A DNA stretch of 64,000 nt from contig NZ_CP038033.1 in NCBI RefSeq assembly GCF_004421105.1, positions 2,065,659 through 2,129,658 of the forward strand, read 5' to 3'. The notes beneath the pieces are model-generated. The model was not told the origin of the DNA, ran no database searches, and saw only the letters and a list, made by a program, of their open reading frames with translations. How positions within the stretch are numbered: the first letter of the stretch is position 1; each line of letters opens with the position of its first letter. A program made the translations under genes and the position numbers. Positions 1 through 64,000 of the stretch are shown in pieces. This DNA comes from Nitrosococcus wardiae. GTDB lineage: Bacteria; Pseudomonadota; Gammaproteobacteria; Nitrosococcales; Nitrosococcaceae.

Positions 1-326
1 TTGACCTCATCCAGGAATACAGTACCCCCTTCCGCAGCTCGGAAACGCCCCAAGTGATCATGGGTGGCTCCAGAGAAAGCACCACGCCGATGGCCGAAAA
101 GTTCCGATTCAGCCAAACTTTCTGGGAGGGCAGCGCAGTTGATGGCCGCAAATGGTTTGTTTGCCCGTCGACTCTCCGCATGAATGGCTTCCGCCATCAA
201 CTCTTTGCCCGTTCCCGTCTCTCCCATAATGAGCACGGTCACTTCTGTAGCTGCCACCATGCGCGCACTGCGCAAGAGGGACTCAAAAGCCGGCGCTTTG
301 CCAATCAATGAATCAAACCCATCCAT
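1..326 (-). CDS. Sigma-54-dependent transcriptional activator (5' part only)
   Basis: The gene runs off the left edge; about 108 N-terminal codons are present, read from my own reverse-strand translation. The protein begins MDGFDSLIGKAPAFESLL and enters the AAA+ sigma-54 interaction domain at once. It shows a Walker A (GETGTGKE), the conserved INCAALPE block, ELFGH, the sigma-54 contact loop as GAFSGA instead of the usual GAFTGA, and a Walker B (GGTVFLDEV). The ATG at 326 is fixed by two in-frame TAA codons just upstream. No receiver, GAF or PAS domain can fit before the AAA+ module, so it resembles PspF-type enhancer-binding proteins. It lies 76 bases downstream of the TauE-like gene on the same strand. 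Its target is unknown because the DNA-binding end is outside the window. Confidence 0.9.
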   Translation of the reverse strand, partial: MDGFDSLIGKAPAFESLLRSARMVAATEVTVLIMGETGTGKELMAEAIHAESRRANKPFAAINCAALPESLAESELFGHRRGAFSGATHDHLGRFRAAEGGTVFLDEV

Positions 327-402
327 CCCATCACCTGCTTATTAGTTTAGTTATTGGTCACTTAAAACGTATATTACCCTATTTTCTTTGACTGTATTAG
401 CC

Positions 403-1152
403 CTAATAGGACCCAATAGCAAGCAAGCTAATCGCAGCCATAGCAATGATCACCAAACCGGCCAGGCGACGCAAGCCATTTAGGGTGGCCAGGTGAGCCA
501 TCCAGGCGGTAAAAATGCCTGTACTCATCACCGTGGGTAGAGTGCCAATACCAAAGGCGAGCATGGTCAAGGCGCTCCGGGTCCCGCTGCCCGTGGTGGC
601 AGCTACTGCCACCGCATTATAGACTAAGCCGCAGGGTAACCAGCCCCAAATGACACCAAATACAAAGGCTTGTTTCCGGGTGCGGACAGGAATGAGTCGT
701 CGCCCCAGGGGCTCTAGCCTGCGCCATAGAGGGATCCCTATCCGCTCTACCACAGCGAAGCGGGGGAACCAATTCGCGATATACAGTCCCGTGCTTAGCA
801 TGATCAGGGCCGAAGTCGCTTGCAATATATCATGTCCTGAGACCCCCAATACGACAGGATGGTTCGTGGAGCCTAGTAACCCTACCAGCAACCCCATGAT
901 GAATCCCATCGTGATATAACTCACGACCCGACCGAGGTTATAGGCAAAGATAAAAGGTACCAGTCGCTTTTTTTGGCTACGGATTTCCCGGGGTAGACTT
1001 AAGGTGAGGGTACCGATGATGGCGCCGCACATGGCCACACAGTGCAGCCCACTAAGCAGGCCCAGCAGGAGCGCAAAGGTGAAAGAGGTAGTAAAAAGGG
1101 GATCTAGAAAACTCACAAGCAGCAAAATAAACGGAAAAGTGAGGAACTTCAA
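403..1152 (-). CDS. TauE/SafE (DsbD_2-like) family integral membrane protein
   Basis: A protein of up to 249 residues with about six membrane segments. It carries the two signatures of the cytochrome-biogenesis-like SafE family: GLHCVAMCGAIIG near residues 35-47 and WGWLPCGLVY near residue 170. The paired Cys motifs in the membrane resemble the DsbD/CcdA transmembrane core, and relatives often sit with cytochrome oxidase or copper-handling genes. Transport of a sulfur compound, metal or reducing equivalents is possible, and the sequence does not decide. The start is uncertain: the longest frame begins with TTG at 1152, and a GTG at 1116 would remove 12 residues. The sigma-54 activator follows downstream on the same strand. 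Confidence 0.8.
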   Translation of the reverse strand: MKFLTFPFILLLVSFLDPLFTTSFTFALLLGLLSGLHCVAMCGAIIGTLTLSLPREIRSQKKRLVPFIFAYNLGRVVSYITMGFIMGLLVGLLGSTNHPVVLGVSGHDILQATSALIMLSTGLYIANWFPRFAVVERIGIPLWRRLEPLGRRLIPVRTRKQAFVFGVIWGWLPCGLVYNAVAVAATTGSGTRSALTMLAFGIGTLPTVMSTGIFTAWMAHLATLNGLRRLAGLVIIAMAAISLLAIGSY

Positions 1153-1368
1153 CTCTGGGAATAGGCGGGGCCTTAAATTTGGCCATTTGCCGCAAGGAAT
1201 TAAGTCAAATCACCCATTTTAGGGATAACTCGTCCTGCTTAAGAATCAGATGGGTCATATTTTGTTCATCTCATGGCCGAGTGCCAATTATTATGTTTGC
1301 GAGGGGTAGCGCCATATTTAGAACTAGAATTTTAGTGTCTGCTCCCCTGGATTCCGGAGTGCAAGGAT

Positions 1369-2124
1369 ATGCTAGAACTGGAAGCAGTTTCTAAACGCTA
1401 TGGTGGTGCCATTGCTTTACATGCTACGGATCTCTCTATCTCCCCGGGCCGGACTACGGTTTTAATTGGTCCTAGCGGTTGTGGCAAGTCCACCTTGCTT
1501 CGGTTGATGATAGGGCTCATCCAGCCAGATACCGGAAGCATCCGTTTTGGGGGGACCTTACTGACTGCGGCCAATATTCTAGAGCAACGGCGGGAGATGG
1601 GGTACGTGATTCAAGAAGGAGGATTATTCCCCCACTTCACGGCTCAAGGCAATATCACTTTGGTGGCTGATCATCTGGGGTGGGATAAGGTCCGGATACA
1701 ACAACGGCTCGGGGAATTGGTCATATTGACCCGTTTTCCAAGTGAGGCCCTCGACCGGTACCCCACCCAGTTGTCCGGTGGACAACGGCAACGGGTGGCT
1801 TTGATGCGTGCCTTGATGCTCGATCCAGACCTGTTATTGTTGGATGAACCCCTCGGCGCGTTAGATCCCCTGAACCGCTATGAGTTGCAGTCTGAGCTAA
1901 AAAATGTTTTTAGGTCTTTGGGTAAAACTGTAGTGATGGTCACCCACGATATGGGAGAGGCCGCCTATTTTGGTGATCACATCGTCTTGCTACAGGAAGG
2001 AACGATCGTTCAGCAAGGGAAAATTCAGGATTTTGTGGAAAGGCCGGAGACTCCCTTTGTGGAACGTTTTATTCAGGCTCAGCGTTCGCCACTGGAAGTT
2101 TATGAAAAATCACACCCTAAGTAA
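1369..2124 (+). CDS. Betaine/choline-type ABC transporter ATP-binding protein (OsmV/OpuCA-like)
   Basis: A 251-residue ATPase that would energise uptake of a quaternary-amine osmolyte. Visible motifs are Walker A GPSGCGKS at residues 34-41, a Q-loop in VIQEGGLFPHFT, the signature LSGGQRQR near 137, Walker B LLLLDEP near 160 and the switch VTHD near 195. The VIQEGGLFPH loop and the D-loop context LGALDPLNR match the OpuCA/OsmV/ProV group. The usual C-terminal CBS regulatory pair is absent, since the protein ends soon after the ATPase core. The next gene starts inside its 3' end (23-base overlap), so the two are translationally coupled. Substrate is inferred from family only; ergothioneine-type (EgtU) relatives are an alternative. 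Confidence 0.9.
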   Translation: MLELEAVSKRYGGAIALHATDLSISPGRTTVLIGPSGCGKSTLLRLMIGLIQPDTGSIRFGGTLLTAANILEQRREMGYVIQEGGLFPHFTAQGNITLVADHLGWDKVRIQQRLGELVILTRFPSEALDRYPTQLSGGQRQRVALMRALMLDPDLLLLDEPLGALDPLNRYELQSELKNVFRSLGKTVVMVTHDMGEAAYFGDHIVLLQEGTIVQQGKIQDFVERPETPFVERFIQAQRSPLEVYEKSHPK

Positions 2125-3607
2125 TACCGGCCTAGCTTTGGTTTTGTGGATGATGTTTTCTGGATGCTTAGCCGATACGACGGTAACGGTAGGGTCCAAG
2201 AAGTTCACGGAGTCCGTTATCCTGGGTGAGTTGGCCACCCAGTTGGTGCGGAGTGTTGGCACCAGGGCTATCCATCGTCGGGAGCTAGGCGGTTCCCGCG
2301 TCCTGTGGAACGCCTTGCTGACAGGCGAAATCGATATTTATCCTGAGTATACGGGCACCCTTTACCATGAAATCTTTGCCCAGCAGGTCACCGAAGAATC
2401 CGAGCTGCGCCGTCTTTTGGCCGCCCGGGAAATTGAGATGAGCCGCCCCTTGGGTTTCAATAATAGCTACGCCTTGGGGATGAAAGAGAAGGTTGCCCAA
2501 AAACTCAATATCCACAAGATTTCGGATTTGCTTCAGCATCCAGAATTGGTATTGGGGTTTAGCAATGAGTTCATGGCCCGGGCTGATGGGTGGCCGGGCT
2601 TACGCGCCCACTACGGGTTGCCTCAGCGCCAAGTCAGTGGGTTAGATCACGATCTGGCTTATCGAGGACTAGAGCAGGGGTCTGTGCAGGTGATTGATCT
2701 CTACTCTACCGATGCGGAGATCCAATACTACGGATTGCGGGTGTTGGAGGATGATCGCCATTACTTTCCCGACTATAAAGCCCTATTCCTTTATCGAAGT
2801 GAACTTTTAAAACAAGCGCCAGAGGCGGTGGTTGCCTTGCGAACCCTAGAAGGACATCTCGACTCGGTGACGATGGTCGCTTTGAATGCCCAGGCTAAAT
2901 TGGAGCGAATCCCCGATTCCCAGGTAGCTGGTAATTTTCTAGAACAGACATTGGGTTATCACCCTCAGAGCACCCCTGTTACTGTCTGGCAACGCTTTTA
3001 TCGCCACACCAAAGAACATTTGGCCTTGGTAAGCGTTTCCCTGCTAAGTGCCATTATCGTCGCCATCCCTCTGGGAGTTATTGCTGCCTATCGGCCTCAT
3101 CTGGGGCAAATTATTTTGAGTATTGCGGGGATCATTCAGACCATTCCCTCCCTTGCCTTATTGGTTTTTATGATCCCTCTCCTGGGTATCGGCGGACCCC
3201 CCGCGATGGTGGCCTTATTTCTTTATAGCTTATTGCCTATCCTTCGTAATACTTATACCGGATTGCGGGATATTCCCCCTCAGCTGTTGGAATCGGGAGC
3301 AGCGCTAGGGCTCTCAGTAGCGGCTAGACTGCGCTTGGTGGAATTGCCGATGGCCTCTCGCGCTATTTTGGCAGGGATTAAAACCTCGGCAGTGATTAAT
3401 GTGGGGACGGCGACCCTGGGAGCTTTAATCGGTGCGGGAGGCTATGGTCAACCGATACTGAGCGGGATTCGCTTGGATGATGTAGGCCTGATTTTGGAAG
3501 GTGCGATTCCCGCAGCCGGGCTGGCCCTCTTGGTTCAAGGGCTATTTGAGGGGGTGGATCGGGTCGTGGTGCCTAAGGGATTACGGTTGGCGGAAGAAAA
3601 AAGGTAA
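2102..3607 (+). CDS. Fused substrate-binding protein / permease of a betaine-type ABC transporter
   Basis: 501 residues from the ATG at 2102, which lies in the 3' end of the ATPase gene; this start gives a signal-like N-terminus with a lipobox-like MFSGC near residue 22. Residues about 25-295 are an OpuAC/OsmX-type binding domain (opening TVTVGSKKFTESVILGELA, later GEIDIYPEYTGT). Residues about 320-495 are a five- to six-helix permease with the EAA-type loop around LLESGAALGLS and a typical ending (GALIGAGGYGQPILSGI). The order is binding domain then permease, the reverse of OpuFB/EgtU-type fusions. With the upstream ATPase it would form a complete two-gene importer for an osmoprotectant such as glycine betaine. 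Confidence 0.9.
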   Translation: MKNHTLSNTGLALVLWMMFSGCLADTTVTVGSKKFTESVILGELATQLVRSVGTRAIHRRELGGSRVLWNALLTGEIDIYPEYTGTLYHEIFAQQVTEESELRRLLAAREIEMSRPLGFNNSYALGMKEKVAQKLNIHKISDLLQHPELVLGFSNEFMARADGWPGLRAHYGLPQRQVSGLDHDLAYRGLEQGSVQVIDLYSTDAEIQYYGLRVLEDDRHYFPDYKALFLYRSELLKQAPEAVVALRTLEGHLDSVTMVALNAQAKLERIPDSQVAGNFLEQTLGYHPQSTPVTVWQRFYRHTKEHLALVSVSLLSAIIVAIPLGVIAAYRPHLGQIILSIAGIIQTIPSLALLVFMIPLLGIGGPPAMVALFLYSLLPILRNTYTGLRDIPPQLLESGAALGLSVAARLRLVELPMASRAILAGIKTSAVINVGTATLGALIGAGGYGQPILSGIRLDDVGLILEGAIPAAGLALLVQGLFEGVDRVVVPKGLRLAEEKR

Positions 3608-3697
3608 GGGTGGGCAAATATTAAGGGAAATGCCGCAATTTCGTCATTGATCCCCCCTAGGTTTATCTATTAACTATATGTTTATTCTTGGGAAAAG

Positions 3698-3739
3698 TAT
3701 TTAGCATAAATTTTGCTAACGTAAAATTTATGCTAAATA
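3698..3739. repeat. 17-bp perfect AT-rich inverted repeat
   Basis: Arms at 3698-3714 (TATTTAGCATAAATTTT) and 3723-3739 are exact reverse complements around an 8-base spacer. The dyad lies between the ABC transporter and the structured repeat upstream of the TonB receptor. It could be a bidirectional terminator or an operator. The half-site ATTTAGCATAA closely matches the half-site ATTTAGCGTAA of the second dyad at 17830-17886. Confidence 0.75.
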
Positions 3740-3917
3740 AGTACCTCAGTGAAAGTTTTGAAGTATTCCGGGAGCGAATCGGGACATCCGGAGGAGGCCC
3801 CTCAGGGGGCGCGCCAGGGAGGGCGCGCATCAAACCCTTTTTTCAGGGAGGAAAAACGGGTTTGCGGAACACCTCCGGTTCGCTCCTAAAACACCTCATA
3901 TTTTATTCATAGGTACT
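3740..3917. repeat. Structured dispersed repeat, copy 1 (MITE-like)
   Basis: A 178-bp unit bounded by AGTACCT and its complement AGGTACT. The terminal inverted repeat is imperfect and extends about 37 bp inward, ending in GGAGCGAA. Inside are further stems: GCGCGCC (3809-3815) with GGCGCGC (3822-3828), and CAAACCC (3831-3837) with GGGTTTG (3858-3864). A second copy is at 48681-48895. I see no convincing target-site duplication. With copy 1 it fills most of the 344-base gap before the TonB receptor gene, whose start is 35 bases away. It encodes no credible protein. It may be a non-autonomous mobile element or a regulatory RNA element. Confidence 0.85.
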
Positions 3918-3951
3918 AAAAAATTAATATTATGGTTACCAGGGGAGAAGA

Positions 3952-6111
3952 ATGATTAAACGAACGCCAATCTCCGTTATCGTGGTTGCTTGCGTTGTCC
4001 CCCCACTTTTTGCTCAGGAGGTAGACTTGCCAGAGCTGGAAGTCGTGGGGCAACCCATTGACCGCTCAGTGATAGAAACTGAAGAACAACCCACGCCGGT
4101 TCCTGATGCGGCAGACCTGCTGAAGCGAGTCCCTGGGGCAAGCGTCAATGCCAATGGTCCTATTACGGGCATTACTCAGTATCGAGGAATGTTTGGGCCC
4201 CGAATGAACGTGCGCTTAAATGATACCCCTCTTGTGCCGGGTGGCCCTAATTGGATGGATCCGCCATTGCACTATATACCCCGCAGTTTACTGGAATCGA
4301 TAGAGCTCATTCGGGGCATTGCCCCGGTAAGTAGTGGTTCTGGAGTGGGTGGTTACATTGAGGCAGAGTCCAAGTCCAGTCAATTTACGGCCAGCGAGCA
4401 ATTTGAATTTCACGGTGATGTGGAAGCCAGCGGTCATTCTGTGGATGAGGGTTATGGTCTGGGGGGTATTCTGTCGTTGACCAATGATCGCCACCGGTTA
4501 CATTTCCTGGGTAGCCGGGATGATGGGGATGATACCGAATTTGGGGATGGCACCATCAAGGGCACTGAGTACGAGCGGAATACCTATGGTGGAGGATATG
4601 GTTTTCGGGTGGGCAACCATGAATTTGGTGTTGATTATCAACGCCTGGATACTACCGATACCGGTACTCCAGCCTTACCTCTGGACATTAGTTTTACCGA
4701 GACTGATCGAGTGGGAGGGAACTATACTGGTTTTTGGAACAATATTCAGTTCGAAACCAGACTCCATTATTCCAATGTGGACCACCAAATGAACAATTTT
4801 AAGATTCGCCAGGCCCCTGAATTTTGCCAACTTCCGGTGCCCTTCTGTGCCGGCGACGATAAACGTTTTGTCAATGCCGATAGTGAAAATATGGGTTATG
4901 GTATTCAGGCTATCTTTCCTGTATGGAAGGGAAGTTTAGCGATTGGTACCGATGGTCATGATGCTGAGCACAATGCGATCGTCTTCGATCCTGATTTTGC
5001 CCCCTTCTTTATTACTAATTTTAATGATGCCCAATCCAGGGTTTACGGGTTCTTCAGTGAATGGACTGGGGAAATTTATCAAGACTGGGGATTGGAGCTT
5101 GGGGTCCGTTACAGCCGCGTGGAAATGGATGCGGACAAGGTCAATGCCTTTCCTGCCCAGTTGGTGGATGCCAATCCAGGCATGTTTCCCATGGGGACTC
5201 CTCCCCGGGCGGTATTTATGCTCAGGGAGCGGTTTAATAATGCTGATCGGGATCAAACCGATAATAATGTGGACTGGGTGGTTAAGCTTGACTATCAAAT
5301 GAATTCTGCTCTTCGTTGGTTCTTTGGCGCGGCTCGCAAAACGCGTTCTCCTTCCTATATCGAACGTTTCCTCTGGATCCCCTTAGAGGTCAATGCAGGT
5401 CTTGGGGATGGCAATAACTATGTCGGCAAAGTGGATCTTGATCCAGAAGTTTCTCATCAGCTGGAGTTTGGTTTTGATTGGCGAACTCAAGCCCTCTACT
5501 TTGCACCGCAGGCCTATTACCGCCGGGTTGATGATTATATTCAGGGCGTTCCCGTGACTGATCCCGTGGTAACGGCGGTCAGTACCAATGCGGCTGGGGA
5601 TCCTACCCCATTGCAGTTCGCTAATGTGGATGCTGAGTTTTATGGCCTGGATGCGGATTTCGGCTATCGTTTCCATCCGCAATGGCGAATTGATGGGGTG
5701 GCCAGTTACGTCCGGGGTAAGCGGCGGGATATTGACGATGATCTATATCGCATTGCTCCAGCTACTTTACGCTTAGGGCTTACCCATGAGCAGGCACGAT
5801 GGTTTGCAACGGTAGAGAGCGTGTTGGTTTATCGCCAGGAAGATATTTCGGATACGAATACTCAAGATCCTGAAAATCCTAATAATACTAATGAAGCCAC
5901 TCCAGGCTATGTGCTGGTTAACCTCTATGGGCAATATCGCTTTCCTAATCAAGGGATCACTTTTACGGCGGGAATCGATAATCTGCTGGATAAAACTTAT
6001 ATCAATCACTTAACGGGTTTTAATCGGGTGCTGAATAGCGACGTTCCACGAGGGCAGCGTTTACCGGGTCCTGGCCGCAATTTCTTTGCTACCTTGCGCT
6101 ATGAGTTTTAA
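3952..6111 (+). CDS. TonB-dependent outer membrane receptor, OprC/NosA-like (putative copper uptake)
   Basis: 719 residues: a signal peptide (MIKRTPISVIVVACVVPPLFA), a TonB-box-like LPELEVVG, a plug domain at about 45-150 and a C-terminal beta-barrel ending in Phe (LRYEF). The plug segment RMNVRLNDTPLVPGG followed by WMDPPLHYI resembles the RMDPPTSY region of the copper-linked receptors OprC and NosA. The ending LPGPGRNFFATLRYEF fits this group too. Copper as ligand is inference; an iron chelate is the alternative. A clear ribosome site (GGGGAGAAG) precedes the ATG. No partner genes follow. The repeat at 3740-3917 occupies the promoter region, as a second copy does before the znuD-like gene. 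Confidence 0.9.
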   Translation: MIKRTPISVIVVACVVPPLFAQEVDLPELEVVGQPIDRSVIETEEQPTPVPDAADLLKRVPGASVNANGPITGITQYRGMFGPRMNVRLNDTPLVPGGPNWMDPPLHYIPRSLLESIELIRGIAPVSSGSGVGGYIEAESKSSQFTASEQFEFHGDVEASGHSVDEGYGLGGILSLTNDRHRLHFLGSRDDGDDTEFGDGTIKGTEYERNTYGGGYGFRVGNHEFGVDYQRLDTTDTGTPALPLDISFTETDRVGGNYTGFWNNIQFETRLHYSNVDHQMNNFKIRQAPEFCQLPVPFCAGDDKRFVNADSENMGYGIQAIFPVWKGSLAIGTDGHDAEHNAIVFDPDFAPFFITNFNDAQSRVYGFFSEWTGEIYQDWGLELGVRYSRVEMDADKVNAFPAQLVDANPGMFPMGTPPRAVFMLRERFNNADRDQTDNNVDWVVKLDYQMNSALRWFFGAARKTRSPSYIERFLWIPLEVNAGLGDGNNYVGKVDLDPEVSHQLEFGFDWRTQALYFAPQAYYRRVDDYIQGVPVTDPVVTAVSTNAAGDPTPLQFANVDAEFYGLDADFGYRFHPQWRIDGVASYVRGKRRDIDDDLYRIAPATLRLGLTHEQARWFATVESVLVYRQEDISDTNTQDPENPNNTNEATPGYVLVNLYGQYRFPNQGITFTAGIDNLLDKTYINHLTGFNRVLNSDVPRGQRLPGPGRNFFATLRYEF

Positions 6112-6227
6112 GGATGGGCGCCGATTTGCTTTTGCTGGCTGATGCAAGTGGATGCAAGTGATTGACAGCGTTCGACGGTCCAAGTAATCATCCCGGTTTT
6201 GGGTTTAGCTGATACTTTGGAGCTGCC

Positions 6228-7409
6228 GTGCGCATTTTAAAAATCTCGGACGTTTACTTTCCTCGGATCAATGGTGTTTCCACTTCGATCCAAACTTTTC
6301 GCCACGAGTTCCAAGTTCTAGGCCATGAAGTCACCTTGATCGCGCCGGCCTATGGCTTAGACGAAGCCCCGGAAGCTGACCTTATTCGGATTCCCGCACG
6401 GTCGGTGATCCGCGATCCAGAAGATCGGTTCCTTAAATGGCGGCATATTCTTAATCTGGCCCCGGAGCTGGCAAAGCAAGGTTTTGATTTGATCCACATC
6501 CATACTCCTTTCGTGGCCTATTATGCGGGGGTGGCCCTATCCGAGCGTTTGGGTCTGCCGCGGGTAGAAAGTTATCACACCTTCTTTGAGGAGTATCTCT
6601 ACCATTACATTCCATTTTTACCCAAAGCTTGGCTGCGCTTTGCGGCCCGCCGTTTGACCAATACCCAATGTAATAACGTGGATGCCTTGGTGGTGCCTTC
6701 TACTGCTATGTTGGGGATCTTGCGGAACTATGGGGTAAAAAGCCCGGCGGCCATTGTCCCGACCGGTATCGAATTGGAACGTTTCAAGGGGGGAAAGGGC
6801 GCCCGCTTTCGGGAACGCTACGGTATCCCTGTGGATCGCCCCACGCTGGTGCATATCGGTAGGGTGGCGTTTGAGAAAAATATTGATTTTTTGCTGGAGG
6901 TGACAAAGGAGGTCAAGCAGCAGGAGCCAAGGATTTTGCTGATTGTTGCGGGAGAAGGGCCGGCCTTTAATCATTTGAAAAAGCAAGTTGACGCCTTAGG
7001 TTTAAAGGATAATGTGCTATTTATCGGATACTTGGATCGGGAGGCGGAACTTCCCGATTGCTATCATGCCGGTGATGCCTTCGTTTTTGCCTCCCGTACC
7101 GAGACTCAGGGGTTGGTGCTTCTAGAGGCGATGGCCTTAGGTATCCCAGTGGTTTCCACAGCGGTGATGGGAACCCGGGATGTGGTGGGACCTGGGAGAG
7201 GCGCTTTGGTGGCTGAGGATAACGTGGCGGACTTTACGGCCAAGGTACTCACTGTCCTTCGCGATCCAGAATTACGGCAGCGATTAAGTGCGGAGGGCCG
7301 TGAATATGTCAAGAGCTGGAGTGCAAAAGCCTGTGCCCTCAGATTGCTGGAGCTTTACCAGCTTGCCTTACGCCAGCATAAAGCTGCGCCGATGCAAGGG
7401 AGCGTATAG
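6228..7409 (+). CDS. Family 4 glycosyltransferase (GT-B), MgtA/diacylglycerol-glycosyltransferase-like
   Basis: 393 residues starting at GTG. The N-terminal Rossmann half opens MRILKISDVYFPRINGVSTS with the glycine-containing acceptor loop. The C-terminal half has the GT4 donor site: HIGRVAFEKNIDFLLE, the GEGP turn and the E-x7-E motif in RTETQGLVLLEA. The opening and the HTPF/YHTFFEEY stretches resemble enzymes that transfer hexose to diacylglycerol or phosphatidylinositol, so a glycolipid product is likely, with the sugar unknown. The gene stands alone, 116 bases after the TonB receptor and well away from the surface-polysaccharide cluster, so it is probably not part of that pathway. Confidence 0.9.
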   Translation: MRILKISDVYFPRINGVSTSIQTFRHEFQVLGHEVTLIAPAYGLDEAPEADLIRIPARSVIRDPEDRFLKWRHILNLAPELAKQGFDLIHIHTPFVAYYAGVALSERLGLPRVESYHTFFEEYLYHYIPFLPKAWLRFAARRLTNTQCNNVDALVVPSTAMLGILRNYGVKSPAAIVPTGIELERFKGGKGARFRERYGIPVDRPTLVHIGRVAFEKNIDFLLEVTKEVKQQEPRILLIVAGEGPAFNHLKKQVDALGLKDNVLFIGYLDREAELPDCYHAGDAFVFASRTETQGLVLLEAMALGIPVVSTAVMGTRDVVGPGRGALVAEDNVADFTAKVLTVLRDPELRQRLSAEGREYVKSWSAKACALRLLELYQLALRQHKAAPMQGSV

Positions 7410-7494
7410 AAAACCTCCGATGCTTTAAGCTAAGTTTATCTTTAGTAAAGCTAAATTCAGAGACCTATTCTTCGGTAAGAGAGCCCTAATATCC

Positions 7495-7784
7495 ATGGAC
7501 TCGGCTAAAATCCGCGGTTTTGTCGACCAGATTTGGCAGCAATCTATTTTATCTGAGCTGAAGGAATATATCCGTATTCCAGCGGTATCTCCTTTTATTT
7601 GAGCCCCAGTGGCAGACACTAGGATATATGGATGATGCGGTGGCCTTGGTGGAGCGCTGGTGCCGGGGACAGCATCTTGAGGGGATAAAGACGGAAATAT
7701 TTCGCCTACCGGGGCGGACTCCCCTGATTTATTTGGATGTTCCTGGGAATTGAGAAGACTGTGTGTTGCTGTATGGGCATCGTA
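7495..7784 (+). pseudogene. Remnant of an M20-family dipeptidase/deacylase
   Basis: An ATG at 7495 opens MDSAKIRGFVDQIWQQSI and continues ELKEYIRIPAVSP before a TGA. Shifting by one base gives FEPQWQTLGYMDDAVALV, then ERWCRGQHLEGIKTEIFRL, then LIYLDVPGN, a second TGA, and EDCVLLYGH. This is the usual N-terminus of M20 metallopeptidases up to the first metal-binding YGH motif. The rest of the enzyme (several hundred residues) is missing before the M48 gene. At least one frameshift, one in-frame stop and a large 3' deletion are visible. The flanks (7410-7494 and 7785-7899) show no other gene. Confidence 0.8.
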
Positions 7785-7899
7785 GAGTGAATGGCAAAAG
7801 CTGCAGCAGAATTTGGCGACGATCCTGTAAAGATGCTCTATCTTTAGGGATGGAGATATCCACCCTTGAGAGGGGTAAGGGTGAGGAAAAAATAAAAAA

Positions 7900-9447
7900 A
7901 TGGCTGGGCGATTAAGCTTTGTACTGCTGTTGGTTGCCGCACTGCTCAGTGCCTGCGCCGTTAATCCTGTCACCGGTGAGCGAGAGTTGGCATTGGTCTC
8001 CGAAACCCAGGAGGTGCAGATGGGGGAGGAGAATTATTTGGCGATGCGGCAGATGCAGGGCGGTGATTATGTGGTGGACCCTGAATTAACCGCCTACGTG
8101 AGTCAGGTGGGCCAACGCCTGGTGGCAGTGAGTGATCGCTCCCTGCCTTATGAGTTTACAGTGATCAATGATTCTATACCCAATGCTTGGGCTTTACCCG
8201 GCGGTAAGATTGCTCTTAACCGGGGGTTGCTAACTGAACTCAATAATGAAGCCGAATTAGCGGCGGTGTTAGGTCATGAGATTGTCCATGCCGCGGCCCG
8301 CCATGGTGCCCAGGGCATGGAGCGTAGCTTGTTACTCAAGGGGGCAGTGCTAGCCACAGCAGTGACGGCGGGGGGGGGTGAATATGCTCCTCTGGTATTG
8401 GGCGGGGCCCAGGTGGCGGCGCAATTGGTCACCCAGAAATATAGTCGTGATGCGGAGCGGGAGGCGGATCTTTATGGCATGCGCTATATGTCCCGTGCCG
8501 GTTATGATCCCTGGGCTGCGGTCAGCCTGCAGGAAATTTTTATTCGTCTCTCCGAAGGGCGGCAGGAAAATTGGCTTTTGGGGTTATTCGCGAGTCATCC
8601 CCCTTCCCGGGAGCGGGTTGAAGCCAACCGAGCGATTGCCCGTACTTTACCTGCTGGGGGGGAGTTAGGGGTAGCGCAGTACCAGGCGAAGATTGCCCCC
8701 CTCAAGCAGGCGGAAAATGCCTATGCGGCTTATGATAAGGGCCGTAAAGCACTCCAGGAAGGCCACCTTCAACAAGCACTGGCTTTGGCGGAGCAGGCCA
8801 TTGCTGAAGAGCCCCGGGAAGCCCTGTTCTACGCCTTGAGGGGTGATGTCCATTTGGCTAGAGAAGGCTACCAAGAGGCCTTGGTGGATTATAACCAGGC
8901 TATCGCGCGCAATGACCGCTTTTTTTACTTCTATAACCAACGGGGCCAGGTAAAAAAAGCCCTGGGCGATCTGGAAAGCGCTCGTCAGGATCTCCAGCGG
9001 AGTTTGGCCCTATTGCCCACGGCGACGGCCAACAAAGCCCTGGGGGATCTGACCTTGGCGCAAAATGATCGGCAAAGCGCTATAGCGTATTATCAACAGG
9101 CGGCCGCCTCCCAGTCTCCTCTTGGCCTTGAAGCGGGCCGTGCTTTAGCCCGGTTGGATTTACCCCAGAACCCCCAAAAGTATCTGGCGGTTCGTGCTGG
9201 ATTGGACCGGCGCGGTTATCTCATTGCCGAGGTGGCCAACCGGGCCCCAGTAGCGGTCCGTGACATTGGCATTGAAGTGCGTTATCTGGACTCCCAAGGA
9301 TTAGTACGTTCACACAGGCAACAGTTTCAAGGAGTTCTCCCTTCGGGCCAAGTGGCGCGCCTTGAAACGGGGCTGGGGCCCTTCTCAGATCTAAGCGTCC
9401 TTAAACAGCTTCAAGCGGGGGCCATTCAGGCGCAACTTGCCGACTAA
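7900..9447 (+). CDS. M48-family metalloprotease lipoprotein with TPR domain
   Basis: 515 residues. The N-terminus is a lipoprotein signal with the lipobox LLSAC, so the protein should be membrane-anchored in the periplasm. Residues about 60-255 are the M48 zinc peptidase: HEIVH (the HExxH zinc motif) near residue 127 and EREADLYGMRYM near 187 supplying the third ligand. The region NPVTGERELALVSE is typical of this group. Residues about 270-430 are TPR-like helical repeats (GRKALQEGHLQQALALAEQA and similar), and a small beta-rich domain ends the protein. This layout is that of BepA/YfgC-like envelope quality-control proteases. Its start follows the M20 remnant directly; the metallophosphoesterase gene begins 16 bases after it. 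Confidence 0.92.
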   Translation: MAGRLSFVLLLVAALLSACAVNPVTGERELALVSETQEVQMGEENYLAMRQMQGGDYVVDPELTAYVSQVGQRLVAVSDRSLPYEFTVINDSIPNAWALPGGKIALNRGLLTELNNEAELAAVLGHEIVHAAARHGAQGMERSLLLKGAVLATAVTAGGGEYAPLVLGGAQVAAQLVTQKYSRDAEREADLYGMRYMSRAGYDPWAAVSLQEIFIRLSEGRQENWLLGLFASHPPSRERVEANRAIARTLPAGGELGVAQYQAKIAPLKQAENAYAAYDKGRKALQEGHLQQALALAEQAIAEEPREALFYALRGDVHLAREGYQEALVDYNQAIARNDRFFYFYNQRGQVKKALGDLESARQDLQRSLALLPTATANKALGDLTLAQNDRQSAIAYYQQAAASQSPLGLEAGRALARLDLPQNPQKYLAVRAGLDRRGYLIAEVANRAPVAVRDIGIEVRYLDSQGLVRSHRQQFQGVLPSGQVARLETGLGPFSDLSVLKQLQAGAIQAQLAD

Positions 9448-9463
9448 CCAGGATATTTAAGCA

Positions 9464-10498
9464 ATGAAACACAGGAATTATAAGTATGCCCCTCCCGCTT
9501 GGGCTGGCGTGGTGGCAAATGGAGTCTCCTCCGCGGAGGAGATCCTTCCTCTGGAGCAGGAGGAGATCCTGGTCTTAAAACAGCTTGAACGGCGGGTGGG
9601 TCCCCTCCACCTTAGGCAGCGTCTTGGTATTGAAGGGGATCATGAAACCCATGTCTTTTCCCAGGGACGTAATTTTTTTCATATTGAGAATTGGTATTCT
9701 GTCCATTCCTTCATTCGGATGACCTTGCGTTGTTTGGCCCTCCACCGGCGGGGTAAACGCAATGCCCTGGCCATTCAGGTCCGTCATAATGAAATTTCTC
9801 TCAAGGGGCTACCTCCCTCTTTTGAAGGTTATACCCTTTTGCACTTAAGTGATCTGCATCTGGACATGAACGGGCAGCTTCCCCATGCTCTGATTGAACA
9901 GGTTCAGAAGGTAGAGTATGACCTGTGTGTGATCACCGGGGATTTGCGCGCCAAGACCTATGGACCTTACCAAGCCGTGATAGAGGCCGTGGAACAATTG
10001 CGCCCCCATCTCAAGGCCCCTATCTACGGGGTACTCGGCAACCATGATACTATCCGTATGGTTCCGGGTTTGGAGGCGATGGGAGTGCGGGTGCTCCTTA
10101 ACGAGGCGGTGGCTATTGAGCGGGACGGTGCTGCGCTCTATTTAGCGGGGGTTGATGATCCCCATTATTATTGCGCCGACAACTTAGAAAAGGCCTGTGC
10201 CGAGATCCCCGAATCGGCCTCCCGAATTCTGTTGGCCCATTCTCCTGAAATTTATAAACGGGCAGCCCACTGTGGCTTTGATGTGATGTTCTGTGGGCAC
10301 ACCCATGGAGGACAGATCTGTTTGCCCGGTGGTATCCCTCTCATGGTCAATGCCCGTTGCCCTCGCAGGATCTGCGCCGGGCCTTGGCGTTATCATCAGA
10401 TGCAAGGCTATACTTCAGTGGGTTCGGGGGTCTGCGTAGTGGATGTTCGTCTCAATTGCCCCCCTGAAATTACCCTGCACCGGCTTCGTTGCGATTAA
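9464..10498 (+). CDS. Calcineurin-like metallophosphoesterase (YkuE/YaeI-like)
   Basis: 344 residues. The di-metal phosphoesterase motifs appear in order: SDLHLD near residue 129, GDLRAKT near 166, GNHDT near 192, LAHSPE near 259 and CGHTHGGQ near 278. The second motif reads GDLR, without the Asp of the textbook GDxxD. The preceding ~110 residues carry no recognised domain and no membrane anchor, whereas many relatives have one or more helices there. Homologues hydrolyse phosphoester or pyrophosphate bonds in lipid-linked substrates such as UDP-diacylglucosamine; the substrate here is unknown. It may be co-transcribed with the M48 gene. Confidence 0.88.
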   Translation: MKHRNYKYAPPAWAGVVANGVSSAEEILPLEQEEILVLKQLERRVGPLHLRQRLGIEGDHETHVFSQGRNFFHIENWYSVHSFIRMTLRCLALHRRGKRNALAIQVRHNEISLKGLPPSFEGYTLLHLSDLHLDMNGQLPHALIEQVQKVEYDLCVITGDLRAKTYGPYQAVIEAVEQLRPHLKAPIYGVLGNHDTIRMVPGLEAMGVRVLLNEAVAIERDGAALYLAGVDDPHYYCADNLEKACAEIPESASRILLAHSPEIYKRAAHCGFDVMFCGHTHGGQICLPGGIPLMVNARCPRRICAGPWRYHQMQGYTSVGSGVCVVDVRLNCPPEITLHRLRCD

Positions 10499-10499
10499 G

Positions 10500-11003
10500 T
10501 TAGCGGGAGTGGAAGCGAGGATAAAGCCGGCCCCATAAATACCATAGGAAGAGATCAAGCAAGGCAAAGGCCAGGAGGATCACCGCTAGATCTAGCCAGG
10601 GTATGGTCATCTGGCTCCGGAGGAAACAAAGGGGAAAAAAAGCTTCTGGAATGTGGTCCAAGCCGGGCACATTAGCGCCGGCGGGCAGGCCAAAGCGTCG
10701 CTTGATGAAACTAGAGACCAGATCTCCTACCATGGCCCAAAAGCCAAACAAAGCGCCAGTGATTAAGGAGAAGCCGAATAGCAGGGCGATAAGGGCGGTA
10801 GTCAGAATAGCGGCAGCAATTCCCCGAATGGTTTTGGAAGAGCCAAAGAGGGGATTTCCATCTGGAAGCCGAAGACGGCCATCCAAGGGCCAATTGAAAC
10901 GATCTTTCAATAGGAAAGCCGTTATCACGGGGGTACCGTTGGCTACCAGGAGCAGTAATAGGAGTGAAATTAGATCCACCGGGTTAACCTCCCCTGTTTC
11001 CAT
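10500..11003 (-). CDS. CarS-like (CDP-archaeol synthase family) integral membrane protein
   Basis: 167 residues from the ATG at 11003. A longer frame to 11171 would overlap the upstream mtfA gene and adds only uncharacteristic residues, so I prefer the short form. Four to five membrane segments surround the family core: NGTPVITAFLLKDRFNWPLD, then GNPLFGSSKTIRG and GDLVSSFIKRRFGL, then GLDHIPEAFFPL. In archaea CarS transfers CMP to an unsaturated archaeol; bacterial members such as this are common in proteobacteria but lack an assigned substrate. The polar residues of the active-site loops (D, K, R, D-H) are retained, suggesting a CTP-dependent lipid enzyme. It ends against the metallophosphoesterase gene on the other strand (convergent, 1 base apart). 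Confidence 0.8.
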   Translation of the reverse strand: METGEVNPVDLISLLLLLLVANGTPVITAFLLKDRFNWPLDGRLRLPDGNPLFGSSKTIRGIAAAILTTALIALLFGFSLITGALFGFWAMVGDLVSSFIKRRFGLPAGANVPGLDHIPEAFFPLCFLRSQMTIPWLDLAVILLAFALLDLFLWYLWGRLYPRFHSR

Positions 11004-11058
11004 CAATACCAAGAAAGCATAGTATGTGGTTCCTTCGGCGCTAAAGAAGAGTGATTCC

Positions 11059-11865
11059 CTACAAGGTTTTCCGAGCGCTAGGAGAGCGGCTAGCCGGGTC
11101 CTGACGGTAGTAAAGTTGCAGTTGCTGATAAACTTGGGGAAGGGCAGCTCGCAACCGCTGGGGGAAGACAAAAAAGGCCTCGCTGGCCACAGCGAAAAAT
11201 TCGGCAGGGCTTTCTAGGGCATAAGGATCTAAAGGGATCGGTTCCTCTGCCGCCCAGCATTTGTTCAAACTTTTATAAGCCTGAGAAAAAATAGCAGTCC
11301 AGGCACGACGGTTCATGGTTTGATGCAAAGGGGGCATACCATTTGCTACGCCATTGCCCATGTCTAATAGATGGGCGAACTCGTGGATGACCACATTACC
11401 CAGTTGCTCGGAGGGGGTCAGGGTGTGTGCCACCTCATCCCACGAGAGGATCACCGGTCCCCGGTCACAGGATTCGCCAATCAGCGGGTGCTGTACCGCA
11501 TGCACGATGCCGTTTTCATCCTGCACTTCATGTTTGGCAATAAATGCCCCTGGATAAAGCAGTACTGTGCGCCAACCTTGGTAATCATCCCAATCCAGGT
11601 AGAGAATCAGTAGGGACGCTTGGGCCGCCACCACCAGGCGCATCTCCTCCGTGACCCTGAGACCCTGGATGCCATCAATGGATTTATAGTGCAAAAATAA
11701 GGCGCTTAAATCGCGAAGATGATTAGCCTCTGCCAAGGTGAGCCCCTGGAGGAGCAGGAGCCGGGTTGTGACCTTCTCCCAAAGGGCAGGGGGAATAGGG
11801 TAACGATTGATAATCTGCCGCCGCCAATAGGCCCGAATGTGCTCAGTTATGGAATTGATAGGCAT
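11059..11865 (-). CDS. mtfA: MtfA-family zinc peptidase (DgsA anti-repressor homologue)
   Basis: 268 residues with the M90 zinc signature HEFAHLLDMGNG near residue 160 and a distal ESPAEFFAVASEAFF helix that supplies the third metal-binding Glu. The N-terminal region (LWEKVTTRLLLLQGLTLAEA) and the central YPGAFIA block also match MtfA. In E. coli, MtfA binds the Mlc repressor and so relieves repression of glucose PTS genes, and it has aminopeptidase activity. No Mlc or PTS gene is in this window, so here the name reflects homology only. It lies between an antitoxin gene and the CarS-like gene, all on the minus strand. Confidence 0.92.
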   Translation of the reverse strand: MPINSITEHIRAYWRRQIINRYPIPPALWEKVTTRLLLLQGLTLAEANHLRDLSALFLHYKSIDGIQGLRVTEEMRLVVAAQASLLILYLDWDDYQGWRTVLLYPGAFIAKHEVQDENGIVHAVQHPLIGESCDRGPVILSWDEVAHTLTPSEQLGNVVIHEFAHLLDMGNGVANGMPPLHQTMNRRAWTAIFSQAYKSLNKCWAAEEPIPLDPYALESPAEFFAVASEAFFVFPQRLRAALPQVYQQLQLYYRQDPASRSPSARKTL

Positions 11866-11890
11866 AAAGTCGACGTAATATCCCCCGAGA

Positions 11891-12268
11891 CTATTGAGTT
11901 TTATTGTCCAGCTTATAGGCCTGGATCAAAAGGTCGGCAGGAATGTTCATGTCCCGGTTGAGCCGACGGATCATATTGAGGGACAGGGGCCGCCGGCGAG
12001 AGAGAACCTCGGAAACCCGGCTTCGGCTGCCGATCATCGACTCCAGATCCCGGCGCGTAAGACCCTGAGCTTCCATGCGGTGCTTGATCATCTCAATTGG
12101 GTCCGGTTTGTCAATCGGGAAGTGTTTGGCTTCCCATGCCTCGGCCAGGGTGGTTAGCAGGTCCAACCGATCGCCTTCTGGCGTATCAGCTTCAGCATCC
12201 ATAAGCTGGGCGATCTCCGCTAGGGCCGCTTCGTAATCCGCCTCGGTCTTGATCGGTTTAATGTCCAT
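11891..12268 (-). CDS. higA: HigA-type antitoxin / XRE-family regulator (no toxin partner seen)
   Basis: 125 residues with a strong ribosome site (TAAGGAGG) before the ATG at 12268. The N-terminal half (IKTEADYEAALAEIAQLMDA, then GDRLDLLTTLAEAWE) is the typical HigA/HTH extension. The C-terminal half is an XRE helix-turn-helix (GLTRRDLESMIGSRSRVSEV). HigA normally binds and neutralises the HigB mRNA interferase and represses the operon. Here the upstream neighbour is ybbP, ending 11 bases away, and downstream is mtfA, so there is no room for a RelE/HigB toxin on either side. It is therefore an orphan antitoxin or a domesticated regulator. Confidence 0.88.
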   Translation of the reverse strand: MDIKPIKTEADYEAALAEIAQLMDAEADTPEGDRLDLLTTLAEAWEAKHFPIDKPDPIEMIKHRMEAQGLTRRDLESMIGSRSRVSEVLSRRRPLSLNMIRRLNRDMNIPADLLIQAYKLDNKTQ

Positions 12269-12279
12269 TTTTTGCCTCC

Positions 12280-14769
12280 TTACACCTGCCGCAGTGTTTG
12301 AAAAGGGGGCGCGTGAAGCACCGAACGGGTGCCTAGAAGGCCGGCAAGGCTTACGCCAAGGCTGCCGGCGAGTAAGCCTAGGACGAGCAACCAGCCATTG
12401 AACTGAAAACCGGTATGCAATACCCGTTCGGCCAGCAAATATCCAATAGCGAGGGCACCGATGGCGGCGACGGTTCCCGCCACGGCTCCCAAGGAGAGAA
12501 ACTCTGCCGCTAAGCCGCGTATGATGGTGCCTCTGCTGGCTCCCAATGTTCGAAACACCGCACTTTCATAGAAACGTTCGTCATTAGTGGACTGAATGGC
12601 GGCAAACAACACCACTACTCCTGCGGCTACAGTAAAAGCAAAAATAAATTCAACCGCGAGGGTGACCCGGTCGATGATGGCTCTGACCTGCCCCATTAAC
12701 GCCTCCACATCAAGGATAGTGACACTGGGGAATTGTTTCACTAAGGCGATGAGAAGGGGTTTATCTTCTTCCGGTAAATAAAAGCTGGTGAGGTAGGTAC
12801 CAGGCGCATCGTTAAGCAGCCCGGGGGAGGCCATCACAAAAAAATTGGGATTAAATGAACTCCATTCGATGGCGCGTAAGCTGGTTACCGGCGCCATGAC
12901 CTTTTGGTCGGCGACCTGGAAAGTGAGGGAATCGCCCAGTTTGATTCCCAGTGTTTCGGCAAGATCGGCTTCTACCGAGAACTGAGGCGGTTCCGATTCT
13001 TGGGAGGACCACCAGCGTCCCGCCACGATTTGGTTGTCAGCTTGGAGTTCACGGGCCCAGGTAAGGTGAAATTCACGCCTCGCCAGGTGTCGGGCCCGAG
13101 AATTGCTGTAGTGTTTGTCCTTTATGGGCGTGTCGTTGATGGCCACCAAACGACCATGGATATTGGGATAGAGCGGGGGTACGGGTTGGCCTTGATGGGC
13201 AAAGAATGTTTGAACGGCCTCTACTTGGTCTGGCTGGATATTGATCATAAAGTGGTTGGGAGCATCAGGAGGAAGATTAGCTCGCCAGTTTGCTAACAGA
13301 TCGGAACGCACCACGGTTAACAACAACATCACCATGATTCCAAGCCCCAAGGCAATGGTCTGCACGGTGCTGCTCCCTGCCCGCCGTGCTACGCTGGCAA
13401 AGCCATAGCGCCAGGCGACCCCTACCCGTGAGCGCAGCAATTTTAGCCCGCTGATAAGCAGCCAAGACCAGGCTGCGAGCACCAATACGGTGAGGATGCT
13501 GCCCCCGAGGACATAGAGGGTTAATCTCATTTCCCCCGATTGCCACGGGATGAGGGCGGCAATGGCGATAAGCGCGCCCAAATAGACAGTGTACACGGGC
13601 TGATGGGAGGCCCCTGTATCCCGGCGCAGCACCCGAGAAGGAGGCACATCCTTGAGCCGCATCAGGGGCGGTAGGGCAAAGCCGAGGAGGGCAATTAAGC
13701 CGGTCAAGGTACCGGTAAGGAGGGGCCATAGGGAGGCGGGAGGCAGCTCGCTTTGAAAAAGGTGACTCATTAAATGGGCAAGCACCGATTGGGCTAACCA
13801 GGCCACCCCACAGCCGATAAGGCTGGTCACCAGTCCAAGCCAAACCATGGTCAAGGCATAAATTTGAATAATTAATCCTTGGGTCGCACCCAAGCAACGC
13901 ATGACGGCACAATTATCCTGGTGGCGATCGGCATATCGTCTCGCCGCGATGGCAATGGCGACGCCGGCGAGAAAAACGCTGGTCAGGGCCGCCAAGGTAA
14001 GAAATTGGTCGGCCCGTTGGAGGGCGGTCCGTAGCTGGGGTCGTCCATCGCGGACCCCCATCACCCGGCTATTTTCTGGGAGGTGGTTTTTGGCCCAGTG
14101 TTTATAGGAGATAATTTCTTTATGGGGGCCTGCCAGTAGCAGACGATAACGGGCCTGGCTTCCCGGCTGCAATAAACCGGTACGCTCCACATCTTCCAAA
14201 TTCATCAGTAGACGGGGGGCGATGTTAAACAGTTGCCCCCCTCGGTCCGGTTCCAATAGCAGTAGCTTATCCACGACTAAGCTTGACCGTCCTAGCGTTA
14301 TCTGGTCGCCCACCGTTCGCTCGAGAGTGGGCGCAAGTTGAGGATCAAGCCACACGGTTCCCGGTGTGGGGGGGTGGTCTGCCTCGGTGGGCTGCGCAAA
14401 GGGATCTTCTCCCACCATTAATTGGCCCCGCAGGGGATAGTTCTCCTCAACGGCTTTGACTTCGGTAAGTTGTAGCCTGTCGCCAGCAGGTATCATGCTT
14501 CGAAAAGACACCGTCTGGGTAGTTTCTAGCCCTACGGTATGGGCTTTGGTGATGAAATTTTCTGGTAGGGGATTGCGGGATTCCACTACCAAGTCGCCCC
14601 CTAGCACCGTCCCGGCCTCTGTCTCCATGGCCTGGCGTAACCGTTCAACGAAAAAGTTAACCGTAGTCACAGCGCTCACGGCGATGATCAGGGCAACTGC
14701 GATTAACCGGATTTCGCCAGAACGCCAGTCCCGCTTCAGGGTGGTGAGGGAAAATGCCAATGATTTCAT
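12280..14769 (-). CDS. ybbP: FtsX-like ABC transporter permease (YbbP family)
   Basis: 829 residues with two FtsX-type permease repeats: membrane helices near 20-40, 255-430 (several), 465-490 and 700-815, and large periplasmic segments near 45-250 and 500-690. This MacB/LolCE-like fold does not translocate through a channel but transmits ATPase motion to the periplasm. It is the partner of the YbbA ATPase immediately upstream (73 bases from ybbA stop to ybbP start). In E. coli the same ybbA-ybbP pair lies divergent from tesA, exactly as here. The substrate is not established; envelope lipid or lipoprotein handling has been proposed for the group. Confidence 0.93.
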   Translation of the reverse strand: MKSLAFSLTTLKRDWRSGEIRLIAVALIIAVSAVTTVNFFVERLRQAMETEAGTVLGGDLVVESRNPLPENFITKAHTVGLETTQTVSFRSMIPAGDRLQLTEVKAVEENYPLRGQLMVGEDPFAQPTEADHPPTPGTVWLDPQLAPTLERTVGDQITLGRSSLVVDKLLLLEPDRGGQLFNIAPRLLMNLEDVERTGLLQPGSQARYRLLLAGPHKEIISYKHWAKNHLPENSRVMGVRDGRPQLRTALQRADQFLTLAALTSVFLAGVAIAIAARRYADRHQDNCAVMRCLGATQGLIIQIYALTMVWLGLVTSLIGCGVAWLAQSVLAHLMSHLFQSELPPASLWPLLTGTLTGLIALLGFALPPLMRLKDVPPSRVLRRDTGASHQPVYTVYLGALIAIAALIPWQSGEMRLTLYVLGGSILTVLVLAAWSWLLISGLKLLRSRVGVAWRYGFASVARRAGSSTVQTIALGLGIMVMLLLTVVRSDLLANWRANLPPDAPNHFMINIQPDQVEAVQTFFAHQGQPVPPLYPNIHGRLVAINDTPIKDKHYSNSRARHLARREFHLTWARELQADNQIVAGRWWSSQESEPPQFSVEADLAETLGIKLGDSLTFQVADQKVMAPVTSLRAIEWSSFNPNFFVMASPGLLNDAPGTYLTSFYLPEEDKPLLIALVKQFPSVTILDVEALMGQVRAIIDRVTLAVEFIFAFTVAAGVVVLFAAIQSTNDERFYESAVFRTLGASRGTIIRGLAAEFLSLGAVAGTVAAIGALAIGYLLAERVLHTGFQFNGWLLVLGLLAGSLGVSLAGLLGTRSVLHAPPFQTLRQV

Positions 14770-14842
14770 CCAGCCCTCCTCAGTTGCATTGCCAGTACTC
14801 TGGTAAAGAGCACTCGTCGGTTAAAGGAATTTTTATGGTCCA

Positions 14843-15523
14843 TCATGGGGAGGCTACCAAACGCCCGCTGTCCAGGGCTAAAGTGCGATTACAATGCTTG
14901 GTGAGTGTTTTGTCATGGGTGACCAGCACTAAGGTAGTGCCGTATTCTCGCTTCATGGCAAATAGGAGATCGCTCACTTTGGCACCTGTTTTGCCATCCA
15001 AATTTCCAGTGGGCTCATCGGCAAAAAGGATCTGGGGACGGGGTGCAAAGGCGCGGGCAATGGCCACCCGTTGTTGTTCGCCGCCTGAGAGTTGATTAGG
15101 GTAGTGGCCCGTGCGATGGCCGAGGCCGACGGCTTCTAGCTCGGCTAGGGCCGCCTCTCGCGGCTGGGAGTGACCCCCGAGCTCCAAAGGCAACATGACG
15201 TTTTCTAGGGCGGTGAGATTGGGCAAGAGATGAAAACTCTGAAAGACAAAGCCGACCCGGTCGCTGCGTAACCGGGCCCGCCCGTCTTCATCCAGAGTTT
15301 GTAGATCGACGCCATCCAAGATAACCCGCCCGGAGGTTGGTGTGTCCAAGCCGGCCAACAGCCCTAATAAGGTTGATTTGCCGGAGCCGGAGGCCCCAAC
15401 AATGGCCAAAGCTTCCGAGTGGGCAATGGAAAAGCTGATATCATTCAGTATAGTCAGTAGATTCTCTGGGCTTTCCACGCGTTTGATGAGGTGTTCTGCG
15501 CGTATGATGAAATTATTTTCCAT
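14843..15523 (-). CDS. ybbA: ABC transporter ATP-binding protein YbbA
   Basis: 226 residues from the ATG at 15523; a longer frame to 15595 exists but would add residues not typical of the family. Motifs: Walker A GASGSGKST near residue 42, Q-loop FVFQSFHLLPNLTALEN, signature LSGGEQQR near 145, Walker B ILFADEPTGNLD near 166 and switch VTHD near 201. The FHLLP and DEPTGNLD strings are those of the LolD/MacB/YbbA class, which pairs with FtsX-type permeases such as the adjacent YbbP. Its start codon lies 20 bases inside the start of the divergent tesA, so promoters of the two genes must lie within each other's coding sequence. Confidence 0.94.
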   Translation of the reverse strand: MENNFIIRAEHLIKRVESPENLLTILNDISFSIAHSEALAIVGASGSGKSTLLGLLAGLDTPTSGRVILDGVDLQTLDEDGRARLRSDRVGFVFQSFHLLPNLTALENVMLPLELGGHSQPREAALAELEAVGLGHRTGHYPNQLSGGEQQRVAIARAFAPRPQILFADEPTGNLDGKTGAKVSDLLFAMKREYGTTLVLVTHDKTLTKHCNRTLALDSGRLVASP

Positions 15524-16133
15524 AGTTCGATTTAGTGTACTTGTCGGTTTACTGCTCCAATCTATGGCTTCCGGGGCCGCGCTCCAGCCGGTCATTGTAG
15601 TCCTGGGAGATAGTCTGAGTGCCAGTTATGGTATCCCCCTCAATCAAGGTTGGGTCACACGGCTCCAGGAACGTTTGACCCGTGAAGGCTACCCTTATCA
15701 GGTGGTCAATGCCAGTATTAGCGGAGAAACCACCCGCGGCGCACTGGCTCGCCTTGATATCTTGCTGGATAATCATCAGCCGGAGATCGTGGTTGTCGAG
15801 TTGGGAGGCAATGACGGTCTACGAGGGTTATCGCTGGCGGAGGTGCGACGAAACTTTTCCCAAATTATTCAAAAATCTCAGCAAAGCGGTGCCAAAGTGT
15901 TACTTATTAGGATGCGTTTGCCGCCGAACTATGGTCCTCTGTATACGGAAAGATTCCAAAAACTATTTGCCGATCTTAAGAACGAGTATGGAGTGGCTAC
16001 CGCACCCTTTATCCTGCGTGGGATTGCCACCCGATCAGAGTTAATGCAGTCCGATGGTATCCATCCTCGCCCTGAGGCTCAGGCCCTTATGCTGGACAAC
16101 ATTTGGCCGGCATTAGTTCCGCTGCTGCAATGA
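15504..16133 (+). CDS. tesA: TesA: multifunctional acyl-CoA thioesterase I / protease I / lysophospholipase L1
   Basis: 209 residues from ATG 15504 (a second ATG follows at 15507). A short signal peptide ends near MASGAA, placing the enzyme in the periplasm. SGNH hydrolase blocks are all present: GDSLSASYG (nucleophile Ser), the Gly of block II in ASISGETTRG, GGNDGLRG (Asn of block III) and DGIHP (Asp-His of block V). It hydrolyses acyl thioesters and esters and lysophospholipids. Genes tesA and ybbA are divergent and overlap at their 5' ends. A terminator-like hairpin follows the stop. Confidence 0.95.
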   Translation: MMKLFSIVRFSVLVGLLLQSMASGAALQPVIVVLGDSLSASYGIPLNQGWVTRLQERLTREGYPYQVVNASISGETTRGALARLDILLDNHQPEIVVVELGGNDGLRGLSLAEVRRNFSQIIQKSQQSGAKVLLIRMRLPPNYGPLYTERFQKLFADLKNEYGVATAPFILRGIATRSELMQSDGIHPRPEAQALMLDNIWPALVPLLQ

Positions 16134-16153
16134 TCCCAATTGCCCGAAAAAAA

Positions 16154-16185
16154 AAAGAAGAGTCACCGGGCAGTGGCTCTTCTTT
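16154..16185. terminator. Bidirectional terminator-like hairpin after tesA
   Basis: Arms AAAGAAGAGTCAC (16154-16166) and GTGGCTCTTCTTT (16173-16185) pair over 13 positions with one G-T pair around a 6-base loop. An A-run precedes the stem and T residues end it, so it could stop transcripts from tesA and, in the other direction, from the FKBP gene. Confidence 0.7.
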
Positions 16186-16350
16186 AGGTGGCAGGAGGCT
16201 CAATTGAAAGTGTAGATATAGCAATTCCCGTTTAAATTAGACTTAAGGAACTTGGGGCAGGTATAACAAGACACGCTGTCAATCCGTCCCTGGAAGCTCG
16301 ACGCCGGCGTTCTTCCCGGCGATACCAAGCTACTTTAAAATGTTGTTTTA

Positions 16351-16415
16351 GTGATCGTTGCATGACGATCACCATAAGGCAGCACATAGGGGCTGTGAGA
16401 GGATGCTCACAGCCC
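16351..16415. repeat. Two adjacent hairpins downstream of the FKBP gene
   Basis: Hairpin one pairs GTGATCGT (16351-16358) with ACGATCAC (16365-16372). Hairpin two pairs GGGCTGTGAG (16390-16399) with CTCACAGCCC (16406-16415), a perfect 10-bp stem lying 14 bases past the FKBP gene stop on the minus strand. No T-run follows the second stem, so it may protect or process the mRNA 3' end rather than act as a classic terminator. The rest of the 16134-16428 gap holds no gene that I can see. Confidence 0.6.
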
Positions 16416-16428
16416 TTAAGGGGAACGA

Positions 16429-17106
16429 TTATTTAATTTCAAGCAGTTCGATATCAAAGATCAGTGTTTCATTGGGACCGATAAGGCGGCCGGCGCCCTG
16501 TGGACCGTAGGCGAGTTTAGGAGGGACAACGACCTCCCATTTGGACCCCACAGGCATTAACTGCAAAGCTTCTTGCCAACCTCTGATAACGCCATTGACT
16601 TTGAAAGTGACTGGCTGACCCCGTTGATAAGAGCTGTCGAACTCTGTGCCATCAATTAGCGTGCCACGGTAGTTCACCACCACCGTGTCGTCAGCGGCGG
16701 GCTTTTCACCTTCACCCTGCCGGATGATGCGGTATTGCAGCCCGCTGTCAAGTTCGACTACCCCTTGCTTTTCCTTATTGGCTTTGAGGAAGTCTTCTCC
16801 AGCAGATTTATTTTTTTCTGCCAGTTCGGTTCGCTGCTGTTGCTCTTGTTGTTGCATGGCCTCCATTGCTGCCTTCGCTTGCTCAGGAGAAAGTCGCGAG
16901 GGGGCTTGCTTAAGGGCATCTTCAATAGCGAGGATAAAAGCTTGCTTATCCAGCTCTATCTTTTGCTGTTGCAAATTTTGACCAATTTGATATCCGATAA
17001 TATAACTCAGTTTTTGAGTATCTGTTTCAAGCTCGTCCGCAGCGCTAGCCCCTGCAGTGAAGAACAAGATGAAGGCGGCGACCAGAAACAAGGCTCCCTT
17101 ACGCAT
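16429..17106 (-). CDS. FKBP-type peptidyl-prolyl isomerase, FkpA/Mip-like, periplasmic
   Basis: 225 residues. A signal peptide (MRKGALFLVAAFILFF, cleavage near ASA-AD) is followed by the alpha-helical dimerisation domain, here rich in Gln and Glu (MEAMQQQEQQQ) at about residues 30-115. The FKBP fold occupies about 120-225: VVNYRGTLIDGTEFDSSY, VIRGWQEALQLMPVGSKW, PPKLAYG and the final NETLIFDIELLEI. The aromatic and acidic residues of the FK506-binding pocket (Y, D, W, Y) are kept. It should accelerate proline isomerisation and act as a chaperone for envelope proteins. It is divergent from the DUF99 gene. Confidence 0.95.
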   Translation of the reverse strand: MRKGALFLVAAFILFFTAGASAADELETDTQKLSYIIGYQIGQNLQQQKIELDKQAFILAIEDALKQAPSRLSPEQAKAAMEAMQQQEQQQRTELAEKNKSAGEDFLKANKEKQGVVELDSGLQYRIIRQGEGEKPAADDTVVVNYRGTLIDGTEFDSSYQRGQPVTFKVNGVIRGWQEALQLMPVGSKWEVVVPPKLAYGPQGAGRLIGPNETLIFDIELLEIK

Positions 17107-17230
17107 ATTGATTCCTTAAATTAATTGAGAGGTTATTAGGTGGCCCGATAAATGCATTAAAAGGCCGGTGTACCTTCGCTTGGAGGCGAAAAGCCTGAAA
17201 TATTCGCATAAGTTTATATTTTAGTCCAAG

Positions 17231-17797
17231 ATGGTGCGGTCGTTGTCCCATGTCATTGGTTTCGATGATGCTCCTTTTCCAGCACAACACCGTGGGGATG
17301 TGCTGGTGGTAGGGGCGGTATATTCCGCAGAACGCCTTGATGGCGTATTGAGCGGTAAAGTGCGCCGCGACGGTATGAATGCAACCCGGACGCTGATCCG
17401 TTTAATCACAACTTCACGTTTTTTCTCTCACACCCAACTGCTGATGCTCCAGGGAATTGCCTTGGCCGGATTTAATGTTGTGGATTTGCACCGCCTTCAC
17501 CAAGCCACGGGTATTCCGGTGTTGGTCATCGCTCGACGGGCACCTAACTTTACTGCTATCAAGCAGGCGCTTTTGCATCGGGTCCCGGGAGGTCGACGCA
17601 AATGGGCGCTGATTGAGCAGGCCGGACCACCGGAGTCTGTCGCTGGCATTTATATCCAGCGGGTCGGCCTGACACTAGCTGTGGCGGAGGCAACAATCCG
17701 GCGTTTTGCCATCCATAGCGTTATTCCCGAGCCTCTGCGCACCGCCCACATTATCGCCGGAGGGGTTGTCGGAGGAGGAAGTCGGCAACGGGTGTGA
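17231..17797 (+). CDS. DUF99 (UPF0215) family protein, endonuclease V-like fold
   Basis: 188 residues from an ATG at 17231. Family features are the opening SHVIGFDDAPF (conserved Asp pair), GDVLVVGAVYSAERLDGVL, the central MLQGIALAGFNVVDLHRLH and the closing AHIIAGGVVGGGSRQRV. DUF99 proteins are best known from archaea and are related in fold to endonuclease V, with a proposed role in cleaving DNA at deaminated bases. In bacteria they are scattered. No repair gene lies beside it; neighbours are the FKBP gene (divergent) and, after a long dyad, the secreted-protein cluster. Function in this organism is unknown. Confidence 0.8.
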   Translation: MVRSLSHVIGFDDAPFPAQHRGDVLVVGAVYSAERLDGVLSGKVRRDGMNATRTLIRLITTSRFFSHTQLLMLQGIALAGFNVVDLHRLHQATGIPVLVIARRAPNFTAIKQALLHRVPGGRRKWALIEQAGPPESVAGIYIQRVGLTLAVAEATIRRFAIHSVIPEPLRTAHIIAGGVVGGGSRQRV

Positions 17798-17829
17798 TTT
17801 TTGTGCCTTCATATAAGTAACTTATTACC

Positions 17830-17886
17830 AAAACTGTGTCATTTAGCGTAACGGGTTATTAAAATTACGCTAAATGACACAGTTTT
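17830..17886. repeat. 22-bp perfect inverted repeat after the DUF99 gene
   Basis: Arms at 17830-17851 and 17865-17886 are exact complements over 22 positions, with a 13-base loop. The right arm ends in a short T-run (AGTTTTTG), compatible with a rho-independent terminator for the DUF99 gene. The arm includes ATTTAGCGTAA, close to the half-site of the dyad at 3698-3739. The rest of the 17798-18074 gap shows no gene. Confidence 0.8.
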
Positions 17887-18074
17887 TGCGCATCGGCCGA
17901 GTTCTATGCTTGTAAATGCATGTATTTTAAGTAAAATTATTTATGGAATGGTTATTGCACTCAGGTGGTTACTCTAACCGTATTTATAACGATGGTGAGT
18001 TTAGCTTTGTCGCCCACGGTTAAATTCTCTTAATGTTTTAGCATTTACGAGATTAACGATACGAGGAGGCTGTC

Positions 18075-18809
18075 TTGATAAAAAAAATAACCTTATTTGT
18101 TCTGCTTTTTGCTGTATACAGCGTTAGTTCCCTGGTGTTTGCCCATACCGTCATTAAGGATCAAGCTAATGAAGGAACCACCCTGTATACAGCTTTTGCC
18201 ATAGGGCATGGGTGCGGCTTTGAAGATAAAGATAGTCTTCCTGTCATTTCTCAGTCGGTGGTTTTCCCCAATGGCCCTAACTCTATTGTCACCCGTCTTG
18301 ATACCGAGGAAGCCATTAATTTAGGGGATGTGCTCATCGGCGGCGCCCATTCAAACGGCCTGATTAACCCCAAGGCGATTCAAGATATAAATGTTTTTAA
18401 TATGATCGAACAATTTAAGGATGAGACCGGCGTAGTAAGAGGTATTCACTATACCGATGGCGAGCTACAGGCCGATCTGGCAGGGGTTATCCCTTTTCGC
18501 GTCTCAGGAGTTACCTTTGTGGAAGAGTCCTGTGCCACCAAGGTAAGGGCCCGTATTGGGATAGCTAACTGGTGCCATGAGAGGGAAGGGGCGCGCCGGG
18601 TGGATGTATGGATAGGGAAATTGACTCCCGTATTTAATGACGAGCGAGTGGTTTCTGTAGGCTTTTGGCCCACTTTGACCATTAACCGGGATTTAGCGGC
18701 TAATCCCTTACCCGAAGACTGCGGCGAGGGTTATGAAGTAGCGGTGGAACCTTCGGCGGAAGAAGTTGATCAATATCTGCCCATGTCGGGGTTTATTTCC
18801 GGGCTCTAG
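18075..18809 (+). CDS. Secreted protein with predicted N-terminal His, YcnI-like (putative copper binding)
   Basis: 244 residues from a TTG start at 18075, supported by a strong ribosome site (GAGGAGG) and the immediate signal peptide MIKKITLFVLLFAVYSVSS. Cleavage after LVFA would leave mature HTVIKDQANEG, that is an N-terminal histidine. The next segment (TTLYTAFAIGHGC) resembles the start of YcnI/DUF1775 proteins, which bind copper through an N-terminal histidine brace. Four Cys (GHGC, EESC, NWCH, EDCG) could form disulfides, fitting the TlpA-like thioredoxin encoded downstream. The C-terminal half has no match I recognise. Copper binding is inference. It heads a run of same-strand envelope genes up to apbE. 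Confidence 0.7.
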   Translation: MIKKITLFVLLFAVYSVSSLVFAHTVIKDQANEGTTLYTAFAIGHGCGFEDKDSLPVISQSVVFPNGPNSIVTRLDTEEAINLGDVLIGGAHSNGLINPKAIQDINVFNMIEQFKDETGVVRGIHYTDGELQADLAGVIPFRVSGVTFVEESCATKVRARIGIANWCHEREGARRVDVWIGKLTPVFNDERVVSVGFWPTLTINRDLAANPLPEDCGEGYEVAVEPSAEEVDQYLPMSGFISGL

Positions 18810-18832
18810 GTAGATTTGTAAAGGGTAAGGTT

Positions 18833-18855
18833 CGCGAGGCGCATAGCGCCTCGCG
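18833..18855. repeat. 10-bp GC-rich hairpin
   Basis: CGCGAGGCGC (18833-18842) and GCGCCTCGCG (18846-18855) form a perfect stem with a 3-base ATA loop, 23 bases after the preceding stop codon. No T-run follows. It may be an intercistronic mRNA-stabilising structure or a weak terminator. Confidence 0.65.
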
Positions 18856-18932
18856 CTCGCTTAACAGTGGGCCATTGGGATGCTTGAGTTAAAATCCTTT
18901 TTCCTAAACTTTTCTGACGTTCGGGGGTTGAG

Positions 18933-19826
18933 ATGCCTGTGGGTAAATTTTTACTATTAATCCCACTCTTTTTTATCCACTCCTTTCTCTTTGCAGGCGA
19001 GACTTTTCATGATCGGAGCCAAAAACTTGAATCCATCTCCAGAAACGATGGTGGTTTGCATTTAGAAGTAGAGCAAGCACCGTTAGAGCAGATATTTAGA
19101 ATCATTGAAAATGAAACCGGCATTCGGTTACATGCTTCTCCCATGCCTCAAAAATGGGTGACGGCAACTTGCGCAGGCGCAACTCTGGAGGTGCTAAAAT
19201 GCGTCCTAGGTAAAGAAGCTAATCTCATTTATCGGTACGCGGACAAGTTATCCACAGATAATCCAACGCCCCGGCTGCAAGATGTGTGGGTGCTGAGTTC
19301 AAATCCAAGTAAGCATCGGTTGCCCCGGGAGACGGATCATCAAATTATTTGCGGCGCTACAGAACATTCTAATAATCCTATTCAGCATGAGCGGCAGTCG
19401 GTGTCTGAGGAAGAGCAAATAGCCCTATCCAGTTTGAAGCAAAATGAAAGGGAAAAGCTTTCAGCGCTTGCCCGATTATCACCCAATCCCACACAGCGGG
19501 AGGAGGCCTTATCTCGCCTTGCGCTTGTAGATGAAGCTGATGATGAGAGCATCAGAAATATTCTGACGGAGGCTTTAGGAGATCGAAACCCAAATGTCAG
19601 GGCGCAGGCTGTGTCCGGGCTCGTTCGGCGTAATGATCCTGAAAAGGACGATGTATTACGAGAAGCCTTGCATGACAGTGATGTGGGGGTGCGGTTGATG
19701 GCGGTTAGCAATGCGGGAGAGGATATGGCTTTACTTGAAGCGGCGCTCCATGATACGGATAAGATAGTGAGAGATTTAGCTAATATGAAGCTTGATCAAA
19801 TTTTGCGGGAAAATCCACGTCAATAG
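18933..19826 (+). CDS. Secreted protein with secretin-like N-terminal domain and HEAT repeats
   Basis: 297 residues with a signal peptide (MPVGKFLLLIPLFFIHSF, cleavage near LFAG). Residues about 40-100 (LHLEVEQAPLEQIFRIIENE, then GIRLHASPMPQKWVTA) look like the short secretin/TonB amino-terminal domain (STN), a periplasmic docking module. Residues about 165-290 are two to three HEAT-like repeats (ILTEALGDRNPNVRAQAVSG, VLREALHDSDVGVRLMAVSN). The middle is low in recognisable motifs. Such proteins usually act as scaffolds. It lies between two predicted secreted N-terminal-His proteins and is probably in one transcription unit with the next gene (27-base gap). Confidence 0.7.
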   Translation: MPVGKFLLLIPLFFIHSFLFAGETFHDRSQKLESISRNDGGLHLEVEQAPLEQIFRIIENETGIRLHASPMPQKWVTATCAGATLEVLKCVLGKEANLIYRYADKLSTDNPTPRLQDVWVLSSNPSKHRLPRETDHQIICGATEHSNNPIQHERQSVSEEEQIALSSLKQNEREKLSALARLSPNPTQREEALSRLALVDEADDESIRNILTEALGDRNPNVRAQAVSGLVRRNDPEKDDVLREALHDSDVGVRLMAVSNAGEDMALLEAALHDTDKIVRDLANMKLDQILRENPRQ

Positions 19827-19853
19827 GCGTAGCATGATAAGAGGAGAGAGTTT

Positions 19854-20312
19854 ATGAAAAATGTCAATAGGTTGGCCATCCCCTTTATGATGGCTGCCTT
19901 GGGATATGCTGTGAATGGGGCGGCCCATGATCAAGTCGGTGCCTTGGGCAATGAGGCGAGTGCCACTGATCACTACTTAATTATTTGCTCCACTGAGGCA
20001 GGGGAAGCCTCTGACGTGCTTGAGGTTCGAGTGTTTGATGCCACCGAAGCCCAGGGTGGAGGTAAAATAAGCGCAGTAGTCCAGAGGGAAACAGTGGTTA
20101 GAACCGCTTCAGATCCCTTTAGAGTGGATGAGCATTTCAACCATGACAAGAATTTTGGTCCCCTGACCTCTGTCTCCGGCGGAAACGGAGCTTATAATGT
20201 CATGGTGCATAAACTTAAAGATGGCCCTAAAAGTTATTTACTTGAATACCATTGCAAGACAAATTCTGGCATCCACACGGGTACGTCATTGACGGTTTTA
20301 CAAGATCAGTAA
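19854..20312 (+). CDS. Small secreted protein with predicted N-terminal His
   Basis: 152 residues with a ribosome site (GAGGAGAG) close before the ATG. The signal peptide MKNVNRLAIPFMMAALGYAV ends NGAA; cleavage there would leave mature HDQVGALGNEASATDHY. Three Cys are visible overall (IICS, YHCK and none free in the signal), so one disulfide is possible. Six or more further His are spread through the mature chain, including EHFNHDKNF. The body reads as a beta-rich domain. I recognise no named family; similar short AHDQ-type secreted proteins are, from memory, seen in methane and ammonia oxidisers. A metal-binding role is inference from the terminal His and the neighbours. Confidence 0.65.
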   Translation: MKNVNRLAIPFMMAALGYAVNGAAHDQVGALGNEASATDHYLIICSTEAGEASDVLEVRVFDATEAQGGGKISAVVQRETVVRTASDPFRVDEHFNHDKNFGPLTSVSGGNGAYNVMVHKLKDGPKSYLLEYHCKTNSGIHTGTSLTVLQDQ

Positions 20313-20421
20313 TAATGGTCTGTTGTGCTTATCTATGGTTATTAAAGGATTTCAGTGAGCTTTCTTCCTGAGAGGGAGAGAACTCAGGGGCTATCCTAAA
20401 AATTAGAGTTTTAATAGCGTT

Positions 20422-20937
20422 ATGAATAAACTAAGACCGGCTCTTTTCTGCTTACTACTAGCTACTATTCCGCTGCAAACGCTTGCCATCTCTGAAATAA
20501 AACGGGAGGCACCCAACTGCACTTTAAATACCTTGGGTGCAGCAGAACAGATCACTATTCAGCAATGGCAAGGAAAAGTTATTTATGTGGACTTTTGGGC
20601 TTCTTGGTGCCCCCCCTGTGTAAAATCATTTCCATTCTTAAATAATCTGTACCAACATTTTAGTGACGAGGGACTGCAGGTCTTGGGGGTCAATCTTGAT
20701 GAGAAATTAAGCGATGCCGAAGATTTTCTAGCGAAATTTCCTACCCACTTTGATATTGTCATTGATCCAGATCAAGAGTGTGCTCAATTATTCGATGTCC
20801 AAGCCATGCCTTCTTCTTTTCTGGTTGATCGGAACGGAATGATCCGTTATGTCCACAAGGGATTTAGATCCGGGGATGTTGAAAAACTGCGGGCACAGAT
20901 CCAAAAGCTTTTAAAAGAAGAAGCGGCTAACTCTTAA
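20422..20937 (+). CDS. TlpA/ResA-like thioredoxin-family protein
   Basis: 171 residues with a signal peptide (MNKLRPALFCLLLATIPLQ, cleavage near TLA), so periplasmic. The thioredoxin fold shows VDFWASWCPPCVKSFPFL with the redox-active CPPC pair near residue 59 and the cis-Pro loop AMPSSFLVD near 130. An extra Cys pair member occurs in APNCTLN and DQECAQ. TlpA-like proteins reduce Cys of copper chaperones, CuA centres or cytochromes c. Genes of this type are regularly found beside DUF4266/DUF3570/apbE, as here, where the DUF4266 lipoprotein starts 128 bases further on. Confidence 0.92.
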   Translation: MNKLRPALFCLLLATIPLQTLAISEIKREAPNCTLNTLGAAEQITIQQWQGKVIYVDFWASWCPPCVKSFPFLNNLYQHFSDEGLQVLGVNLDEKLSDAEDFLAKFPTHFDIVIDPDQECAQLFDVQAMPSSFLVDRNGMIRYVHKGFRSGDVEKLRAQIQKLLKEEAANS

Positions 20938-21065
20938 TTTTTAGCATGGTTTATTGTCTGTCTTTCCTGCCCTGTTCGATAATTTTTCTGCATTAATAAC
21001 AACACTTTGCCAAACGCCAAAATTTGTTTCAGTGCGCTTCGGCTTTGAAGAGAAATACAGCAATA

Positions 21066-21311
21066 ATGAGAAGCAAGCGAATAACCAAGACAAAAATAAT
21101 AAAAATAATAAGCACGCTATTATTATTTTTGGCGGTAGGGTTGTCAGGTTGCGCCTCGGTGGCTCCCTGGGAGCGGGGCAACCTGGCTAAGCCCCATATG
21201 GCCCTAGACCCCCATCCCATGCAGAGCGGTTTGCGTGCCCATGGCTACAATAGCCGCGAGGCGGCTGCCGGCAGTGGTTCTGCTGAAGGGGCGGGGTGTG
21301 GCTGCTATTAA
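21066..21311 (+). CDS. DUF4266 lipoprotein
   Basis: 81 residues from the ATG at 21066. A basic N-terminus (MRSKRITKTKIIK) and hydrophobic core end in the lipobox VGLSGC. The mature part is the DUF4266 signature: ASVAPWERGNLAKPHMALDP, then a Gly-rich ending GAGCGCY with two Cys. The MALDPHPM stretch contributes His and Met. This short lipoprotein is nearly always encoded directly before a DUF3570 protein, as here, where the two reading frames overlap by about 14 bases. Its function is unestablished; it may anchor or mature the barrel protein. Confidence 0.88.
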   Translation: MRSKRITKTKIIKIISTLLLFLAVGLSGCASVAPWERGNLAKPHMALDPHPMQSGLRAHGYNSREAAAGSGSAEGAGCGCY

Positions 21312-23856
21312 GCCGAAGCCTCTCGCCAAACCCTCCAAGTGCCGAGCCAGTTCTTCGTTATTGGCACTGACTTCCGCTGCACTGGCTTTACCTGGCTTAA
21401 TGTTGCCACCGGCCCATGCTGCTTTTGAGGGGGGGGAGTTCAATTCCCAATACGGCCGTTACGAGGAGGGCGGCAGCACTCAAAGCCAATTTCGGAATAA
21501 GGACAATGACATTCAGGTGGATAGTCTGGAAACCTCCGGCGAAATTGACCTCACTGACCGCTTGAGATTTCGGGCTAATTTTATTCAGGATACCTGGGTA
21601 GGGGCCACGCCCATCACTACGGCACCAGCCGCTACTGTCCGATTTAATCCCAATGCCCAAACCGGGGCGTCACCTTTCTTTGATCTCAGGGGAGGGGTAG
21701 TTAATTTTGATATCGACACGGGTCAGGGGTTGGCGACCATTCCAAGGACCTTTGAGTCTGTGATCACCGCTGAAACCGTGCATGTGATGGCCGAGGCCTC
21801 GCCGGAAACCCGCAAGCAGGGGGATTTCAATCTAGGCTACGAGTGGGATGAAGCGGCGCTGGACCTGGGCGGTGGTATTTCTCTGGAGGATGACTATGAA
21901 TCTCGCTATTTCAACCTGAGTGGGCGCTGGGATTTCAACCAGAAACTCACTACTTTGACGGGAGGGGTAGGCTACATTAATAGCACCATCAATGCCCTGC
22001 GCTTTCCATTCAGAGCGACGTCGGTTCCCGTCGATCCGGAGGGGGAAGTCAATCCCAATTTTCCCGATTGGTCGGTGAGGGTCGATGACCGGCGGACGGA
22101 TACTTCGGTCAATTTTGGTTTCACCCAGGTTGTAGACAAAAACTCAGTATTCAAGGCAGGCTTTGGTTATACCCATAGTTCAGGTTTTCTCTCAAATGCT
22201 TATAAGGAATCGGTATTTTTCGTTCCCTTAGAAACCCCTGGCATGACGTGGCTTTTTACCCGTTACGATAAACGCCCTGAGGAGCGGGATCAATTTAACT
22301 GGACTGCAGGCTATTCCCGTTACCTTGCTGGATTGGATGCCGCTTTGCACTTCAATTACAGTTTTTTTCACGACAACTGGGGAATTAACGCCCATACTTT
22401 TGATATTTCCTGGGGGCAACCCCTGGGTAGGGGGTGGACCATCACCCCCACAGTCAGATATTACAGCCAAAGTGCTGCGGACTTTTACAATCCCTTTTTT
22501 ATAGTCGATCAGGGGCCGCTTTCAGTAGAAGAGATTTTAGCCAACCAAAGCCAACTGCCTACTCCCGACCATTTTTCTAGTGACCATCGACTGTCCGCTT
22601 TTGGGGCCCTGAGTGGTGGAGTAACATTGAGTAAACAATTCGCCAAAGGGGTTACCCTGGAAGCAGGTTTTGAATATTATACCCACGCCGGTTCCTTAAA
22701 GTTGGGGGGAGGGGGGACTGGCGATTTTGCCGATTTCAACTATTTTTTGGCCAATGCGCTGCTGAGGGTGGATCTTTCGGCTCTCAACCATTCTGGCGGT
22801 GGTTACGGGGGGCATGTTCACCCGGTCGGTCATGAGGGGCACAGCGATTTTGCCCCCGCTGGAGTGATGTTCAGCCATATGCTGAGAACACCCGGCGAGT
22901 TTATGGTGGGTTACCGGTATAGCTATAGCCGCCACGGTGGCGACATGCTCCATGGCAGCCAAGCCGTCAATGATCTTGCTATTGTCAATAATGCCTGCAG
23001 GGACACACCCTGCCAGGTGACCTCGGAGCATATGAATATGCATATGCATATGCTTGATCTCATGTATGTGCCAACGGAGTGGTTGAATGTGATGCTGATG
23101 CCCATGTTTATGGATATGGACATGGGCTTGCGGGAGCTTGAGGGGGCCCCCCCTCCGGATCCGGATGCGGTTGGCGGGCACAGCCACGCCATCGAGGGGG
23201 GCGGCCATGCCACTGGTGGAGTGGGTGATACGAGATTGTTTGCGCTAGTTAAATTATTGGATTCTCCCCAGCATTATTTGCACCTGGGCTTAGGCGTCAG
23301 CGCCCCGACCGGTGACGTGGATATTAAAGTCGAGGGTATGGAAATCAACGAGAATAGCCCGGATTTTGGCAAACCCTTATTCCTTCACTATGGAATGCAG
23401 CTTGGCAGCGGTACCTGGGATTTCTTGCCTAGTCTGACCTACACTGGTGGGCTGGATCGCTGGTCTTGGGGCGGTCAGCTGAGCGGTACCGTGCGCTTGG
23501 AAAGCGAAAACTCCTCCGGTTTTGCCTTTGGCGATATATTTCAGGCCACCGCCTGGGGCGGTTATAGCCTGTTCAATTGGTTCTCTGCCTCGGTTCGAGG
23601 CATCTATACGGTACAAGGTGCAATTGAAGGTCAATTCGACGGACCCACTCCGAGTTCGGCGCCGGTAGATTTCCCGGATAATTACGGCGGGCGCTTCTGG
23701 GATGTGGGTTTTGGCCTCAATGCCTCTACTCTAGGAGGTGGGCTTAAGGGAAATCGATTGAGCTTCGAGTGGATACAGCCGATAAGGGATGATGTCAACG
23801 GCTTTCAACTGGAACGGGAGGGTACGCTGTTTGTCACTTGGGGTTTGGCGTTCTAA
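21298..23856 (+). CDS. DUF3570 protein fused to a second Met/His-rich outer-membrane barrel
   Basis: 852 residues if the GTG at 21298 is used; it follows a purine-rich stretch and yields AAIKPKPLAKPSK, then a signal-type segment ending PPAHA. Longer frames to 21235 would overlap the lipoprotein gene more. Residues about 45-490 are DUF3570, a predicted beta-barrel (many Tyr/Trp strands such as FRANFIQDTWVGATPITT). Residues about 500-852 look like a separate MetA-pathway-type transporter barrel. The joining part is dense in possible metal ligands: HVHPVGHEGH near 505, SEHMNMHMHML near 577, LMPMFMDMDMG near 600 and HSHAIEGGGHATGG near 627. The terminal residue is Phe, as in outer-membrane barrels. 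DUF3570 proteins are usually about half this length. Copper or other metal traffic is inference. Confidence 0.82.
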   Translation: MAAIKPKPLAKPSKCRASSSLLALTSAALALPGLMLPPAHAAFEGGEFNSQYGRYEEGGSTQSQFRNKDNDIQVDSLETSGEIDLTDRLRFRANFIQDTWVGATPITTAPAATVRFNPNAQTGASPFFDLRGGVVNFDIDTGQGLATIPRTFESVITAETVHVMAEASPETRKQGDFNLGYEWDEAALDLGGGISLEDDYESRYFNLSGRWDFNQKLTTLTGGVGYINSTINALRFPFRATSVPVDPEGEVNPNFPDWSVRVDDRRTDTSVNFGFTQVVDKNSVFKAGFGYTHSSGFLSNAYKESVFFVPLETPGMTWLFTRYDKRPEERDQFNWTAGYSRYLAGLDAALHFNYSFFHDNWGINAHTFDISWGQPLGRGWTITPTVRYYSQSAADFYNPFFIVDQGPLSVEEILANQSQLPTPDHFSSDHRLSAFGALSGGVTLSKQFAKGVTLEAGFEYYTHAGSLKLGGGGTGDFADFNYFLANALLRVDLSALNHSGGGYGGHVHPVGHEGHSDFAPAGVMFSHMLRTPGEFMVGYRYSYSRHGGDMLHGSQAVNDLAIVNNACRDTPCQVTSEHMNMHMHMLDLMYVPTEWLNVMLMPMFMDMDMGLRELEGAPPPDPDAVGGHSHAIEGGGHATGGVGDTRLFALVKLLDSPQHYLHLGLGVSAPTGDVDIKVEGMEINENSPDFGKPLFLHYGMQLGSGTWDFLPSLTYTGGLDRWSWGGQLSGTVRLESENSSGFAFGDIFQATAWGGYSLFNWFSASVRGIYTVQGAIEGQFDGPTPSSAPVDFPDNYGGRFWDVGFGLNASTLGGGLKGNRLSFEWIQPIRDDVNGFQLEREGTLFVTWGLAF

Positions 23857-23936
23857 TCAACAATGGAGTGAGCAGGGGGGCATTTTCTCTCTGGGATTCG
23901 GACTCCGGTTCTGGCGGCTGATTTTTTGGGGGTAGG

Positions 23937-24905
23937 GTGAAGCTTTACCGCAAGGCTTTTAATGCTATGGGCACGCCCTGTGAGATTCAACTCTATGCCC
24001 AAACTCAGGCCAAAGCCCAACGAGCCGCAGAATTCATCATCGCCGATGTGCGCAGGCTGGAGGCGCTGTATTCCCGTTACCGGGCTGATAGCTTTCTTTC
24101 TGAGATTAATCGGGTGGCGATGGCGGGTGGGCGTATCTCGGTAGATGAAGAAACAGCGGGATTGCTCAATTATGCGGCCACTTGCTATGAGCAAAGCGAA
24201 GGATTATTTGACATTACTTCCGGCATCTTGCGGCGCGCTTGGAACTTTAAGTCAGACAAATTGCCGAGTAAAGCGCAAGTGCAAGAGCTGCTTAGCAGTA
24301 TTGGCTGGGATAAACTATATTGGGCACCGCCGGTATTGGAATTTCCCTTACCCGGAATGGAAATTGACTTTGGCGGCATCGTCAAGGAATATGCCGCTGA
24401 CCGCACTGCCTCACTGAGTTCGCAGGCGGGGGTTCGGCATGGTTTAGTGAATTTAGGTGGTGATATTAAGATTATTGGTCCCCGCCCCGATGGTGAGCCT
24501 TGGCGGATTGGCATCCGTCACCCGAGTCATCAAGGAGCAGCAACGCGAATGCTCCTGTTGCAGGAGGGCGCTATTGCCAGTAGCGGTGATTATGAGCGTT
24601 GCATCGTGTTAAATGGCGTCCGTTACGGCCATGTCCTCAACCCTAAGACGGGTTGGCCAGTGCGGCATTTGGCATCGGTGACCGTGGTCAGTGATTTATG
24701 CGTTGTGGCGGGAAGTGCCTCTACCATTACCATGCTGAAAGAAACTGATGGCCCGGATTGGTTGCAAAATTTGGGTTTACCTCATTTCTGGGTGGATATC
24801 CGGGGTAAAACCGGGGGGTCGCTAGAGGAATTGCCCACTAAGACTGCTGCTTCGATTGGGAATGGCAAACAGCAAGCGGCAATCATGGTGCTTGATGAAC
24901 ATTAA
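23937..24905 (+). CDS. apbE: ApbE-family FAD:protein FMN transferase
   Basis: 322 residues starting at GTG 23937 behind a GGGGGTAGG ribosome site. Family signatures: MGTPCEIQLYA at the start, the YSRYRADSFLSEIN block, EGLFDITSG, DFGGIVKEYAADR, the flavin-binding GLVNLGGDIKIIG and the metal-site region IASSGDYERC, then HVLNPKTGWPV. ApbE moves FMN from FAD to a Ser/Thr of a target protein (motif DxxxSGAT-like) using Mg2+. There is no signal peptide or lipobox, unlike many ApbE proteins, so it probably acts in the cytoplasm before export of its target. I found no target motif in the neighbouring proteins. The wzm gene starts 18 bases later. Confidence 0.93.
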   Translation: MKLYRKAFNAMGTPCEIQLYAQTQAKAQRAAEFIIADVRRLEALYSRYRADSFLSEINRVAMAGGRISVDEETAGLLNYAATCYEQSEGLFDITSGILRRAWNFKSDKLPSKAQVQELLSSIGWDKLYWAPPVLEFPLPGMEIDFGGIVKEYAADRTASLSSQAGVRHGLVNLGGDIKIIGPRPDGEPWRIGIRHPSHQGAATRMLLLQEGAIASSGDYERCIVLNGVRYGHVLNPKTGWPVRHLASVTVVSDLCVVAGSASTITMLKETDGPDWLQNLGLPHFWVDIRGKTGGSLEELPTKTAASIGNGKQQAAIMVLDEH

Positions 24906-24923
24906 AATGACGCCTATTTTACA

Positions 24924-25742
24924 ATGCCGAGATTTTCCATTTCCCCTATCATTGCAATCAGACAATTTATAAAAACCCGAGAACTAATTGTGCAGCTTAT
25001 CTGGAGCGAGGTGGCAGGTCGTTATCGGGGCTCCTTTGCCGGATTCTTGTGGTCTTTTATCAATCCGCTGTTTTCCCTAGTCATGTACACCTTCGTCTTT
25101 GGTGTAGTTTTTAAAGCACGCTGGGGATTTTCAACGGAAAATACTTTTGATTTCGCGCTGGTGCTATTTGCCGGTTTAATCGTTCACGGGCTATTGTCTG
25201 AATGCATTAGTCGGGCTCCTTTTCTTATCCTTGGTAATCCTGGCTATGTCAAGCAAGTAGTTTTTCCCCTTGAGATATTACCGGTTGTTGTTTTGGGGGC
25301 GAGCCTGTTGCATGTTGCTATTAGTTTTTTATTGCTGATTGTTGTTTGGAGTATTGCCCATGAGGGGGTGACGTTAGCCGCAGCCTTTATTCCCTTATTG
25401 ATATTGCCATTGAGTTTAATTGCTGTTGGCGTGGGTTGGTTTATTGCAGCGGCTACCGTGTATTTTCGGGATCTAGCTCAGTTGGTTACCTTTATCAGCA
25501 GTGGTCTGCTCTTTTTTTCCCCTATCTTCTATCCTGTAAGTTCGGTGCCCGAACCTTTTCGTGCTTTTCTGGAGTTTAATCCCCTCACTTATGTGATTGA
25601 ACGGGTGCGCGCCACCCTCATTGGGGGGGAGATTCCGGAATTAAAAGGATACCTAATCTATTTCTTAATTTCTGCAGCTGTGGCCTGGTTTGGTTATGCC
25701 TGGTTTCAGAAGACACGCACCGGTTTTGCCGATGTAATATGA
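24924..25742 (+). CDS. wzm: ABC-2 permease for surface polysaccharide export (Wzm-like)
   Basis: 272 residues with about six membrane helices. The amphipathic N-terminus (TRELIVQLIWSEVAGRYRGS, then FAGFLWSFINPLF) is the ABC-2/Wzm signature, and the latter half holds FRDLAQLVTFISSGLLFFSP followed by IFYPVSSVP. It forms the channel that exports lipid-linked polysaccharide across the inner membrane, powered by the next gene product. The stop codon overlaps the start of that gene (ATGA, 4 bases). No ribosome site is obvious. The gene follows apbE closely, but the functional theme changes here to polysaccharide. Confidence 0.93.
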   Translation: MPRFSISPIIAIRQFIKTRELIVQLIWSEVAGRYRGSFAGFLWSFINPLFSLVMYTFVFGVVFKARWGFSTENTFDFALVLFAGLIVHGLLSECISRAPFLILGNPGYVKQVVFPLEILPVVVLGASLLHVAISFLLLIVVWSIAHEGVTLAAAFIPLLILPLSLIAVGVGWFIAAATVYFRDLAQLVTFISSGLLFFSPIFYPVSSVPEPFRAFLEFNPLTYVIERVRATLIGGEIPELKGYLIYFLISAAVAWFGYAWFQKTRTGFADVI

Positions 25743-26989
25743 CATTGATTTCGATGACTAACATCGATCCCGAAATTTTAATTGACGTGAACAGGGTTAG
25801 TAAGTGTTATCATTTGTATCAACGCCCTCAAGATCGTTTGTGGCAGTCCTTTTTTAGAGGACGCAAGAAATTTCACCGTGAGTTTTGGGCATTACTCAAT
25901 GTTTCCCTGCAAGTCCGGAGACGGGAGGCTGTGGCGGTTATTGGCCGTAATGGTGCTGGGAAAAGCACCTTGCTTCAACTGATTGCTGGCACTTTGACTC
26001 CTAGTGCTGGAAAGATCACCGTTCAAGGCCGAGTCGCCGCTCTACTGCAATTGGGAAGTGGCTTCAACCCCGAATTTACAGGACGAGAAAACGTATTTCT
26101 CAACGGCGCTATCCTCGGATTCAGCCGTACTGAAATCGAACGCCGGTTTGATGAGATTGCCGCCTTTGCAGAGATTGGAAATTTCATTGAACAACCGGTT
26201 AAAACCTATTCTTCAGGGATGACCATGCGGCTTGCCTTTGCCGTTTCCGCCTGTCTCGAACCCGAAGTGTTAATTATTGACGAGGCTTTAGCGGTAGGCG
26301 ATGCGGTATTTCAATTCAAATGCCGAGAACGGCTTCAGGATTTGATTGCTAAGGGCACCACTCTGCTGTTTGTCTCCCATGACATGAGTGCGGTTAAATC
26401 TTTTTGTCATCGTGCGATTTATCTTGAAAATGGCCAGAAAAAAGCAGAGGGTGAACCGGAGCATATTTCTGAGTACTATTTTATGGATGTGCGTGCCGAA
26501 CAATCTCGTAGCGCACCACAAAGAAATAAAGACATAGATACGGCTATTAGAAAAAAAACCTATGGTGGTTATGGTACCAGCGAAGGAGAAATATTGTCTG
26601 CTGCTTTCTCTAGCACTGGCCAAAATAATGCTTTTTTTAATTATGGGGATATCATTGAGTTAAAAATTAGCTGCCAGTTCTCAGTCCACATCCAATATCC
26701 TTCTTTATCGGTAGTGATCCAAGCAATCAACCTAGTCGGTATAGGTGGCCAGTGGTTTCGGATCAAACAGCGTGATTTAGATAGAGAATCAGCTACCCTC
26801 ACCATAAGATTTCCAGCAAAATTTAATGAGGGAAAGTATTTTATTACCCTAAGGCTGGAAGAACGCAAAGATCAAAAGCAATACTACATTTTACATAAAA
26901 TTCCAGGTGCATTAACATTTGATATTCTGCCACGCTCCGATAACTGTTTGTTGGGTTTTAATGACTTAGAACTTGTGTGTGAACAGTAA
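25739..26989 (+). CDS. wzt: Polysaccharide ABC exporter ATPase with C-terminal glycan-binding domain (Wzt-like)
   Basis: 416 residues. The ATPase covers about 15-250: Walker A GRNGAGKST near 67, the Wzt-type stretch LLQLGSGFNPEFTGREN, signature YSSGMTMRLAF near 155, Walker B EVLIIDEALAVGD near 175 and switch SHD near 210. Residues about 275-416 form a beta-rich extension as in Wzt proteins whose C-terminal domain recognises the terminal modification of the O-polysaccharide before export. Such a domain implies that the glycan is capped (for example methylated or otherwise modified) and the 1046-residue protein downstream has a methyltransferase module. The start overlaps wzm by 4 bases. Confidence 0.93.
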   Translation: MTLISMTNIDPEILIDVNRVSKCYHLYQRPQDRLWQSFFRGRKKFHREFWALLNVSLQVRRREAVAVIGRNGAGKSTLLQLIAGTLTPSAGKITVQGRVAALLQLGSGFNPEFTGRENVFLNGAILGFSRTEIERRFDEIAAFAEIGNFIEQPVKTYSSGMTMRLAFAVSACLEPEVLIIDEALAVGDAVFQFKCRERLQDLIAKGTTLLFVSHDMSAVKSFCHRAIYLENGQKKAEGEPEHISEYYFMDVRAEQSRSAPQRNKDIDTAIRKKTYGGYGTSEGEILSAAFSSTGQNNAFFNYGDIIELKISCQFSVHIQYPSLSVVIQAINLVGIGGQWFRIKQRDLDRESATLTIRFPAKFNEGKYFITLRLEERKDQKQYYILHKIPGALTFDILPRSDNCLLGFNDLELVCEQ

Positions 26990-26992
26990 GCC

Positions 26993-27604
26993 ATGATCAT
27001 TTCTCACAAGTATAAGTTTATTTTTATAAAAAATGGAAAAACCGCAGGAACCAGTATTGAGGTGTTCCTTTCTCAGATTTGTGCTTTCTCTGATATTGTT
27101 ACACCCATTTATCCCCCTGTAGAACTGCACCTTCCCCGTAATTACCAAGGCTTTTATAACCGTATGACAAGTGCGGAGATCCGGGATCGAATAGGCGAAA
27201 AAAATTGGAAAGATTATTTTAAGTTTTGCGTGGAGCGCAATCCCTGGGATAAGACTCTTTCTTATTATTATATGGCTAAATTTAGAGCCAATGGGAATCT
27301 TTCTCTTGATGAATTTCTCGCTGGTCAAGAATTTCCTATCAACTTTCCCCGGTATACAGAACCAGATGATAATTTCAAAATTATTGTTGATAAGATTATT
27401 GATTTTGACAATCTCATGGCTGGCTTAAGGGAAGTGTTTCGGGGGTTAAGAATACCTTTTAATGGCTCGCTTGGAGTTTATGCTAAATCAGAGTACCGAA
27501 CCGATCGGCGGCCTTATCAGGAAGTTTTAACCCCTGCCCAAGCAGAACGGATTAGTAATATTTTCGCGGTTGAAATTGCTTTGCATGGCTATCGCTTTTA
27601 TTAG
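26993..27604 (+). CDS. Sulfotransferase-family protein 1
   Basis: 203 residues. The PAPS phosphosulfate-binding loop is KNGKTAGTSIEVFL near residue 11-24 and the 3'-phosphate site is CVERNPWDKTLSYYY near 80. These two motifs define the Sulfotransfer_2-like carbohydrate sulfotransferases. The catalytic-loop Lys of the usual PKTAGT is conserved here as GKTAGT, with Asn-Gly in place of Pro. It would transfer sulfate from PAPS to the exported glycan. It begins 3 bases after wzt and the next sulfotransferase starts 14 bases after its stop, so the genes are co-transcribed. Confidence 0.85.
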   Translation: MIISHKYKFIFIKNGKTAGTSIEVFLSQICAFSDIVTPIYPPVELHLPRNYQGFYNRMTSAEIRDRIGEKNWKDYFKFCVERNPWDKTLSYYYMAKFRANGNLSLDEFLAGQEFPINFPRYTEPDDNFKIIVDKIIDFDNLMAGLREVFRGLRIPFNGSLGVYAKSEYRTDRRPYQEVLTPAQAERISNIFAVEIALHGYRFY

Positions 27605-27618
27605 GCGAGGCTAAGCCT

Positions 27619-28239
27619 ATGATAGGGATATATCACCAATTTATCTTTGTGCATATTCCAAAAACAGCTGGAAATGCACTGCAAAGTGTTCTAAGCGCCT
27701 ATTCAGAAGATACGCTTGTTGCCGGTAATAACAAGGATGGTGTTCACCGCTTCGGACTATATAGTGCTTACGGTACCATTAAGCATTCAACTTTGACTGA
27801 TTATTTTGCTGCCCTTGGACCGGAATCATTTTGGTCAAAGAGAAAGTTTTCCTGTGTCCGCAATCCCTGGGACCGTGCTATTTCTTTTTATTTTTCACCA
27901 CACCGGAGGTGTGATACCTGGGATCGAAATGAATTTATCCGGATGTTGGATGAAATCCATCCGATGAGCACCTACTTGCGGTTACCCACTGATGCAGCTG
28001 GAATGAGACCCGATGATAATCTTGATTTTATTATTCGCTACGAACAATTAAATGAGGATTTCTCTAGATTGTGTGATATTTTAGACATTCCAGGGAGGAG
28101 CCTTCCTGTTCTTAATCAAGGCAACCGGCGGCCTTATTTTGATTATTATGATCCTGAGCTTATTCAAATAGTAACGGACCGCTTTTGGGAAGACATTGAG
28201 GTTTTTGGCTATAAGTTTGATTCCGTAAGAGAAAGCTAG
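27619..28239 (+). CDS. Sulfotransferase-family protein 2
   Basis: 206 residues with the PAPS loop HIPKTAGNALQSVL (residues about 12-25) and the 3'-phosphate motif CVRNPWDRAISFYFSP near 80. The loop has Asn where the commoner form is PKTAGTS. The end pattern (FWEDIEVFGYKF) is shared with protein 1 (FAVEIALHGYRFY), so the two are probably old duplicates, although the middles differ a good deal. Expected activity is sulfation of a sugar hydroxyl. It is packed between two other sulfotransferase genes. Confidence 0.85.
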   Translation: MIGIYHQFIFVHIPKTAGNALQSVLSAYSEDTLVAGNNKDGVHRFGLYSAYGTIKHSTLTDYFAALGPESFWSKRKFSCVRNPWDRAISFYFSPHRRCDTWDRNEFIRMLDEIHPMSTYLRLPTDAAGMRPDDNLDFIIRYEQLNEDFSRLCDILDIPGRSLPVLNQGNRRPYFDYYDPELIQIVTDRFWEDIEVFGYKFDSVRES

Positions 28240-28240
28240 C

Positions 28241-28954
28241 ATGAGAATCGTATTCGTTCATATCCCTAAAGCGGCAGGGACTTCATTAAAGGAAGCTATT
28301 TTGAAAAAGGTGGGCAACGATAATCTTTATTTTGACTATAATCGTCCCCTTGCGAAGGCTGATCTGCAGCGCAAAGCCTATTGTCTGTTTTCAAGTATTG
28401 CTGCTAGACCAAGGGAGGAAGCCGTTATCTTTGGTCATTTTCTTGCTGGAAAATATGCCAAATTTAATGGTTATTATTTTAAGCCTCGCAAGGAAATCGC
28501 TTACGGAGTTTTTCTTCGTGATCCTTTACAAAGGGCAATATCCCACTTTTTTTTCTGGAAAAGGACAACTGTTGATGGGCACCGAGTTTGGGAGCGTTTT
28601 TCCCGGGAAAGCTGGAGTTTAGAAAGGTTTCTATTATCCGAGGAGCATACTAATTTTCAAGCTAAATTTCTTTGGCGTTTTCCCTTGAGGCAATTTGATT
28701 TTATTGGTTTAACTGAACATTTCAATGACAGCGTAAAAATGCTAGGCTGTGTTTTTCCGATACTAAAAGATTTACCAATTAGAACTGATAACAGCAACCC
28801 TCAGAATGCCGTTGGTGAAAACTATAAAATTGATCCCTGTTTGGCGTCCGAATTTATGCAGCGCAATAAGCTGGATTATGCTTTATATGGCCAAGCAGAA
28901 AAAATTTTTTCTGAGCAAAAGTACAGATTCCTGAAGTCAGGGATATGGCGATAA
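28241..28954 (+). CDS. Sulfotransferase-family protein 3
   Basis: 237 residues with HIPKAAGTSLKEAIL (PAPS loop, residues about 6-20) and FLRDPLQRAISHFFFW near residue 90 (3'-phosphate site). An intervening FGHFLAGKY segment matches the GHxxxG region of 2-O-type carbohydrate sulfotransferases. It belongs to the same broad superfamily as proteins 1 and 2 but is more divergent, so it probably sulfates a different position or sugar. It starts one base after the preceding stop and its own end overlaps the start of the 1046-residue gene by 10 bases. Confidence 0.85.
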   Translation: MRIVFVHIPKAAGTSLKEAILKKVGNDNLYFDYNRPLAKADLQRKAYCLFSSIAARPREEAVIFGHFLAGKYAKFNGYYFKPRKEIAYGVFLRDPLQRAISHFFFWKRTTVDGHRVWERFSRESWSLERFLLSEEHTNFQAKFLWRFPLRQFDFIGLTEHFNDSVKMLGCVFPILKDLPIRTDNSNPQNAVGENYKIDPCLASEFMQRNKLDYALYGQAEKIFSEQKYRFLKSGIWR

Positions 28955-31900
28955 CTGACCATCCCTCAGTCGTATTCTTGCTAGGAGTGCCTCGTTCGGG
29001 GACAACTTTGTTGTCTTGGTTGCTCAATCAGCATCAGAGTATTTATTGTCCCCCAGAGCCCTGGTTGTTGTTAGGATTAGAGGCACTTGGGCAAGTTCCC
29101 GCTGACCATATTGCTGACCCGCCTCTTTTGTCTGCTGCAATTACAGAATTTTTAGGGGAGAGGAAGTTAGGGACGCTTAAGCAGGCGGCTTCATCTATTT
29201 ATCAACAAGCCTTGAAGGAGACGGAAAGATCCGTTTTTGTTGATAAAACTCCTCGTTACTATCATGTGCTTAATTTTGTGAAAAATTTTTTGCCTGAAGG
29301 GAAAGTTATTTTTCTTTTGCGTAATCCCCTTGATGTAGCGGCTTCTTTTAAAACCTCCTGGTCGGTTAATCTCCCAAAAATTATTTCCGATCAGTCAGAT
29401 AACCCATTTTTGTTCGACTATATTTTGGGTTTTAATTATTTGTTGGCCTTTGAGACAGAGCACCCAGTGCTTAGAGTTTATTATGAAAACCTAGTGGCTA
29501 ACCCTGAGGCAGAGATAGGGCGTGTTTTCGACTATCTGTCGCTTCCTCCCCAAGTGCTTGGGAAAGATCTCGGTATCCAGGATACCCCCTATACTAGAAG
29601 TTCTTTTGGCGATAAGAAAATTCTTTCCACACGCTGTATACATACCCAATCCATTGAGGCTTATAAAACTGTTTTTGTAAAAGAAGAAATTGCCATTCTT
29701 TTGGATGCATTGGGTAAAGAAAAATTTTATCGATTAGGGTATGCCACACAATATGCCAATGCCTGTACAGAATTCGAGATTACCCCCTCAAATGAAATGT
29801 TTCTGCAGTTATTTGAAGTGGCGGAAAGATATGTCCAGCAACGTAAAAAATGCTGTTCTAGTCCCTTATCACGGGGGGTACTGGAGCAGCAAATTGAGTC
29901 CTTAAGCCAGCAGGTTGAGGCCGCCAAAAAAGAGAATGCGGATCTTGATGAACAGTTAGCCTCTCTGCAAACAAAAAATAGCCTCCTTGATGACCAACTA
30001 AATTCTACACACGCCCAGAATAAAATACTTAACGAACGATTGCTTTTATTGGAAACACAAAAAGAAGAATTTGAACAGCAACTTTATAGGTTGCAAAACA
30101 TGCACTTGATAGGGTGGTTGCAAACAGATTTTAGGTACATTAAAAAACGTTTTAAACAAATGGTTCAAAAGGGGGCTTGGCGTATAGCACAGGGACCGGC
30201 TGTGCCACCATTACCAAAGATTACTGTAGTAACACCAGTACTTAATGGTGCTGAATTCATTGAAGCTACGTTGCGTTCGGTATTGGTGCAATCCTATCCC
30301 GCACTGGAATTTATCATTGTTGATGGGGGGTCGACGGATGATACTTTATCGATCATCAGCAGCGTTCAGAATGATCCCACCTTACCCAGTAAAATTACTC
30401 AGATTATCTCAGAGCCTGATCAGGGAATGTATGATGCTATTGCTAAGGGTTTTTCTCAAGCAACGGGTGAAATCTTGGCCTACCTAAATGCTGATGATTT
30501 GCTCGAAGGCGGAGCTTTGGTTGCTGTTGGGGAGTATTTCGCCCGTCATTCGGAGGTTGCTGTGATCTACCATGAAGATACCGTTCTGGTGAACGGTTGG
30601 AAATATCCCAATGTTCGGCAGCCGAAAGGCGTCACTACTGGGGATCTATTGAATAAACATATTTTATTTCAGGATGGCGTGTTTTTTCGCCGCAGCGCTT
30701 ATCAAGCCATTGGTGGCTTGCGGCGCGATTTGAAATTGGCGGGTGATTACGATCTCTGGTTACGCTTGTCTGCGCAATTTAAGTTTATCCGTAGATCTGG
30801 ACATGTTAGCTGTTTTCGAATTCGCCGGGGACAGCTAAGTGAAAATTTAGAATGCTACTACCAAGAGGTTGAACGCTCCCGCAACGACTTTCTTGCTGAA
30901 GCTTCGCGTTTAAAAAAATTGCGCTGGCAACTTCAGTCTAAATATCGTTCCCTGCGTAAATATCTGGCTGCGTGTGCAAAAAACGACCGTTTATTTTTTC
31001 CTATTGATTTCCACAACATGCCACCACCGCCAGTCATCCTTACCGGTACAGAATACGGCCAAGCGTTAAGTCCCATTGACAGAAACCCAGCAGAACGGCT
31101 CTTATTCAGCACACCCGATACTCGTTTCGGTGATAATGTCATCAATCATATCTATTTAGATACGCGGCACGCTATTGCCATTACCTATCCCCCTGTTCAA
31201 CCCTCTGAGTTGGATAAGCTATATCGGCAAAATTATTCCGCACCGCCCGAAGCAATTAAAAAGCCCGTGGGCGCTTCGCCTTATCGTCAGTTCAATGGTA
31301 AACGCCTGTGGGAAAGAATGCTCCTGCGTTTGCCGGTGGAAAAGTTTGCTCCCTTTCTGCCAAACGGTTGGTCAGACAACACATTATCTGAGTTGACCAG
31401 TGTGCTTCAAGCAGCGCGGATAGACCTCAATAGCTCCCTTCGAGTGCTTGATGCCGGTTGCTTTGAAGGTCACTTGCTGGATGATATTGCCGCTCAAAAG
31501 CCCTGGCAAGCTTATGGTTTGGAGCCTAACGCTCAGGCGGTGGAGATAGCCCGGAGTAAAGGCCATTGTGTTTGGCAAGGGCGCGCAGAGAATGCCGTTG
31601 AAATTATTCCGGCTCCCTACCAATTTGATGTCATATTCATGGGGCAAAGTATTGAGCATATGGACAACCCGGGGCAGGTTCTGCGCCGACTTCGCCTCCT
31701 CCTTGCACCTGGGGGTGTAGTAGTGGTGAGTACGCCTAATTTGGATTCCCGGCAGATTGGTTGGTTTGGTCCCACCTGGGCCCATTGGCATCCCCCTTAT
31801 CATCGTTATATTTTTTCACGGAAAGGTTTATTTGCACTTGCCGGCCAAGTTGGTTTGCAACCTGTTTGCTTTAAAACATTCTCCCATTGTTACTGGACAG

Positions 31901-32085
31901 CTATCTCTTTGATGCAAAACTTCCTGGGTCTCGGTGGTAGTGTCTCCCATGCAGTTAACTTTGACCGTTCCTTATGTCTACAGGCACAAAGAATTAATTT
32001 TTGGCAGCAACTCTTTTGGAATCGTTTGGGTAAAGGTGATTATTGTTTCTTTGCAATGAAGGATGGAGAGGGTGACTCATTCTGA
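28945..32085 (+). CDS. Multidomain sulfotransferase - coiled coil - GT2 glycosyltransferase - methyltransferase
   Basis: 1046 residues. Residues about 5-290 are a sulfotransferase: GVPRSGTTLLSWLLN at the start and LLRNPLDVAASFKTSW near 130 as the two PAPS motifs. About 308-385 is a coiled coil rich in Leu, Gln and Glu (LEQQIESLSQQVEAAKKE). About 423-650 is a GT2 GT-A domain (ITVVTPVLNGAEFIEATLRS, DGGSTDDT, YLNADD as DxD-like site). A linker at about 670-830 has no motif I recognise. About 830-990 is an S-adenosylmethionine methyltransferase (VLDAGCFEGHLLDDIA, DVIFMGQSIEHMDNPG, STPNLDS). It could polymerise and cap the glycan in one enzyme, with the coiled coil as a spacer. Its last 23 bases overlap the next gene. 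Confidence 0.88.
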   Translation: MAITDHPSVVFLLGVPRSGTTLLSWLLNQHQSIYCPPEPWLLLGLEALGQVPADHIADPPLLSAAITEFLGERKLGTLKQAASSIYQQALKETERSVFVDKTPRYYHVLNFVKNFLPEGKVIFLLRNPLDVAASFKTSWSVNLPKIISDQSDNPFLFDYILGFNYLLAFETEHPVLRVYYENLVANPEAEIGRVFDYLSLPPQVLGKDLGIQDTPYTRSSFGDKKILSTRCIHTQSIEAYKTVFVKEEIAILLDALGKEKFYRLGYATQYANACTEFEITPSNEMFLQLFEVAERYVQQRKKCCSSPLSRGVLEQQIESLSQQVEAAKKENADLDEQLASLQTKNSLLDDQLNSTHAQNKILNERLLLLETQKEEFEQQLYRLQNMHLIGWLQTDFRYIKKRFKQMVQKGAWRIAQGPAVPPLPKITVVTPVLNGAEFIEATLRSVLVQSYPALEFIIVDGGSTDDTLSIISSVQNDPTLPSKITQIISEPDQGMYDAIAKGFSQATGEILAYLNADDLLEGGALVAVGEYFARHSEVAVIYHEDTVLVNGWKYPNVRQPKGVTTGDLLNKHILFQDGVFFRRSAYQAIGGLRRDLKLAGDYDLWLRLSAQFKFIRRSGHVSCFRIRRGQLSENLECYYQEVERSRNDFLAEASRLKKLRWQLQSKYRSLRKYLAACAKNDRLFFPIDFHNMPPPPVILTGTEYGQALSPIDRNPAERLLFSTPDTRFGDNVINHIYLDTRHAIAITYPPVQPSELDKLYRQNYSAPPEAIKKPVGASPYRQFNGKRLWERMLLRLPVEKFAPFLPNGWSDNTLSELTSVLQAARIDLNSSLRVLDAGCFEGHLLDDIAAQKPWQAYGLEPNAQAVEIARSKGHCVWQGRAENAVEIIPAPYQFDVIFMGQSIEHMDNPGQVLRRLRLLLAPGGVVVVSTPNLDSRQIGWFGPTWAHWHPPYHRYIFSRKGLFALAGQVGLQPVCFKTFSHCYWTAISLMQNFLGLGGSVSHAVNFDRSLCLQAQRINFWQQLFWNRLGKGDYCFFAMKDGEGDSF

Positions 32086-32923
32086 ACTTCCAATTATCAG
32101 TATTGTGACGCCCTCGTTTAATCAGGGTGAATTCGTGGTGGATACCGTGCGCTCAGTATTTGAGCAGCGTTACCCGAAATTAGAATATATTTTTATGGAT
32201 GGTGGCTCTACTGATAATACCCTGGAACGGATCGCCCCCTATCGCGATCATTTTTCCCATTTCCAGTCAGGACCAGATGAAGGGCAAAGTGCGGCTATTG
32301 CTAAGGGCTTTAGCTTGAGCTCTGGTGAAATCATGGCTTATTTAAACAGTGATGATATGCTTTTACCTGGTACACTTAATTTCGTTGCCGATTATTTCCG
32401 TCGTCATCATGAAGTGGACTGCCTTTATGGGCATCGCTGTATTATCAACGAAGTGAATGAGGTTGTTGGACACTGGATTTTACCCCGGCATAGTAGCTTT
32501 CTGATGCGGCGTTGGGATCTCATTCCCCAGGAATCTTGTTTTTGGCGCCGTCGTTTATTTGAACAAAAAGGAAATATTGATGCAAGATTTTGTTTTGCCA
32601 TGGACTATGATTTATTTGTTCGTTATATGGATATTGGTAGATTCCGGCGTGTCAACCGGTTTCTCGCTGCTTTCCGTGTTCACCAAAATGCCAAAACCAC
32701 AACCCAGTTGGCAACTATCGGCAAGGAAGAGATGGCGCGTGTGCAACAACATAATAATATTAGGTTACCGCCCTTGGTAGGGGATTTTTTTTCTCTATGG
32801 GTACAATTGCGATCGGCCTTTTTTATACGAAGAAAAGAATATTTTCCGGGCTTGTCTCCTGGACTAAACTTTAATTTAGATGAATTATGGGGATATTCAA
32901 ACAAGTCTCTAAGAAAGATATAA
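32063..32923 (+). CDS. Family 2 glycosyltransferase
   Basis: 286 residues from the ATG at 32063, inside the 3' end of the previous gene. The GT-A fold shows IISIVTPSFNQGEFVVDTVR, FMDGGSTDNT, the acidic YLNSDDM metal-binding site and the acceptor-side stretch CFWRRRLFEQKG. It resembles the GT2 module of the upstream fusion (DGGSTDDT and YLNADD), suggesting a duplication. It would add a sugar from a nucleotide donor to the lipid-linked oligosaccharide at the inner membrane; donor and linkage are unknown. Confidence 0.9.
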   Translation: MERVTHSELPIISIVTPSFNQGEFVVDTVRSVFEQRYPKLEYIFMDGGSTDNTLERIAPYRDHFSHFQSGPDEGQSAAIAKGFSLSSGEIMAYLNSDDMLLPGTLNFVADYFRRHHEVDCLYGHRCIINEVNEVVGHWILPRHSSFLMRRWDLIPQESCFWRRRLFEQKGNIDARFCFAMDYDLFVRYMDIGRFRRVNRFLAAFRVHQNAKTTTQLATIGKEEMARVQQHNNIRLPPLVGDFFSLWVQLRSAFFIRRKEYFPGLSPGLNFNLDELWGYSNKSLRKI

Positions 32924-32937
32924 TCAGAGTTATTATT

Positions 32938-33078
32938 ATGAAAGTTGTAGTGGTTACTAGCTTTATGGTTCAGAGTGGTGGTTGCCTGGCATTTTTGAAT
33001 GCCGTCCGAGTGGAGAGTTAGGCAGATTTATGAGAGTGGATTTACGTGGCGGTATAGGTCAAGCCTACCCGGTTTTTT
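32938..33078 (+). other. Short, possibly degenerate coding stretch
   Basis: An ATG at 32938 gives MKVVVVTSFMVQSGG and stops after 28 residues. A one-base shift gives a continuous reading from about WLPGIFECRPSGELGRF through MRVDLRGGIGQAYPVF to a TAA at 33078. This looks like the worn end of a gene of glycosyltransferase type, but I cannot name it. It may equally be non-coding spacer between two glycosyltransferase genes. Confidence 0.3.
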
Positions 33079-33100
33079 AAATCATACTGGCGCCTGAATA

Positions 33101-33847
33101 GTGGCGGTGAAACCATTAATCACGGTGGCAGTACCTTCATACAATCAAGGTGGCTACCTTGAGCAGGCTTTAGTCTCTATCTTTAGTCAGCCATTGCCTA
33201 TTGAGGTATTTGTGATGGATGGTGGTTCTAGCGATCATTCCCTCGCGGTGATTCGCAAATGGGAACACCTTCTAGCTGGCTGGCGTAGCCATCCTGATCA
33301 AGGACAAGCTGGGGCTATCAATGAGGGGATCGCACGGGGGCAAGCGCCTTTTGTGTGCTGGCTTAACAGCGATGATTGGCTGCTACCGAAAGGCTTAACC
33401 CATTTGTGTAAGGTATTGCAGCAATCTTCAGGAGTTCCGGCGGCTTATGGGCGCTCATGGAATTTTGTTGAAAAAAAGAAAAAATTTAGACCCGTTTGGG
33501 TGGAACCTTTTAGCGAAAACCGCCTGGCGTTACGCTGCATTATTTCTCAGCCTGCAACGCTGATCAGGCGTTCTGTTTGGGAAGCTCTAGGCGGTGTTAA
33601 TGAAAATTTTTATCTGGCGATGGACTATGATTTATGGTGGCGCCTATTTAAAAACTTTGGACCGTTACACTTTGTAGACAGATTTATTGCCGTGAACCGG
33701 GATCATAGAGCGACCAAAACAAAGACTCAGCGGCGTTTGCATTATCGAGAAGCTATTGGAGTTGTTCGCCAACATTATGGGCGTGTCCCTTTAAAATGGT
33801 GGCTTTATCAACCTTATGCGATCTGGCTTAAAGCATTACTCAGGTAG
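33101..33847 (+). CDS. Family 2 glycosyltransferase
   Basis: 248 residues from a GTG at 33101. GT2 motifs are ITVAVPSYNQGGYLEQALVS, VMDGGSSDHS, the acidic WLNSDDWLL site and the region IISQPATLIRRSVWEALGG typical of sugar-adding GT-A enzymes. No membrane helix is predicted, so it acts at the cytosolic face. It clearly shares ancestry with the preceding GT2 (similar order of motifs and length) and the fused GT2 module, making three related modules in 5 kb. Donor and acceptor are unknown. Confidence 0.9.
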   Translation: MAVKPLITVAVPSYNQGGYLEQALVSIFSQPLPIEVFVMDGGSSDHSLAVIRKWEHLLAGWRSHPDQGQAGAINEGIARGQAPFVCWLNSDDWLLPKGLTHLCKVLQQSSGVPAAYGRSWNFVEKKKKFRPVWVEPFSENRLALRCIISQPATLIRRSVWEALGGVNENFYLAMDYDLWWRLFKNFGPLHFVDRFIAVNRDHRATKTKTQRRLHYREAIGVVRQHYGRVPLKWWLYQPYAIWLKALLR

Positions 33848-33891
33848 TTTTTAAATCAATCTGAGTAAAAGAGCCCTTCAAGTGAGTTCAC

Positions 33892-35016
33892 ATGCGGATC
33901 TTGCACTTTTATAAAACTTATTTTCCAGATACAGTGGGAGGTGTTGAGCAAGTTATTTACCAAATTGCTCGTGGTGTTTCTGCTTATAACCTTGAAACAG
34001 AAATTCTTACCTTAACCAAAACCAAAACTGAAGGAACGCTCTTTATTGATAACCACCTTGTTCATCGTGTTAAACTTGATTTTCAGGTGGCATCAACCAG
34101 TTTCTCTGTCTCAGCCCTGTTAAAATTTGTTCAATTAGCCAAACAAGTCGATTTGATTCATTATCATTTTCCTTGGCCATTCATGGATGTTGTGCATTTT
34201 CTTTCACTGGTCAAGAAACCGGCTGTTGTTACTTACCACTCTGATATTATCCGGCAGAAATTTCTATTTAATCTTTATCGGCCACTCATGCATTGCTTTT
34301 TGGCTCATGTGGACCGAATTGTAGCAACATCTCCCAATTATTTTGCCACCAGTCGGGTATTGGATCGTTATCAGACTAAAACTCAAGTAATCCCCATAGG
34401 CTTGGATAAAACTTCTTATCCTGAAATAAGATCAGAATTACTTCGGCGCTGGCAAGCACGGGTCGGTAACCGATTTTTCTTGTTTGTGGGAATGATTCGC
34501 TACTACAAAGGTTTGCATATTCTTCTAGATGCCGTTCAGGGTACTGATTTTCCGGTGGTTATTTTGGGTTCTGGGCCTGTTGAGAAAGAATTGATAGAGC
34601 ATGCAGAGCGTTTGGGTTTAGGAAATATTTACTTTCTTGGAGCCCTATGTGATGAAGATAAGGTGGCGCTGATTAAACTGAGCCTGGCTATCGTATTTCC
34701 CTCCCATCTTCGCTCTGAAGCCTTTGGAATTTCTTTGTTGGAAGGCGCCATGTTCGGCAAACCGATGATATCCAGTGAGATCGGCACAGGTACTAGCTAT
34801 ATCAATATCGATAACGAGACTGGCTTGGTGGTACCGCCTAGCGACCCCCGCGCATTTAGAGAGGCCATGGCGTTTATCTGGCAGAATCCTGAGATTGCAG
34901 CAAAAATGGGAAAAAATGCTGAGGCTCGCTATTGGCAGTTGTTTACCTCGGAACAGATGGCTGTTAACTACATTAATCTCTATAAACAATTGCTTGTAGA
35001 AAAAACTACCCACTAG
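33892..35016 (+). CDS. Family 4 glycosyltransferase, mannosyl/glucosyl-type
   Basis: 374 residues, GT-B fold. The acceptor half starts MRILHFYKTYFPDTVGGVEQ, with HYHFPWPFMD and TYHSDIIRQKF. The donor half has VGMIRYYKGLHILLDAVQG, LGSGP, GALCDEDKVALI and the E-x7-E site SEAFGISLLEGAMFGKP. The sequence resembles mannosyltransferases of O-antigen and capsule clusters (WbdA/WbaZ type), but the sugar is not determined. It is the last gene of the polysaccharide run. The adjoining 297-base gap holds no recognisable gene before the respiratory operon. Confidence 0.9.
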   Translation: MRILHFYKTYFPDTVGGVEQVIYQIARGVSAYNLETEILTLTKTKTEGTLFIDNHLVHRVKLDFQVASTSFSVSALLKFVQLAKQVDLIHYHFPWPFMDVVHFLSLVKKPAVVTYHSDIIRQKFLFNLYRPLMHCFLAHVDRIVATSPNYFATSRVLDRYQTKTQVIPIGLDKTSYPEIRSELLRRWQARVGNRFFLFVGMIRYYKGLHILLDAVQGTDFPVVILGSGPVEKELIEHAERLGLGNIYFLGALCDEDKVALIKLSLAIVFPSHLRSEAFGISLLEGAMFGKPMISSEIGTGTSYINIDNETGLVVPPSDPRAFREAMAFIWQNPEIAAKMGKNAEARYWQLFTSEQMAVNYINLYKQLLVEKTTH

Positions 35017-35294
35017 AATTTTTAGGCATGCTGGCTGAGGCAACTAAGGCAGGAGAAGTTTAAAAATGCATGGGAATTTTGCTATCAGCCTCTCCTAATA
35101 GAGCAATGTACGCCTAAGCTAAGTTGTCCCCCCTCCATTTTTTTGGAAACTCAATCACCGCAGTATTCCCTAAAGCTAGATTTTTATTCCTTGTTGTATT
35201 TGCTCTTAGAATAGTCTATTGCTATACGACAAGTAGCCAACTATTTAAAATATATGGAGGCGCAATTTGAGCAATAGCCTTGTACTGAGTAAGT

Positions 35295-35300
35295 TATAAT
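35295..35300 (+). promoter_or_regulatory. Possible -10 element before actA
   Basis: TATAAT lies at 35295-35300, only 13 bases before the actA ATG, which would leave an almost leaderless message. No good -35 box is seen at the expected spacing and no ribosome site precedes the ATG. The 35017-35313 gap is otherwise AT-rich without a clear element. Weak candidate. Confidence 0.3.
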
Positions 35301-35313
35301 GTAAGTTCTAGCA

Positions 35314-35958
35314 ATGCCCCAAATCTTCTCTTCTCGTTCAACGCTGGTTATAAAACTAGTGATCCTGAGTATTGTTTTCTTATTTGCGGGTGCAATATTA
35401 TTTTGGCGCGCCACGATGTCTCCCATGCCAGCTATAGGTAAGCCCGTTGAACAACCTGTCCCTTTTAGTCATGAGCATCATGTGCAAGATGACGGCATTG
35501 ATTGCCGCTACTGCCACACTTCTGTAGAGAAATCTTCTTTTGCTGGCATGCCTTCAACCGAAATTTGCATGACCTGTCATTCCCAGATCTTTACGGAAGC
35601 ACCAGTATTAGCACCGGTAAGAGCAAGTTTTCAGGAAAGAAAACCGCTGCGTTGGAAGCGCATCCATGATCTGCCCGATTTTGTATACTTTAATCATAGT
35701 ATTCATATTCATAAAGGTATTGGCTGTGTTTCTTGCCATGGTCCGGTGAATAAAATGCCCCTCACCTGGCGCGCTAAGCCTCTCACGATGGAATGGTGTC
35801 TAGGTTGCCATCGAGAGCCGGAGCGCTTCGTACGACCACGCAAGTATGTCTTTGATATGGATTGGAAACCAAGGGAGGATCAAAGGGTATTGGGAAAGAG
35901 GTTAGTGGAAAAATATAACATTCAGTCTAAGACCGATTGCTCAACTTGTCACCGTTAA
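35314..35958 (+). CDS. actA: Alternative complex III subunit ActA, pentahaem cytochrome c
   Basis: 214 residues with one N-terminal membrane helix (residues about 12-30) and a periplasmic part holding five CxxCH haem sites: CRYCH, CMTCH, CVSCH, CLGCH and CSTCH. The helix followed by SHEHHVQDDGIDCRYCHTSV is the standard ActA opening. In ACIII it passes electrons from the quinol-oxidising core towards the acceptor cytochrome. It starts the operon actABCDEF. Confidence 0.95.
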   Translation: MPQIFSSRSTLVIKLVILSIVFLFAGAILFWRATMSPMPAIGKPVEQPVPFSHEHHVQDDGIDCRYCHTSVEKSSFAGMPSTEICMTCHSQIFTEAPVLAPVRASFQERKPLRWKRIHDLPDFVYFNHSIHIHKGIGCVSCHGPVNKMPLTWRAKPLTMEWCLGCHREPERFVRPRKYVFDMDWKPREDQRVLGKRLVEKYNIQSKTDCSTCHR

Positions 35959-35968
35959 GGATAGAGTT

Positions 35969-38956
35969 ATGGCGAGATCGGATGCAAAGCCCTTGGATTT
36001 AGCTGCAATCCGAACACGGCTTGCCAATAGTCAGGGGCGCAATTTTTGGAAAAGCTTAGAAGAACTAGCAGGTAGTGAAGAATTCGAACGCTTTTTATAT
36101 CAAGAATTTCCCTACTTCCGTGAGCTGAGTGAAACTTCGATCAGCCGGCGAGATTTTATGCGGCTGATGGGGGCCTCCTTGGCCTTGGCCGGGCTGAGCG
36201 GCTGCAGTCCTCCGATAGAAGAGATCTTGCCCTATGTATGGGCACCAGAGGAAGTCGTGCCAGGTGAATCCCTGTTTTTTGCCACCGCTATGCCTCTGGA
36301 TGGTTTTGCTACCGGGGTTTTAGTGGAAAGCCGGATGGGCCGTCCCACCAAAGTTGAGGGGAACCCCCAGCATCCAGCCAGTTTAGGGAGTACGGATATC
36401 TTTGGGCAGGCCTCAGTACTACAATTGTGGGACCCTGATCGGCCCAAGGCGGTGAATTATCAGGGGAAATTTAGCACTTGGGAAGCTTTTCTGGCGACCA
36501 TGGACGGTAAGCTTAAAACCTTTGAGCGCAATGGGGGCGAAGGTCTTTATTTACTGACTCAAACTGTTACCTCGCCTACCCTAGCTTCTCAGTTGCAAGC
36601 AGTGGGCAATCGTTTCCCCCGCGCCCATTGGCACCACTACCAACCGGTGGGGTACGATAATCAGTATGAGGGTACCCGTTTAGCATTTGGGGAAGCTCTG
36701 GAAACGCGCTACCATCTGGACCAGGCAAAAGTAATCCTCTCCCTAGATGCCGATTTCCTGAGTTTGCCGCCGGGTCATTTACGTTATGCTCGAGATTTTG
36801 CAAAGCGGCGGCGGGTTGACCCTGATCCTATTAGCCAAGCGGCAATGAATCGCCTTTACGTGGCGGAAGGGACCCCCACGATCACTGGGGCCATGGCAGA
36901 TCATCGTTTTTCCCTGCGGGCGGGCCAAGTAGGTGCGTTGGCCGGGCGGCTTGCCCGGGAACTGGGGATTGCCGCGCCAGAAATAGAAGAAGCTCTGCCC
37001 CTCCCTGAGCGATGGATTGCCGCTTTAGTAAACGATTTAAAGCAACACCAGGGAGAATCACTCATTGTCGTGGGGGAGATGCAGCCTCCCTTTGTTCACG
37101 CCCTGGGCCATGCGATGAATTTGGCATTGGGAAATGCGGGAACTACACTGACTTATACGGCCCCCGTGGTCTTCAACCCCTTAAGCCAAAGCCAATCGCT
37201 ACGCCGCCTGGTCGCAGATATGGCGGCCGGCGAAGTGGATACGTTGATTATGCTGGGGGGAAACCCCGCCTATAGCACTCCGGCCGATTTGGCGTTTGCT
37301 GAACACCTTTCCAAAGTGAATTTATCAGTTTACCTAGGATTGTATAAAGATGAAACTGCCGTTCATAGTCACTGGTTTATTCCCAATACCCACTACTTGG
37401 AGAATTGGAGCGATGCCCGGGCTTTCGACGGTACGGTCAGTATCTTGCAGCCGCTCATTGCGCCTCTTTATCAAGGAAAGTCAGCCCATGAACTATTAGC
37501 CGTGTTGCTCGGCCAAGGAAATCGAAGTAGTTATGACATTGTGCGGGCATATTGGCAAAAGCGGTGGCCAGAATCTGAAATCCAAGATACTTGGGAAAAA
37601 GCGCTGCATAGAGGTTTTATCGAAGGAACAGGGTTACAGCCAAAACCCGTGAAGCTAAAAAACGATTTTCTTAAGGCTATTGCAAGGGCACAGTCTAGAG
37701 TGAAGGAAACTGCAGGTATGGAAATTATTTTCATGCCGGATCCTACGATTTGGGATGGACAATTTGCCAATAATGGCTGGTTGCAGGAATTGCCTAAACC
37801 GATCACCAAGCTTACTTGGGATAATGCCGCCCTGATTAGCCCCGGGACGGCAGAGAAGAGGGGGCTTGCTAATGAAGAGGTAATAGAGCTTCATTATCAG
37901 GGGCGGAAAGTGCTGGCGCCTGTCTGGATCGTGCCGGGCCATTCTGATGAGGCGGTCACGGTAACTTTGGGCTATGGTCGTGAGCAAACAGGTCAAGTAG
38001 GAGCGGGAACCGGTTTTAATGCCAACGCTTTACGCACCTCCGATGCGCCTTGGTTTGATAGGGGCTTAGAAATTATCAAGACTAACAAGCGCTATCCTCT
38101 AGCTACTACGCAACACCATCATCGTATGGAAGGGCGGGAGATTGTTCGAGCGGCCACTCTTGCCGAGTTCCAAGAAAATTCTGATTTTGCGGATCAGGAG
38201 ATCCCCTCGGGAAGTCTTTATCCGGATTTCGAATATCCTGTCTATGCCTGGGCCATGACAATTAATCAGAGCACCTGTATTGGTTGTAGCGCCTGTGTCG
38301 TGGCTTGCCAAGCAGAAAACAATATCCCGGTAGTCGGTAAGGAACAGGTTACCCTAGGGCGGGAGATGCATTGGTTGCGCATCGATCGGTACTACAGCGG
38401 AACTCTGGAAGATCCGCAAACTTATTTTCAACCGGTGCCTTGCATGCAGTGCGAGAAAGCACCCTGCGAGCCCGTCTGTCCAGTGGAGGCAAGTATCCAT
38501 GACTCCCAGGGAATTAATGTTCAAGTCTACAATCGGTGCGTTGGGACCCGCTTTTGTTCTAATAACTGCCCTTATAAGGTGAGACGCTTTAATTTTCTAC
38601 AATATGCTAAGGATACGCCAGGTTTAGCAGCCCAGAGGAATCCTGAAGTTACAGTGCGCATGCGTGGGGTGATGGAAAAATGCAACTATTGCCTGCAACG
38701 GATCAGCAATGCCCGCATTGAGGCTGAGATAGAAGGCCGACGCATTCGAGATGGTGAAGTGCTGACAGCTTGCCAGGCAGCTTGTCCTACGGAAGCCATC
38801 ATTTTTGGCGATCAGAATGATCCTAACAGTCAGGTTAGAGAATCCCAGAATTCACCGCTCAACTATGCTCTGTTGGCAGAACTTAATGTCAAGCCACGAA
38901 CCACTTATCTAGCTAAATTGACCAACCCAAACCCTAAAATAAACCAAAATGACTGA
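35969..38956 (+). CDS. actB: Alternative complex III subunit ActB (molybdopterin-like plus iron-sulfur domains)
   Basis: 995 residues. A twin-arginine motif, SRRDFMRLMG, near residue 58 directs folded export. Residues about 80-690 match the molybdopterin oxidoreductase fold, although ActB proteins are known to lack the cofactor. The C-terminal part (about 750-960) has four iron-sulfur cluster motifs: CIGCSACVVAC, CMQCEKAPCEPVC, CVGTRFCSNNCPYKVRRF and CNYC with CQAAC. In characterised ActB the set is three [4Fe-4S] and one [3Fe-4S]. The stop overlaps the start of actC by one base. Confidence 0.95.
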   Translation: MARSDAKPLDLAAIRTRLANSQGRNFWKSLEELAGSEEFERFLYQEFPYFRELSETSISRRDFMRLMGASLALAGLSGCSPPIEEILPYVWAPEEVVPGESLFFATAMPLDGFATGVLVESRMGRPTKVEGNPQHPASLGSTDIFGQASVLQLWDPDRPKAVNYQGKFSTWEAFLATMDGKLKTFERNGGEGLYLLTQTVTSPTLASQLQAVGNRFPRAHWHHYQPVGYDNQYEGTRLAFGEALETRYHLDQAKVILSLDADFLSLPPGHLRYARDFAKRRRVDPDPISQAAMNRLYVAEGTPTITGAMADHRFSLRAGQVGALAGRLARELGIAAPEIEEALPLPERWIAALVNDLKQHQGESLIVVGEMQPPFVHALGHAMNLALGNAGTTLTYTAPVVFNPLSQSQSLRRLVADMAAGEVDTLIMLGGNPAYSTPADLAFAEHLSKVNLSVYLGLYKDETAVHSHWFIPNTHYLENWSDARAFDGTVSILQPLIAPLYQGKSAHELLAVLLGQGNRSSYDIVRAYWQKRWPESEIQDTWEKALHRGFIEGTGLQPKPVKLKNDFLKAIARAQSRVKETAGMEIIFMPDPTIWDGQFANNGWLQELPKPITKLTWDNAALISPGTAEKRGLANEEVIELHYQGRKVLAPVWIVPGHSDEAVTVTLGYGREQTGQVGAGTGFNANALRTSDAPWFDRGLEIIKTNKRYPLATTQHHHRMEGREIVRAATLAEFQENSDFADQEIPSGSLYPDFEYPVYAWAMTINQSTCIGCSACVVACQAENNIPVVGKEQVTLGREMHWLRIDRYYSGTLEDPQTYFQPVPCMQCEKAPCEPVCPVEASIHDSQGINVQVYNRCVGTRFCSNNCPYKVRRFNFLQYAKDTPGLAAQRNPEVTVRMRGVMEKCNYCLQRISNARIEAEIEGRRIRDGEVLTACQAACPTEAIIFGDQNDPNSQVRESQNSPLNYALLAELNVKPRTTYLAKLTNPNPKINQND

Positions 38957-40341
38957 TGAAAAAGGAAAAATATGATGGCGCAGACATAGAAAAACCGAAG
39001 CTTCCCTTGGTTAAAGGGCACTATGGCTACGCTTCTATTACCGACAAACTCAGTGATCTAGTTCTTACCCGGCCGGTACACCGTGGGTGGGTCGTCGGCT
39101 TTGGAATCGCTTTTGTCCTTACCCTGTTATTTTTTTATGCCATTGGGTACTTGTTCGCTGTCGGTGTGGGGGTTTGGGGAGTGGATATCCCCGTGGCTTG
39201 GGGCTGGGCGATTACCAATTTTGTCTGGTGGATTGGAATCGGCCATGCAGGGACATTTATTTCCGCTATTCTTTTGTTGCTGCGTCAAGAATGGCGCACG
39301 GCGATTAATCGTTTTGCGGAAGCTATGACCATTTTTGCGGCTGGTATTGCTGCCATCTTTCCCATTTTACATCTAGGGCGGCCTTGGTTTTTTTATTGGC
39401 TAGTTCCTTATCCCAACACGATGGAGCTATGGCCCCAATGGCGCAGTCCTTTAGTCTGGGATTTCTTTGCGATTGGTACCTACCTTCTTGTTTCCTTAAT
39501 CTTCTGGTATATGGGGTTAATTCCCGATCTAGCTACTTTGCGGGATCGGGCAAACACCCGCTTTCGCCAGATTGTCTATGGTCTCCTTGCGCTCGGCTGG
39601 CGTGGTGAAGCTCGCCATTGGCATCGCTATGAAACGGCTTATTTGTTATTGGCAGGGTTGGCCACGCCCTTGGTGGTTTCTGTGCACAGCATCGTAGCGC
39701 TAGATTTTGCATATGGGAATACGCCAGGATGGCATTCTACGATTTTTCCTCCTTATTTTGTCGCGGGAGCGCTTTTCTCCGGTTTTGCCATGGTATTGAC
39801 TTTAGCGATTCCACTGCGTGCCTTCTTTAAGCTGCAAGATTTTATTACCGAACGGCACCTTGACCATGCCGCGAAAGTTTTATTGGCGACAGGATTCATT
39901 GTCGCCTATAGTTATTTGATAGAGATTTTCATGGCCTGGTACAGTGGCAACGAATATGAACTCTCTACGATTTTAGATCGTTTCTATGGCCCCTATGCCC
40001 CCCTTTACTGGGCAACCATTATTTGCAATGTTTTAGCCATTCAACCACTATGGTTCCAGCGCGTTCGAGTAAATGTACTGGCGTTGTTTGCCATCAGCAT
40101 CATCATCAATGTTGGGATGTGGTTAGAGCGCTTTATGATTATTGTCACTAGCCTCCATCGCGATTTTCTGCCTGCTGCTTGGGGAATGTTTTATCCTACG
40201 GGCTGGGACTGGGCTCACCTTGTCGGTTCTCTAGGATTATTTGCGGCGCTATTTTTCTTGTTCATTCGTCTTTTACCCGCCCTCTCGATTTATGAGATGC
40301 GGGAACTCATTTTTGATAAAAAGAGGAAAATAGATGAATAA
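38956..40341 (+). CDS. actC: Alternative complex III subunit ActC (NrfD-like membrane subunit)
   Basis: 461 residues with about ten membrane segments. The NrfD/PsrC fold is shown by the conserved region GHAGTFISAILLL (with the His that lies near the quinol site) and by MAWYSGNEYE in the second bundle. ActC oxidises menaquinol or ubiquinol at the periplasmic side. The first ~20 residues (MKKEKYDGADIEKPKLPLV) are cytosolic. Its 3' end overlaps actD by 8 bases, so the set is tightly coupled. Confidence 0.95.
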   Translation: MKKEKYDGADIEKPKLPLVKGHYGYASITDKLSDLVLTRPVHRGWVVGFGIAFVLTLLFFYAIGYLFAVGVGVWGVDIPVAWGWAITNFVWWIGIGHAGTFISAILLLLRQEWRTAINRFAEAMTIFAAGIAAIFPILHLGRPWFFYWLVPYPNTMELWPQWRSPLVWDFFAIGTYLLVSLIFWYMGLIPDLATLRDRANTRFRQIVYGLLALGWRGEARHWHRYETAYLLLAGLATPLVVSVHSIVALDFAYGNTPGWHSTIFPPYFVAGALFSGFAMVLTLAIPLRAFFKLQDFITERHLDHAAKVLLATGFIVAYSYLIEIFMAWYSGNEYELSTILDRFYGPYAPLYWATIICNVLAIQPLWFQRVRVNVLALFAISIIINVGMWLERFMIIVTSLHRDFLPAAWGMFYPTGWDWAHLVGSLGLFAALFFLFIRLLPALSIYEMRELIFDKKRKIDE

Positions 40342-40873
40342 GAAACCAGTGATTTATGGCTTTATGGCAGAATTCAGAACAGCGAATCACCTGTTAGAAG
40401 CCGCTAAAAGGGCTCGGAAGGAAAATTATCGAAAAGTAGATGCTTATACCCCCTTTCCCGTGGAAGGATTGAGTGAAGCATTAGGATTTCGAAGCAATAA
40501 GATAGCTTTGATTACTCTAATTGGAGGTTTAATAGGGGGTATCGGGGGCTACTTTCTCCAATATTATTCAGCAGTGATTGACTATCCTTTCAACACGGGG
40601 GGGCGCCCTTATCACAGCTGGCCCGTCTTTATCATTCCTACCTTTGAACTAACTATATTATGTGCAGCTCTGGCGGCATTCTTCAGTATGTTGTTATTGA
40701 ATGGATTGCCTAAACTTTACCATCCTGTTTTTAATGTGAAGGATTTTGACTTAGCCACACGCAATCGATTTTTCTTGTGTATTTTATCCAGTGATCCTCT
40801 CTTTGATGATTTCCGAACTTGGCAATTTCTTGAAGAATTGAATCCCCTTCATATTCATAAAGTGGCAGCGTAA
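40334..40873 (+). CDS. actD: Alternative complex III subunit ActD (DUF3341)
   Basis: 179 residues. The DUF3341 core starts IYGFMAEFRTANHLLEAAKR, with the DAYTPFPVEGL stretch that is diagnostic of the family, followed by two membrane helices (about 58-78 and 105-128). ActD lies on the cytosolic side of ACIII and its exact role is unclear. Immediately after it (14 bases past the stop) is an ATG whose frame runs up to the IS element and continues beyond it into actE. Confidence 0.94.
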   Translation: MNKKPVIYGFMAEFRTANHLLEAAKRARKENYRKVDAYTPFPVEGLSEALGFRSNKIALITLIGGLIGGIGGYFLQYYSAVIDYPFNTGGRPYHSWPVFIIPTFELTILCAALAAFFSMLLLNGLPKLYHPVFNVKDFDLATRNRFFLCILSSDPLFDDFRTWQFLEELNPLHIHKVAA

Positions 40874-40887
40874 AGTAGGCGGTCCTG

Positions 40888-40963
40888 ATGAATGGAAGAA
40901 TTATTTTAAGGCATTTTGGCGGCGGGGGAGTAATTTTATATTCCTACTTAAGATCTTTAATAA
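40888..40963 (+). other. Putative severed 5' end of actE (upstream of IS insertion)
   Basis: ATG at 40888 opens a frame of 25 codons (MNGRIILRHFGGGGVILYSY, then LRSLI) that reaches the IS target site. If the element and one 4-bp duplication are removed, the frame passes without a stop into the codons preceding the actE ATG at 42298 (25 more codons plus the junction codon). It starts 14 bases after actD, as expected for the next gene of the operon. I infer that this was the original actE start or lies close to it. Confidence 0.5.
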
Positions 40964-42220
40964 GGGCATCTCTAAAAATTCATTGTTAGATGTAAAATAA
41001 CCCGAAATCCACATACTAGAGAAGAGAGATGCAACCCAGTTTTTTTGATTTAGACGATCGCTATAAGAAGTTAAACGAGCGGGACGCTTTGATCGGGCTT
41101 GATAAGCTCATCGACTGGGAAGGGTTTCGGGAAACCTTGCAGCGATGCCGAGAGAAGGCGAGGAAAAGTGCTGCGGGCAGGAAAGGCTTTGACGTGGTAC
41201 TGATGTTCAAGGCACTGGTGCTGCAAGACCTTTATAATTTGAGCGATGAAGAGTTAGAGTTTCAGATCCGCGACCGCTACAGCTTCTGTCGTTTTCTGGG
41301 GCTTACCCCCGAAGACCGGGTGCCGGATGCCAAGACGATTTGGCTGTTCCGAGAACAACTGACGGAAAAGGGGTTAATCAAAGCGCTTTTTGAAGACTTT
41401 GAGTGGCAACTAGAGGAGAAAGGTTTCAAGGCGAAGAAGGGCCAGATTGTCGATGCCAGCCTGGTGAGTGCCCCCATCCAGCGCAACAGCCGTGAGGAGA
41501 ATACCCAAATCAAACGGGGCGAAATACCCCAACGTTTTGAGGCCAACCCCCACGTGAAGCGGCAGAAAGACGTAGAGGCGCGCTGGACTGAGAAGAATGG
41601 ACAGAAACACGACGGTTACAAAGATCACCTGGTCATCGACAACGAATACAAACTGATCCGCAATTTTGAGGTGACCTCCGCTGAAGTGCATGACTCCCAA
41701 GTATTTTTTGAGTTATTGAGTGAGAACACCTCCAAGGAGGTGTGGGCCGACAGTGCCTACCGCAGCGAAGAGAATGAATGGATGCTCAAAGCCGGGGGTT
41801 ATCGCAGCCAGGTTCACAGAAAAGGCTATCGCAACCGGCCGCTCAACAAGCGAGCGCAACAGAGCAACCGCAGAAAATCGCGAATACGTGCCCGCGTTGA
41901 ACCTGTCTTTGGTTCGATGGAAAATGAGATGGGGGGCCTCTTTCTCCGGGTGATAGGCTTGGCACGGGCCAAAACCAAAATCGGATTGATGAACCTGGTC
42001 TACAACCTCAAGCGTTGTGTCAGCCTTTGCAGGAGAGGTCTATCCGCCGCATGAGAAACCTGGGGAATAGGCCCTCAGAATGAGGGATAACGCATAAAAA
42101 TGCGAAACACTAAGTGACCTTCAAACACAACATCAATTAGTGAAATCGCTGTTCAAGTCACATGAAAAATCAGCGAAGTTGATGTCGGTCATTTTTGCTT
42201 ATTTTTAGAGGCACCCATAA
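40960..42220 (+). mobile_element. Complete IS5-family insertion sequence with 4-bp target duplication
   Basis: Element at 40964-42216 (1253 bp). The ends are imperfect inverted repeats: left GGGCATCTCTAAAAAT, right (read inward) GGGTGCCTCTAAAAAT, 13 of 16 identical. ATAA at 40960-40963 and 42217-42220 is the target duplication. It carries one transposase gene on the plus strand, same direction as the act operon. The element looks recent: the gene is intact and the duplication perfect. It separates actD from actE. Confidence 0.9.
41029..42054 (+). CDS. IS5-family transposase (DDE)
   Basis: 341 residues, uninterrupted. The N-terminal InsH-like domain opens with LGLDK-type residues (DRYKKLNERDALIGLDKLID), and the DDE catalytic domain shows GQIVDASLVSAPIQRNSREE for the first Asp, DSAYRSEENEWM for the second and RARVEPVFGSMENEMGG for the Glu region (Y-x2-R-x3-E-like). 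The family moves by cut-and-paste or replicative steps through its own ends. The ORF starts about 65 bases inside the left end of the element. Confidence 0.95.
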   Translation: MQPSFFDLDDRYKKLNERDALIGLDKLIDWEGFRETLQRCREKARKSAAGRKGFDVVLMFKALVLQDLYNLSDEELEFQIRDRYSFCRFLGLTPEDRVPDAKTIWLFREQLTEKGLIKALFEDFEWQLEEKGFKAKKGQIVDASLVSAPIQRNSREENTQIKRGEIPQRFEANPHVKRQKDVEARWTEKNGQKHDGYKDHLVIDNEYKLIRNFEVTSAEVHDSQVFFELLSENTSKEVWADSAYRSEENEWMLKAGGYRSQVHRKGYRNRPLNKRAQQSNRRKSRIRARVEPVFGSMENEMGGLFLRVIGLARAKTKIGLMNLVYNLKRCVSLCRRGLSAA

Positions 42221-42297
42221 TTAAAAAAGGCTTATTTTACAAGCGTATTTTTTTTAGGGGGATTCCAAGCACATACCCTAAAATCATTGCGCTTGGT

Positions 42298-42870
42298 ATG
42301 GGTGCTGTTCTGATTTATGGTTGCGAAAACGTCATGCGGGATATGTATGACCAGCCAAAATATAAGCCATTAGAGAAGAGCGAGTTTTTTCCCGATGAAC
42401 AATCGGCTCGGCCATTGGTAGCCGGTACTATTGCGCGTGCTGCTGGAGGATTTGCCAGCCCATCCAGTGGCAGAGAGGGGATAAAGGAAATCTATACCGA
42501 AGCAAGGGAGATAGATCCGGTCCAGGGGGATATCCCTTTTCCTCTCACTCTTCAGATCTTACGGCGTGGACAGGAACGTTACAATATTTACTGTACTCCT
42601 TGCCATGGTATGGCGGGGTATGGCAATGGAAAGGTGGTGCGCCGTGGATTTCCCCCGCCGCCTTCTTATCATTCGGCACGATTGCGCAGCATACCGGATT
42701 CATATTTCTACAATGTCATAACACAAGGTTTTGGCCATATGTTCTCTCATGCTAATCGTGTAGAACCTCGAGATCGCTGGGCTATTGTAGCCTATATTCG
42801 TGCTCTGCAATTAAGCCAGAACATACAATTGTCGGAAAAACAGCGGCGCCAACTATTGGAAGTCCAATGA
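42298..42870 (+). CDS. actE: Alternative complex III subunit ActE, monohaem cytochrome c (probably 5'-truncated by IS)
   Basis: 190 residues from the first ATG after the IS. One haem site CTPCH (residue about 99), with GFGHMFSHANRVEP carrying the likely Met ligand, and MYDQPKYKPLEKSEFF near the start, which is typical of ActE. A lipobox-like LIYGC occurs at residues 5-9, but with this start only eight residues precede the Cys and there is no basic region. The in-frame upstream codons after the IS (KKGLFYKRIFFRGIPSTYPK, then IIAL) would supply a normal charged and hydrophobic signal, yet no ATG, GTG or TTG starts there. Lipoprotein export may thus be impaired. actF overlaps its stop by 4 bases. 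Confidence 0.85.
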   Translation: MGAVLIYGCENVMRDMYDQPKYKPLEKSEFFPDEQSARPLVAGTIARAAGGFASPSSGREGIKEIYTEAREIDPVQGDIPFPLTLQILRRGQERYNIYCTPCHGMAGYGNGKVVRRGFPPPPSYHSARLRSIPDSYFYNVITQGFGHMFSHANRVEPRDRWAIVAYIRALQLSQNIQLSEKQRRQLLEVQ

Positions 42871-44048
42871 TAAGAGATGCCTTTCCTCCTCTAATACGGC
42901 AAATCCAAAATATTGCTTTCCTAACCGGGGCAGTAGGGCTTGGTCTCTCGTTTATTGGGCTTTATCTCCAGCCTCAGCAGTTTTTTATTTCCTATCTCTT
43001 TGCCTATCTCTTTTGGATAGGGATTTCTTTGGGAGGGATGGTTATCGTTATGATCCATCATTTAACGGGCGGTGCTTGGGGATTTTTAATCCGCCGTCCT
43101 TTGGAGGCTGCAACTCGGGCACTCCCTCTTATGGTCTTATTATTTATTCCTCTTCTTTTTGGGTTATCCGATCTTTATATATGGACCCATCCTGAAGATG
43201 TCGCCCATAAGTCTGTATTACATGTAATACAGAAAAAGCAAGAGTATTTAAATATTCCTTTTTTTGCGGTTCGGGCAGTCATTTATTTTGTGATCTGGTT
43301 GGGCATTGCCTACTGGCTAAATAAATGGTCATCTGAACAAGATCAAAAAAATCAGCTAGAGCTTGTTTTGCGGCTCCAATATTTTAGTGCCATAGGTGCA
43401 ATTTTATATACTTTAAGTATTACTTTTGCAGGGGTTGACTGGGTTATGTCTCTGGTACCGGGATGGTATTCAACAATCTTTGGCTTTCTCCTCGGGTCAG
43501 GACAAATGTTGTCTGCCATGGCCTTTGCGATCATTATTGCTGTATCTTTTTCTAAAACTAAGCCCTTATCCGCAATTTTTTTACCAGGCCGGCTTCATGA
43601 TCTTGGCAATATTTTGCTTGCATTTATCTTGCTTTGGACTTATTTAGCCTTTATACAATATTTTATCATCTGGTCAGAAAATCTACCCCATGAAATTTCT
43701 TGGTATCTTCCCCGGGTAGGAAGTAGTTGGAAATGGCTAGGGATATTTTTAATTATCTTTCACTTTGCTGTGCCTTTTATAGTGCTCTTATCTCGGCGTG
43801 CTAAGCGTACCAATTCTATTCTTATGGGGGTTGCAGTTGCTGTTGTCATAGTCCATTTAGTGGATGCTTTTTGGCTGGTAGTGCCGTCGCTGCGTAGCCA
43901 GGGGTTCCAACTGTATTGGACTGATTTTACAGTGCCATTTGGCATCGGGGGTCTGTGGTTGGCTACTGTGCTTTGGCAACTCCAAAGAAAGCCGCTAGTA
44001 CCGATCCAAGCCCCAGGTGCAGAGGAAGCAATGGAACATGGCAGGTAG
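42867..44048 (+). CDS. actF: Alternative complex III subunit ActF (second NrfD-like membrane subunit)
   Basis: 393 residues with about ten membrane helices. The pattern (ISLGGMVIVMIHHLTGGAWG with the quinol-site-like His, AGVDWVMSLVPGWYSTIFG) matches ActF, a homologue of ActC. In the complex it is thought to help couple quinol oxidation to proton movement. The ATG overlaps the end of actE. Its 3' end overlaps the next small gene by 11 bases, linking the complex to the oxidase genes. Confidence 0.93.
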   Translation: MIRDAFPPLIRQIQNIAFLTGAVGLGLSFIGLYLQPQQFFISYLFAYLFWIGISLGGMVIVMIHHLTGGAWGFLIRRPLEAATRALPLMVLLFIPLLFGLSDLYIWTHPEDVAHKSVLHVIQKKQEYLNIPFFAVRAVIYFVIWLGIAYWLNKWSSEQDQKNQLELVLRLQYFSAIGAILYTLSITFAGVDWVMSLVPGWYSTIFGFLLGSGQMLSAMAFAIIIAVSFSKTKPLSAIFLPGRLHDLGNILLAFILLWTYLAFIQYFIIWSENLPHEISWYLPRVGSSWKWLGIFLIIFHFAVPFIVLLSRRAKRTNSILMGVAVAVVIVHLVDAFWLVVPSLRSQGFQLYWTDFTVPFGIGGLWLATVLWQLQRKPLVPIQAPGAEEAMEHGR

Positions 44049-44436
44049 TAATTTTGAACAGGCACGTCATCGGCATGAGTCCACAGATGTAAATGAACGC
44101 TCTATTGTTTGGGTGGCTTTTGGGATAATAGTAATACTTATTGTAAGCGGAATTATTGTTTTTGGTTTATTAATCTATTTTGGCGGGCACTGGCAAGGTA
44201 CCCTCAGTGGACCGCAGCAGGTAGGCGAAAAGAAGAAAATTTTACCGCCACCTTATTTTCAAGGCCATCAAAACTTGCGGGAGGAAAAAGAAGACTTGTT
44301 ATATAGTTATGGTTGGGTGAATAAAGAGAAGGGCATTGTGCATATACCTATTGAGCGGGCAATGAATTTTCTAATTGAAAGGAAGGCGCTAATCCATAGA
44401 GAAAAATCCCGTAAGCAAGTGCAGGAAAAAGAGTAA
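44038..44436 (+). CDS. Small single-helix membrane protein of the ACIII-oxidase operon
   Basis: 132 residues from ATG 44038, with AGAGGAAG at 44019-44026 as a plausible ribosome site. A GTG at 44017 would add seven residues. One membrane helix (about 24-47) is followed by a periplasmic segment with YGWVNKEKGIVHIPIERAMN, a motif often seen in small proteins encoded between ACIII and cytochrome oxidase genes. No haem or metal motif is visible. Function is unknown, possibly an assembly factor or accessory subunit. Confidence 0.75.
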   Translation: MAGSNFEQARHRHESTDVNERSIVWVAFGIIVILIVSGIIVFGLLIYFGGHWQGTLSGPQQVGEKKKILPPPYFQGHQNLREEKEDLLYSYGWVNKEKGIVHIPIERAMNFLIERKALIHREKSRKQVQEKE

Positions 44437-44478
44437 ATAAAGAGGAAAGAATTTTTTAAAAATATATAAAGTAAATTT

Positions 44479-45105
44479 ATGGAACGTTTTGCACCATTTT
44501 TGAAAGGGGCATCCAGCTTATCAGATTCTTTTGATGTCCTCTTCTTAGTACTGCTTTCGCTGTGCAGTGTGGTGGCTTTTAGCATTACTTTTTTGGCCAT
44601 ATTTTTTGCGATTAAATATCGCCATTCTTCTGGGGCGAATCGAGCCAAAATTCGTAAAGGAAGAGCAATAGAATTTGCTTGGATCTTTGTTCCCTTGGGG
44701 CTTTTCTTAGTCATTTTTGTCTGGGCCGCGAATCTTTATATAGAGATTTTTGCGCCACCTCAGGAAGATGCCGCCTTGAAGATCACGGTGGTCGGTAAAC
44801 AGTGGATGTGGAAAGTACAGCATCCTGGAGGGAAGAGAGAAATTAATGAACTCCATGTGCCGCGTGGTGATACCGTGCAGCTTGATATGATTTCAAAAGA
44901 TGTCATTCATAGTTTTTTTGTGCCGGCATTTCGCATTAAACATGATGTATTACCTCATGGCTCTATATCCATTTGGTTTCACCCTACAGAAACAGGAGAA
45001 TATTATCTTTTTTGCGCTGAATATTGCGGGACGGGTCATTCTCGGATGGTAGGACGGATTATCGTTATGGAACCTTCTGCATATGCGCAGTGGTTACAGG
45101 AATGA
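44479..45105 (+). CDS. ctaC: Cytochrome c oxidase subunit II (CuA)
   Basis: 208 residues. Two membrane helices (about 20-45 and 68-90) and a cupredoxin domain with the binuclear CuA ligands DVIHSFFVP, CAEYCGTGHSRM (two Cys, Glu carbonyl, His and Met). The aromatic patch VGKQWMWKVQHPGG used for electron entry is present. Unlike the caa3 enzymes, there is no C-terminal cytochrome c domain; in this operon such a domain sits on subunit IV instead. The gene precedes ctaD with a 137-base gap containing a weak hairpin. Confidence 0.96.
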   Translation: MERFAPFLKGASSLSDSFDVLFLVLLSLCSVVAFSITFLAIFFAIKYRHSSGANRAKIRKGRAIEFAWIFVPLGLFLVIFVWAANLYIEIFAPPQEDAALKITVVGKQWMWKVQHPGGKREINELHVPRGDTVQLDMISKDVIHSFFVPAFRIKHDVLPHGSISIWFHPTETGEYYLFCAEYCGTGHSRMVGRIIVMEPSAYAQWLQE

Positions 45106-45242
45106 AATACGCTCAAATAAAGGAAGTAACTAATTATTAAGAGGCAGCTTCTTTGTAGCTTATAGACGAATAGGCTATTCTTTGGCGGTGCCAGGAAGGC
45201 ACTCTTATTTTTAATTGCTCATATTAAACAAAGGTCAGTTTC

Positions 45243-46850
45243 ATGAATACAAATGCTGGGCCACAGCATAGAAGCTATATCGACGAAGGCTACAGTTTAA
45301 AATCTTGGCTGACAACTCATGACCACAAACGCATCGCCCTGCTTTATATGGTATCGATTACTCTATTCTTTTTTATTGGAGGGGCGGCAGCGACTATAAT
45401 GCGCCTTGAGTTGGCTACTGCTCCGGGCGATCTGGTTACTTCACAAACTTATAACAAATTTTTTACAGCCCATGGCGTCATTATGGTATGGTTTTTTTTA
45501 ATTCCTTCCATCCCCAACGTCATGGGAAACTTCCTCGTTCCCCTTATGATTGGGGCCCGCGATTTAGCCTTTCCACGACTCAACCTCGCCAGCTGGTATT
45601 TGTATACTTTGGGAGGGATATTTACTATTGGTGCGCTCATTGCCGGCGGTGTAGATACCGGTTGGACGTTCTACACTCCCTATAGCAGCATGTTTTCTAA
45701 TACGAATGTAATAGCAGTTATTATTGGCGTATTTATTGTCGGATTTTCTTCTATTTTTACCGCAATTAATTTTATTGTCACTATTCATAAAATGCGGGCG
45801 CCTGGTCTGACCTGGTTTCGTTTACCATTATTTATTTGGGCCAATTATGCTACCAGTGTCATCATGGTAATGGCTACCCCTGTACTTGCAATGACCCTTT
45901 CATTAGTAGCCATTGAACGTATATTTCAGGTGGGAATTTTTGATCCTGCACTGGGGGGAGATCCATTATTATTCCAGCATCTGTTTTGGTTTTATTCCCA
46001 TCCTGCTGTCTACATTATGGTTTTGCCTGCCATGGGGGTGGCTAGTGAAATCATTACTTGTTTTTCGAGGAAGCCCATTTTTGGTTACCGGTTTATGGCT
46101 TATGCCATTATAGGTATTGCAGTGATTGGCTTTTTGGTTTGGGGACATCATATGTTTGTCAGTGGTCAGTCCATGTATGCAGGAATGATGTTTTCACTCC
46201 TTAGTTTTCTAGTAGCCATTCCTTCTGCAATCAAAGTCTTTAATTGGACAGCTACCCTTTATAAGGGATCTATTTCCTTTGAAGCGCCGATGCTTTATGC
46301 CCTGGGTTTTGTCGGTCTATTTATGATGGGTGGTTTAACAGGTCTATTTTTAGCATCCTTAGCTTTGGATGTTCATTTGACGGATACCTATTTTGTTATT
46401 GCCCATTTTCATTACATTATGGTAGGTGGGTCAGTGATGGCTTATCTGGGGGGTATCCACTATTGGTGGCCCAAGATGAGTGGACGATTATATCCTGAAA
46501 ACTGGGGGAGATTTGCGGCAATAGTTATTTTTGTTGGTTTTAATTTGACATTTTTCCCGCAATTTTTACTTGGCTATCTTGGTATGCCGCGGCGTTACCA
46601 TCAATATCCAGAAGAATTACAATTGCTGAATGGTCTTTCTTCTGCGGGCGCAGCTGTTCTTGCTGTAGGGTATATATTGCCTCTTTTTTACTTATTATGG
46701 TCATTACGGTATGGAAAAGTCTCTGATAGCAACCCTTGGAAAGCAAAAGGACTGGAATGGAAAACCCCATCCCCCCCTATAAAGGGTAATTTTGAGGAAA
46801 CCCCCATAGTGAAAGAAGAGGCCTATGCTTATTCTCCCCAAAAGAGTTAA
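45243..46850 (+). CDS. ctaD: Cytochrome c oxidase subunit I, A2-type
   Basis: 535 residues, about twelve membrane helices. The haem and CuB ligands are visible: [34 protein letters not shown], and HFHYIMVGG. The loop reads YSHPAVY, so the gating Glu of A1-type oxidases (xHPEVY) is replaced, and the Tyr-Ser pair marks the A2 subfamily of Rhodothermus and Thermus type. The D-channel Asp and Asn residues ([19 protein letters not shown]) are kept. It reduces O2 to water and pumps protons. A2 enzymes are commonly coupled to ACIII. Confidence 0.97.
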
Positions 46851-46914
46851 TTTTTAGGCCATTGGATGGTTAAAGTATTGGGTATCATCCGACTAATTTT
46901 TGCGGGTTTTGCTA

Positions 46915-47559
46915 ATGGCAAATAATCGGGACCTTATGGCCGAACAATTTGATGATCCAAAGCAAGAGCATGAAGCATCTACTCTAGGGATGTGGGTGTT
47001 TCTGGGTACCGAAATTTTGTTTTTTGGCGTCTTATTTGCTGGCTATATAGTTTACCGTTTCATTTATCCGGAAGCTTTTGCCGAAGCAAGTAGGCATACT
47101 AATATAGTTCTTGGGACTATTAATACAGCTCTATTGCTAACGAGCAGTTTAACGATGGCATTAGCCGTGCGTAGTATCCAGCTTGGAAAAAACAGGTTAA
47201 CAGCAGGGCTTTTGCTACTCACCAGCCTTTTAGGAATGATTTTTATTGGAATCAAGGGGTTTGAATATTATGAGGAATATAAAAAGCAACTTGTGCCCGG
47301 ATTAAACTTTACCTATGAAGGGCCCCATGTACCACAAGTAAGACTCTTCTTTTATCTCTATTTTGTCATGACAGGTGTACACGCCCTGCACCTTATCATC
47401 GGCTCATTGGCAGCAATGACTATTGCTGTGATGGCCTGGCGTAAGTCCTTTTCTGCTCGTTATTTTACGCCAGTTGAGTTAACAGGATTGTACTGGCATT
47501 TTGTGGATATCATTTGGATATTTTTGTACCCCTTTCTCTATCTCGTTTCGCGGGCATGA
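46915..47559 (+). CDS. ctaE: Cytochrome c oxidase subunit III
   Basis: 214 residues from ATG 46915; an upstream TTG at 46900 is a less likely start. About five membrane helices; the conserved GMWVFLGTEILFFGVLFAGY, the helix with GTIN-type residues and VHALHLIIGSLA are typical of subunit III in heme-copper oxidases. The stop overlaps the start of the next gene (ATGA at 47556), so stoichiometric synthesis with subunit IV is likely. Confidence 0.95.
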   Translation: MANNRDLMAEQFDDPKQEHEASTLGMWVFLGTEILFFGVLFAGYIVYRFIYPEAFAEASRHTNIVLGTINTALLLTSSLTMALAVRSIQLGKNRLTAGLLLLTSLLGMIFIGIKGFEYYEEYKKQLVPGLNFTYEGPHVPQVRLFFYLYFVMTGVHALHLIIGSLAAMTIAVMAWRKSFSARYFTPVELTGLYWHFVDIIWIFLYPFLYLVSRA

Positions 47560-48221
47560 CTGACCAGAGCATCATTTCGTTAAAAACTTATTTGTTTGTA
47601 TGGATAGCCTTGCTCCTTTTATTACTAGCGACTCTAGGTAGCGCCTATATTTTCTTAGGGTCTTTTAATATCGTCCTTAATTTTCTCATTGCAGTGGGTA
47701 AAGCGCTGCTGGTGCTAGCCTTCTTTATGCACTTAAAATATATTAGTTATTTAACCAGAATTTTTGCAGCAGCTGGATTTTTTTGGTTAGTTATTTTGTT
47801 TGGTCTCACGATGAGTGATTATAGTACTCGCTCTCAACTGATTCCTTCTGAAGAAATGGCTCACTTATACCCAGAAAAACCAACACAGCTCTCTTCTCAA
47901 ACGAAGAGCAATACGTTTTCTTCAAAGGTTTCCAAAACCCCTCAAGCAGAGGCTAATGTTTCGCGTGGAAGGCAAGTTTATAACAAGACATGTTCTGCAT
48001 GCCATGAAACAGGCGCCTTAGGCGCTCCCAAAATAGGAGATAAAATTGCTTGGAAAACTCGGGTTCAAAAAGGATTGGATGTTTTGGTTTTCCATGCTGT
48101 AAACGGTTTTAAAGCAATGCCTCCTAAGGGGGGGAATTCGGCGTTGGCCCAGAGCGACATTCGCAAGGGTATTATCTATATGCTAAATGAGTCTGGTGTT
48201 GAGCTAAAACAGATTAAATAA
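47556..48221 (+). CDS. Oxidase subunit IV fused to cytochrome c
   Basis: 221 residues from ATG 47556, which overlaps the ctaE stop. The first ~95 residues have three membrane helices (TYLFVWIALLLLLLATLGSAY, KALLVLAFFMHLKY, WLVILFGLTMSDYS) as in prokaryotic cytochrome oxidase subunit IV (COX4_pro). A flexible Ser/Thr-rich link follows. The last ~75 residues are a cytochrome c5-like domain: CSACH haem site and NGFKAMPPKGG for the Met ligand. This fusion places a c-type haem on the small subunit. It would receive electrons from ACIII and hand them to CuA. Confidence 0.88.
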   Translation: MTDQSIISLKTYLFVWIALLLLLLATLGSAYIFLGSFNIVLNFLIAVGKALLVLAFFMHLKYISYLTRIFAAAGFFWLVILFGLTMSDYSTRSQLIPSEEMAHLYPEKPTQLSSQTKSNTFSSKVSKTPQAEANVSRGRQVYNKTCSACHETGALGAPKIGDKIAWKTRVQKGLDVLVFHAVNGFKAMPPKGGNSALAQSDIRKGIIYMLNESGVELKQIK

Positions 48222-48226
48222 AAATT

Positions 48227-48583
48227 TTATCCTTGTTTTTTATTCTTTTTTTCCTTCCAGCGTTTTATAGCACGGTAAAAGAAAAGCTCTACTTTATCTA
48301 ACAAAATAGCGACGCTTTTTAAGCGGCTAACAAGCAGGCTAAGTCCTATTAAGGTTAATATAAAACCTGGCACCCCTATAGGGGGAATAGAGATAAGGAT
48401 TCCAAGGGCCACCAATACAATACCCAATGTTATATAAAAAGGAGATTCCCACGATTTTTCATTCTTTTGATTCTGTTGACGTTTATGATGTCTAGTAAAG
48501 CGCTTTCCAGGCTTATCATTCGTAAGCTGCGATACATCTTTTTTCCACTTTTGTTTCCATTCCTGTTTCCACTTCTGCAGCAT
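48227..48583 (-). CDS. Small membrane protein of unknown function
   Basis: 118 residues, very basic, Lys/Gln/Trp-rich N-terminus (WKQEWKQKWKKDVS) followed by two membrane helices (YITLGIVLVALGILISIPPI, and GFILTLIGLSLLVSRL) and a basic tail. No conserved enzyme motif. It is convergent with the oxidase operon, 5 bases apart. A ribosome-site-like AAAGGA precedes the ATG. Confidence 0.55.
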   Translation of the reverse strand: MLQKWKQEWKQKWKKDVSQLTNDKPGKRFTRHHKRQQNQKNEKSWESPFYITLGIVLVALGILISIPPIGVPGFILTLIGLSLLVSRLKSVAILLDKVELFFYRAIKRWKEKKNKKQG

Positions 48584-48680
48584 ATCCTTTGATTCCTTAA
48601 GTTAGGTCTGGTTGCTCCATCAATTCTTTCGGCTTGTATTTAAAATTCTACGAATTAATTCATAAAAGTGTAGTGTAGTC

Positions 48681-48895
48681 AGTACCTCAGTGAAAGTTTT
48701 GAAGTATTCCTGGAGTCAGGGGACAGGGAAGTCCCCGTCCCGATTCGCCGGGAGCGAATCGGGACATCCGGAGGAGGTCCCTTAGGGGGCGCGCCAGGGA
48801 GGGCGCGCATCAAACCTTTTTTAGGGAGGAAAAACGGGTTTGCGGAACACCACCGGCTCGCTCCTAGAACACCTCATATTTTATTCATAGGTACT
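48681..48895. repeat. Structured dispersed repeat, copy 2
   Basis: Same unit as at 3740-3917, here 215 bp. It has the same ends (AGTACCT and AGGTACT) and the same GCGCGCC/GGCGCGC and CAAACC/GGTTTG stems. About 37 extra bases lie near the left end; they create a perfect 12-bp hairpin (GTCCCGATTCGC at 48737-48748 with 48754-48765). Copy 1 has only one arm of this stem. It lies just upstream of the Zur box and the second TonB receptor. Confidence 0.88.
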
Positions 48896-48926
48896 TACTT
48901 TTATACTACCTCGTTGCTGACGAATT

Positions 48927-48943
48927 ATGTTATGTTATAACAT
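48927..48943. promoter_or_regulatory. Zur box (zinc uptake regulator operator)
   Basis: ATGTTATGTTATAACAT matches the Zur core consensus ATGTTATANTATAACAT at all specified positions but one (G for A at position 8). It lies 41 bases before the znuD-like start codon, so bound Zur-Zn would block transcription. Confidence 0.8.
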
Positions 48944-48983
48944 AATTTAATTATTATTGTCTTGCTAATGTTAAGGCTCCTCT

Positions 48984-51089
48984 ATGGTGAAGTTGAGATT
49001 TTTATATGTCTTACTAATGACATTGCTCTTGTTACCCCCTGTTAAAGCGCAGCAAGTGGAAGAAGAAGTCATGAAGCTTGAAGCGGTGACTGTAACCGCC
49101 GATCCATTAGGTAGTACAGGAGAGCATATCGTGCAACCTACCTCCGTGTTGAAGGGGAAGGAGTTACTTATTAAGGACAAACGAAATATTGGAGAGGCCG
49201 TGGCTGGTGAAATAGGGGTGACCTCCAGCGATTTTGGTCCCGCTGTAGGACGCCCCATTATCCGAGGCTTGGGAGGGGCCCGCGTTCGCATATTGGAGGA
49301 TGGCATCGGGACTTTAGATGTATCCAATATCAGCCCGGACCATGCAGTGGCTATCGAGCCCCTCTTTGCAGATCAGATTGAGATCTTCCGGGGACCGGCT
49401 ACCTTGCTCTATGGCAGTGGTGCTAGCGGGGGATTGGTTAATATTGTCAACCGCCGCATTCTTGACTATGTACCCGAAGGCATCGAGGGAGATCTCTATG
49501 GCCACTATAATTCAGTGGCTGAGGATACTACTGGCGCTTTTCGCTTTAATGGAGGGATAGGTAACGTTGCGTTTCATGTGGATGGTCTCCTGCGGGATAC
49601 GGATGACTATGACATTCCAGGATTTTCGGACATCCAGCCTGAACCCGGTGATCGAAGTGGAACGCTTGCAAACAGCGATATCCAGACCGAGAATTTTGCC
49701 GGCGGTTTTTCTCTGGTGGGGGACCAGGGTTTTCTAGGGTTTGCCATAAGCCGTTTCACCAATGAATATGGCGTCCCTGGAGGGCATGGACATGATGAGC
49801 ATGAACATGAAGACGACGAAGGGGAGCACATAGAGGAAGCGGAACATGAACATGAAGAGGCGGAAGGTGGGGTACGTGTTGATCAAGCCCAGACCCGTTT
49901 CGACATTAAGGGAGCCCTCTACGAACCTTTACCGGGAATTCAAACCGTCAAAACTCGTTGGGGTTATAACGATCATACCCATAAAGAGTTCGAACCCTCC
50001 GGAGTGGCAAGCACGATTTTAGACAATAAAGAATGGGAAGGGCGGGTTGAATTCCTTCATGTGCCTTTTGGGCTATGGGATGGGGTCTTGGGACTTCAGT
50101 ACCGCAACCGGGATCTTTCCACCTCGGGGGAGGAAGCCTTTGTGCCTTCTTCGCAGCTGGATTCCCTCAGTGTCTTTGTTTTAGAGAAGCGTGATTGGCA
50201 ACACTGGCATTTTGAGGTGGGAGGACGGTTTGAGCACCAGGAGGCTGAGAGAGCCAGAGATAGGCAGCAAGTAAGCCATGATCTCTTTAACCTATCGGGC
50301 GGGGCTGTCTGGGAATTTTGGCAAGGTTATTCGGTCGGGGTTAATATTTCCCACTCTCAGCGCGCACCTGCACTGGAAGAGCTATTCTCGGAGGGCCCCC
50401 ACCTGGCTACCAATACTTTTGAGATTGGGGATGCTTCCCTGGATAAGGAAATCTCCAATAATTTTGATCTCTCTTTCCGCAAAACCCATGGTCATTGGAA
50501 TTGGACGTTGAATCTCTTCGCTAATTTCATCAATGATTTCATTTATTTACAGGAGAGAGATCAAAATGGCGATGGGATTGCCGATCGGGTCAACTTGGAA
50601 GGGGAATTGGTGATAGATCCGGATGCGCTGTTACTGGTGAATCAGAGGCAAGCGGATGCTGAGTTTTTCGGGGTTGAGTTCGAAACGGTGCTGGGTTTGT
50701 TTGATGACCGCCGGGGCAAATTGGATCTTCGTCTATGGACCGATTATGTCAGCGGTGAATTAAGTGAGGGTTCAAATCTACCCCGAATCACCCCCCTGCG
50801 CTTTGGAAGTGAACTGGATTATGAGCGGGGACCCTGGTACACCGGAATCAATATCATGCGGGTTCAAAGGCAAGAGGATACTGCATTGCTGGAGACGGAG
50901 ACCAAGGGTTACAGCATGCTCAATATCCATATGGGGTACCGGCTTGCTATGGGGCCGGTGCAATATACCATTTTCTTGCGGGGCACCAATCTGTTAGATG
51001 AGGAAGCCCGGCGCCATACCTCATTTTTAAAGAATCAAGCCCCTCTACCGGGTCGCTCGGCGATGGTGGGAATAACGGCTACTTTCTAA
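48984..51089 (+). CDS. znuD: TonB-dependent zinc receptor, ZnuD-like
   Basis: 701 residues. Signal peptide (MVKLRFLYVLLMTLLLLPPV, cleavage near KAQ), TonB-box-like LEAVTVTADPL, a plug at about 50-165 (GVTSSDFGPAVGRPIIRGLG, ATLLYGSGASGGLVNIV) and a 22-strand-type barrel ending in Phe (VGITATF). Residues about 268-300 form an external loop dense in His, Asp and Glu (GGHGHDEHEHEDDEGEH, then EHEHEEAEGG), as in Neisseria ZnuD, where it captures zinc. With the Zur box this supports zinc import under zinc limitation. No ZnuABC permease is in the window. Confidence 0.9.
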   Translation: MVKLRFLYVLLMTLLLLPPVKAQQVEEEVMKLEAVTVTADPLGSTGEHIVQPTSVLKGKELLIKDKRNIGEAVAGEIGVTSSDFGPAVGRPIIRGLGGARVRILEDGIGTLDVSNISPDHAVAIEPLFADQIEIFRGPATLLYGSGASGGLVNIVNRRILDYVPEGIEGDLYGHYNSVAEDTTGAFRFNGGIGNVAFHVDGLLRDTDDYDIPGFSDIQPEPGDRSGTLANSDIQTENFAGGFSLVGDQGFLGFAISRFTNEYGVPGGHGHDEHEHEDDEGEHIEEAEHEHEEAEGGVRVDQAQTRFDIKGALYEPLPGIQTVKTRWGYNDHTHKEFEPSGVASTILDNKEWEGRVEFLHVPFGLWDGVLGLQYRNRDLSTSGEEAFVPSSQLDSLSVFVLEKRDWQHWHFEVGGRFEHQEAERARDRQQVSHDLFNLSGGAVWEFWQGYSVGVNISHSQRAPALEELFSEGPHLATNTFEIGDASLDKEISNNFDLSFRKTHGHWNWTLNLFANFINDFIYLQERDQNGDGIADRVNLEGELVIDPDALLLVNQRQADAEFFGVEFETVLGLFDDRRGKLDLRLWTDYVSGELSEGSNLPRITPLRFGSELDYERGPWYTGINIMRVQRQEDTALLETETKGYSMLNIHMGYRLAMGPVQYTIFLRGTNLLDEEARRHTSFLKNQAPLPGRSAMVGITATF

Positions 51090-51100
51090 TATATCCATTC

Positions 51101-52192
51101 TTATAGATCCGAAATGGCCTGTTTCGCCAGCTTTGCTGTGCTCTGCCGCCGTTTCTGGATCGCCTTGGCAAATTCGCGGAGCAGTTGCTCGCTCTCTGCC
51201 CAACCCATGCAGGCATCGGTAATGCTTTGGCCATAGATGAGGGGGGTGTCGGGGATGACATCCTGGCGCCCTGCTACTAGGTGACTTTCAAGCATGACCC
51301 CCATAATACGCTTATCGCCCGCAGCAATCTGCTCTGCAATATTCCTTGCTACCAGAAATTGCTGTTTGGGATCCTTGCCGCTGTTGCCATGGCTACAATC
51401 AATCATCACTTGGGGCCGGAGTCCAGAGCGGGCCAGTTTACTCGCGGTCTCATTGATGCTTTCCGCATCATAGTTGGGTTTTTTCCCCCCCCGCAAAATG
51501 ATATGGCAGTCGGGATTCCCGGTGGTTGAGAAAATAGCCGAATGGCCAGTCATGGTGAGAGAAAGAAAATGGTGGGGTTTGGAGGCCGAAATGATGGCGG
51601 CCATGGCTGCGTCTAGGCTGCCATTGGTGGCATTCTTAAATCCCACTGGGCAAGACAGGCCGGAGGCGAGTTCCCGGTGAACTTGGCTTTCAGTAGTGCG
51701 GGCGCCAATGGCACCCCAGGAAATAAGATCAGCCACATATTGCGGGCTGACCACATCCAAGTATTCGGTACCTGCCGGCACACCGGCTTTGGCAAGATCC
51801 AGCAAAAGTTTACGGGCTAGGCGCAAACCTTCGTTGATCTGGAAGCTGCCATCCAAATGGGGGTCGTTAATAAGCCCCTTCCAACCCACTGTAGAGCGGG
51901 GTTTTTCGAAATAGACCCGCATGACGATTAGTAGCTCATTGGCAAGCTCATCCATTAGCAGCTTGAGCCTTTTGGCGTAATCCCGCGCAGCCTGGGGATC
52001 ATGGATGGAGCAGGGACCCACGATGACCAATAGGCGGTCGTCATTTTCGTCAAGCACCTGCTGAATGGCTTGCCGGGTCCGGTAAATCGTCTCTGAGGCC
52101 CCATTGGTGATAGGCAATTCTTCATGGAGCTGGGCCGGTGAGATAACTTCTTTAATGTCTTTAATTCTAAGATCTTCGGTAGGAAAATTCAT
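51101..52192 (-). CDS. 3-deoxy-7-phosphoheptulonate synthase (DAHP synthase, AroFGH type)
   Basis: 363 residues from ATG 52192 (a TTG two codons upstream is a weaker choice). It condenses phosphoenolpyruvate with erythrose 4-phosphate, the first step of aromatic amino acid synthesis. Class I motifs: VIVGPCSIHDP, MRVYFEKPRSTVGWKGLINDP, GARTTESQVHRELASG, and IDCSHGNS with the metal-binding residues. Whether it is the Phe-, Tyr- or Trp-sensitive isozyme is not evident from sequence alone. It is convergent with znuD, with no gap for a gene, and is fairly close to the aroma pathway gene pheA further right. Confidence 0.95.
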   Translation of the reverse strand: MNFPTEDLRIKDIKEVISPAQLHEELPITNGASETIYRTRQAIQQVLDENDDRLLVIVGPCSIHDPQAARDYAKRLKLLMDELANELLIVMRVYFEKPRSTVGWKGLINDPHLDGSFQINEGLRLARKLLLDLAKAGVPAGTEYLDVVSPQYVADLISWGAIGARTTESQVHRELASGLSCPVGFKNATNGSLDAAMAAIISASKPHHFLSLTMTGHSAIFSTTGNPDCHIILRGGKKPNYDAESINETASKLARSGLRPQVMIDCSHGNSGKDPKQQFLVARNIAEQIAAGDKRIMGVMLESHLVAGRQDVIPDTPLIYGQSITDACMGWAESEQLLREFAKAIQKRRQSTAKLAKQAISDL

Positions 52193-52273
52193 AGTCAATA
52201 ATTTCCGTCTCGATAAGCGCCCATATTTTACTTGGTGTCTAGTCCGATGGCGACCACTATGATCTGCAAAAGG

Positions 52274-53740
52274 TTACTGGAACAGTTCGGCATTGAGGAT
52301 TAAATGGACCCAGATGCTAGCGGCATAGCCTAGCGCAATGGCCCAGATCCATTTTAAATGGGCAAAAAAGGTATAAATTCCTCGTGCCTGCCCCATCACT
52401 GCCACCCCTGCCGCTGAGCCGATGGAGAGCAGCGAGCCTCCAACGCCGGCGGTCAGAGTCACCAGCAACCATTGGCCATGGCCCATTTCCGGTTGCATGG
52501 AGAGCACGGCAAACATTACCGGGATATTGTCCACAATGGCGGAGAGTAGGCCTACCAGGATATTGGCGGTGGTAGGACCTAGATCCACATACATGAATTG
52601 GGAGCCTAGGGCCAGATAGCCAATGGCGCCTAACCCCCCCACGCAAAGGATAATGCCATAAAAAAACATCAGGGTGTCCCACTCAGCCCGTTCTAGCTGC
52701 TCAAAGATGTTGAAGGGCTTGGCAGGCCGGGGCTGCCCTTCAATTTCCAGTTTTCTGCCATTACGCCGGTCCATGCTGTTGCTCATAGCAGCTTGGTCGT
52801 GGAGCTTGAGATAATAGCCAAAGAACTTGAGCAGCCCAAGACCTGTCATCATCCCCAATACAGGAGGTAAGTGGAGGAAGTTGTGGAAAGAAACGGCCAT
52901 GGCGATAGTGACCAGAAATAGGCCCACCACCACTAAAGCTCCCTTTTTTAGCTTCATGTGCTCATCCGAAGCAGGAGGGCGTACTTTGGGAATGGCAAAT
53001 GCCATGAATACGGCGGGTACTAACCAATTGACCACGGACGGGACAAACAAGACGAAAAACTCGTGAAATTCTACAATACCTTTCTGCCATACCATGAGAG
53101 TGGTAATGTCGCCAAAAGGACTAAAAGCGCCTCCGGCGTTGGCTGCAACGACAATATTAATACAGGCGACTACCACAAAATGGCGATTGCTCCCCCCTAC
53201 CGTCATGACCACTGTGGCCATTAACAGGGCGGTGGTGAGATTATCGGCAATTGGAGAGATAAAAAAGGCCAATAGGCCCGTGAGCCAAAAGATAGTGCGC
53301 AGAGTGAAGCCCTGTGAAACTAGCCAGGAACGTAGGACTGCAAACACCCTCCGTTCGGCCATGGTATTAATATAGGTCATGGCCGCCAACAAAAATAGGA
53401 AGAGCTCAGCAAACTCCAGTAAGTTATGGCGGAGGGCGTTTTCGACCATGCCAGGAGTACCATTTTGGGCCTCAATAGCGGCGATGAGTGCCCAGATGAT
53501 ACCTGCAGCGACAATGACTGGTTTGGATTTCCGTAAATGCAGCCGTTCCTCTAGGATCACTATTCCATAGGCAATCACGAAAATTAGCAGGGCGCTGTAA
53601 CCGACCCAATGCTGGGTGAGGTCGAGGGTTGTATTGGCCTCGGCAGCGAAGCTCAATTGTGGCGCAATAGACAGCGCCAATACCATCCAAAGCGCTCGTA
53701 TTCCCCATGGCAAATCAATTTGAGGAAAGGCTCGGTACAT
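52274..53740 (-). CDS. nhaD: NhaD-type Na+/H+ antiporter
   Basis: 488 residues with about 12-13 membrane helices and a leader-like N-terminus (SIAPQLSFAAEANTT). Typical NhaD/ArsB-fold elements are FISPIADNLTTALLMATVVM, AANAGGAFSPFGDITTLMVW and the closing LSAIVDNIPVMFAVLSMQP, each with acidic or polar residues inside helices for ion binding. It extrudes Na+ (or Li+) in exchange for protons and is frequent in marine and haloalkaline bacteria. With the betaine-type importer it supports a saline habitat. Promoter elements are not obvious in the 181-base gap to the M61 gene, which is transcribed divergently. Confidence 0.93.
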   Translation of the reverse strand: MYRAFPQIDLPWGIRALWMVLALSIAPQLSFAAEANTTLDLTQHWVGYSALLIFVIAYGIVILEERLHLRKSKPVIVAAGIIWALIAAIEAQNGTPGMVENALRHNLLEFAELFLFLLAAMTYINTMAERRVFAVLRSWLVSQGFTLRTIFWLTGLLAFFISPIADNLTTALLMATVVMTVGGSNRHFVVVACINIVVAANAGGAFSPFGDITTLMVWQKGIVEFHEFFVLFVPSVVNWLVPAVFMAFAIPKVRPPASDEHMKLKKGALVVVGLFLVTIAMAVSFHNFLHLPPVLGMMTGLGLLKFFGYYLKLHDQAAMSNSMDRRNGRKLEIEGQPRPAKPFNIFEQLERAEWDTLMFFYGIILCVGGLGAIGYLALGSQFMYVDLGPTTANILVGLLSAIVDNIPVMFAVLSMQPEMGHGQWLLVTLTAGVGGSLLSIGSAAGVAVMGQARGIYTFFAHLKWIWAIALGYAASIWVHLILNAELFQ

Positions 53741-53921
53741 TGCTTATCCTTTAAATTTTGAAAATAAAATTGTGCAGGCCGATGATACCTTAGTCGAAAT
53801 AGTTGTGTGTACCGTTAAGGATCGGTATGAAAGGCAACTTTTAAATGTATCTTAGCCCGTTGCCGAATTCTTAAGAGACTGTGTTAACTATTGTCCTATT
53901 GTTAAGCAAGGCGGTTTAGCG

Positions 53922-55730
53922 ATGTCGTCAATTCATTATTGTATTATCCCTAAAAATCCCCAGGCCCATCTCTTCCAAGTGACCCTCACTGTCTCGGAAC
54001 CTGATCCCAAGGGCCAGCGTTTATCTCTGCCTGCTTGGATCCCGGGCAGTTATTTGATCCGGGATTTTGCCAAGCATGTGGTCCAGCTTAGCGCCGAATC
54101 CCAGGGGCATCCCCTTCCCGTCCAAAAATTGGACAAATCCACCTGGCAATGCGCACCGAGCTTGGGGCCGCTAACGATTCGCTATCAAGTCTATGCTTGG
54201 GATAGTTCAGTGCGGACGGCCTATCTGGATACTTTCCATGCCTTTTTTAATGGCACCAGCGTCTTTCTTAGGGTAGAGGGGCAGGGCGAGCGAGCCTGCG
54301 TTGTCACCATTTTACCACCAGAAGGTGAGGTTTACCGCCACTGGCGAGTGGCCACCGCTTTGTCTCGGGCCGGTGCTGAGCCCTATGGGTTTGGTGACTA
54401 TCAGGCGGGAGATTATGAGGAGTTGATTGATCATCCGGTGGAAATGGGGGAGTTCAGCTTGGCCACCTTTGAAGCCTGCGGTGTTCCCCATGATATCGCC
54501 GTCACTGGGCGCCACCGGGCCGATATGGACCGCCTGTGCCGGGATTTGAAAATCCTGTGCGAATACCATATCCGTTTCTTTGGCGAGCCTGCGCCCATGG
54601 ACCGTTATGTCTTTTTGGTGACAGCCGTGGGTGAGGGGTATGGGGGGCTAGAGCACCGGGCTTCAAGCGCTTTGCTCTGCAATCGAAGTGACTTACCCTG
54701 GGCCGGGGAAACCGAGGTCGGGGAAGGATACCGGAATTTTCTCGGCTTATGTAGCCATGAATATTTTCATACCTGGAATGTCAAACGCATCAAGCCCGCC
54801 GCGTTTATGCCTTATGACCTTCAGGGCGAAAATTACACCCGCCTGCTTTGGATTTTTGAGGGAATCACCTCCTATTATGATGAGTTGGGGCTGGTGCGTT
54901 CGGGCCTGATCAGTCAGGAGAGTTATTTGGAGCTGTTGGGGCAGACGATTACCCGAGTGCTGAGAGGGTCAGGTCGGCTTAAGCAAAGTTTATCCGAATC
55001 CAGCTTTGAGGCCTGGACCAAGTTTTACCAGCAGGATGAAAATGCCCCCAACGCCATCGTTAGTTACTATACCAAAGGCGCTTTGGCGGCACTGGCTCTC
55101 GATTTGACTCTCCGACATGAAACCCAAGGGAAGTGTTCTTTAGATGAGGTGATGGGGGCACTGTGGGAGTCCTATGGTAAAACTAGCGTGGGGGTACCTG
55201 AAAATGGGTTAGAGCAGCTGGTGGCTGAAATCTCGGGGCTGGATTTAAGCCCTTTCTTTGAGGCGACGCTGCGAGGGACGGAAGACCTTTCCTTGAAAGC
55301 GCTATTGGCTAGTGTCGGAGTTAACTATGGGCTGCGTGCCTCAGAATCCAGCGAAGACAAAGGGGGTAACCCTGGCAAAGGGGAAACGCCCCGTACCATG
55401 CTGGGGGTTCGCCTGGTTGCTAATGGAAAAGAGGCCCAGATTAGCCATGTCTTTGATGGGGGGGCGGCTCAGTGGGCAGGGCTTTCAGCAGGGGATAGCC
55501 TCATTGCCGTGGATGGAATCAGGGTCACCGCCAGCAACCTGGACAAGCTTATCGAGACCTACCCGGTGGGGGCGACAGTCCTCATTCACGCTTTTCGGCG
55601 GGATGAATTGCGGGAATTTGAGGTTACTTTGAAGATGGCACCTGAAGATACCTGTGTGCTGACCCTTGAACAGGATGCCGATCCGGCTATCGTGGCGGCT
55701 CGGGAGGCTTGGTTGGGCGGCGTGTCCTAG
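53922..55730 (+). CDS. M61-family (glycyl aminopeptidase-like) metallopeptidase with PDZ domain
   Basis: 602 residues, no signal peptide. Residues about 1-180 form an N-terminal beta domain (DPKGQRLSLPAWIPGSYLIRDF). The catalytic part has VGEGYGGLEHRASS, where the Glu-rich loop acts in substrate contact, and the zinc site SHEYFHTWNVKRIKP (HExxH near residue 278), with the distal Glu in FEGITSYYDEL. A PDZ domain lies at about 480-570 (LVANGKEAQISHVFDGGAAQ, LSAGDSLIAVDGIRV). Family M61 removes N-terminal glycine or alanine from peptides. A weak hairpin (AAAGCC / GGCTTT, 55881-55900) between it and apt may be a convergent terminator. Confidence 0.93.
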   Translation: MSSIHYCIIPKNPQAHLFQVTLTVSEPDPKGQRLSLPAWIPGSYLIRDFAKHVVQLSAESQGHPLPVQKLDKSTWQCAPSLGPLTIRYQVYAWDSSVRTAYLDTFHAFFNGTSVFLRVEGQGERACVVTILPPEGEVYRHWRVATALSRAGAEPYGFGDYQAGDYEELIDHPVEMGEFSLATFEACGVPHDIAVTGRHRADMDRLCRDLKILCEYHIRFFGEPAPMDRYVFLVTAVGEGYGGLEHRASSALLCNRSDLPWAGETEVGEGYRNFLGLCSHEYFHTWNVKRIKPAAFMPYDLQGENYTRLLWIFEGITSYYDELGLVRSGLISQESYLELLGQTITRVLRGSGRLKQSLSESSFEAWTKFYQQDENAPNAIVSYYTKGALAALALDLTLRHETQGKCSLDEVMGALWESYGKTSVGVPENGLEQLVAEISGLDLSPFFEATLRGTEDLSLKALLASVGVNYGLRASESSEDKGGNPGKGETPRTMLGVRLVANGKEAQISHVFDGGAAQWAGLSAGDSLIAVDGIRVTASNLDKLIETYPVGATVLIHAFRRDELREFEVTLKMAPEDTCVLTLEQDADPAIVAAREAWLGGVS

Positions 55731-55940
55731 CAGTAGTTTTAAAACAACTTTAGAGATGTGGCGCCGTTCTCCCGGATCCCAAGCCAATCCTAGAAACACG
55801 GCTTTGGCTGGGTTTTTCCAGACCGTTTTCTGGGGTCGCTTCTAGTGCCAGGCGAAGTTGAGAGGCTTTCCTGATAGAGCAAAGCCACAACGGGGGCTTT
55901 ATGAATGCCTATTATATCCGGCAATAACGCTCCAAGCTGT

Positions 55941-56456
55941 TTAGTAGTGCAACAGAGAGTGGATGGTGTAATTAGATAGTTTTTCCCGCCCTTTGAGAAA
56001 GTCTAGTTCGATAACAAAGGCACAAGCCGCGATGGTAGCCCCTAGACTTTCCACTAAATCGCAACTAGCCTTGGCGGTGCCGCCGGTGGCCAGTAGGTCA
56101 TCTACCAGCAAGACCTTGTCCCCTGGACCCAAGGAATCGGTATGGGCTTCCAAGCTGGCAGAGCCATATTCCAAATGATAGGAAATGCTTTGTACGTTAT
56201 AGGGAAGTTTGCCAGGTTTGCGCAAGGGGACAAAGCCTACCCCTAATTCCCAGGCAACTAGGGCTCCAAAGATAAAGCCCCGGGCCTCCATTCCGCCTAC
56301 TGCCGTGATATCCTGACCGAGAAAGGGATGGAAGAGTTGGTGCACCGCTAAGCGTAAAGCGGCAGGATCTCTGACCAAGGGGGTAATATCCTTAAAAAGG
56401 ATACCGGGTTTGGGGAAATCAGGGATATCTCGGATTTTGCTTTTGAGCTGTTCCAT
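55941..56456 (-). CDS. apt: Adenine phosphoribosyltransferase
   Basis: 171 residues from ATG 56456; a longer frame begins 63 bases upstream but would overlap the divergent small gene. The core is MEQLKSKIRDIPDFPKPGILF, FKDITPLV, GGMEARGFIFG, and the PRPP-binding loop VLLVDDLLATGGTAKA. It recycles adenine to AMP with PRPP. Length and motif order are normal for bacterial Apt. It is divergent from a small hypothetical gene, sharing a short (48 base) promoter region. Confidence 0.96.
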   Translation of the reverse strand: MEQLKSKIRDIPDFPKPGILFKDITPLVRDPAALRLAVHQLFHPFLGQDITAVGGMEARGFIFGALVAWELGVGFVPLRKPGKLPYNVQSISYHLEYGSASLEAHTDSLGPGDKVLLVDDLLATGGTAKASCDLVESLGATIAACAFVIELDFLKGREKLSNYTIHSLLHY

Positions 56457-56504
56457 CAATACTTCGCCTAAATAGCCTAGAAATCCATGAGGGAGGGACT
56501 TTAT

Positions 56505-56789
56505 ATGATTAAGGTTCAACAGACAAATGAAAGTGATCCGCTCGCTTTTACGGTCACCGTGACGGAGGGTTCAGGTAAGACAACCCATCAAGTTACTCTG
56601 TCACAAGGGACTTACCAAAAATTAACTGGAGCTAAGGTAAGCGCTTCGGATTGTGTTCAGGCCGCCTTCCAGTTTTTGCTGGAACGGGAACCGAAAGAAG
56701 CCATTCTCAGGCAGTTCGACATCACGGTCATTTCCCATTATTTTCCCAATTTTGAACGTGAGTTACCCCGCTATCTAGAGCGGCTTTAA
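56505..56789 (+). CDS. Conserved hypothetical protein (small, cytosolic)
   Basis: 94 residues from ATG 56505, preceded by a good GAGGGAGGG ribosome site. A longer frame from 56487 would include the ribosome site, so I choose the shorter. No membrane segment, signal or known motif. The first part (DPLAFTVTVTEGSGKTTHQV) is beta-like and the rest helical (CVQAAFQFLLEREPKEAILRQ). I do not recognise a family name. The lipoprotein gene starts 5 bases after its stop, so they likely share an mRNA. Confidence 0.7.
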   Translation: MIKVQQTNESDPLAFTVTVTEGSGKTTHQVTLSQGTYQKLTGAKVSASDCVQAAFQFLLEREPKEAILRQFDITVISHYFPNFERELPRYLERL

Positions 56790-56794
56790 ATCCT

Positions 56795-57433
56795 ATGGCC
56801 GGCGCTGTTCCTTTGGGTTATGTTGCGGGGGTGTTGGCCCTCGTACTTGGGGGGTGTACTTTCTTTGGCTTTGGCGGAGAGGATTCACCTAGAGGCTATA
56901 CCTTGGAGGTCGAGCGGGCCCTGGAGCCGCCTTCAGCCCAAGCCCGGGAACGGGTGTTAGAAGTGGTGCCATTTCGGATTACCCCTCGCTATCGAGACCG
57001 GGTTTGGGTCTATCGAGGGGCGGATTCTTGGTATCCGGCTGAGGAGGAGCAAGCTTTTCTTCTTCCCCCCCAGGTGTTAGTAACCGAGCAGGTGAGTGAC
57101 TATCTCAGACATTCAGGATTATTTGGTGCGGTGGTGGAAGGAGAGAGCCGATTACGGGTGACTCATCTTTTAGAAGGCGCGGTGACTGCCCTGTACGGTG
57201 ATTTTAGTGATCCTAAGGCTCCACGGGCTGTGCTGGAAGTTCAATTCTTTTTAATTAATCCCCAGGTTGATCCCCCTAAGTCGTTGCTGCAAACAGGCTT
57301 TCGAACCGAATCGGAGATCTCCGAGGTCACCCCTCAAGCTCTTGTTCAGGGGTGGAACAAGGGCTTAGAGAGTATCTTGTGGAACTTTGAGAACGACTTA
57401 CGCCGATTATTCAATAGTCCCTTGCAGGAATAG
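56795..57433 (+). CDS. ABC-type transport auxiliary lipoprotein (PqiC-like)
   Basis: 212 residues. The N-terminus (MAGAVPLGYVAGVLALVLGGC) is a lipoprotein signal with lipobox LGGC. The remainder shows the ABC_trans_aux pattern: YTLEVERALEPP, LEVVPFRITPRYRDRVWVY and QVSDYLRHSGLFGAVV. Such lipoproteins anchor MCE-type lipid transport systems in the outer membrane. No MCE or PqiAB gene adjoins it here, so it would partner with genes located elsewhere. An AT-rich hairpin follows. Confidence 0.82.
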   Translation: MAGAVPLGYVAGVLALVLGGCTFFGFGGEDSPRGYTLEVERALEPPSAQARERVLEVVPFRITPRYRDRVWVYRGADSWYPAEEEQAFLLPPQVLVTEQVSDYLRHSGLFGAVVEGESRLRVTHLLEGAVTALYGDFSDPKAPRAVLEVQFFLINPQVDPPKSLLQTGFRTESEISEVTPQALVQGWNKGLESILWNFENDLRRLFNSPLQE

Positions 57434-57486
57434 AAAAGGTCCCTGCTTTTGCCAGACTCTTCGGCATTTCTATAGTGCAATATGGT

Positions 57487-57511
57487 AAAATTCTCTAAAA
57501 TTTAGAATTTT
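57487..57511 (+). terminator. AT-rich hairpin between the lipoprotein gene and gyrA
   Basis: AAAATTCT (57487-57494) pairs with AGAATTTT (57504-57511) and a T-run follows. It may be a terminator for the upstream operon, though its AT richness makes a role in the gyrA promoter region equally possible. Confidence 0.45.
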
Positions 57512-57567
57512 TTTACCTTTCACCCTCCCCAATTTTGGTTGGATCCTACGGAAACTGAAAGTCAACG

Positions 57568-60108
57568 ATGGATGAAATAGCTCAGGAAGTCTTCCCAGTT
57601 AATATCGAAGATGAAATGAAGCAGTCATACCTCGATTACGCTATGAGCGTTATCGTAGGTAGAGCTTTGCCAGATGCCCGTGACGGCTTGAAACCCGTGC
57701 ACCGTCGAGTCTTATATGCCATGCAAGAATTGGGCAATGATTGGAATAAGCCCTACAAAAAATCTGCTCGAGTGGTGGGTGATGTCATTGGTAAGTACCA
57801 TCCCCATGGGGATGCGGCTGTTTATGATGCCATCGTGCGGATGGCCCAGCCTTTCTCCATGCGCTATCCGCTGGTAGATGGCCAGGGAAATTTCGGCTCC
57901 ATTGACGGCGATCCTCCCGCTGCTATGCGTTATACCGAGGTGCGCATGGCAAAGATCGCCCATGAGTTGTTAGCCGATCTTAACAAAGAAACCGTCGATT
58001 TCGTTCCCAATTACGACGAGTCTGAGTATGAACCTGCTGTTCTCCCTACCCGCATCCCTAACTTATTGGCGAACGGTTCTTCAGGTATTGCCGTGGGCAT
58101 GGCGACCAATATCCCACCCCATAATTTGGGTGAGGTGTTGAGTGCCTGTATCGCCCTTATTGATGAACCCTCCTTGGATATTGCGGGGGTGATGGCTCAC
58201 ATTCCGGGGCCCGACTTTCCCACCGCAGGGATCGTGAACGGTAGCCGTGGCATCCAAGAAGCCTATCTGACTGGACGGGGGCGGATCTTCGTGCGGGCCC
58301 GAACCCATGTAGAAACCGATGAAGCCAGCGGCAGACAAAGCATCATCGTCACTGAGTTGCCCTATATGGTCAATAAGGCTCGCTTGCTGGAAAAAATTGG
58401 CGAGCTGGTCAAGGAAAAGAAGATCGAGGGTATTGTGGGGCTGCGGGATGAATCAGACAAAGAGGGCATGCGTATGGTGGTGGAATTGCGCCGCAATGAA
58501 ATGCCCGAAGTGGTGTTGAATCATCTTTATCTCCATACCCAATTGCAAACTGTCTTTGGCATTAATATGGTGGCCTTAGTGGATGGTCAGCCCCAGGTGC
58601 TTAACCTGAAGCTGGCTTTAGAGGCCTTTTTGCGACACCGCCAGGAGGTGGTAACTCGGCGCACGGTGTTTGAGCTGCGCAAAGCAAGGGAGCGGGCCCA
58701 TGTTCTGGAAGGACTCGCCATTGCCTTGACCAACATTGATCCAGTGATTGCCCTCATTAAGGCCTCCTCAAGTCCTTCTGAGGCCCGTGATGCTTTGATA
58801 GCACACACCTGGCCGCCAGGTGTTGTGATCGATATGTTACAACGGGCGGGAGCTGAATCCTCCCGTCCTGAGGGCTTAGACGCCGCCTATGGGCTGCAAG
58901 AGGAGGGCTATCGGCTGTCCCCTGCTCAAGCCCAAGCCATTCTTGATATGCGCCTTCACCGTTTAACCGGTCTTGAGCAGGGCAAAATCATTGATGAATA
59001 CCAGCAGGTCATAGAGCTTATCTCGGAATTGCTGGAAATTTTAGCCAATCCAGAACGGCTCATGGCGGTCATCCGGGAAGAATTAGTGGAGATGCGCCAG
59101 CAGTATGGCGAACAGCGCCGTACTGAAATTCAGTATAATCACGTGGATCTTCGTTTGGAAGATCTCATTCAAGAAGAAAATGTGGTGGTGACGCTCTCCC
59201 ATAGTGGTTATGCCAAATACCAGGCCTTAGATGCTTACCGTTCCCAGAAGCGAGGGGGCAAGGGTAAGTCGGCTACGGCTATGAAAGAAGAAGATTTTAT
59301 TGACAAGCTCTTTATCGCCAATACCCATGATACCCTGTTATGTTTCTCAAGCCGGGGTAAAGTGTATTGGAAAAAAGTCTATGAGCTGCCCCAGGGGACG
59401 CGGACAGCCCGAGGTAAACCCATCGTCAATCTCCTGCCCTTGGAGGAAGGAGAACGGATTAATACGGTGTTGCCTATCCGGGAATTTGAGGAGGGTAAAT
59501 ACGTCTTTATGGTGACGGCCTCGGGGGCAGTCAAGAAAACTTCCTTGGCCGTATTTTCTCGGCCCCGTCCCAGTGGCATTATTGCCCTAGAACTGCGTGA
59601 GGGAGATCAGTTGGTTGGAGCAGACCTTACCGATGGTGAGCAGGAAATCATGCTGTTTAGCTCGGGGGGGAAAGTGATTCGTTTTTCAGAGCAGAATGTG
59701 CGGCCTATGGGGCGTACTGCCCGCGGCGTTAAGGGTATGGAACTGCCACCAGAACACCGGGTTATTGCCCTTATCATTGCGGGGAGTGGTACCATTTTAA
59801 CGGCAACCGAGTTGGGATATGGCAAGCGCACATCTATTGCTGAGTATCGTCTCCAGGGCCGAGGGGGGCAAGGGATCATCTCTATTCAGACGACCCCGCG
59901 GAATGGTCAAGTGGTGGGGGCGGTACAAGTGGAAGAAGAGGATGAAATCGTTTTGATTACCAATCGAGGTACGCTCATCCGTACCCCGGTGTGTGATATT
60001 TCTCTTATGGGGCGTAATACCCAGGGCGTCAAGCTGATTAACCTCCTAGAAGGTGAACGGTTAGTGGGTGTTGAGCGTATTGTCGAGGATGGAGAAGCTG
60101 CAATATAG
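57568..60108 (+). CDS. gyrA: DNA gyrase subunit A
   Basis: 846 residues. The breakage-reunion domain starts [20 protein letters not shown] and contains [20 protein letters not shown], then the catalytic Tyr in AMRYTEVRM. The C-terminal DNA-wrapping beta-pinwheel carries the GyrA-box QKRGGKGK and repeats such as [12 protein letters not shown] and [10 protein letters not shown]. With GyrB it introduces negative supercoils. The QRDR region shows the quinolone-susceptible form GDAAVYD with Ala/Ala where E. coli has Ser83; position 83 here is Ala, a natural difference and not proof of resistance. It precedes serC. Confidence 0.98.
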
Positions 60109-60147
60109 CGAGGTCAGTGTGCAAGGGATATTAAAGAGGGTAAGAAC

Positions 60148-61230
60148 ATGACTCGGGTCTACAATTTCAGCGCTGGGCCGGCCATTCTGCCAGAAGAGGT
60201 CATGGAGCAGGCCCGGGATGAGATGCTTGATTGGCAAGGCACCGGGATGTCGGTGATGGAAATGAGCCACCGGGGCAAGCAATTTATGTCCATTGCCAAG
60301 CAGGCCGAAGCCGATTTCCGGGAGTTGTTGGCTATTCCTGATAATTATCAAGTTTTGTTTCTTCAGGGGGGAGCGACCAGTCAGTTTGCCATGGTGCCCA
60401 TCAACCTGTTACAGGGCAACCAAAAGGCTGATTATGTCTGTACGGGACATTGGTCCAAAAAGGCCATTGCTGAAGGTCGTCGGTTTTGCGAGATCAATTT
60501 AGCGGCCAGCTCCGAGGAAAATGGATTTCAGCATATTCCTCCCCATCAGGAGTGGCATCTGGATCCAGGTGCGGCTTATGTTCACTATACGCCTAATGAA
60601 ACCATCGCTGGGGTAGAGTTTCATTGGATCCCCGACACGGGAGAAGTACCTCTGGTGGCCGATATGTCTTCTACCCTTTTATCACGTCCTGTAGATGTCA
60701 GTCGCTTTGGAGTAATTTATGCAGGGGCGCAAAAGAATATCGGCTGCGCTGGTCTCACTGTGGTGATAGTGCGGGATGACTTGATAGGGCAGCCCCTCAA
60801 GAGTGCCCCTACCATGTTTGACTACCAAATACATAGGGACCATAACTCCATGTACAACACGCCTCCCACTTATGCCTGGTATATAGCCGGATTGGTCTTT
60901 GGCTGGTTAAAGCGGAAAGGGGGGTTGACTGCTATAGCGGAGGTGAACCGGGCTAAAGCGGATACGCTTTACCGTTTCATCGATAACAGTGACTTTTACT
61001 ACAACCCGGTAGAACGAGCCTCCCGCTCCCGAATGAATATCCCTTTTATTCTGTCTGAACAGGGGCTTGATGGGGTTTTTCTCCAGCAAGCGGAAAAAGC
61101 CGGATTGACCAATCTTAAGGGGCACCGCTCGGTTGGGGGAATGCGTGCTAGCATCTACAATGCCATGCCCCAAGAAGGAGTCGAAGCTTTAGTAGAATTT
61201 ATGAAAGAATTTGAACGTACCCGGACATAA
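60148..61230 (+). CDS. serC: Phosphoserine aminotransferase
   Basis: 360 residues, start 39 bases after gyrA. A PLP fold-type I enzyme: VYNFSAGPAILPEEVMEQAR at the start, the QGGATSQFAMVP phosphate-binding region, DMSSTLLSRPVDVSRFGVIY and GAQKNIGCAGLTVVIVRDDL with the PLP-binding Lys in AQKNIG. It converts 3-phosphohydroxypyruvate to phosphoserine and also serves pyridoxal synthesis. The gyrA-serC-pheA-hisC order is characteristic of gammaproteobacteria and relatives. Confidence 0.97.
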   Translation: MTRVYNFSAGPAILPEEVMEQARDEMLDWQGTGMSVMEMSHRGKQFMSIAKQAEADFRELLAIPDNYQVLFLQGGATSQFAMVPINLLQGNQKADYVCTGHWSKKAIAEGRRFCEINLAASSEENGFQHIPPHQEWHLDPGAAYVHYTPNETIAGVEFHWIPDTGEVPLVADMSSTLLSRPVDVSRFGVIYAGAQKNIGCAGLTVVIVRDDLIGQPLKSAPTMFDYQIHRDHNSMYNTPPTYAWYIAGLVFGWLKRKGGLTAIAEVNRAKADTLYRFIDNSDFYYNPVERASRSRMNIPFILSEQGLDGVFLQQAEKAGLTNLKGHRSVGGMRASIYNAMPQEGVEALVEFMKEFERTRT

Positions 61231-61293
61231 AATGAATGTTTGAGCCGGGGTTGTTGCCCTATTCATTAAAATTAGGGGGTAGCGGATAGCTGC

Positions 61294-62457
61294 ATGTATA
61301 AAGTACTCACATTGAATAATATTTCCATTGTAGGTTTGGAACGTTTGCCGCGGGATCAGTACGAAGTGGCCTCTGAGATTCAGCATCCAGATGCGATCCT
61401 GGTGCGTTCCCATAATATGCACAAGATGACTATTCCGCCCACCCTAAAGGCGGTTGGGCGTGCCGGTGTCGGGGTTAATAATATTCCTGTGACGCACTTG
61501 AGTGAGCGGGGTGTGGCGGTGTTCAATGCCCCCGGTGCCAATGCCAATGCGGTCAAAGAGGTGGTGCTAGCGGGTCTCTTGTTGGCCGCCCGGAATGTTT
61601 GTCAGGCCTGGGAAGCTGCTGGCGCCTTAACCGGAACCGATGAAGAGATTCACCGGCAAGTTGAGGCCCAAAAAAAACGCTTTGTGGGGATCGAGTTACC
61701 GGGGCGGACCTTGGGCATTGTTGGTCTAGGAGCAATTGGTGTTCAGGTAGCCAATGCCGCCTTGGCACTGGGGATGCGGGTGGTAGGATATGACCCTCAG
61801 ATCACGGTACAACGGGCTTGGGCGCTTTCCGCGGAGGTGGAACAGGCCACTAGCCTGGACCATTTACTCTCCCAAGCCGATTTCCTCTCCCTCCACGTTC
61901 CCTTATTGGAAGCCACCCAAGGTTTGATTAATCGGGAACGGTTAAGAAGCATGAAGCCAGGGGCGAGGCTTCTCAACTTTGCACGGGCGGAAATCGTTGA
62001 TGAAGGCGCTGTGGTTGAGGCCATAACGGAAGGTAAAATTGCGGCTTACGTTTGCGACTTTCCTAGTAATCGCTTGAAGGAGCACCCCCAGGTGATTGCT
62101 CTGCCCCATATTGGGGCTTCCACTTATGAAGCTGAAGAGAATTGTGCCGTAATGGTGGCGGAGCAGATTCGTGAATTTCTGCAAAATGGTAATGTGCAAA
62201 ATTCGGTCAATTTTCCGGAGGCGATGTTACCTCGCACAGAAGGCTGGCGGCTTGCTATTGCCAATGCCAATATCCCTACCATGGTCGCGCAAATCTCTAC
62301 CCATCTGGCTGAAGGGGGACTCAATATCATCGATATGCTGAATAAGTCGCGGCGTGATCTGGCCTATACACTGGTGGATGTTGATCGTCCTATCCCAAAG
62401 CATCTAATTGAGGGAATCAAAGCGATTCAGGGGGTGCTATCGGTAAGGGCCTTGTAA
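61294..62457 (+). CDS. serA: D-3-phosphoglycerate dehydrogenase
   Basis: 387 residues. The substrate-binding half includes VGRAGVGVNNIPVTHLSERG. The NAD-binding Rossmann half starts GRTLGIVGLGAIGVQVANAA, with LHVPLLEATQGLINRERL and FARAEIVDEGAV (Arg in the catalytic set) and ALPHIGASTYEAEEN (His-containing). A C-terminal ACT-like domain (NIPTMVAQISTHLAEGGLNI) binds effectors such as serine. It oxidises 3-phosphoglycerate, the step before SerC. The operon therefore holds two consecutive serine-pathway enzymes. Confidence 0.9.
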   Translation: MYKVLTLNNISIVGLERLPRDQYEVASEIQHPDAILVRSHNMHKMTIPPTLKAVGRAGVGVNNIPVTHLSERGVAVFNAPGANANAVKEVVLAGLLLAARNVCQAWEAAGALTGTDEEIHRQVEAQKKRFVGIELPGRTLGIVGLGAIGVQVANAALALGMRVVGYDPQITVQRAWALSAEVEQATSLDHLLSQADFLSLHVPLLEATQGLINRERLRSMKPGARLLNFARAEIVDEGAVVEAITEGKIAAYVCDFPSNRLKEHPQVIALPHIGASTYEAEENCAVMVAEQIREFLQNGNVQNSVNFPEAMLPRTEGWRLAIANANIPTMVAQISTHLAEGGLNIIDMLNKSRRDLAYTLVDVDRPIPKHLIEGIKAIQGVLSVRAL

Positions 62458-62536
62458 TCAAGGGGGAATACTTTGAGCGGGACTTATTTTGTGCCTCTTG
62501 GTTTTCTAAGGTCCTATCATCAGCTTTTTAACAACC

Positions 62537-63622
62537 ATGGACGATAGTCAACAATTGCAGCAAGTCCGGGCACGCATAGACGCTTTGGACGAGCAAATTC
62601 AGCGTCTTCTTAATGAGCGGGCCGAGCTTGCTCGTCAGACAGCACAGATAAAACAGGCCGCGGGTTTAGGGGAAAATTGTTTTCGCCCAGAGCGGGAAGC
62701 AGAAATTTTGCGGCGTGTTATCGCCCGCAACCCGGGGCCGCTCAGTGGCCAAGAAATGGCACGTCTGTTTCGGGAGATTATGTCGGCTTGCCTTGCCCTT
62801 GAAACGCCCCTGATGATTGCGTATCTGGGTCCGGAGGGAACTTTTACTGAGGCCGCAGCGCTTAAGCACTTTGGCCACTCAGTGAAAACCCGGCCGCTTA
62901 TCGCCATTGATGAAATTTTCCGTGAAGTGGAGGCAGGAACAGCCCACTATGGGGTCGTCCCGGTAGAAAACTCTACGGAAGGGGCGGTAACCCACACCTT
63001 AGATCAATTTTTAATTTCGCCATTACAGATTTGTGGCGAGGTGGAGTTACGTATCCACCACCATCTGCTTAGCAGGAACAAGGCCCTTACTGAAGTGAGC
63101 CGGTTATATGCCCACCAGCAAACACTGGCCCAGTGTCGAGAGTGGTTAGATGCTCATCTGGCAGGATGTGAGCGCATTCCAGTGGGCAGCAATGCAGAAG
63201 CTGCACGGCGGGCGGGGAATGAATCCGGCTGCGCTGCCATCGCTAGCGACCGGGCCCGCGAAATCTATGGGCTCCAGGCTTTGGCGACCAATATTGAAGA
63301 TGAGCCAGGAAACACCACCCGTTTTCTGGTGATTGGTTCCCAAGCGGTGGTCCCCAGTGGAAATGATAAGACCTCTTTGCTGCTCTCGGGACCGAACCGC
63401 TCTGGTTTGCTGTATGATTTGCTACGCCCTTTGGCAGATAACGAGATTAGTATGACCCGACTGGAATCTCGCCCTTCACGGCGCAAGCTTTGGGAGTATG
63501 TGTTCTTTATTGATGTGGAAGGGCACATGGAGGATCCCAAAGTCGCCACCGCTCTGGCCACTCTTAAAGACCAGGCCTCCTTTCTCAAGTTACTAGGTTC
63601 CTACCCGCGGGCAGTCATATAA
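62537..63622 (+). CDS. pheA: Chorismate mutase / prephenate dehydratase (P-protein)
   Basis: 361 residues. The AroQ-type chorismate mutase domain is at about 5-90 ([20 protein letters not shown], with the Arg and Glu of the active site). The dehydratase follows (about 95-275: [46 protein letters not shown]). A C-terminal ACT domain (about 285-360: [40 protein letters not shown]) gives phenylalanine feedback inhibition. It makes phenylpyruvate. The substrate comes ultimately from the DAHP synthase encoded at 51.1 kb. Confidence 0.96.
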
Positions 63623-63644
63623 ATATTTGAAGGTATCACAGTTT

Positions 63645-64000
63645 ATGACTGAAAGCTTATTTTACCAGCTTGCGCTGGCTGGAGTACGAGGACTGACTCC
63701 TTACCAGCCGGGTAAACCCATTGAAGAGTTGGAACGGGAGTATGGGGTGCGGGGTGCAGTTAAGTTGGCCTCCAATGAGAACCCGCTGGGTCCTAGCCCT
63801 TTGGCAATGGAAGCAGCTTCTAAGATACTTGGGGAGAGCGCCCGTTATCCCGATGGCAATGGTTTTGCCCTTAAGGCTGCTCTTTCCCAACACTTGGGGG
63901 TTTCAGCGGATCAGATTACTCTAGGCAATGGCTCCAGCGACTTATTGGAGTTTGTGGCTCGGGTGCTGGTGTCCCCTGAGCATGAAGTGGTCTATTCTCA
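63645..64000 (+). CDS. hisC: Histidinol-phosphate aminotransferase (5' part, cut by window end)
   Basis: About 118 codons from ATG 63645 (read by eye). The protein begins [20 protein letters not shown] and shows [47 protein letters not shown] and the [19 protein letters not shown] cofactor-phosphate region of HisC-type PLP aminotransferases. Genes of this position often also act on aromatic keto acids. It is 22 bases behind pheA, so it is co-transcribed. Confidence 0.93.

Follow-up and report, generated by a model that had tools for sequence, protein, structure and literature searches.

A fused DUF3570 and Met/His-rich barrel protein in a conserved seven-gene block of Nitrosococcus wardiae, a candidate envelope copper-redox system of ammonia and methane oxidisers

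In Nitrosococcus wardiae seven consecutive genes encode a DUF3570 protein fused to a methionine- and histidine-rich second barrel, together with a thioredoxin, a DUF4266 protein, an ApbE flavin transferase, a HEAT-repeat protein and two secreted families, most members of which mature with an N-terminal histidine. The whole block, or parts of it, also occurs in Methylococcales and Nitrosomonas loci. Judging from the sequences, we give an even chance to the block being an envelope copper-redox system that serves AMO/pMMO, perhaps by flavin-driven reduction of Cu(II) and passage of Cu(I). Copper as the substrate is suggested by the distribution, the residues and a predicted fold. To our knowledge, the copper route across the outer membrane in ammonia oxidisers, and in methanotrophs without methanobactin, is still open. 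A block common to gammaproteobacterial methanotrophs, the family of N. wardiae and Nitrosomonas is a testable candidate for copper acquisition in organisms that control methane and nitrification fluxes, and it offers a possible substrate for uncharacterised DUF3570 systems.

The window, a stretch of 64,000 nucleotides, belongs to a genome assembled as a single contig of 4.02 Mb, in which AMO/PmoA is present. The list of open reading frames confirms seven consecutive plus-strand ORFs at 18075-24905, here called P1 to P7, Table 1. Six exported proteins had been predicted, and by eye export signals are indeed seen in P1-P6 and none in ApbE. In the window's family, represented by six genomes from three genera, all seven genes are found in identical order in every genome (6/6, the window's own counted), with P1 doubled in one genome and P3 in two. 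The flanks differ: among the five other regions a single one was seen to have the Endo_dU gene upstream, and in four extra DNA separates ApbE from the downstream ABC gene. Because the block is complete in all six genomes despite these differing flanks, it is more than a chance neighbourhood, and chance assembly was ruled out. Promoter and terminator scans gave results at chance level. Between the Endo_dU gene and P1 lies a perfect 20-bp inverted repeat (17832-17884, arms 17832-17851 and 17865-17884) followed by a T run, possibly a terminator or a regulatory hairpin, with no second copy within the window.

Table 1. Features of the seven-gene block, with positions in the window and residues numbered within each protein.
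Feature	Position	Strand	Basis
P1, secreted YcnI-fold protein; mature N-terminal His24, conserved His45-Gly-Cys47, Trp179	18075..18809	+	ORF, alignment, model
P2, secreted HEAT-repeat protein (STN-like N-terminal part by eye)	18933..19826	+	Pfam HEAT_2 E 5.8e-11
P3, small secreted beta-sandwich; mature N-terminal His25, conserved Cys45, His133-Cys134, His141	19854..20312	+	Alignment, model
P4, TlpA/ResA-like thioredoxin, CPPC	20422..20937	+	Pfam Redoxin E 4.7e-26; Redoxin/AhpC-TSA (ResA/DsbE-like)
P5, DUF4266 small exported protein, probable lipoprotein, C-terminal CXC (codons 21297-21305)	21066..21311	+	Pfam DUF4266 E 2.7e-20
P6, DUF3570 + Met/His-rich second barrel domain	21298..23856	+	852 aa from GTG; Pfam DUF3570 E 3.9e-132
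First presumed FMN acceptor of P6, Thr104 (VGAT here)	21607..21609	+	Motif from PMC8238504
Second presumed FMN acceptor of P6, Ser125 (TGAS)	21670..21672	+	Motif from PMC8238504
C-terminal Met/His barrel domain of P6	22846..23853	+	Barrel profile match
Met-rich stretch of P6, Met579-Met609, alternating Met, two neighbouring segments	23032..23124	+	78-fusion alignment
P7, ApbE FAD:protein FMN transferase, no export signal by eye	23937..24905	+	Pfam ApbE E 1.2e-74

The start of P6 overlaps the end of P5. Its DUF3570 domain scores 441.5 bits against a Pfam cut-off of 25 and covers residues 43-504 of the 873-residue mechanical ORF, while the C-terminal ~350 residues are without a Pfam match. A stand-alone relative of this C-terminal part matches Pfam Phenol_MetA_deg, and from family and annotation P6 is probably a barrel protein. 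The fusion is genuine, since 78 full-length fusions from 70 loci (the window's included) hold both parts in one frame. Mean column identity of P6 is 77% within the family and 61% when the genomes G234 and G309 are added. We rejected the reading of P6 as an ordinary stand-alone DUF3570 protein, as the fusion frame is present in just 3 of the 71 DUF3570-positive genomes of our class sample, 274 Gammaproteobacteria genomes.

Both presumed FMN acceptors are kept in 77 of the 78 fusions, as Thr/Ser at site 1 and Ser/Thr at site 2. ApbE has been shown experimentally to flavinylate another DUF3570 (Meheust 2021, PMC8238504). Together these points support the flavinylation partner predicted for ApbE. 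The first motif position of site 1 is Ser in 67, Gly in 5, Val in 4 (the residue of the window) and Ala in 1 of the 78 fusions, and that of site 2 is Ser/Thr in only 44.

A Met/His ligand patch had also been proposed on the barrel, and nine such positions are invariant in all 78 fusions (His527, Met536, Met581, Met583, Met585, Met589, Met601, Met609, Met700). Met579 (74/78), Met599 (77/78) and Met607 (76/78) are less strict. The methionines of 579-585 and 599-609, spaced two apart, would face one side of beta strands. Among 40 stand-alone barrels, 11 of 13 Met/His-type positions are kept in 28-38, and Met605 and Met607 in 7. As the Met pattern is mostly common to these proteins, it belongs to the barrel family and not to the fusion, and since it is largely present in stand-alone barrels of genomes without AMO, the Met positions prove no link to AMO. 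At four loci (L147, L135, L128, L131) there are two or more fused DUF3570-barrel genes. On a Methylosinus plasmid (L019 6396-8612, beside feoB) the Met-barrel is joined to another N-terminal stretch in a protein annotated as an outer membrane beta-barrel protein, which is an independent fusion.

P1 had been called YcnI-like from its letters, a likeness that failed in sequence and stood in fold. P1 has no Pfam match, and DUF1775 matches none of its 25 chosen relatives. The P1 profile aligns weakly with one DUF1775 protein (hhalign 18.7%), yet the N-terminal His and the HGC motif are paired; searches of plasmids and of the PDB with this DUF1775 protein itself found nothing. PDB sequence searches with the P1 and P3 profiles gave weak matches alone, E 0.2 or worse. 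The structure model of P1 (pLDDT 86.7) aligns best in VIA with YcnI, at Z 12.0 for 7me6 and 8um6 and 11.4 for 7mek (apo and copper-bound), followed by an uncharacterised Nocardia protein at 10.9 and then a drop to 7.5 and below. The alignment with 7me6 (rmsd 2.8, 124 aligned) begins at residue 24 of P1 and residue 27 of YcnI. YcnI is absent from Foldseek's own top 50, where generic beta folds are found, and was raised to the top by the VIA re-alignment of the Foldseek candidates.

YcnI binds Cu(II) through the N-terminal His27 and Glu50, with Trp137 close (PMC8424229). P1 resembles the YcnI/DUF1775 copper chaperones described there in its predicted fold, its mature N-terminal His and a conserved Trp, whose positional match to Trp137 is presumed. 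It differs in having no DUF1775 match, in a His45 near the place of Glu50 (by spacing only) and in further conserved Cys. His45 lies 21 residues past the N-terminal His and Glu50 23 past, and from this spacing we tentatively suggest that His45 may replace Glu50 and complete a histidine brace.

The P1 alignment has 25 rows, hand-picked from 48 matches plus the window and 24-36% identical to the window's P1. His24 (the mature N-terminus), His45, Cys47, Pro65, Cys153, Cys167, Trp179, Cys216 and Pro226 are invariant. In the 27 rows for P3, hand-picked from 86 matches plus the window, the invariant residues are Met1, Ala24, His25 (the mature N-terminus), Cys45, His133, Cys134 and His141. The invariance of the N-terminal His is partly by choice in both alignments, because rows without a clear N-terminal His were left out. 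By pattern, an N-terminal His is present in 47 of 48 P1 relatives, a count that caught another His in at least six rows (L120, the short ORF of L134, L143, the first copy of L145, L148, L167), and in 74 of 86 P3 homologues, again with another His caught in several rows. Of the 12 P3 rows with none, several are second tandem copies, a His-less subgroup.

P3 has no Pfam match, and Pfam PPC is not among the families matched by its 27 members. A scan of an 84,980-species collection with the single protein found nothing, whereas the profile search did detect P3. In its model (pLDDT 80.3) P3 forms a sandwich of nine strands, which scores Z 7.7-10.6 against several sandwich folds, including subtilisin and collagenase C-domains and calpain domains, none decisive as a relative. 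In Methylotuvimicrobium buryatense P3 and P1 are naturally fused in one frame (L032 7696-8802, the same as L136 5143-6249), on the strand opposite to the remaining genes, and this fusion is a direct link between both families. Near P3 in G234, L030 7802-8287 encodes a Cys/His-rich protein with a TAT-like signal, by eye similar to copper-storage proteins. A weak P1 relative is found in an AMO-positive genome (L103 7746-8504, 10184-11215), one gene from a di-haem peroxidase (CCP_MauG), an arrangement that recalls CorA/CorB.

The original prediction described P2 as a HEAT/STN protein. Pfam confirms the HEAT part and gives no match for STN; the gene is in place in all six family genomes. The CxxC of P4 is kept in 62 of 63 relatives. 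For P5 we placed the start at the ATG of position 21066 in preference to the mechanical TTG of 21024, and the lipobox LSGC was recognised by eye. Of 74 DUF4266 relatives, 73 have the CXC and 42 match a lipobox pattern. For P7, 44 of 52 ApbE relatives with at least 250 residues have fewer than 20 residues ahead of the MG[TS] motif. ApbE also accompanies stand-alone DUF3570 at 20 of 27 loci, with no clear export signal there either (starts not fixed). An ApbE without a signal contrasts with its presumed exported substrate, and FMN attachment before export would be unusual.

In 64 loci with a full-length fusion we counted a gene as present when it lay on the same strand and on the expected side, where the flank sufficed. 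The fused P6 is accompanied by P5 in 59/62, P4 in 49/60, P3 in 45/55, P7 in 36/57, P2 in 29/51 and P1 in 28/49 loci. By these counts the block is steadiest across P3-P4-P5-P6, and P1, P2 and P7 are frequently missing or lie at another place. A quick tree of P6, with a rooting of our choice, joins the window's family with Methylotetracoccus (support 0.999) and groups Nitrosomonas with methanotroph sequences (0.92 with L148, weaker above at 0.74 and 0.52). These groupings suggest a transfer of P6 between methane and ammonia oxidisers.

In the class sample of 274 genomes DUF3570 is present in 71, the Met-barrel profile in 51 and AMO/PmoA in 9. P1 is found in five, P3 in three and the fusion in the same three, all AMO-positive, where two of the P1 matches (G089, G197) are weak and sit outside such a block. 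Only the window genome, G234 and G309 have DUF3570 and the barrel at one place, and only these three have an 882-920 aa frame with the second barrel. The naive chance of the overlap with AMO is 1e-8 for P1 and 2.5e-5 for P3 or the fusion, values that are too small because of kinship (G089 and G234 are of one family); all our counts treat related genomes as independent. Four of the nine AMO-positive genomes (G071, G199, G273, G311) are without P1, P3 and the fusion, and P3 and the fusion are missing in six of the nine, G089 and G197 included. P1 is found in 6 of the 63 genomes of the window's order, every one in the window's family. The block lies ~1.9 Mb from the only amoA match in its genome.

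We also scanned the 84,980-species collection with the fused profile. The best 80 of the 93 matches form 75 loci, many of them on draft or metagenome contigs. Of these loci, L109-L174 are fusions or fusion pieces and L175-L183 barrel-only. The former are mostly from Methylococcales (Methylobacter, Methylovulum, Methylomonas, Methylotuvimicrobium buryatense, Crenothrix, Methyloglobulus and others) and Nitrosomonas, with few other assemblies. Both N-terminal-His families thus co-occur with DUF4266/DUF3570 far beyond close relatives, which is the outcome that the prediction had made its neighbourhood check. For the loci from these best 80 matches AMO/PmoA was found in 30 of 40 genomes behind fused loci and 0 of 9 behind stand-alone barrels, in a search that covered 50 of the 75 loci. 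Ten genomes behind fused loci gave no AMO/PmoA match. Four of them are metagenome assemblies that bear the names Nitrosomonas, Methylobacter or Methylococcaceae (L145, L167, L119, L114), and six are of no fitting methanotroph or nitrifier genus (L151, L153, L164, L171, L172, L173). The latter six have no P1 or P2 at the locus, and P3 in L153 only. P1 is present in 22 of 31 AMO-positive loci vs three of ten AMO-negative ones (L145, L167, L119).

At wider scale, the P6 profile matches 149 of 201 genomes in the order of G309 (M. buryatense), 126 strongly (best E <1e-190) and 23 weakly, and 63 of 101 genomes in the family of Nitrosomonas sp. Nm84, all with E 4e-275 or better. Counting against a block that serves AMO, DUF3570 systems are common without AMO, as the 71 of 274 genomes carrying DUF3570 indicate. 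Other traits common to methane and ammonia oxidisers could also explain the distribution. The copper reading is further weakened by the distance from amoA, the AMO-positive genomes that have none of these genes, the fused loci of genomes in which no AMO was found, the P3 homologues with no N-terminal His, the frequent gaps at P1, P2 or P7 and the signal-less ApbE.

The core of TlpA, DUF4266, DUF3570 and ApbE is already known, with several hundred such clusters counted (PMC8238504). These genes had been taken for a functionally unassigned set, which does not wholly hold, given that DUF3570 is a proven ApbE substrate and clusters with DUF4266, thioredoxin and ApbE were described in 2021 (PMC8238504). 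The block shares with the clusters of Meheust et al. the four core genes, the DUF4266 CXC and, with a varying first motif position, the two DUF3570 acceptor sites (PMC8238504); here, too, a DUF4266 with a C-terminal CXC, a thioredoxin-like gene and ApbE all stand alongside DUF3570. Unlike the clusters as described there, DUF3570 is here fused to the Met/His barrel and joined by P1, P2 and P3, mostly in methane and ammonia oxidisers. By Pfam no DsbD is among the seven block genes (neighbour genes were judged by eye), and 316 published DUF3570-type clusters are without it (PMC8238504). In the literature searched, PMC8238504 alone has the words DUF3570 or DUF4266. The extended form, with the fusion, the HEAT protein and two mostly N-terminal-His families, is in no paper that we found, and the cluster list of PMC8238504 may include these genomes.

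Several other systems can be likened to the block. A CuA site is formed by some PmoD proteins, whose genes belong to pmo/amo operons, and by description PmoD/AmoD and the block both track the distribution of pMMO/AMO (PMC6189053). MEALZ_0810/0811 of M. alcaliphilum are induced under copper limitation; no assignment to block genes was reached. CorA pairs with a di-haem peroxidase and not with a flavoprotein, a difference from the block. By description, CorA/CorB of methanotrophs are alike in handling copper at the surface (PMC11784148, PMC13274458). The Anglerases Ang-1/Ang-2 are likewise secreted proteins with an N-terminal His, proposed to capture metal for uptake, and unlike the block they work with membrane-bound permeases (PMC12537917). 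The main text of that paper contains no word starting with methanotroph, Methylo, Nitroso or ammonia (PMC12537917).

For the proposed copper-redox system, P1 and P3 would take up Cu(II) in the envelope at their N-terminal histidines. ApbE would attach both FMNs to the DUF3570 part of P6, and electrons would pass from TlpA (P4) to the CXC protein (P5) and on to the two flavins, which would reduce Cu(II) to Cu(I). Cu(I) would then follow the Met-rich stretch in the second barrel in the direction of the periplasm, the site at which AMO/pMMO would be metallated. We infer the order of the electrons, the direction of copper, the placing of P6 in the outer membrane and the role of the HEAT protein. 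The copper- or flavin-dependent outer-membrane system first predicted thus stands in part: the AMO distribution and the P1 fold support an association with copper and the conserved acceptors one with flavin, while the outer-membrane placing is presumed. In the most specific form, a single P6 chain would be both cuprireductase and channel of the outer membrane: a barrel bearing two flavins, joined to a methionine-lined barrel, would reduce Cu(II) from the N-terminal-His proteins and import Cu(I). This form is tentative and we think it somewhat unlikely. If true, P6 would be a dedicated copper supply of pMMO/AMO for methane and ammonia oxidisers without methanobactin.

P6 might instead be a flavin-based outlet that, at low oxygen, disposes of excess electrons through the outer membrane, with minerals or another acceptor receiving them and the copper proteins as redox partners, which we hold to be unlikely. 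DUF3570 systems have been placed among those for extracytosolic electron transfer (PMC8238504). Methylococcus capsulatus has surface multihaem cytochromes, enriched in copper-poor cells, for which extracellular electron transfer was suggested by the authors (PMC4831470). Five genomes of the genus g142, G197 among them, match the P6 profile only weakly; if g142 is Methylococcus, this would agree with the redundancy of flavins and cytochromes noted in PMC8238504. Such an outlet leaves the invariant Met/His positions, the two mostly N-terminal-His families and the YcnI fold unexplained.

A role in copper defence, with P1 and P3 sequestering copper and the barrel passing it out, seems improbable to us. 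It would agree with a stand-alone Met-barrel on a Ruegeria plasmid, beside DUF2933, a DsbD-domain protein and cytochrome c maturation genes, and with the Cys/His-rich TAT protein that adjoins one locus. Against it, the recurrent neighbours listed include no gene recognisable by eye as copper-efflux or CueR-like, and these organisms have a high copper demand. Least probable is a role in reducing and assimilating iron, which has been proposed for certain other DUF3570 clusters; 25 DUF3570 clusters include VIT1 (PMC8238504). A Met-barrel relative adjoins feoB on the Methylosinus plasmid, but by eye none of the recurrent neighbour families listed looked like an iron-uptake gene, the Met-rich sites and the N-terminal-His YcnI fold point to copper, and the linkage to AMO/pMMO also speaks against iron.

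A gene for a multi-pass membrane protein (by eye, no Pfam match) is absent at the equivalent place in the window and is found at 33 of 71 loci (L022 10242-11957 and 32 others), lying downstream on the same strand in 13 of the 49 with enough flank. Elsewhere in the window, at 26993-28954, there are three adjoining ORFs that start with sulfotransferase-like motifs, as judged by eye.
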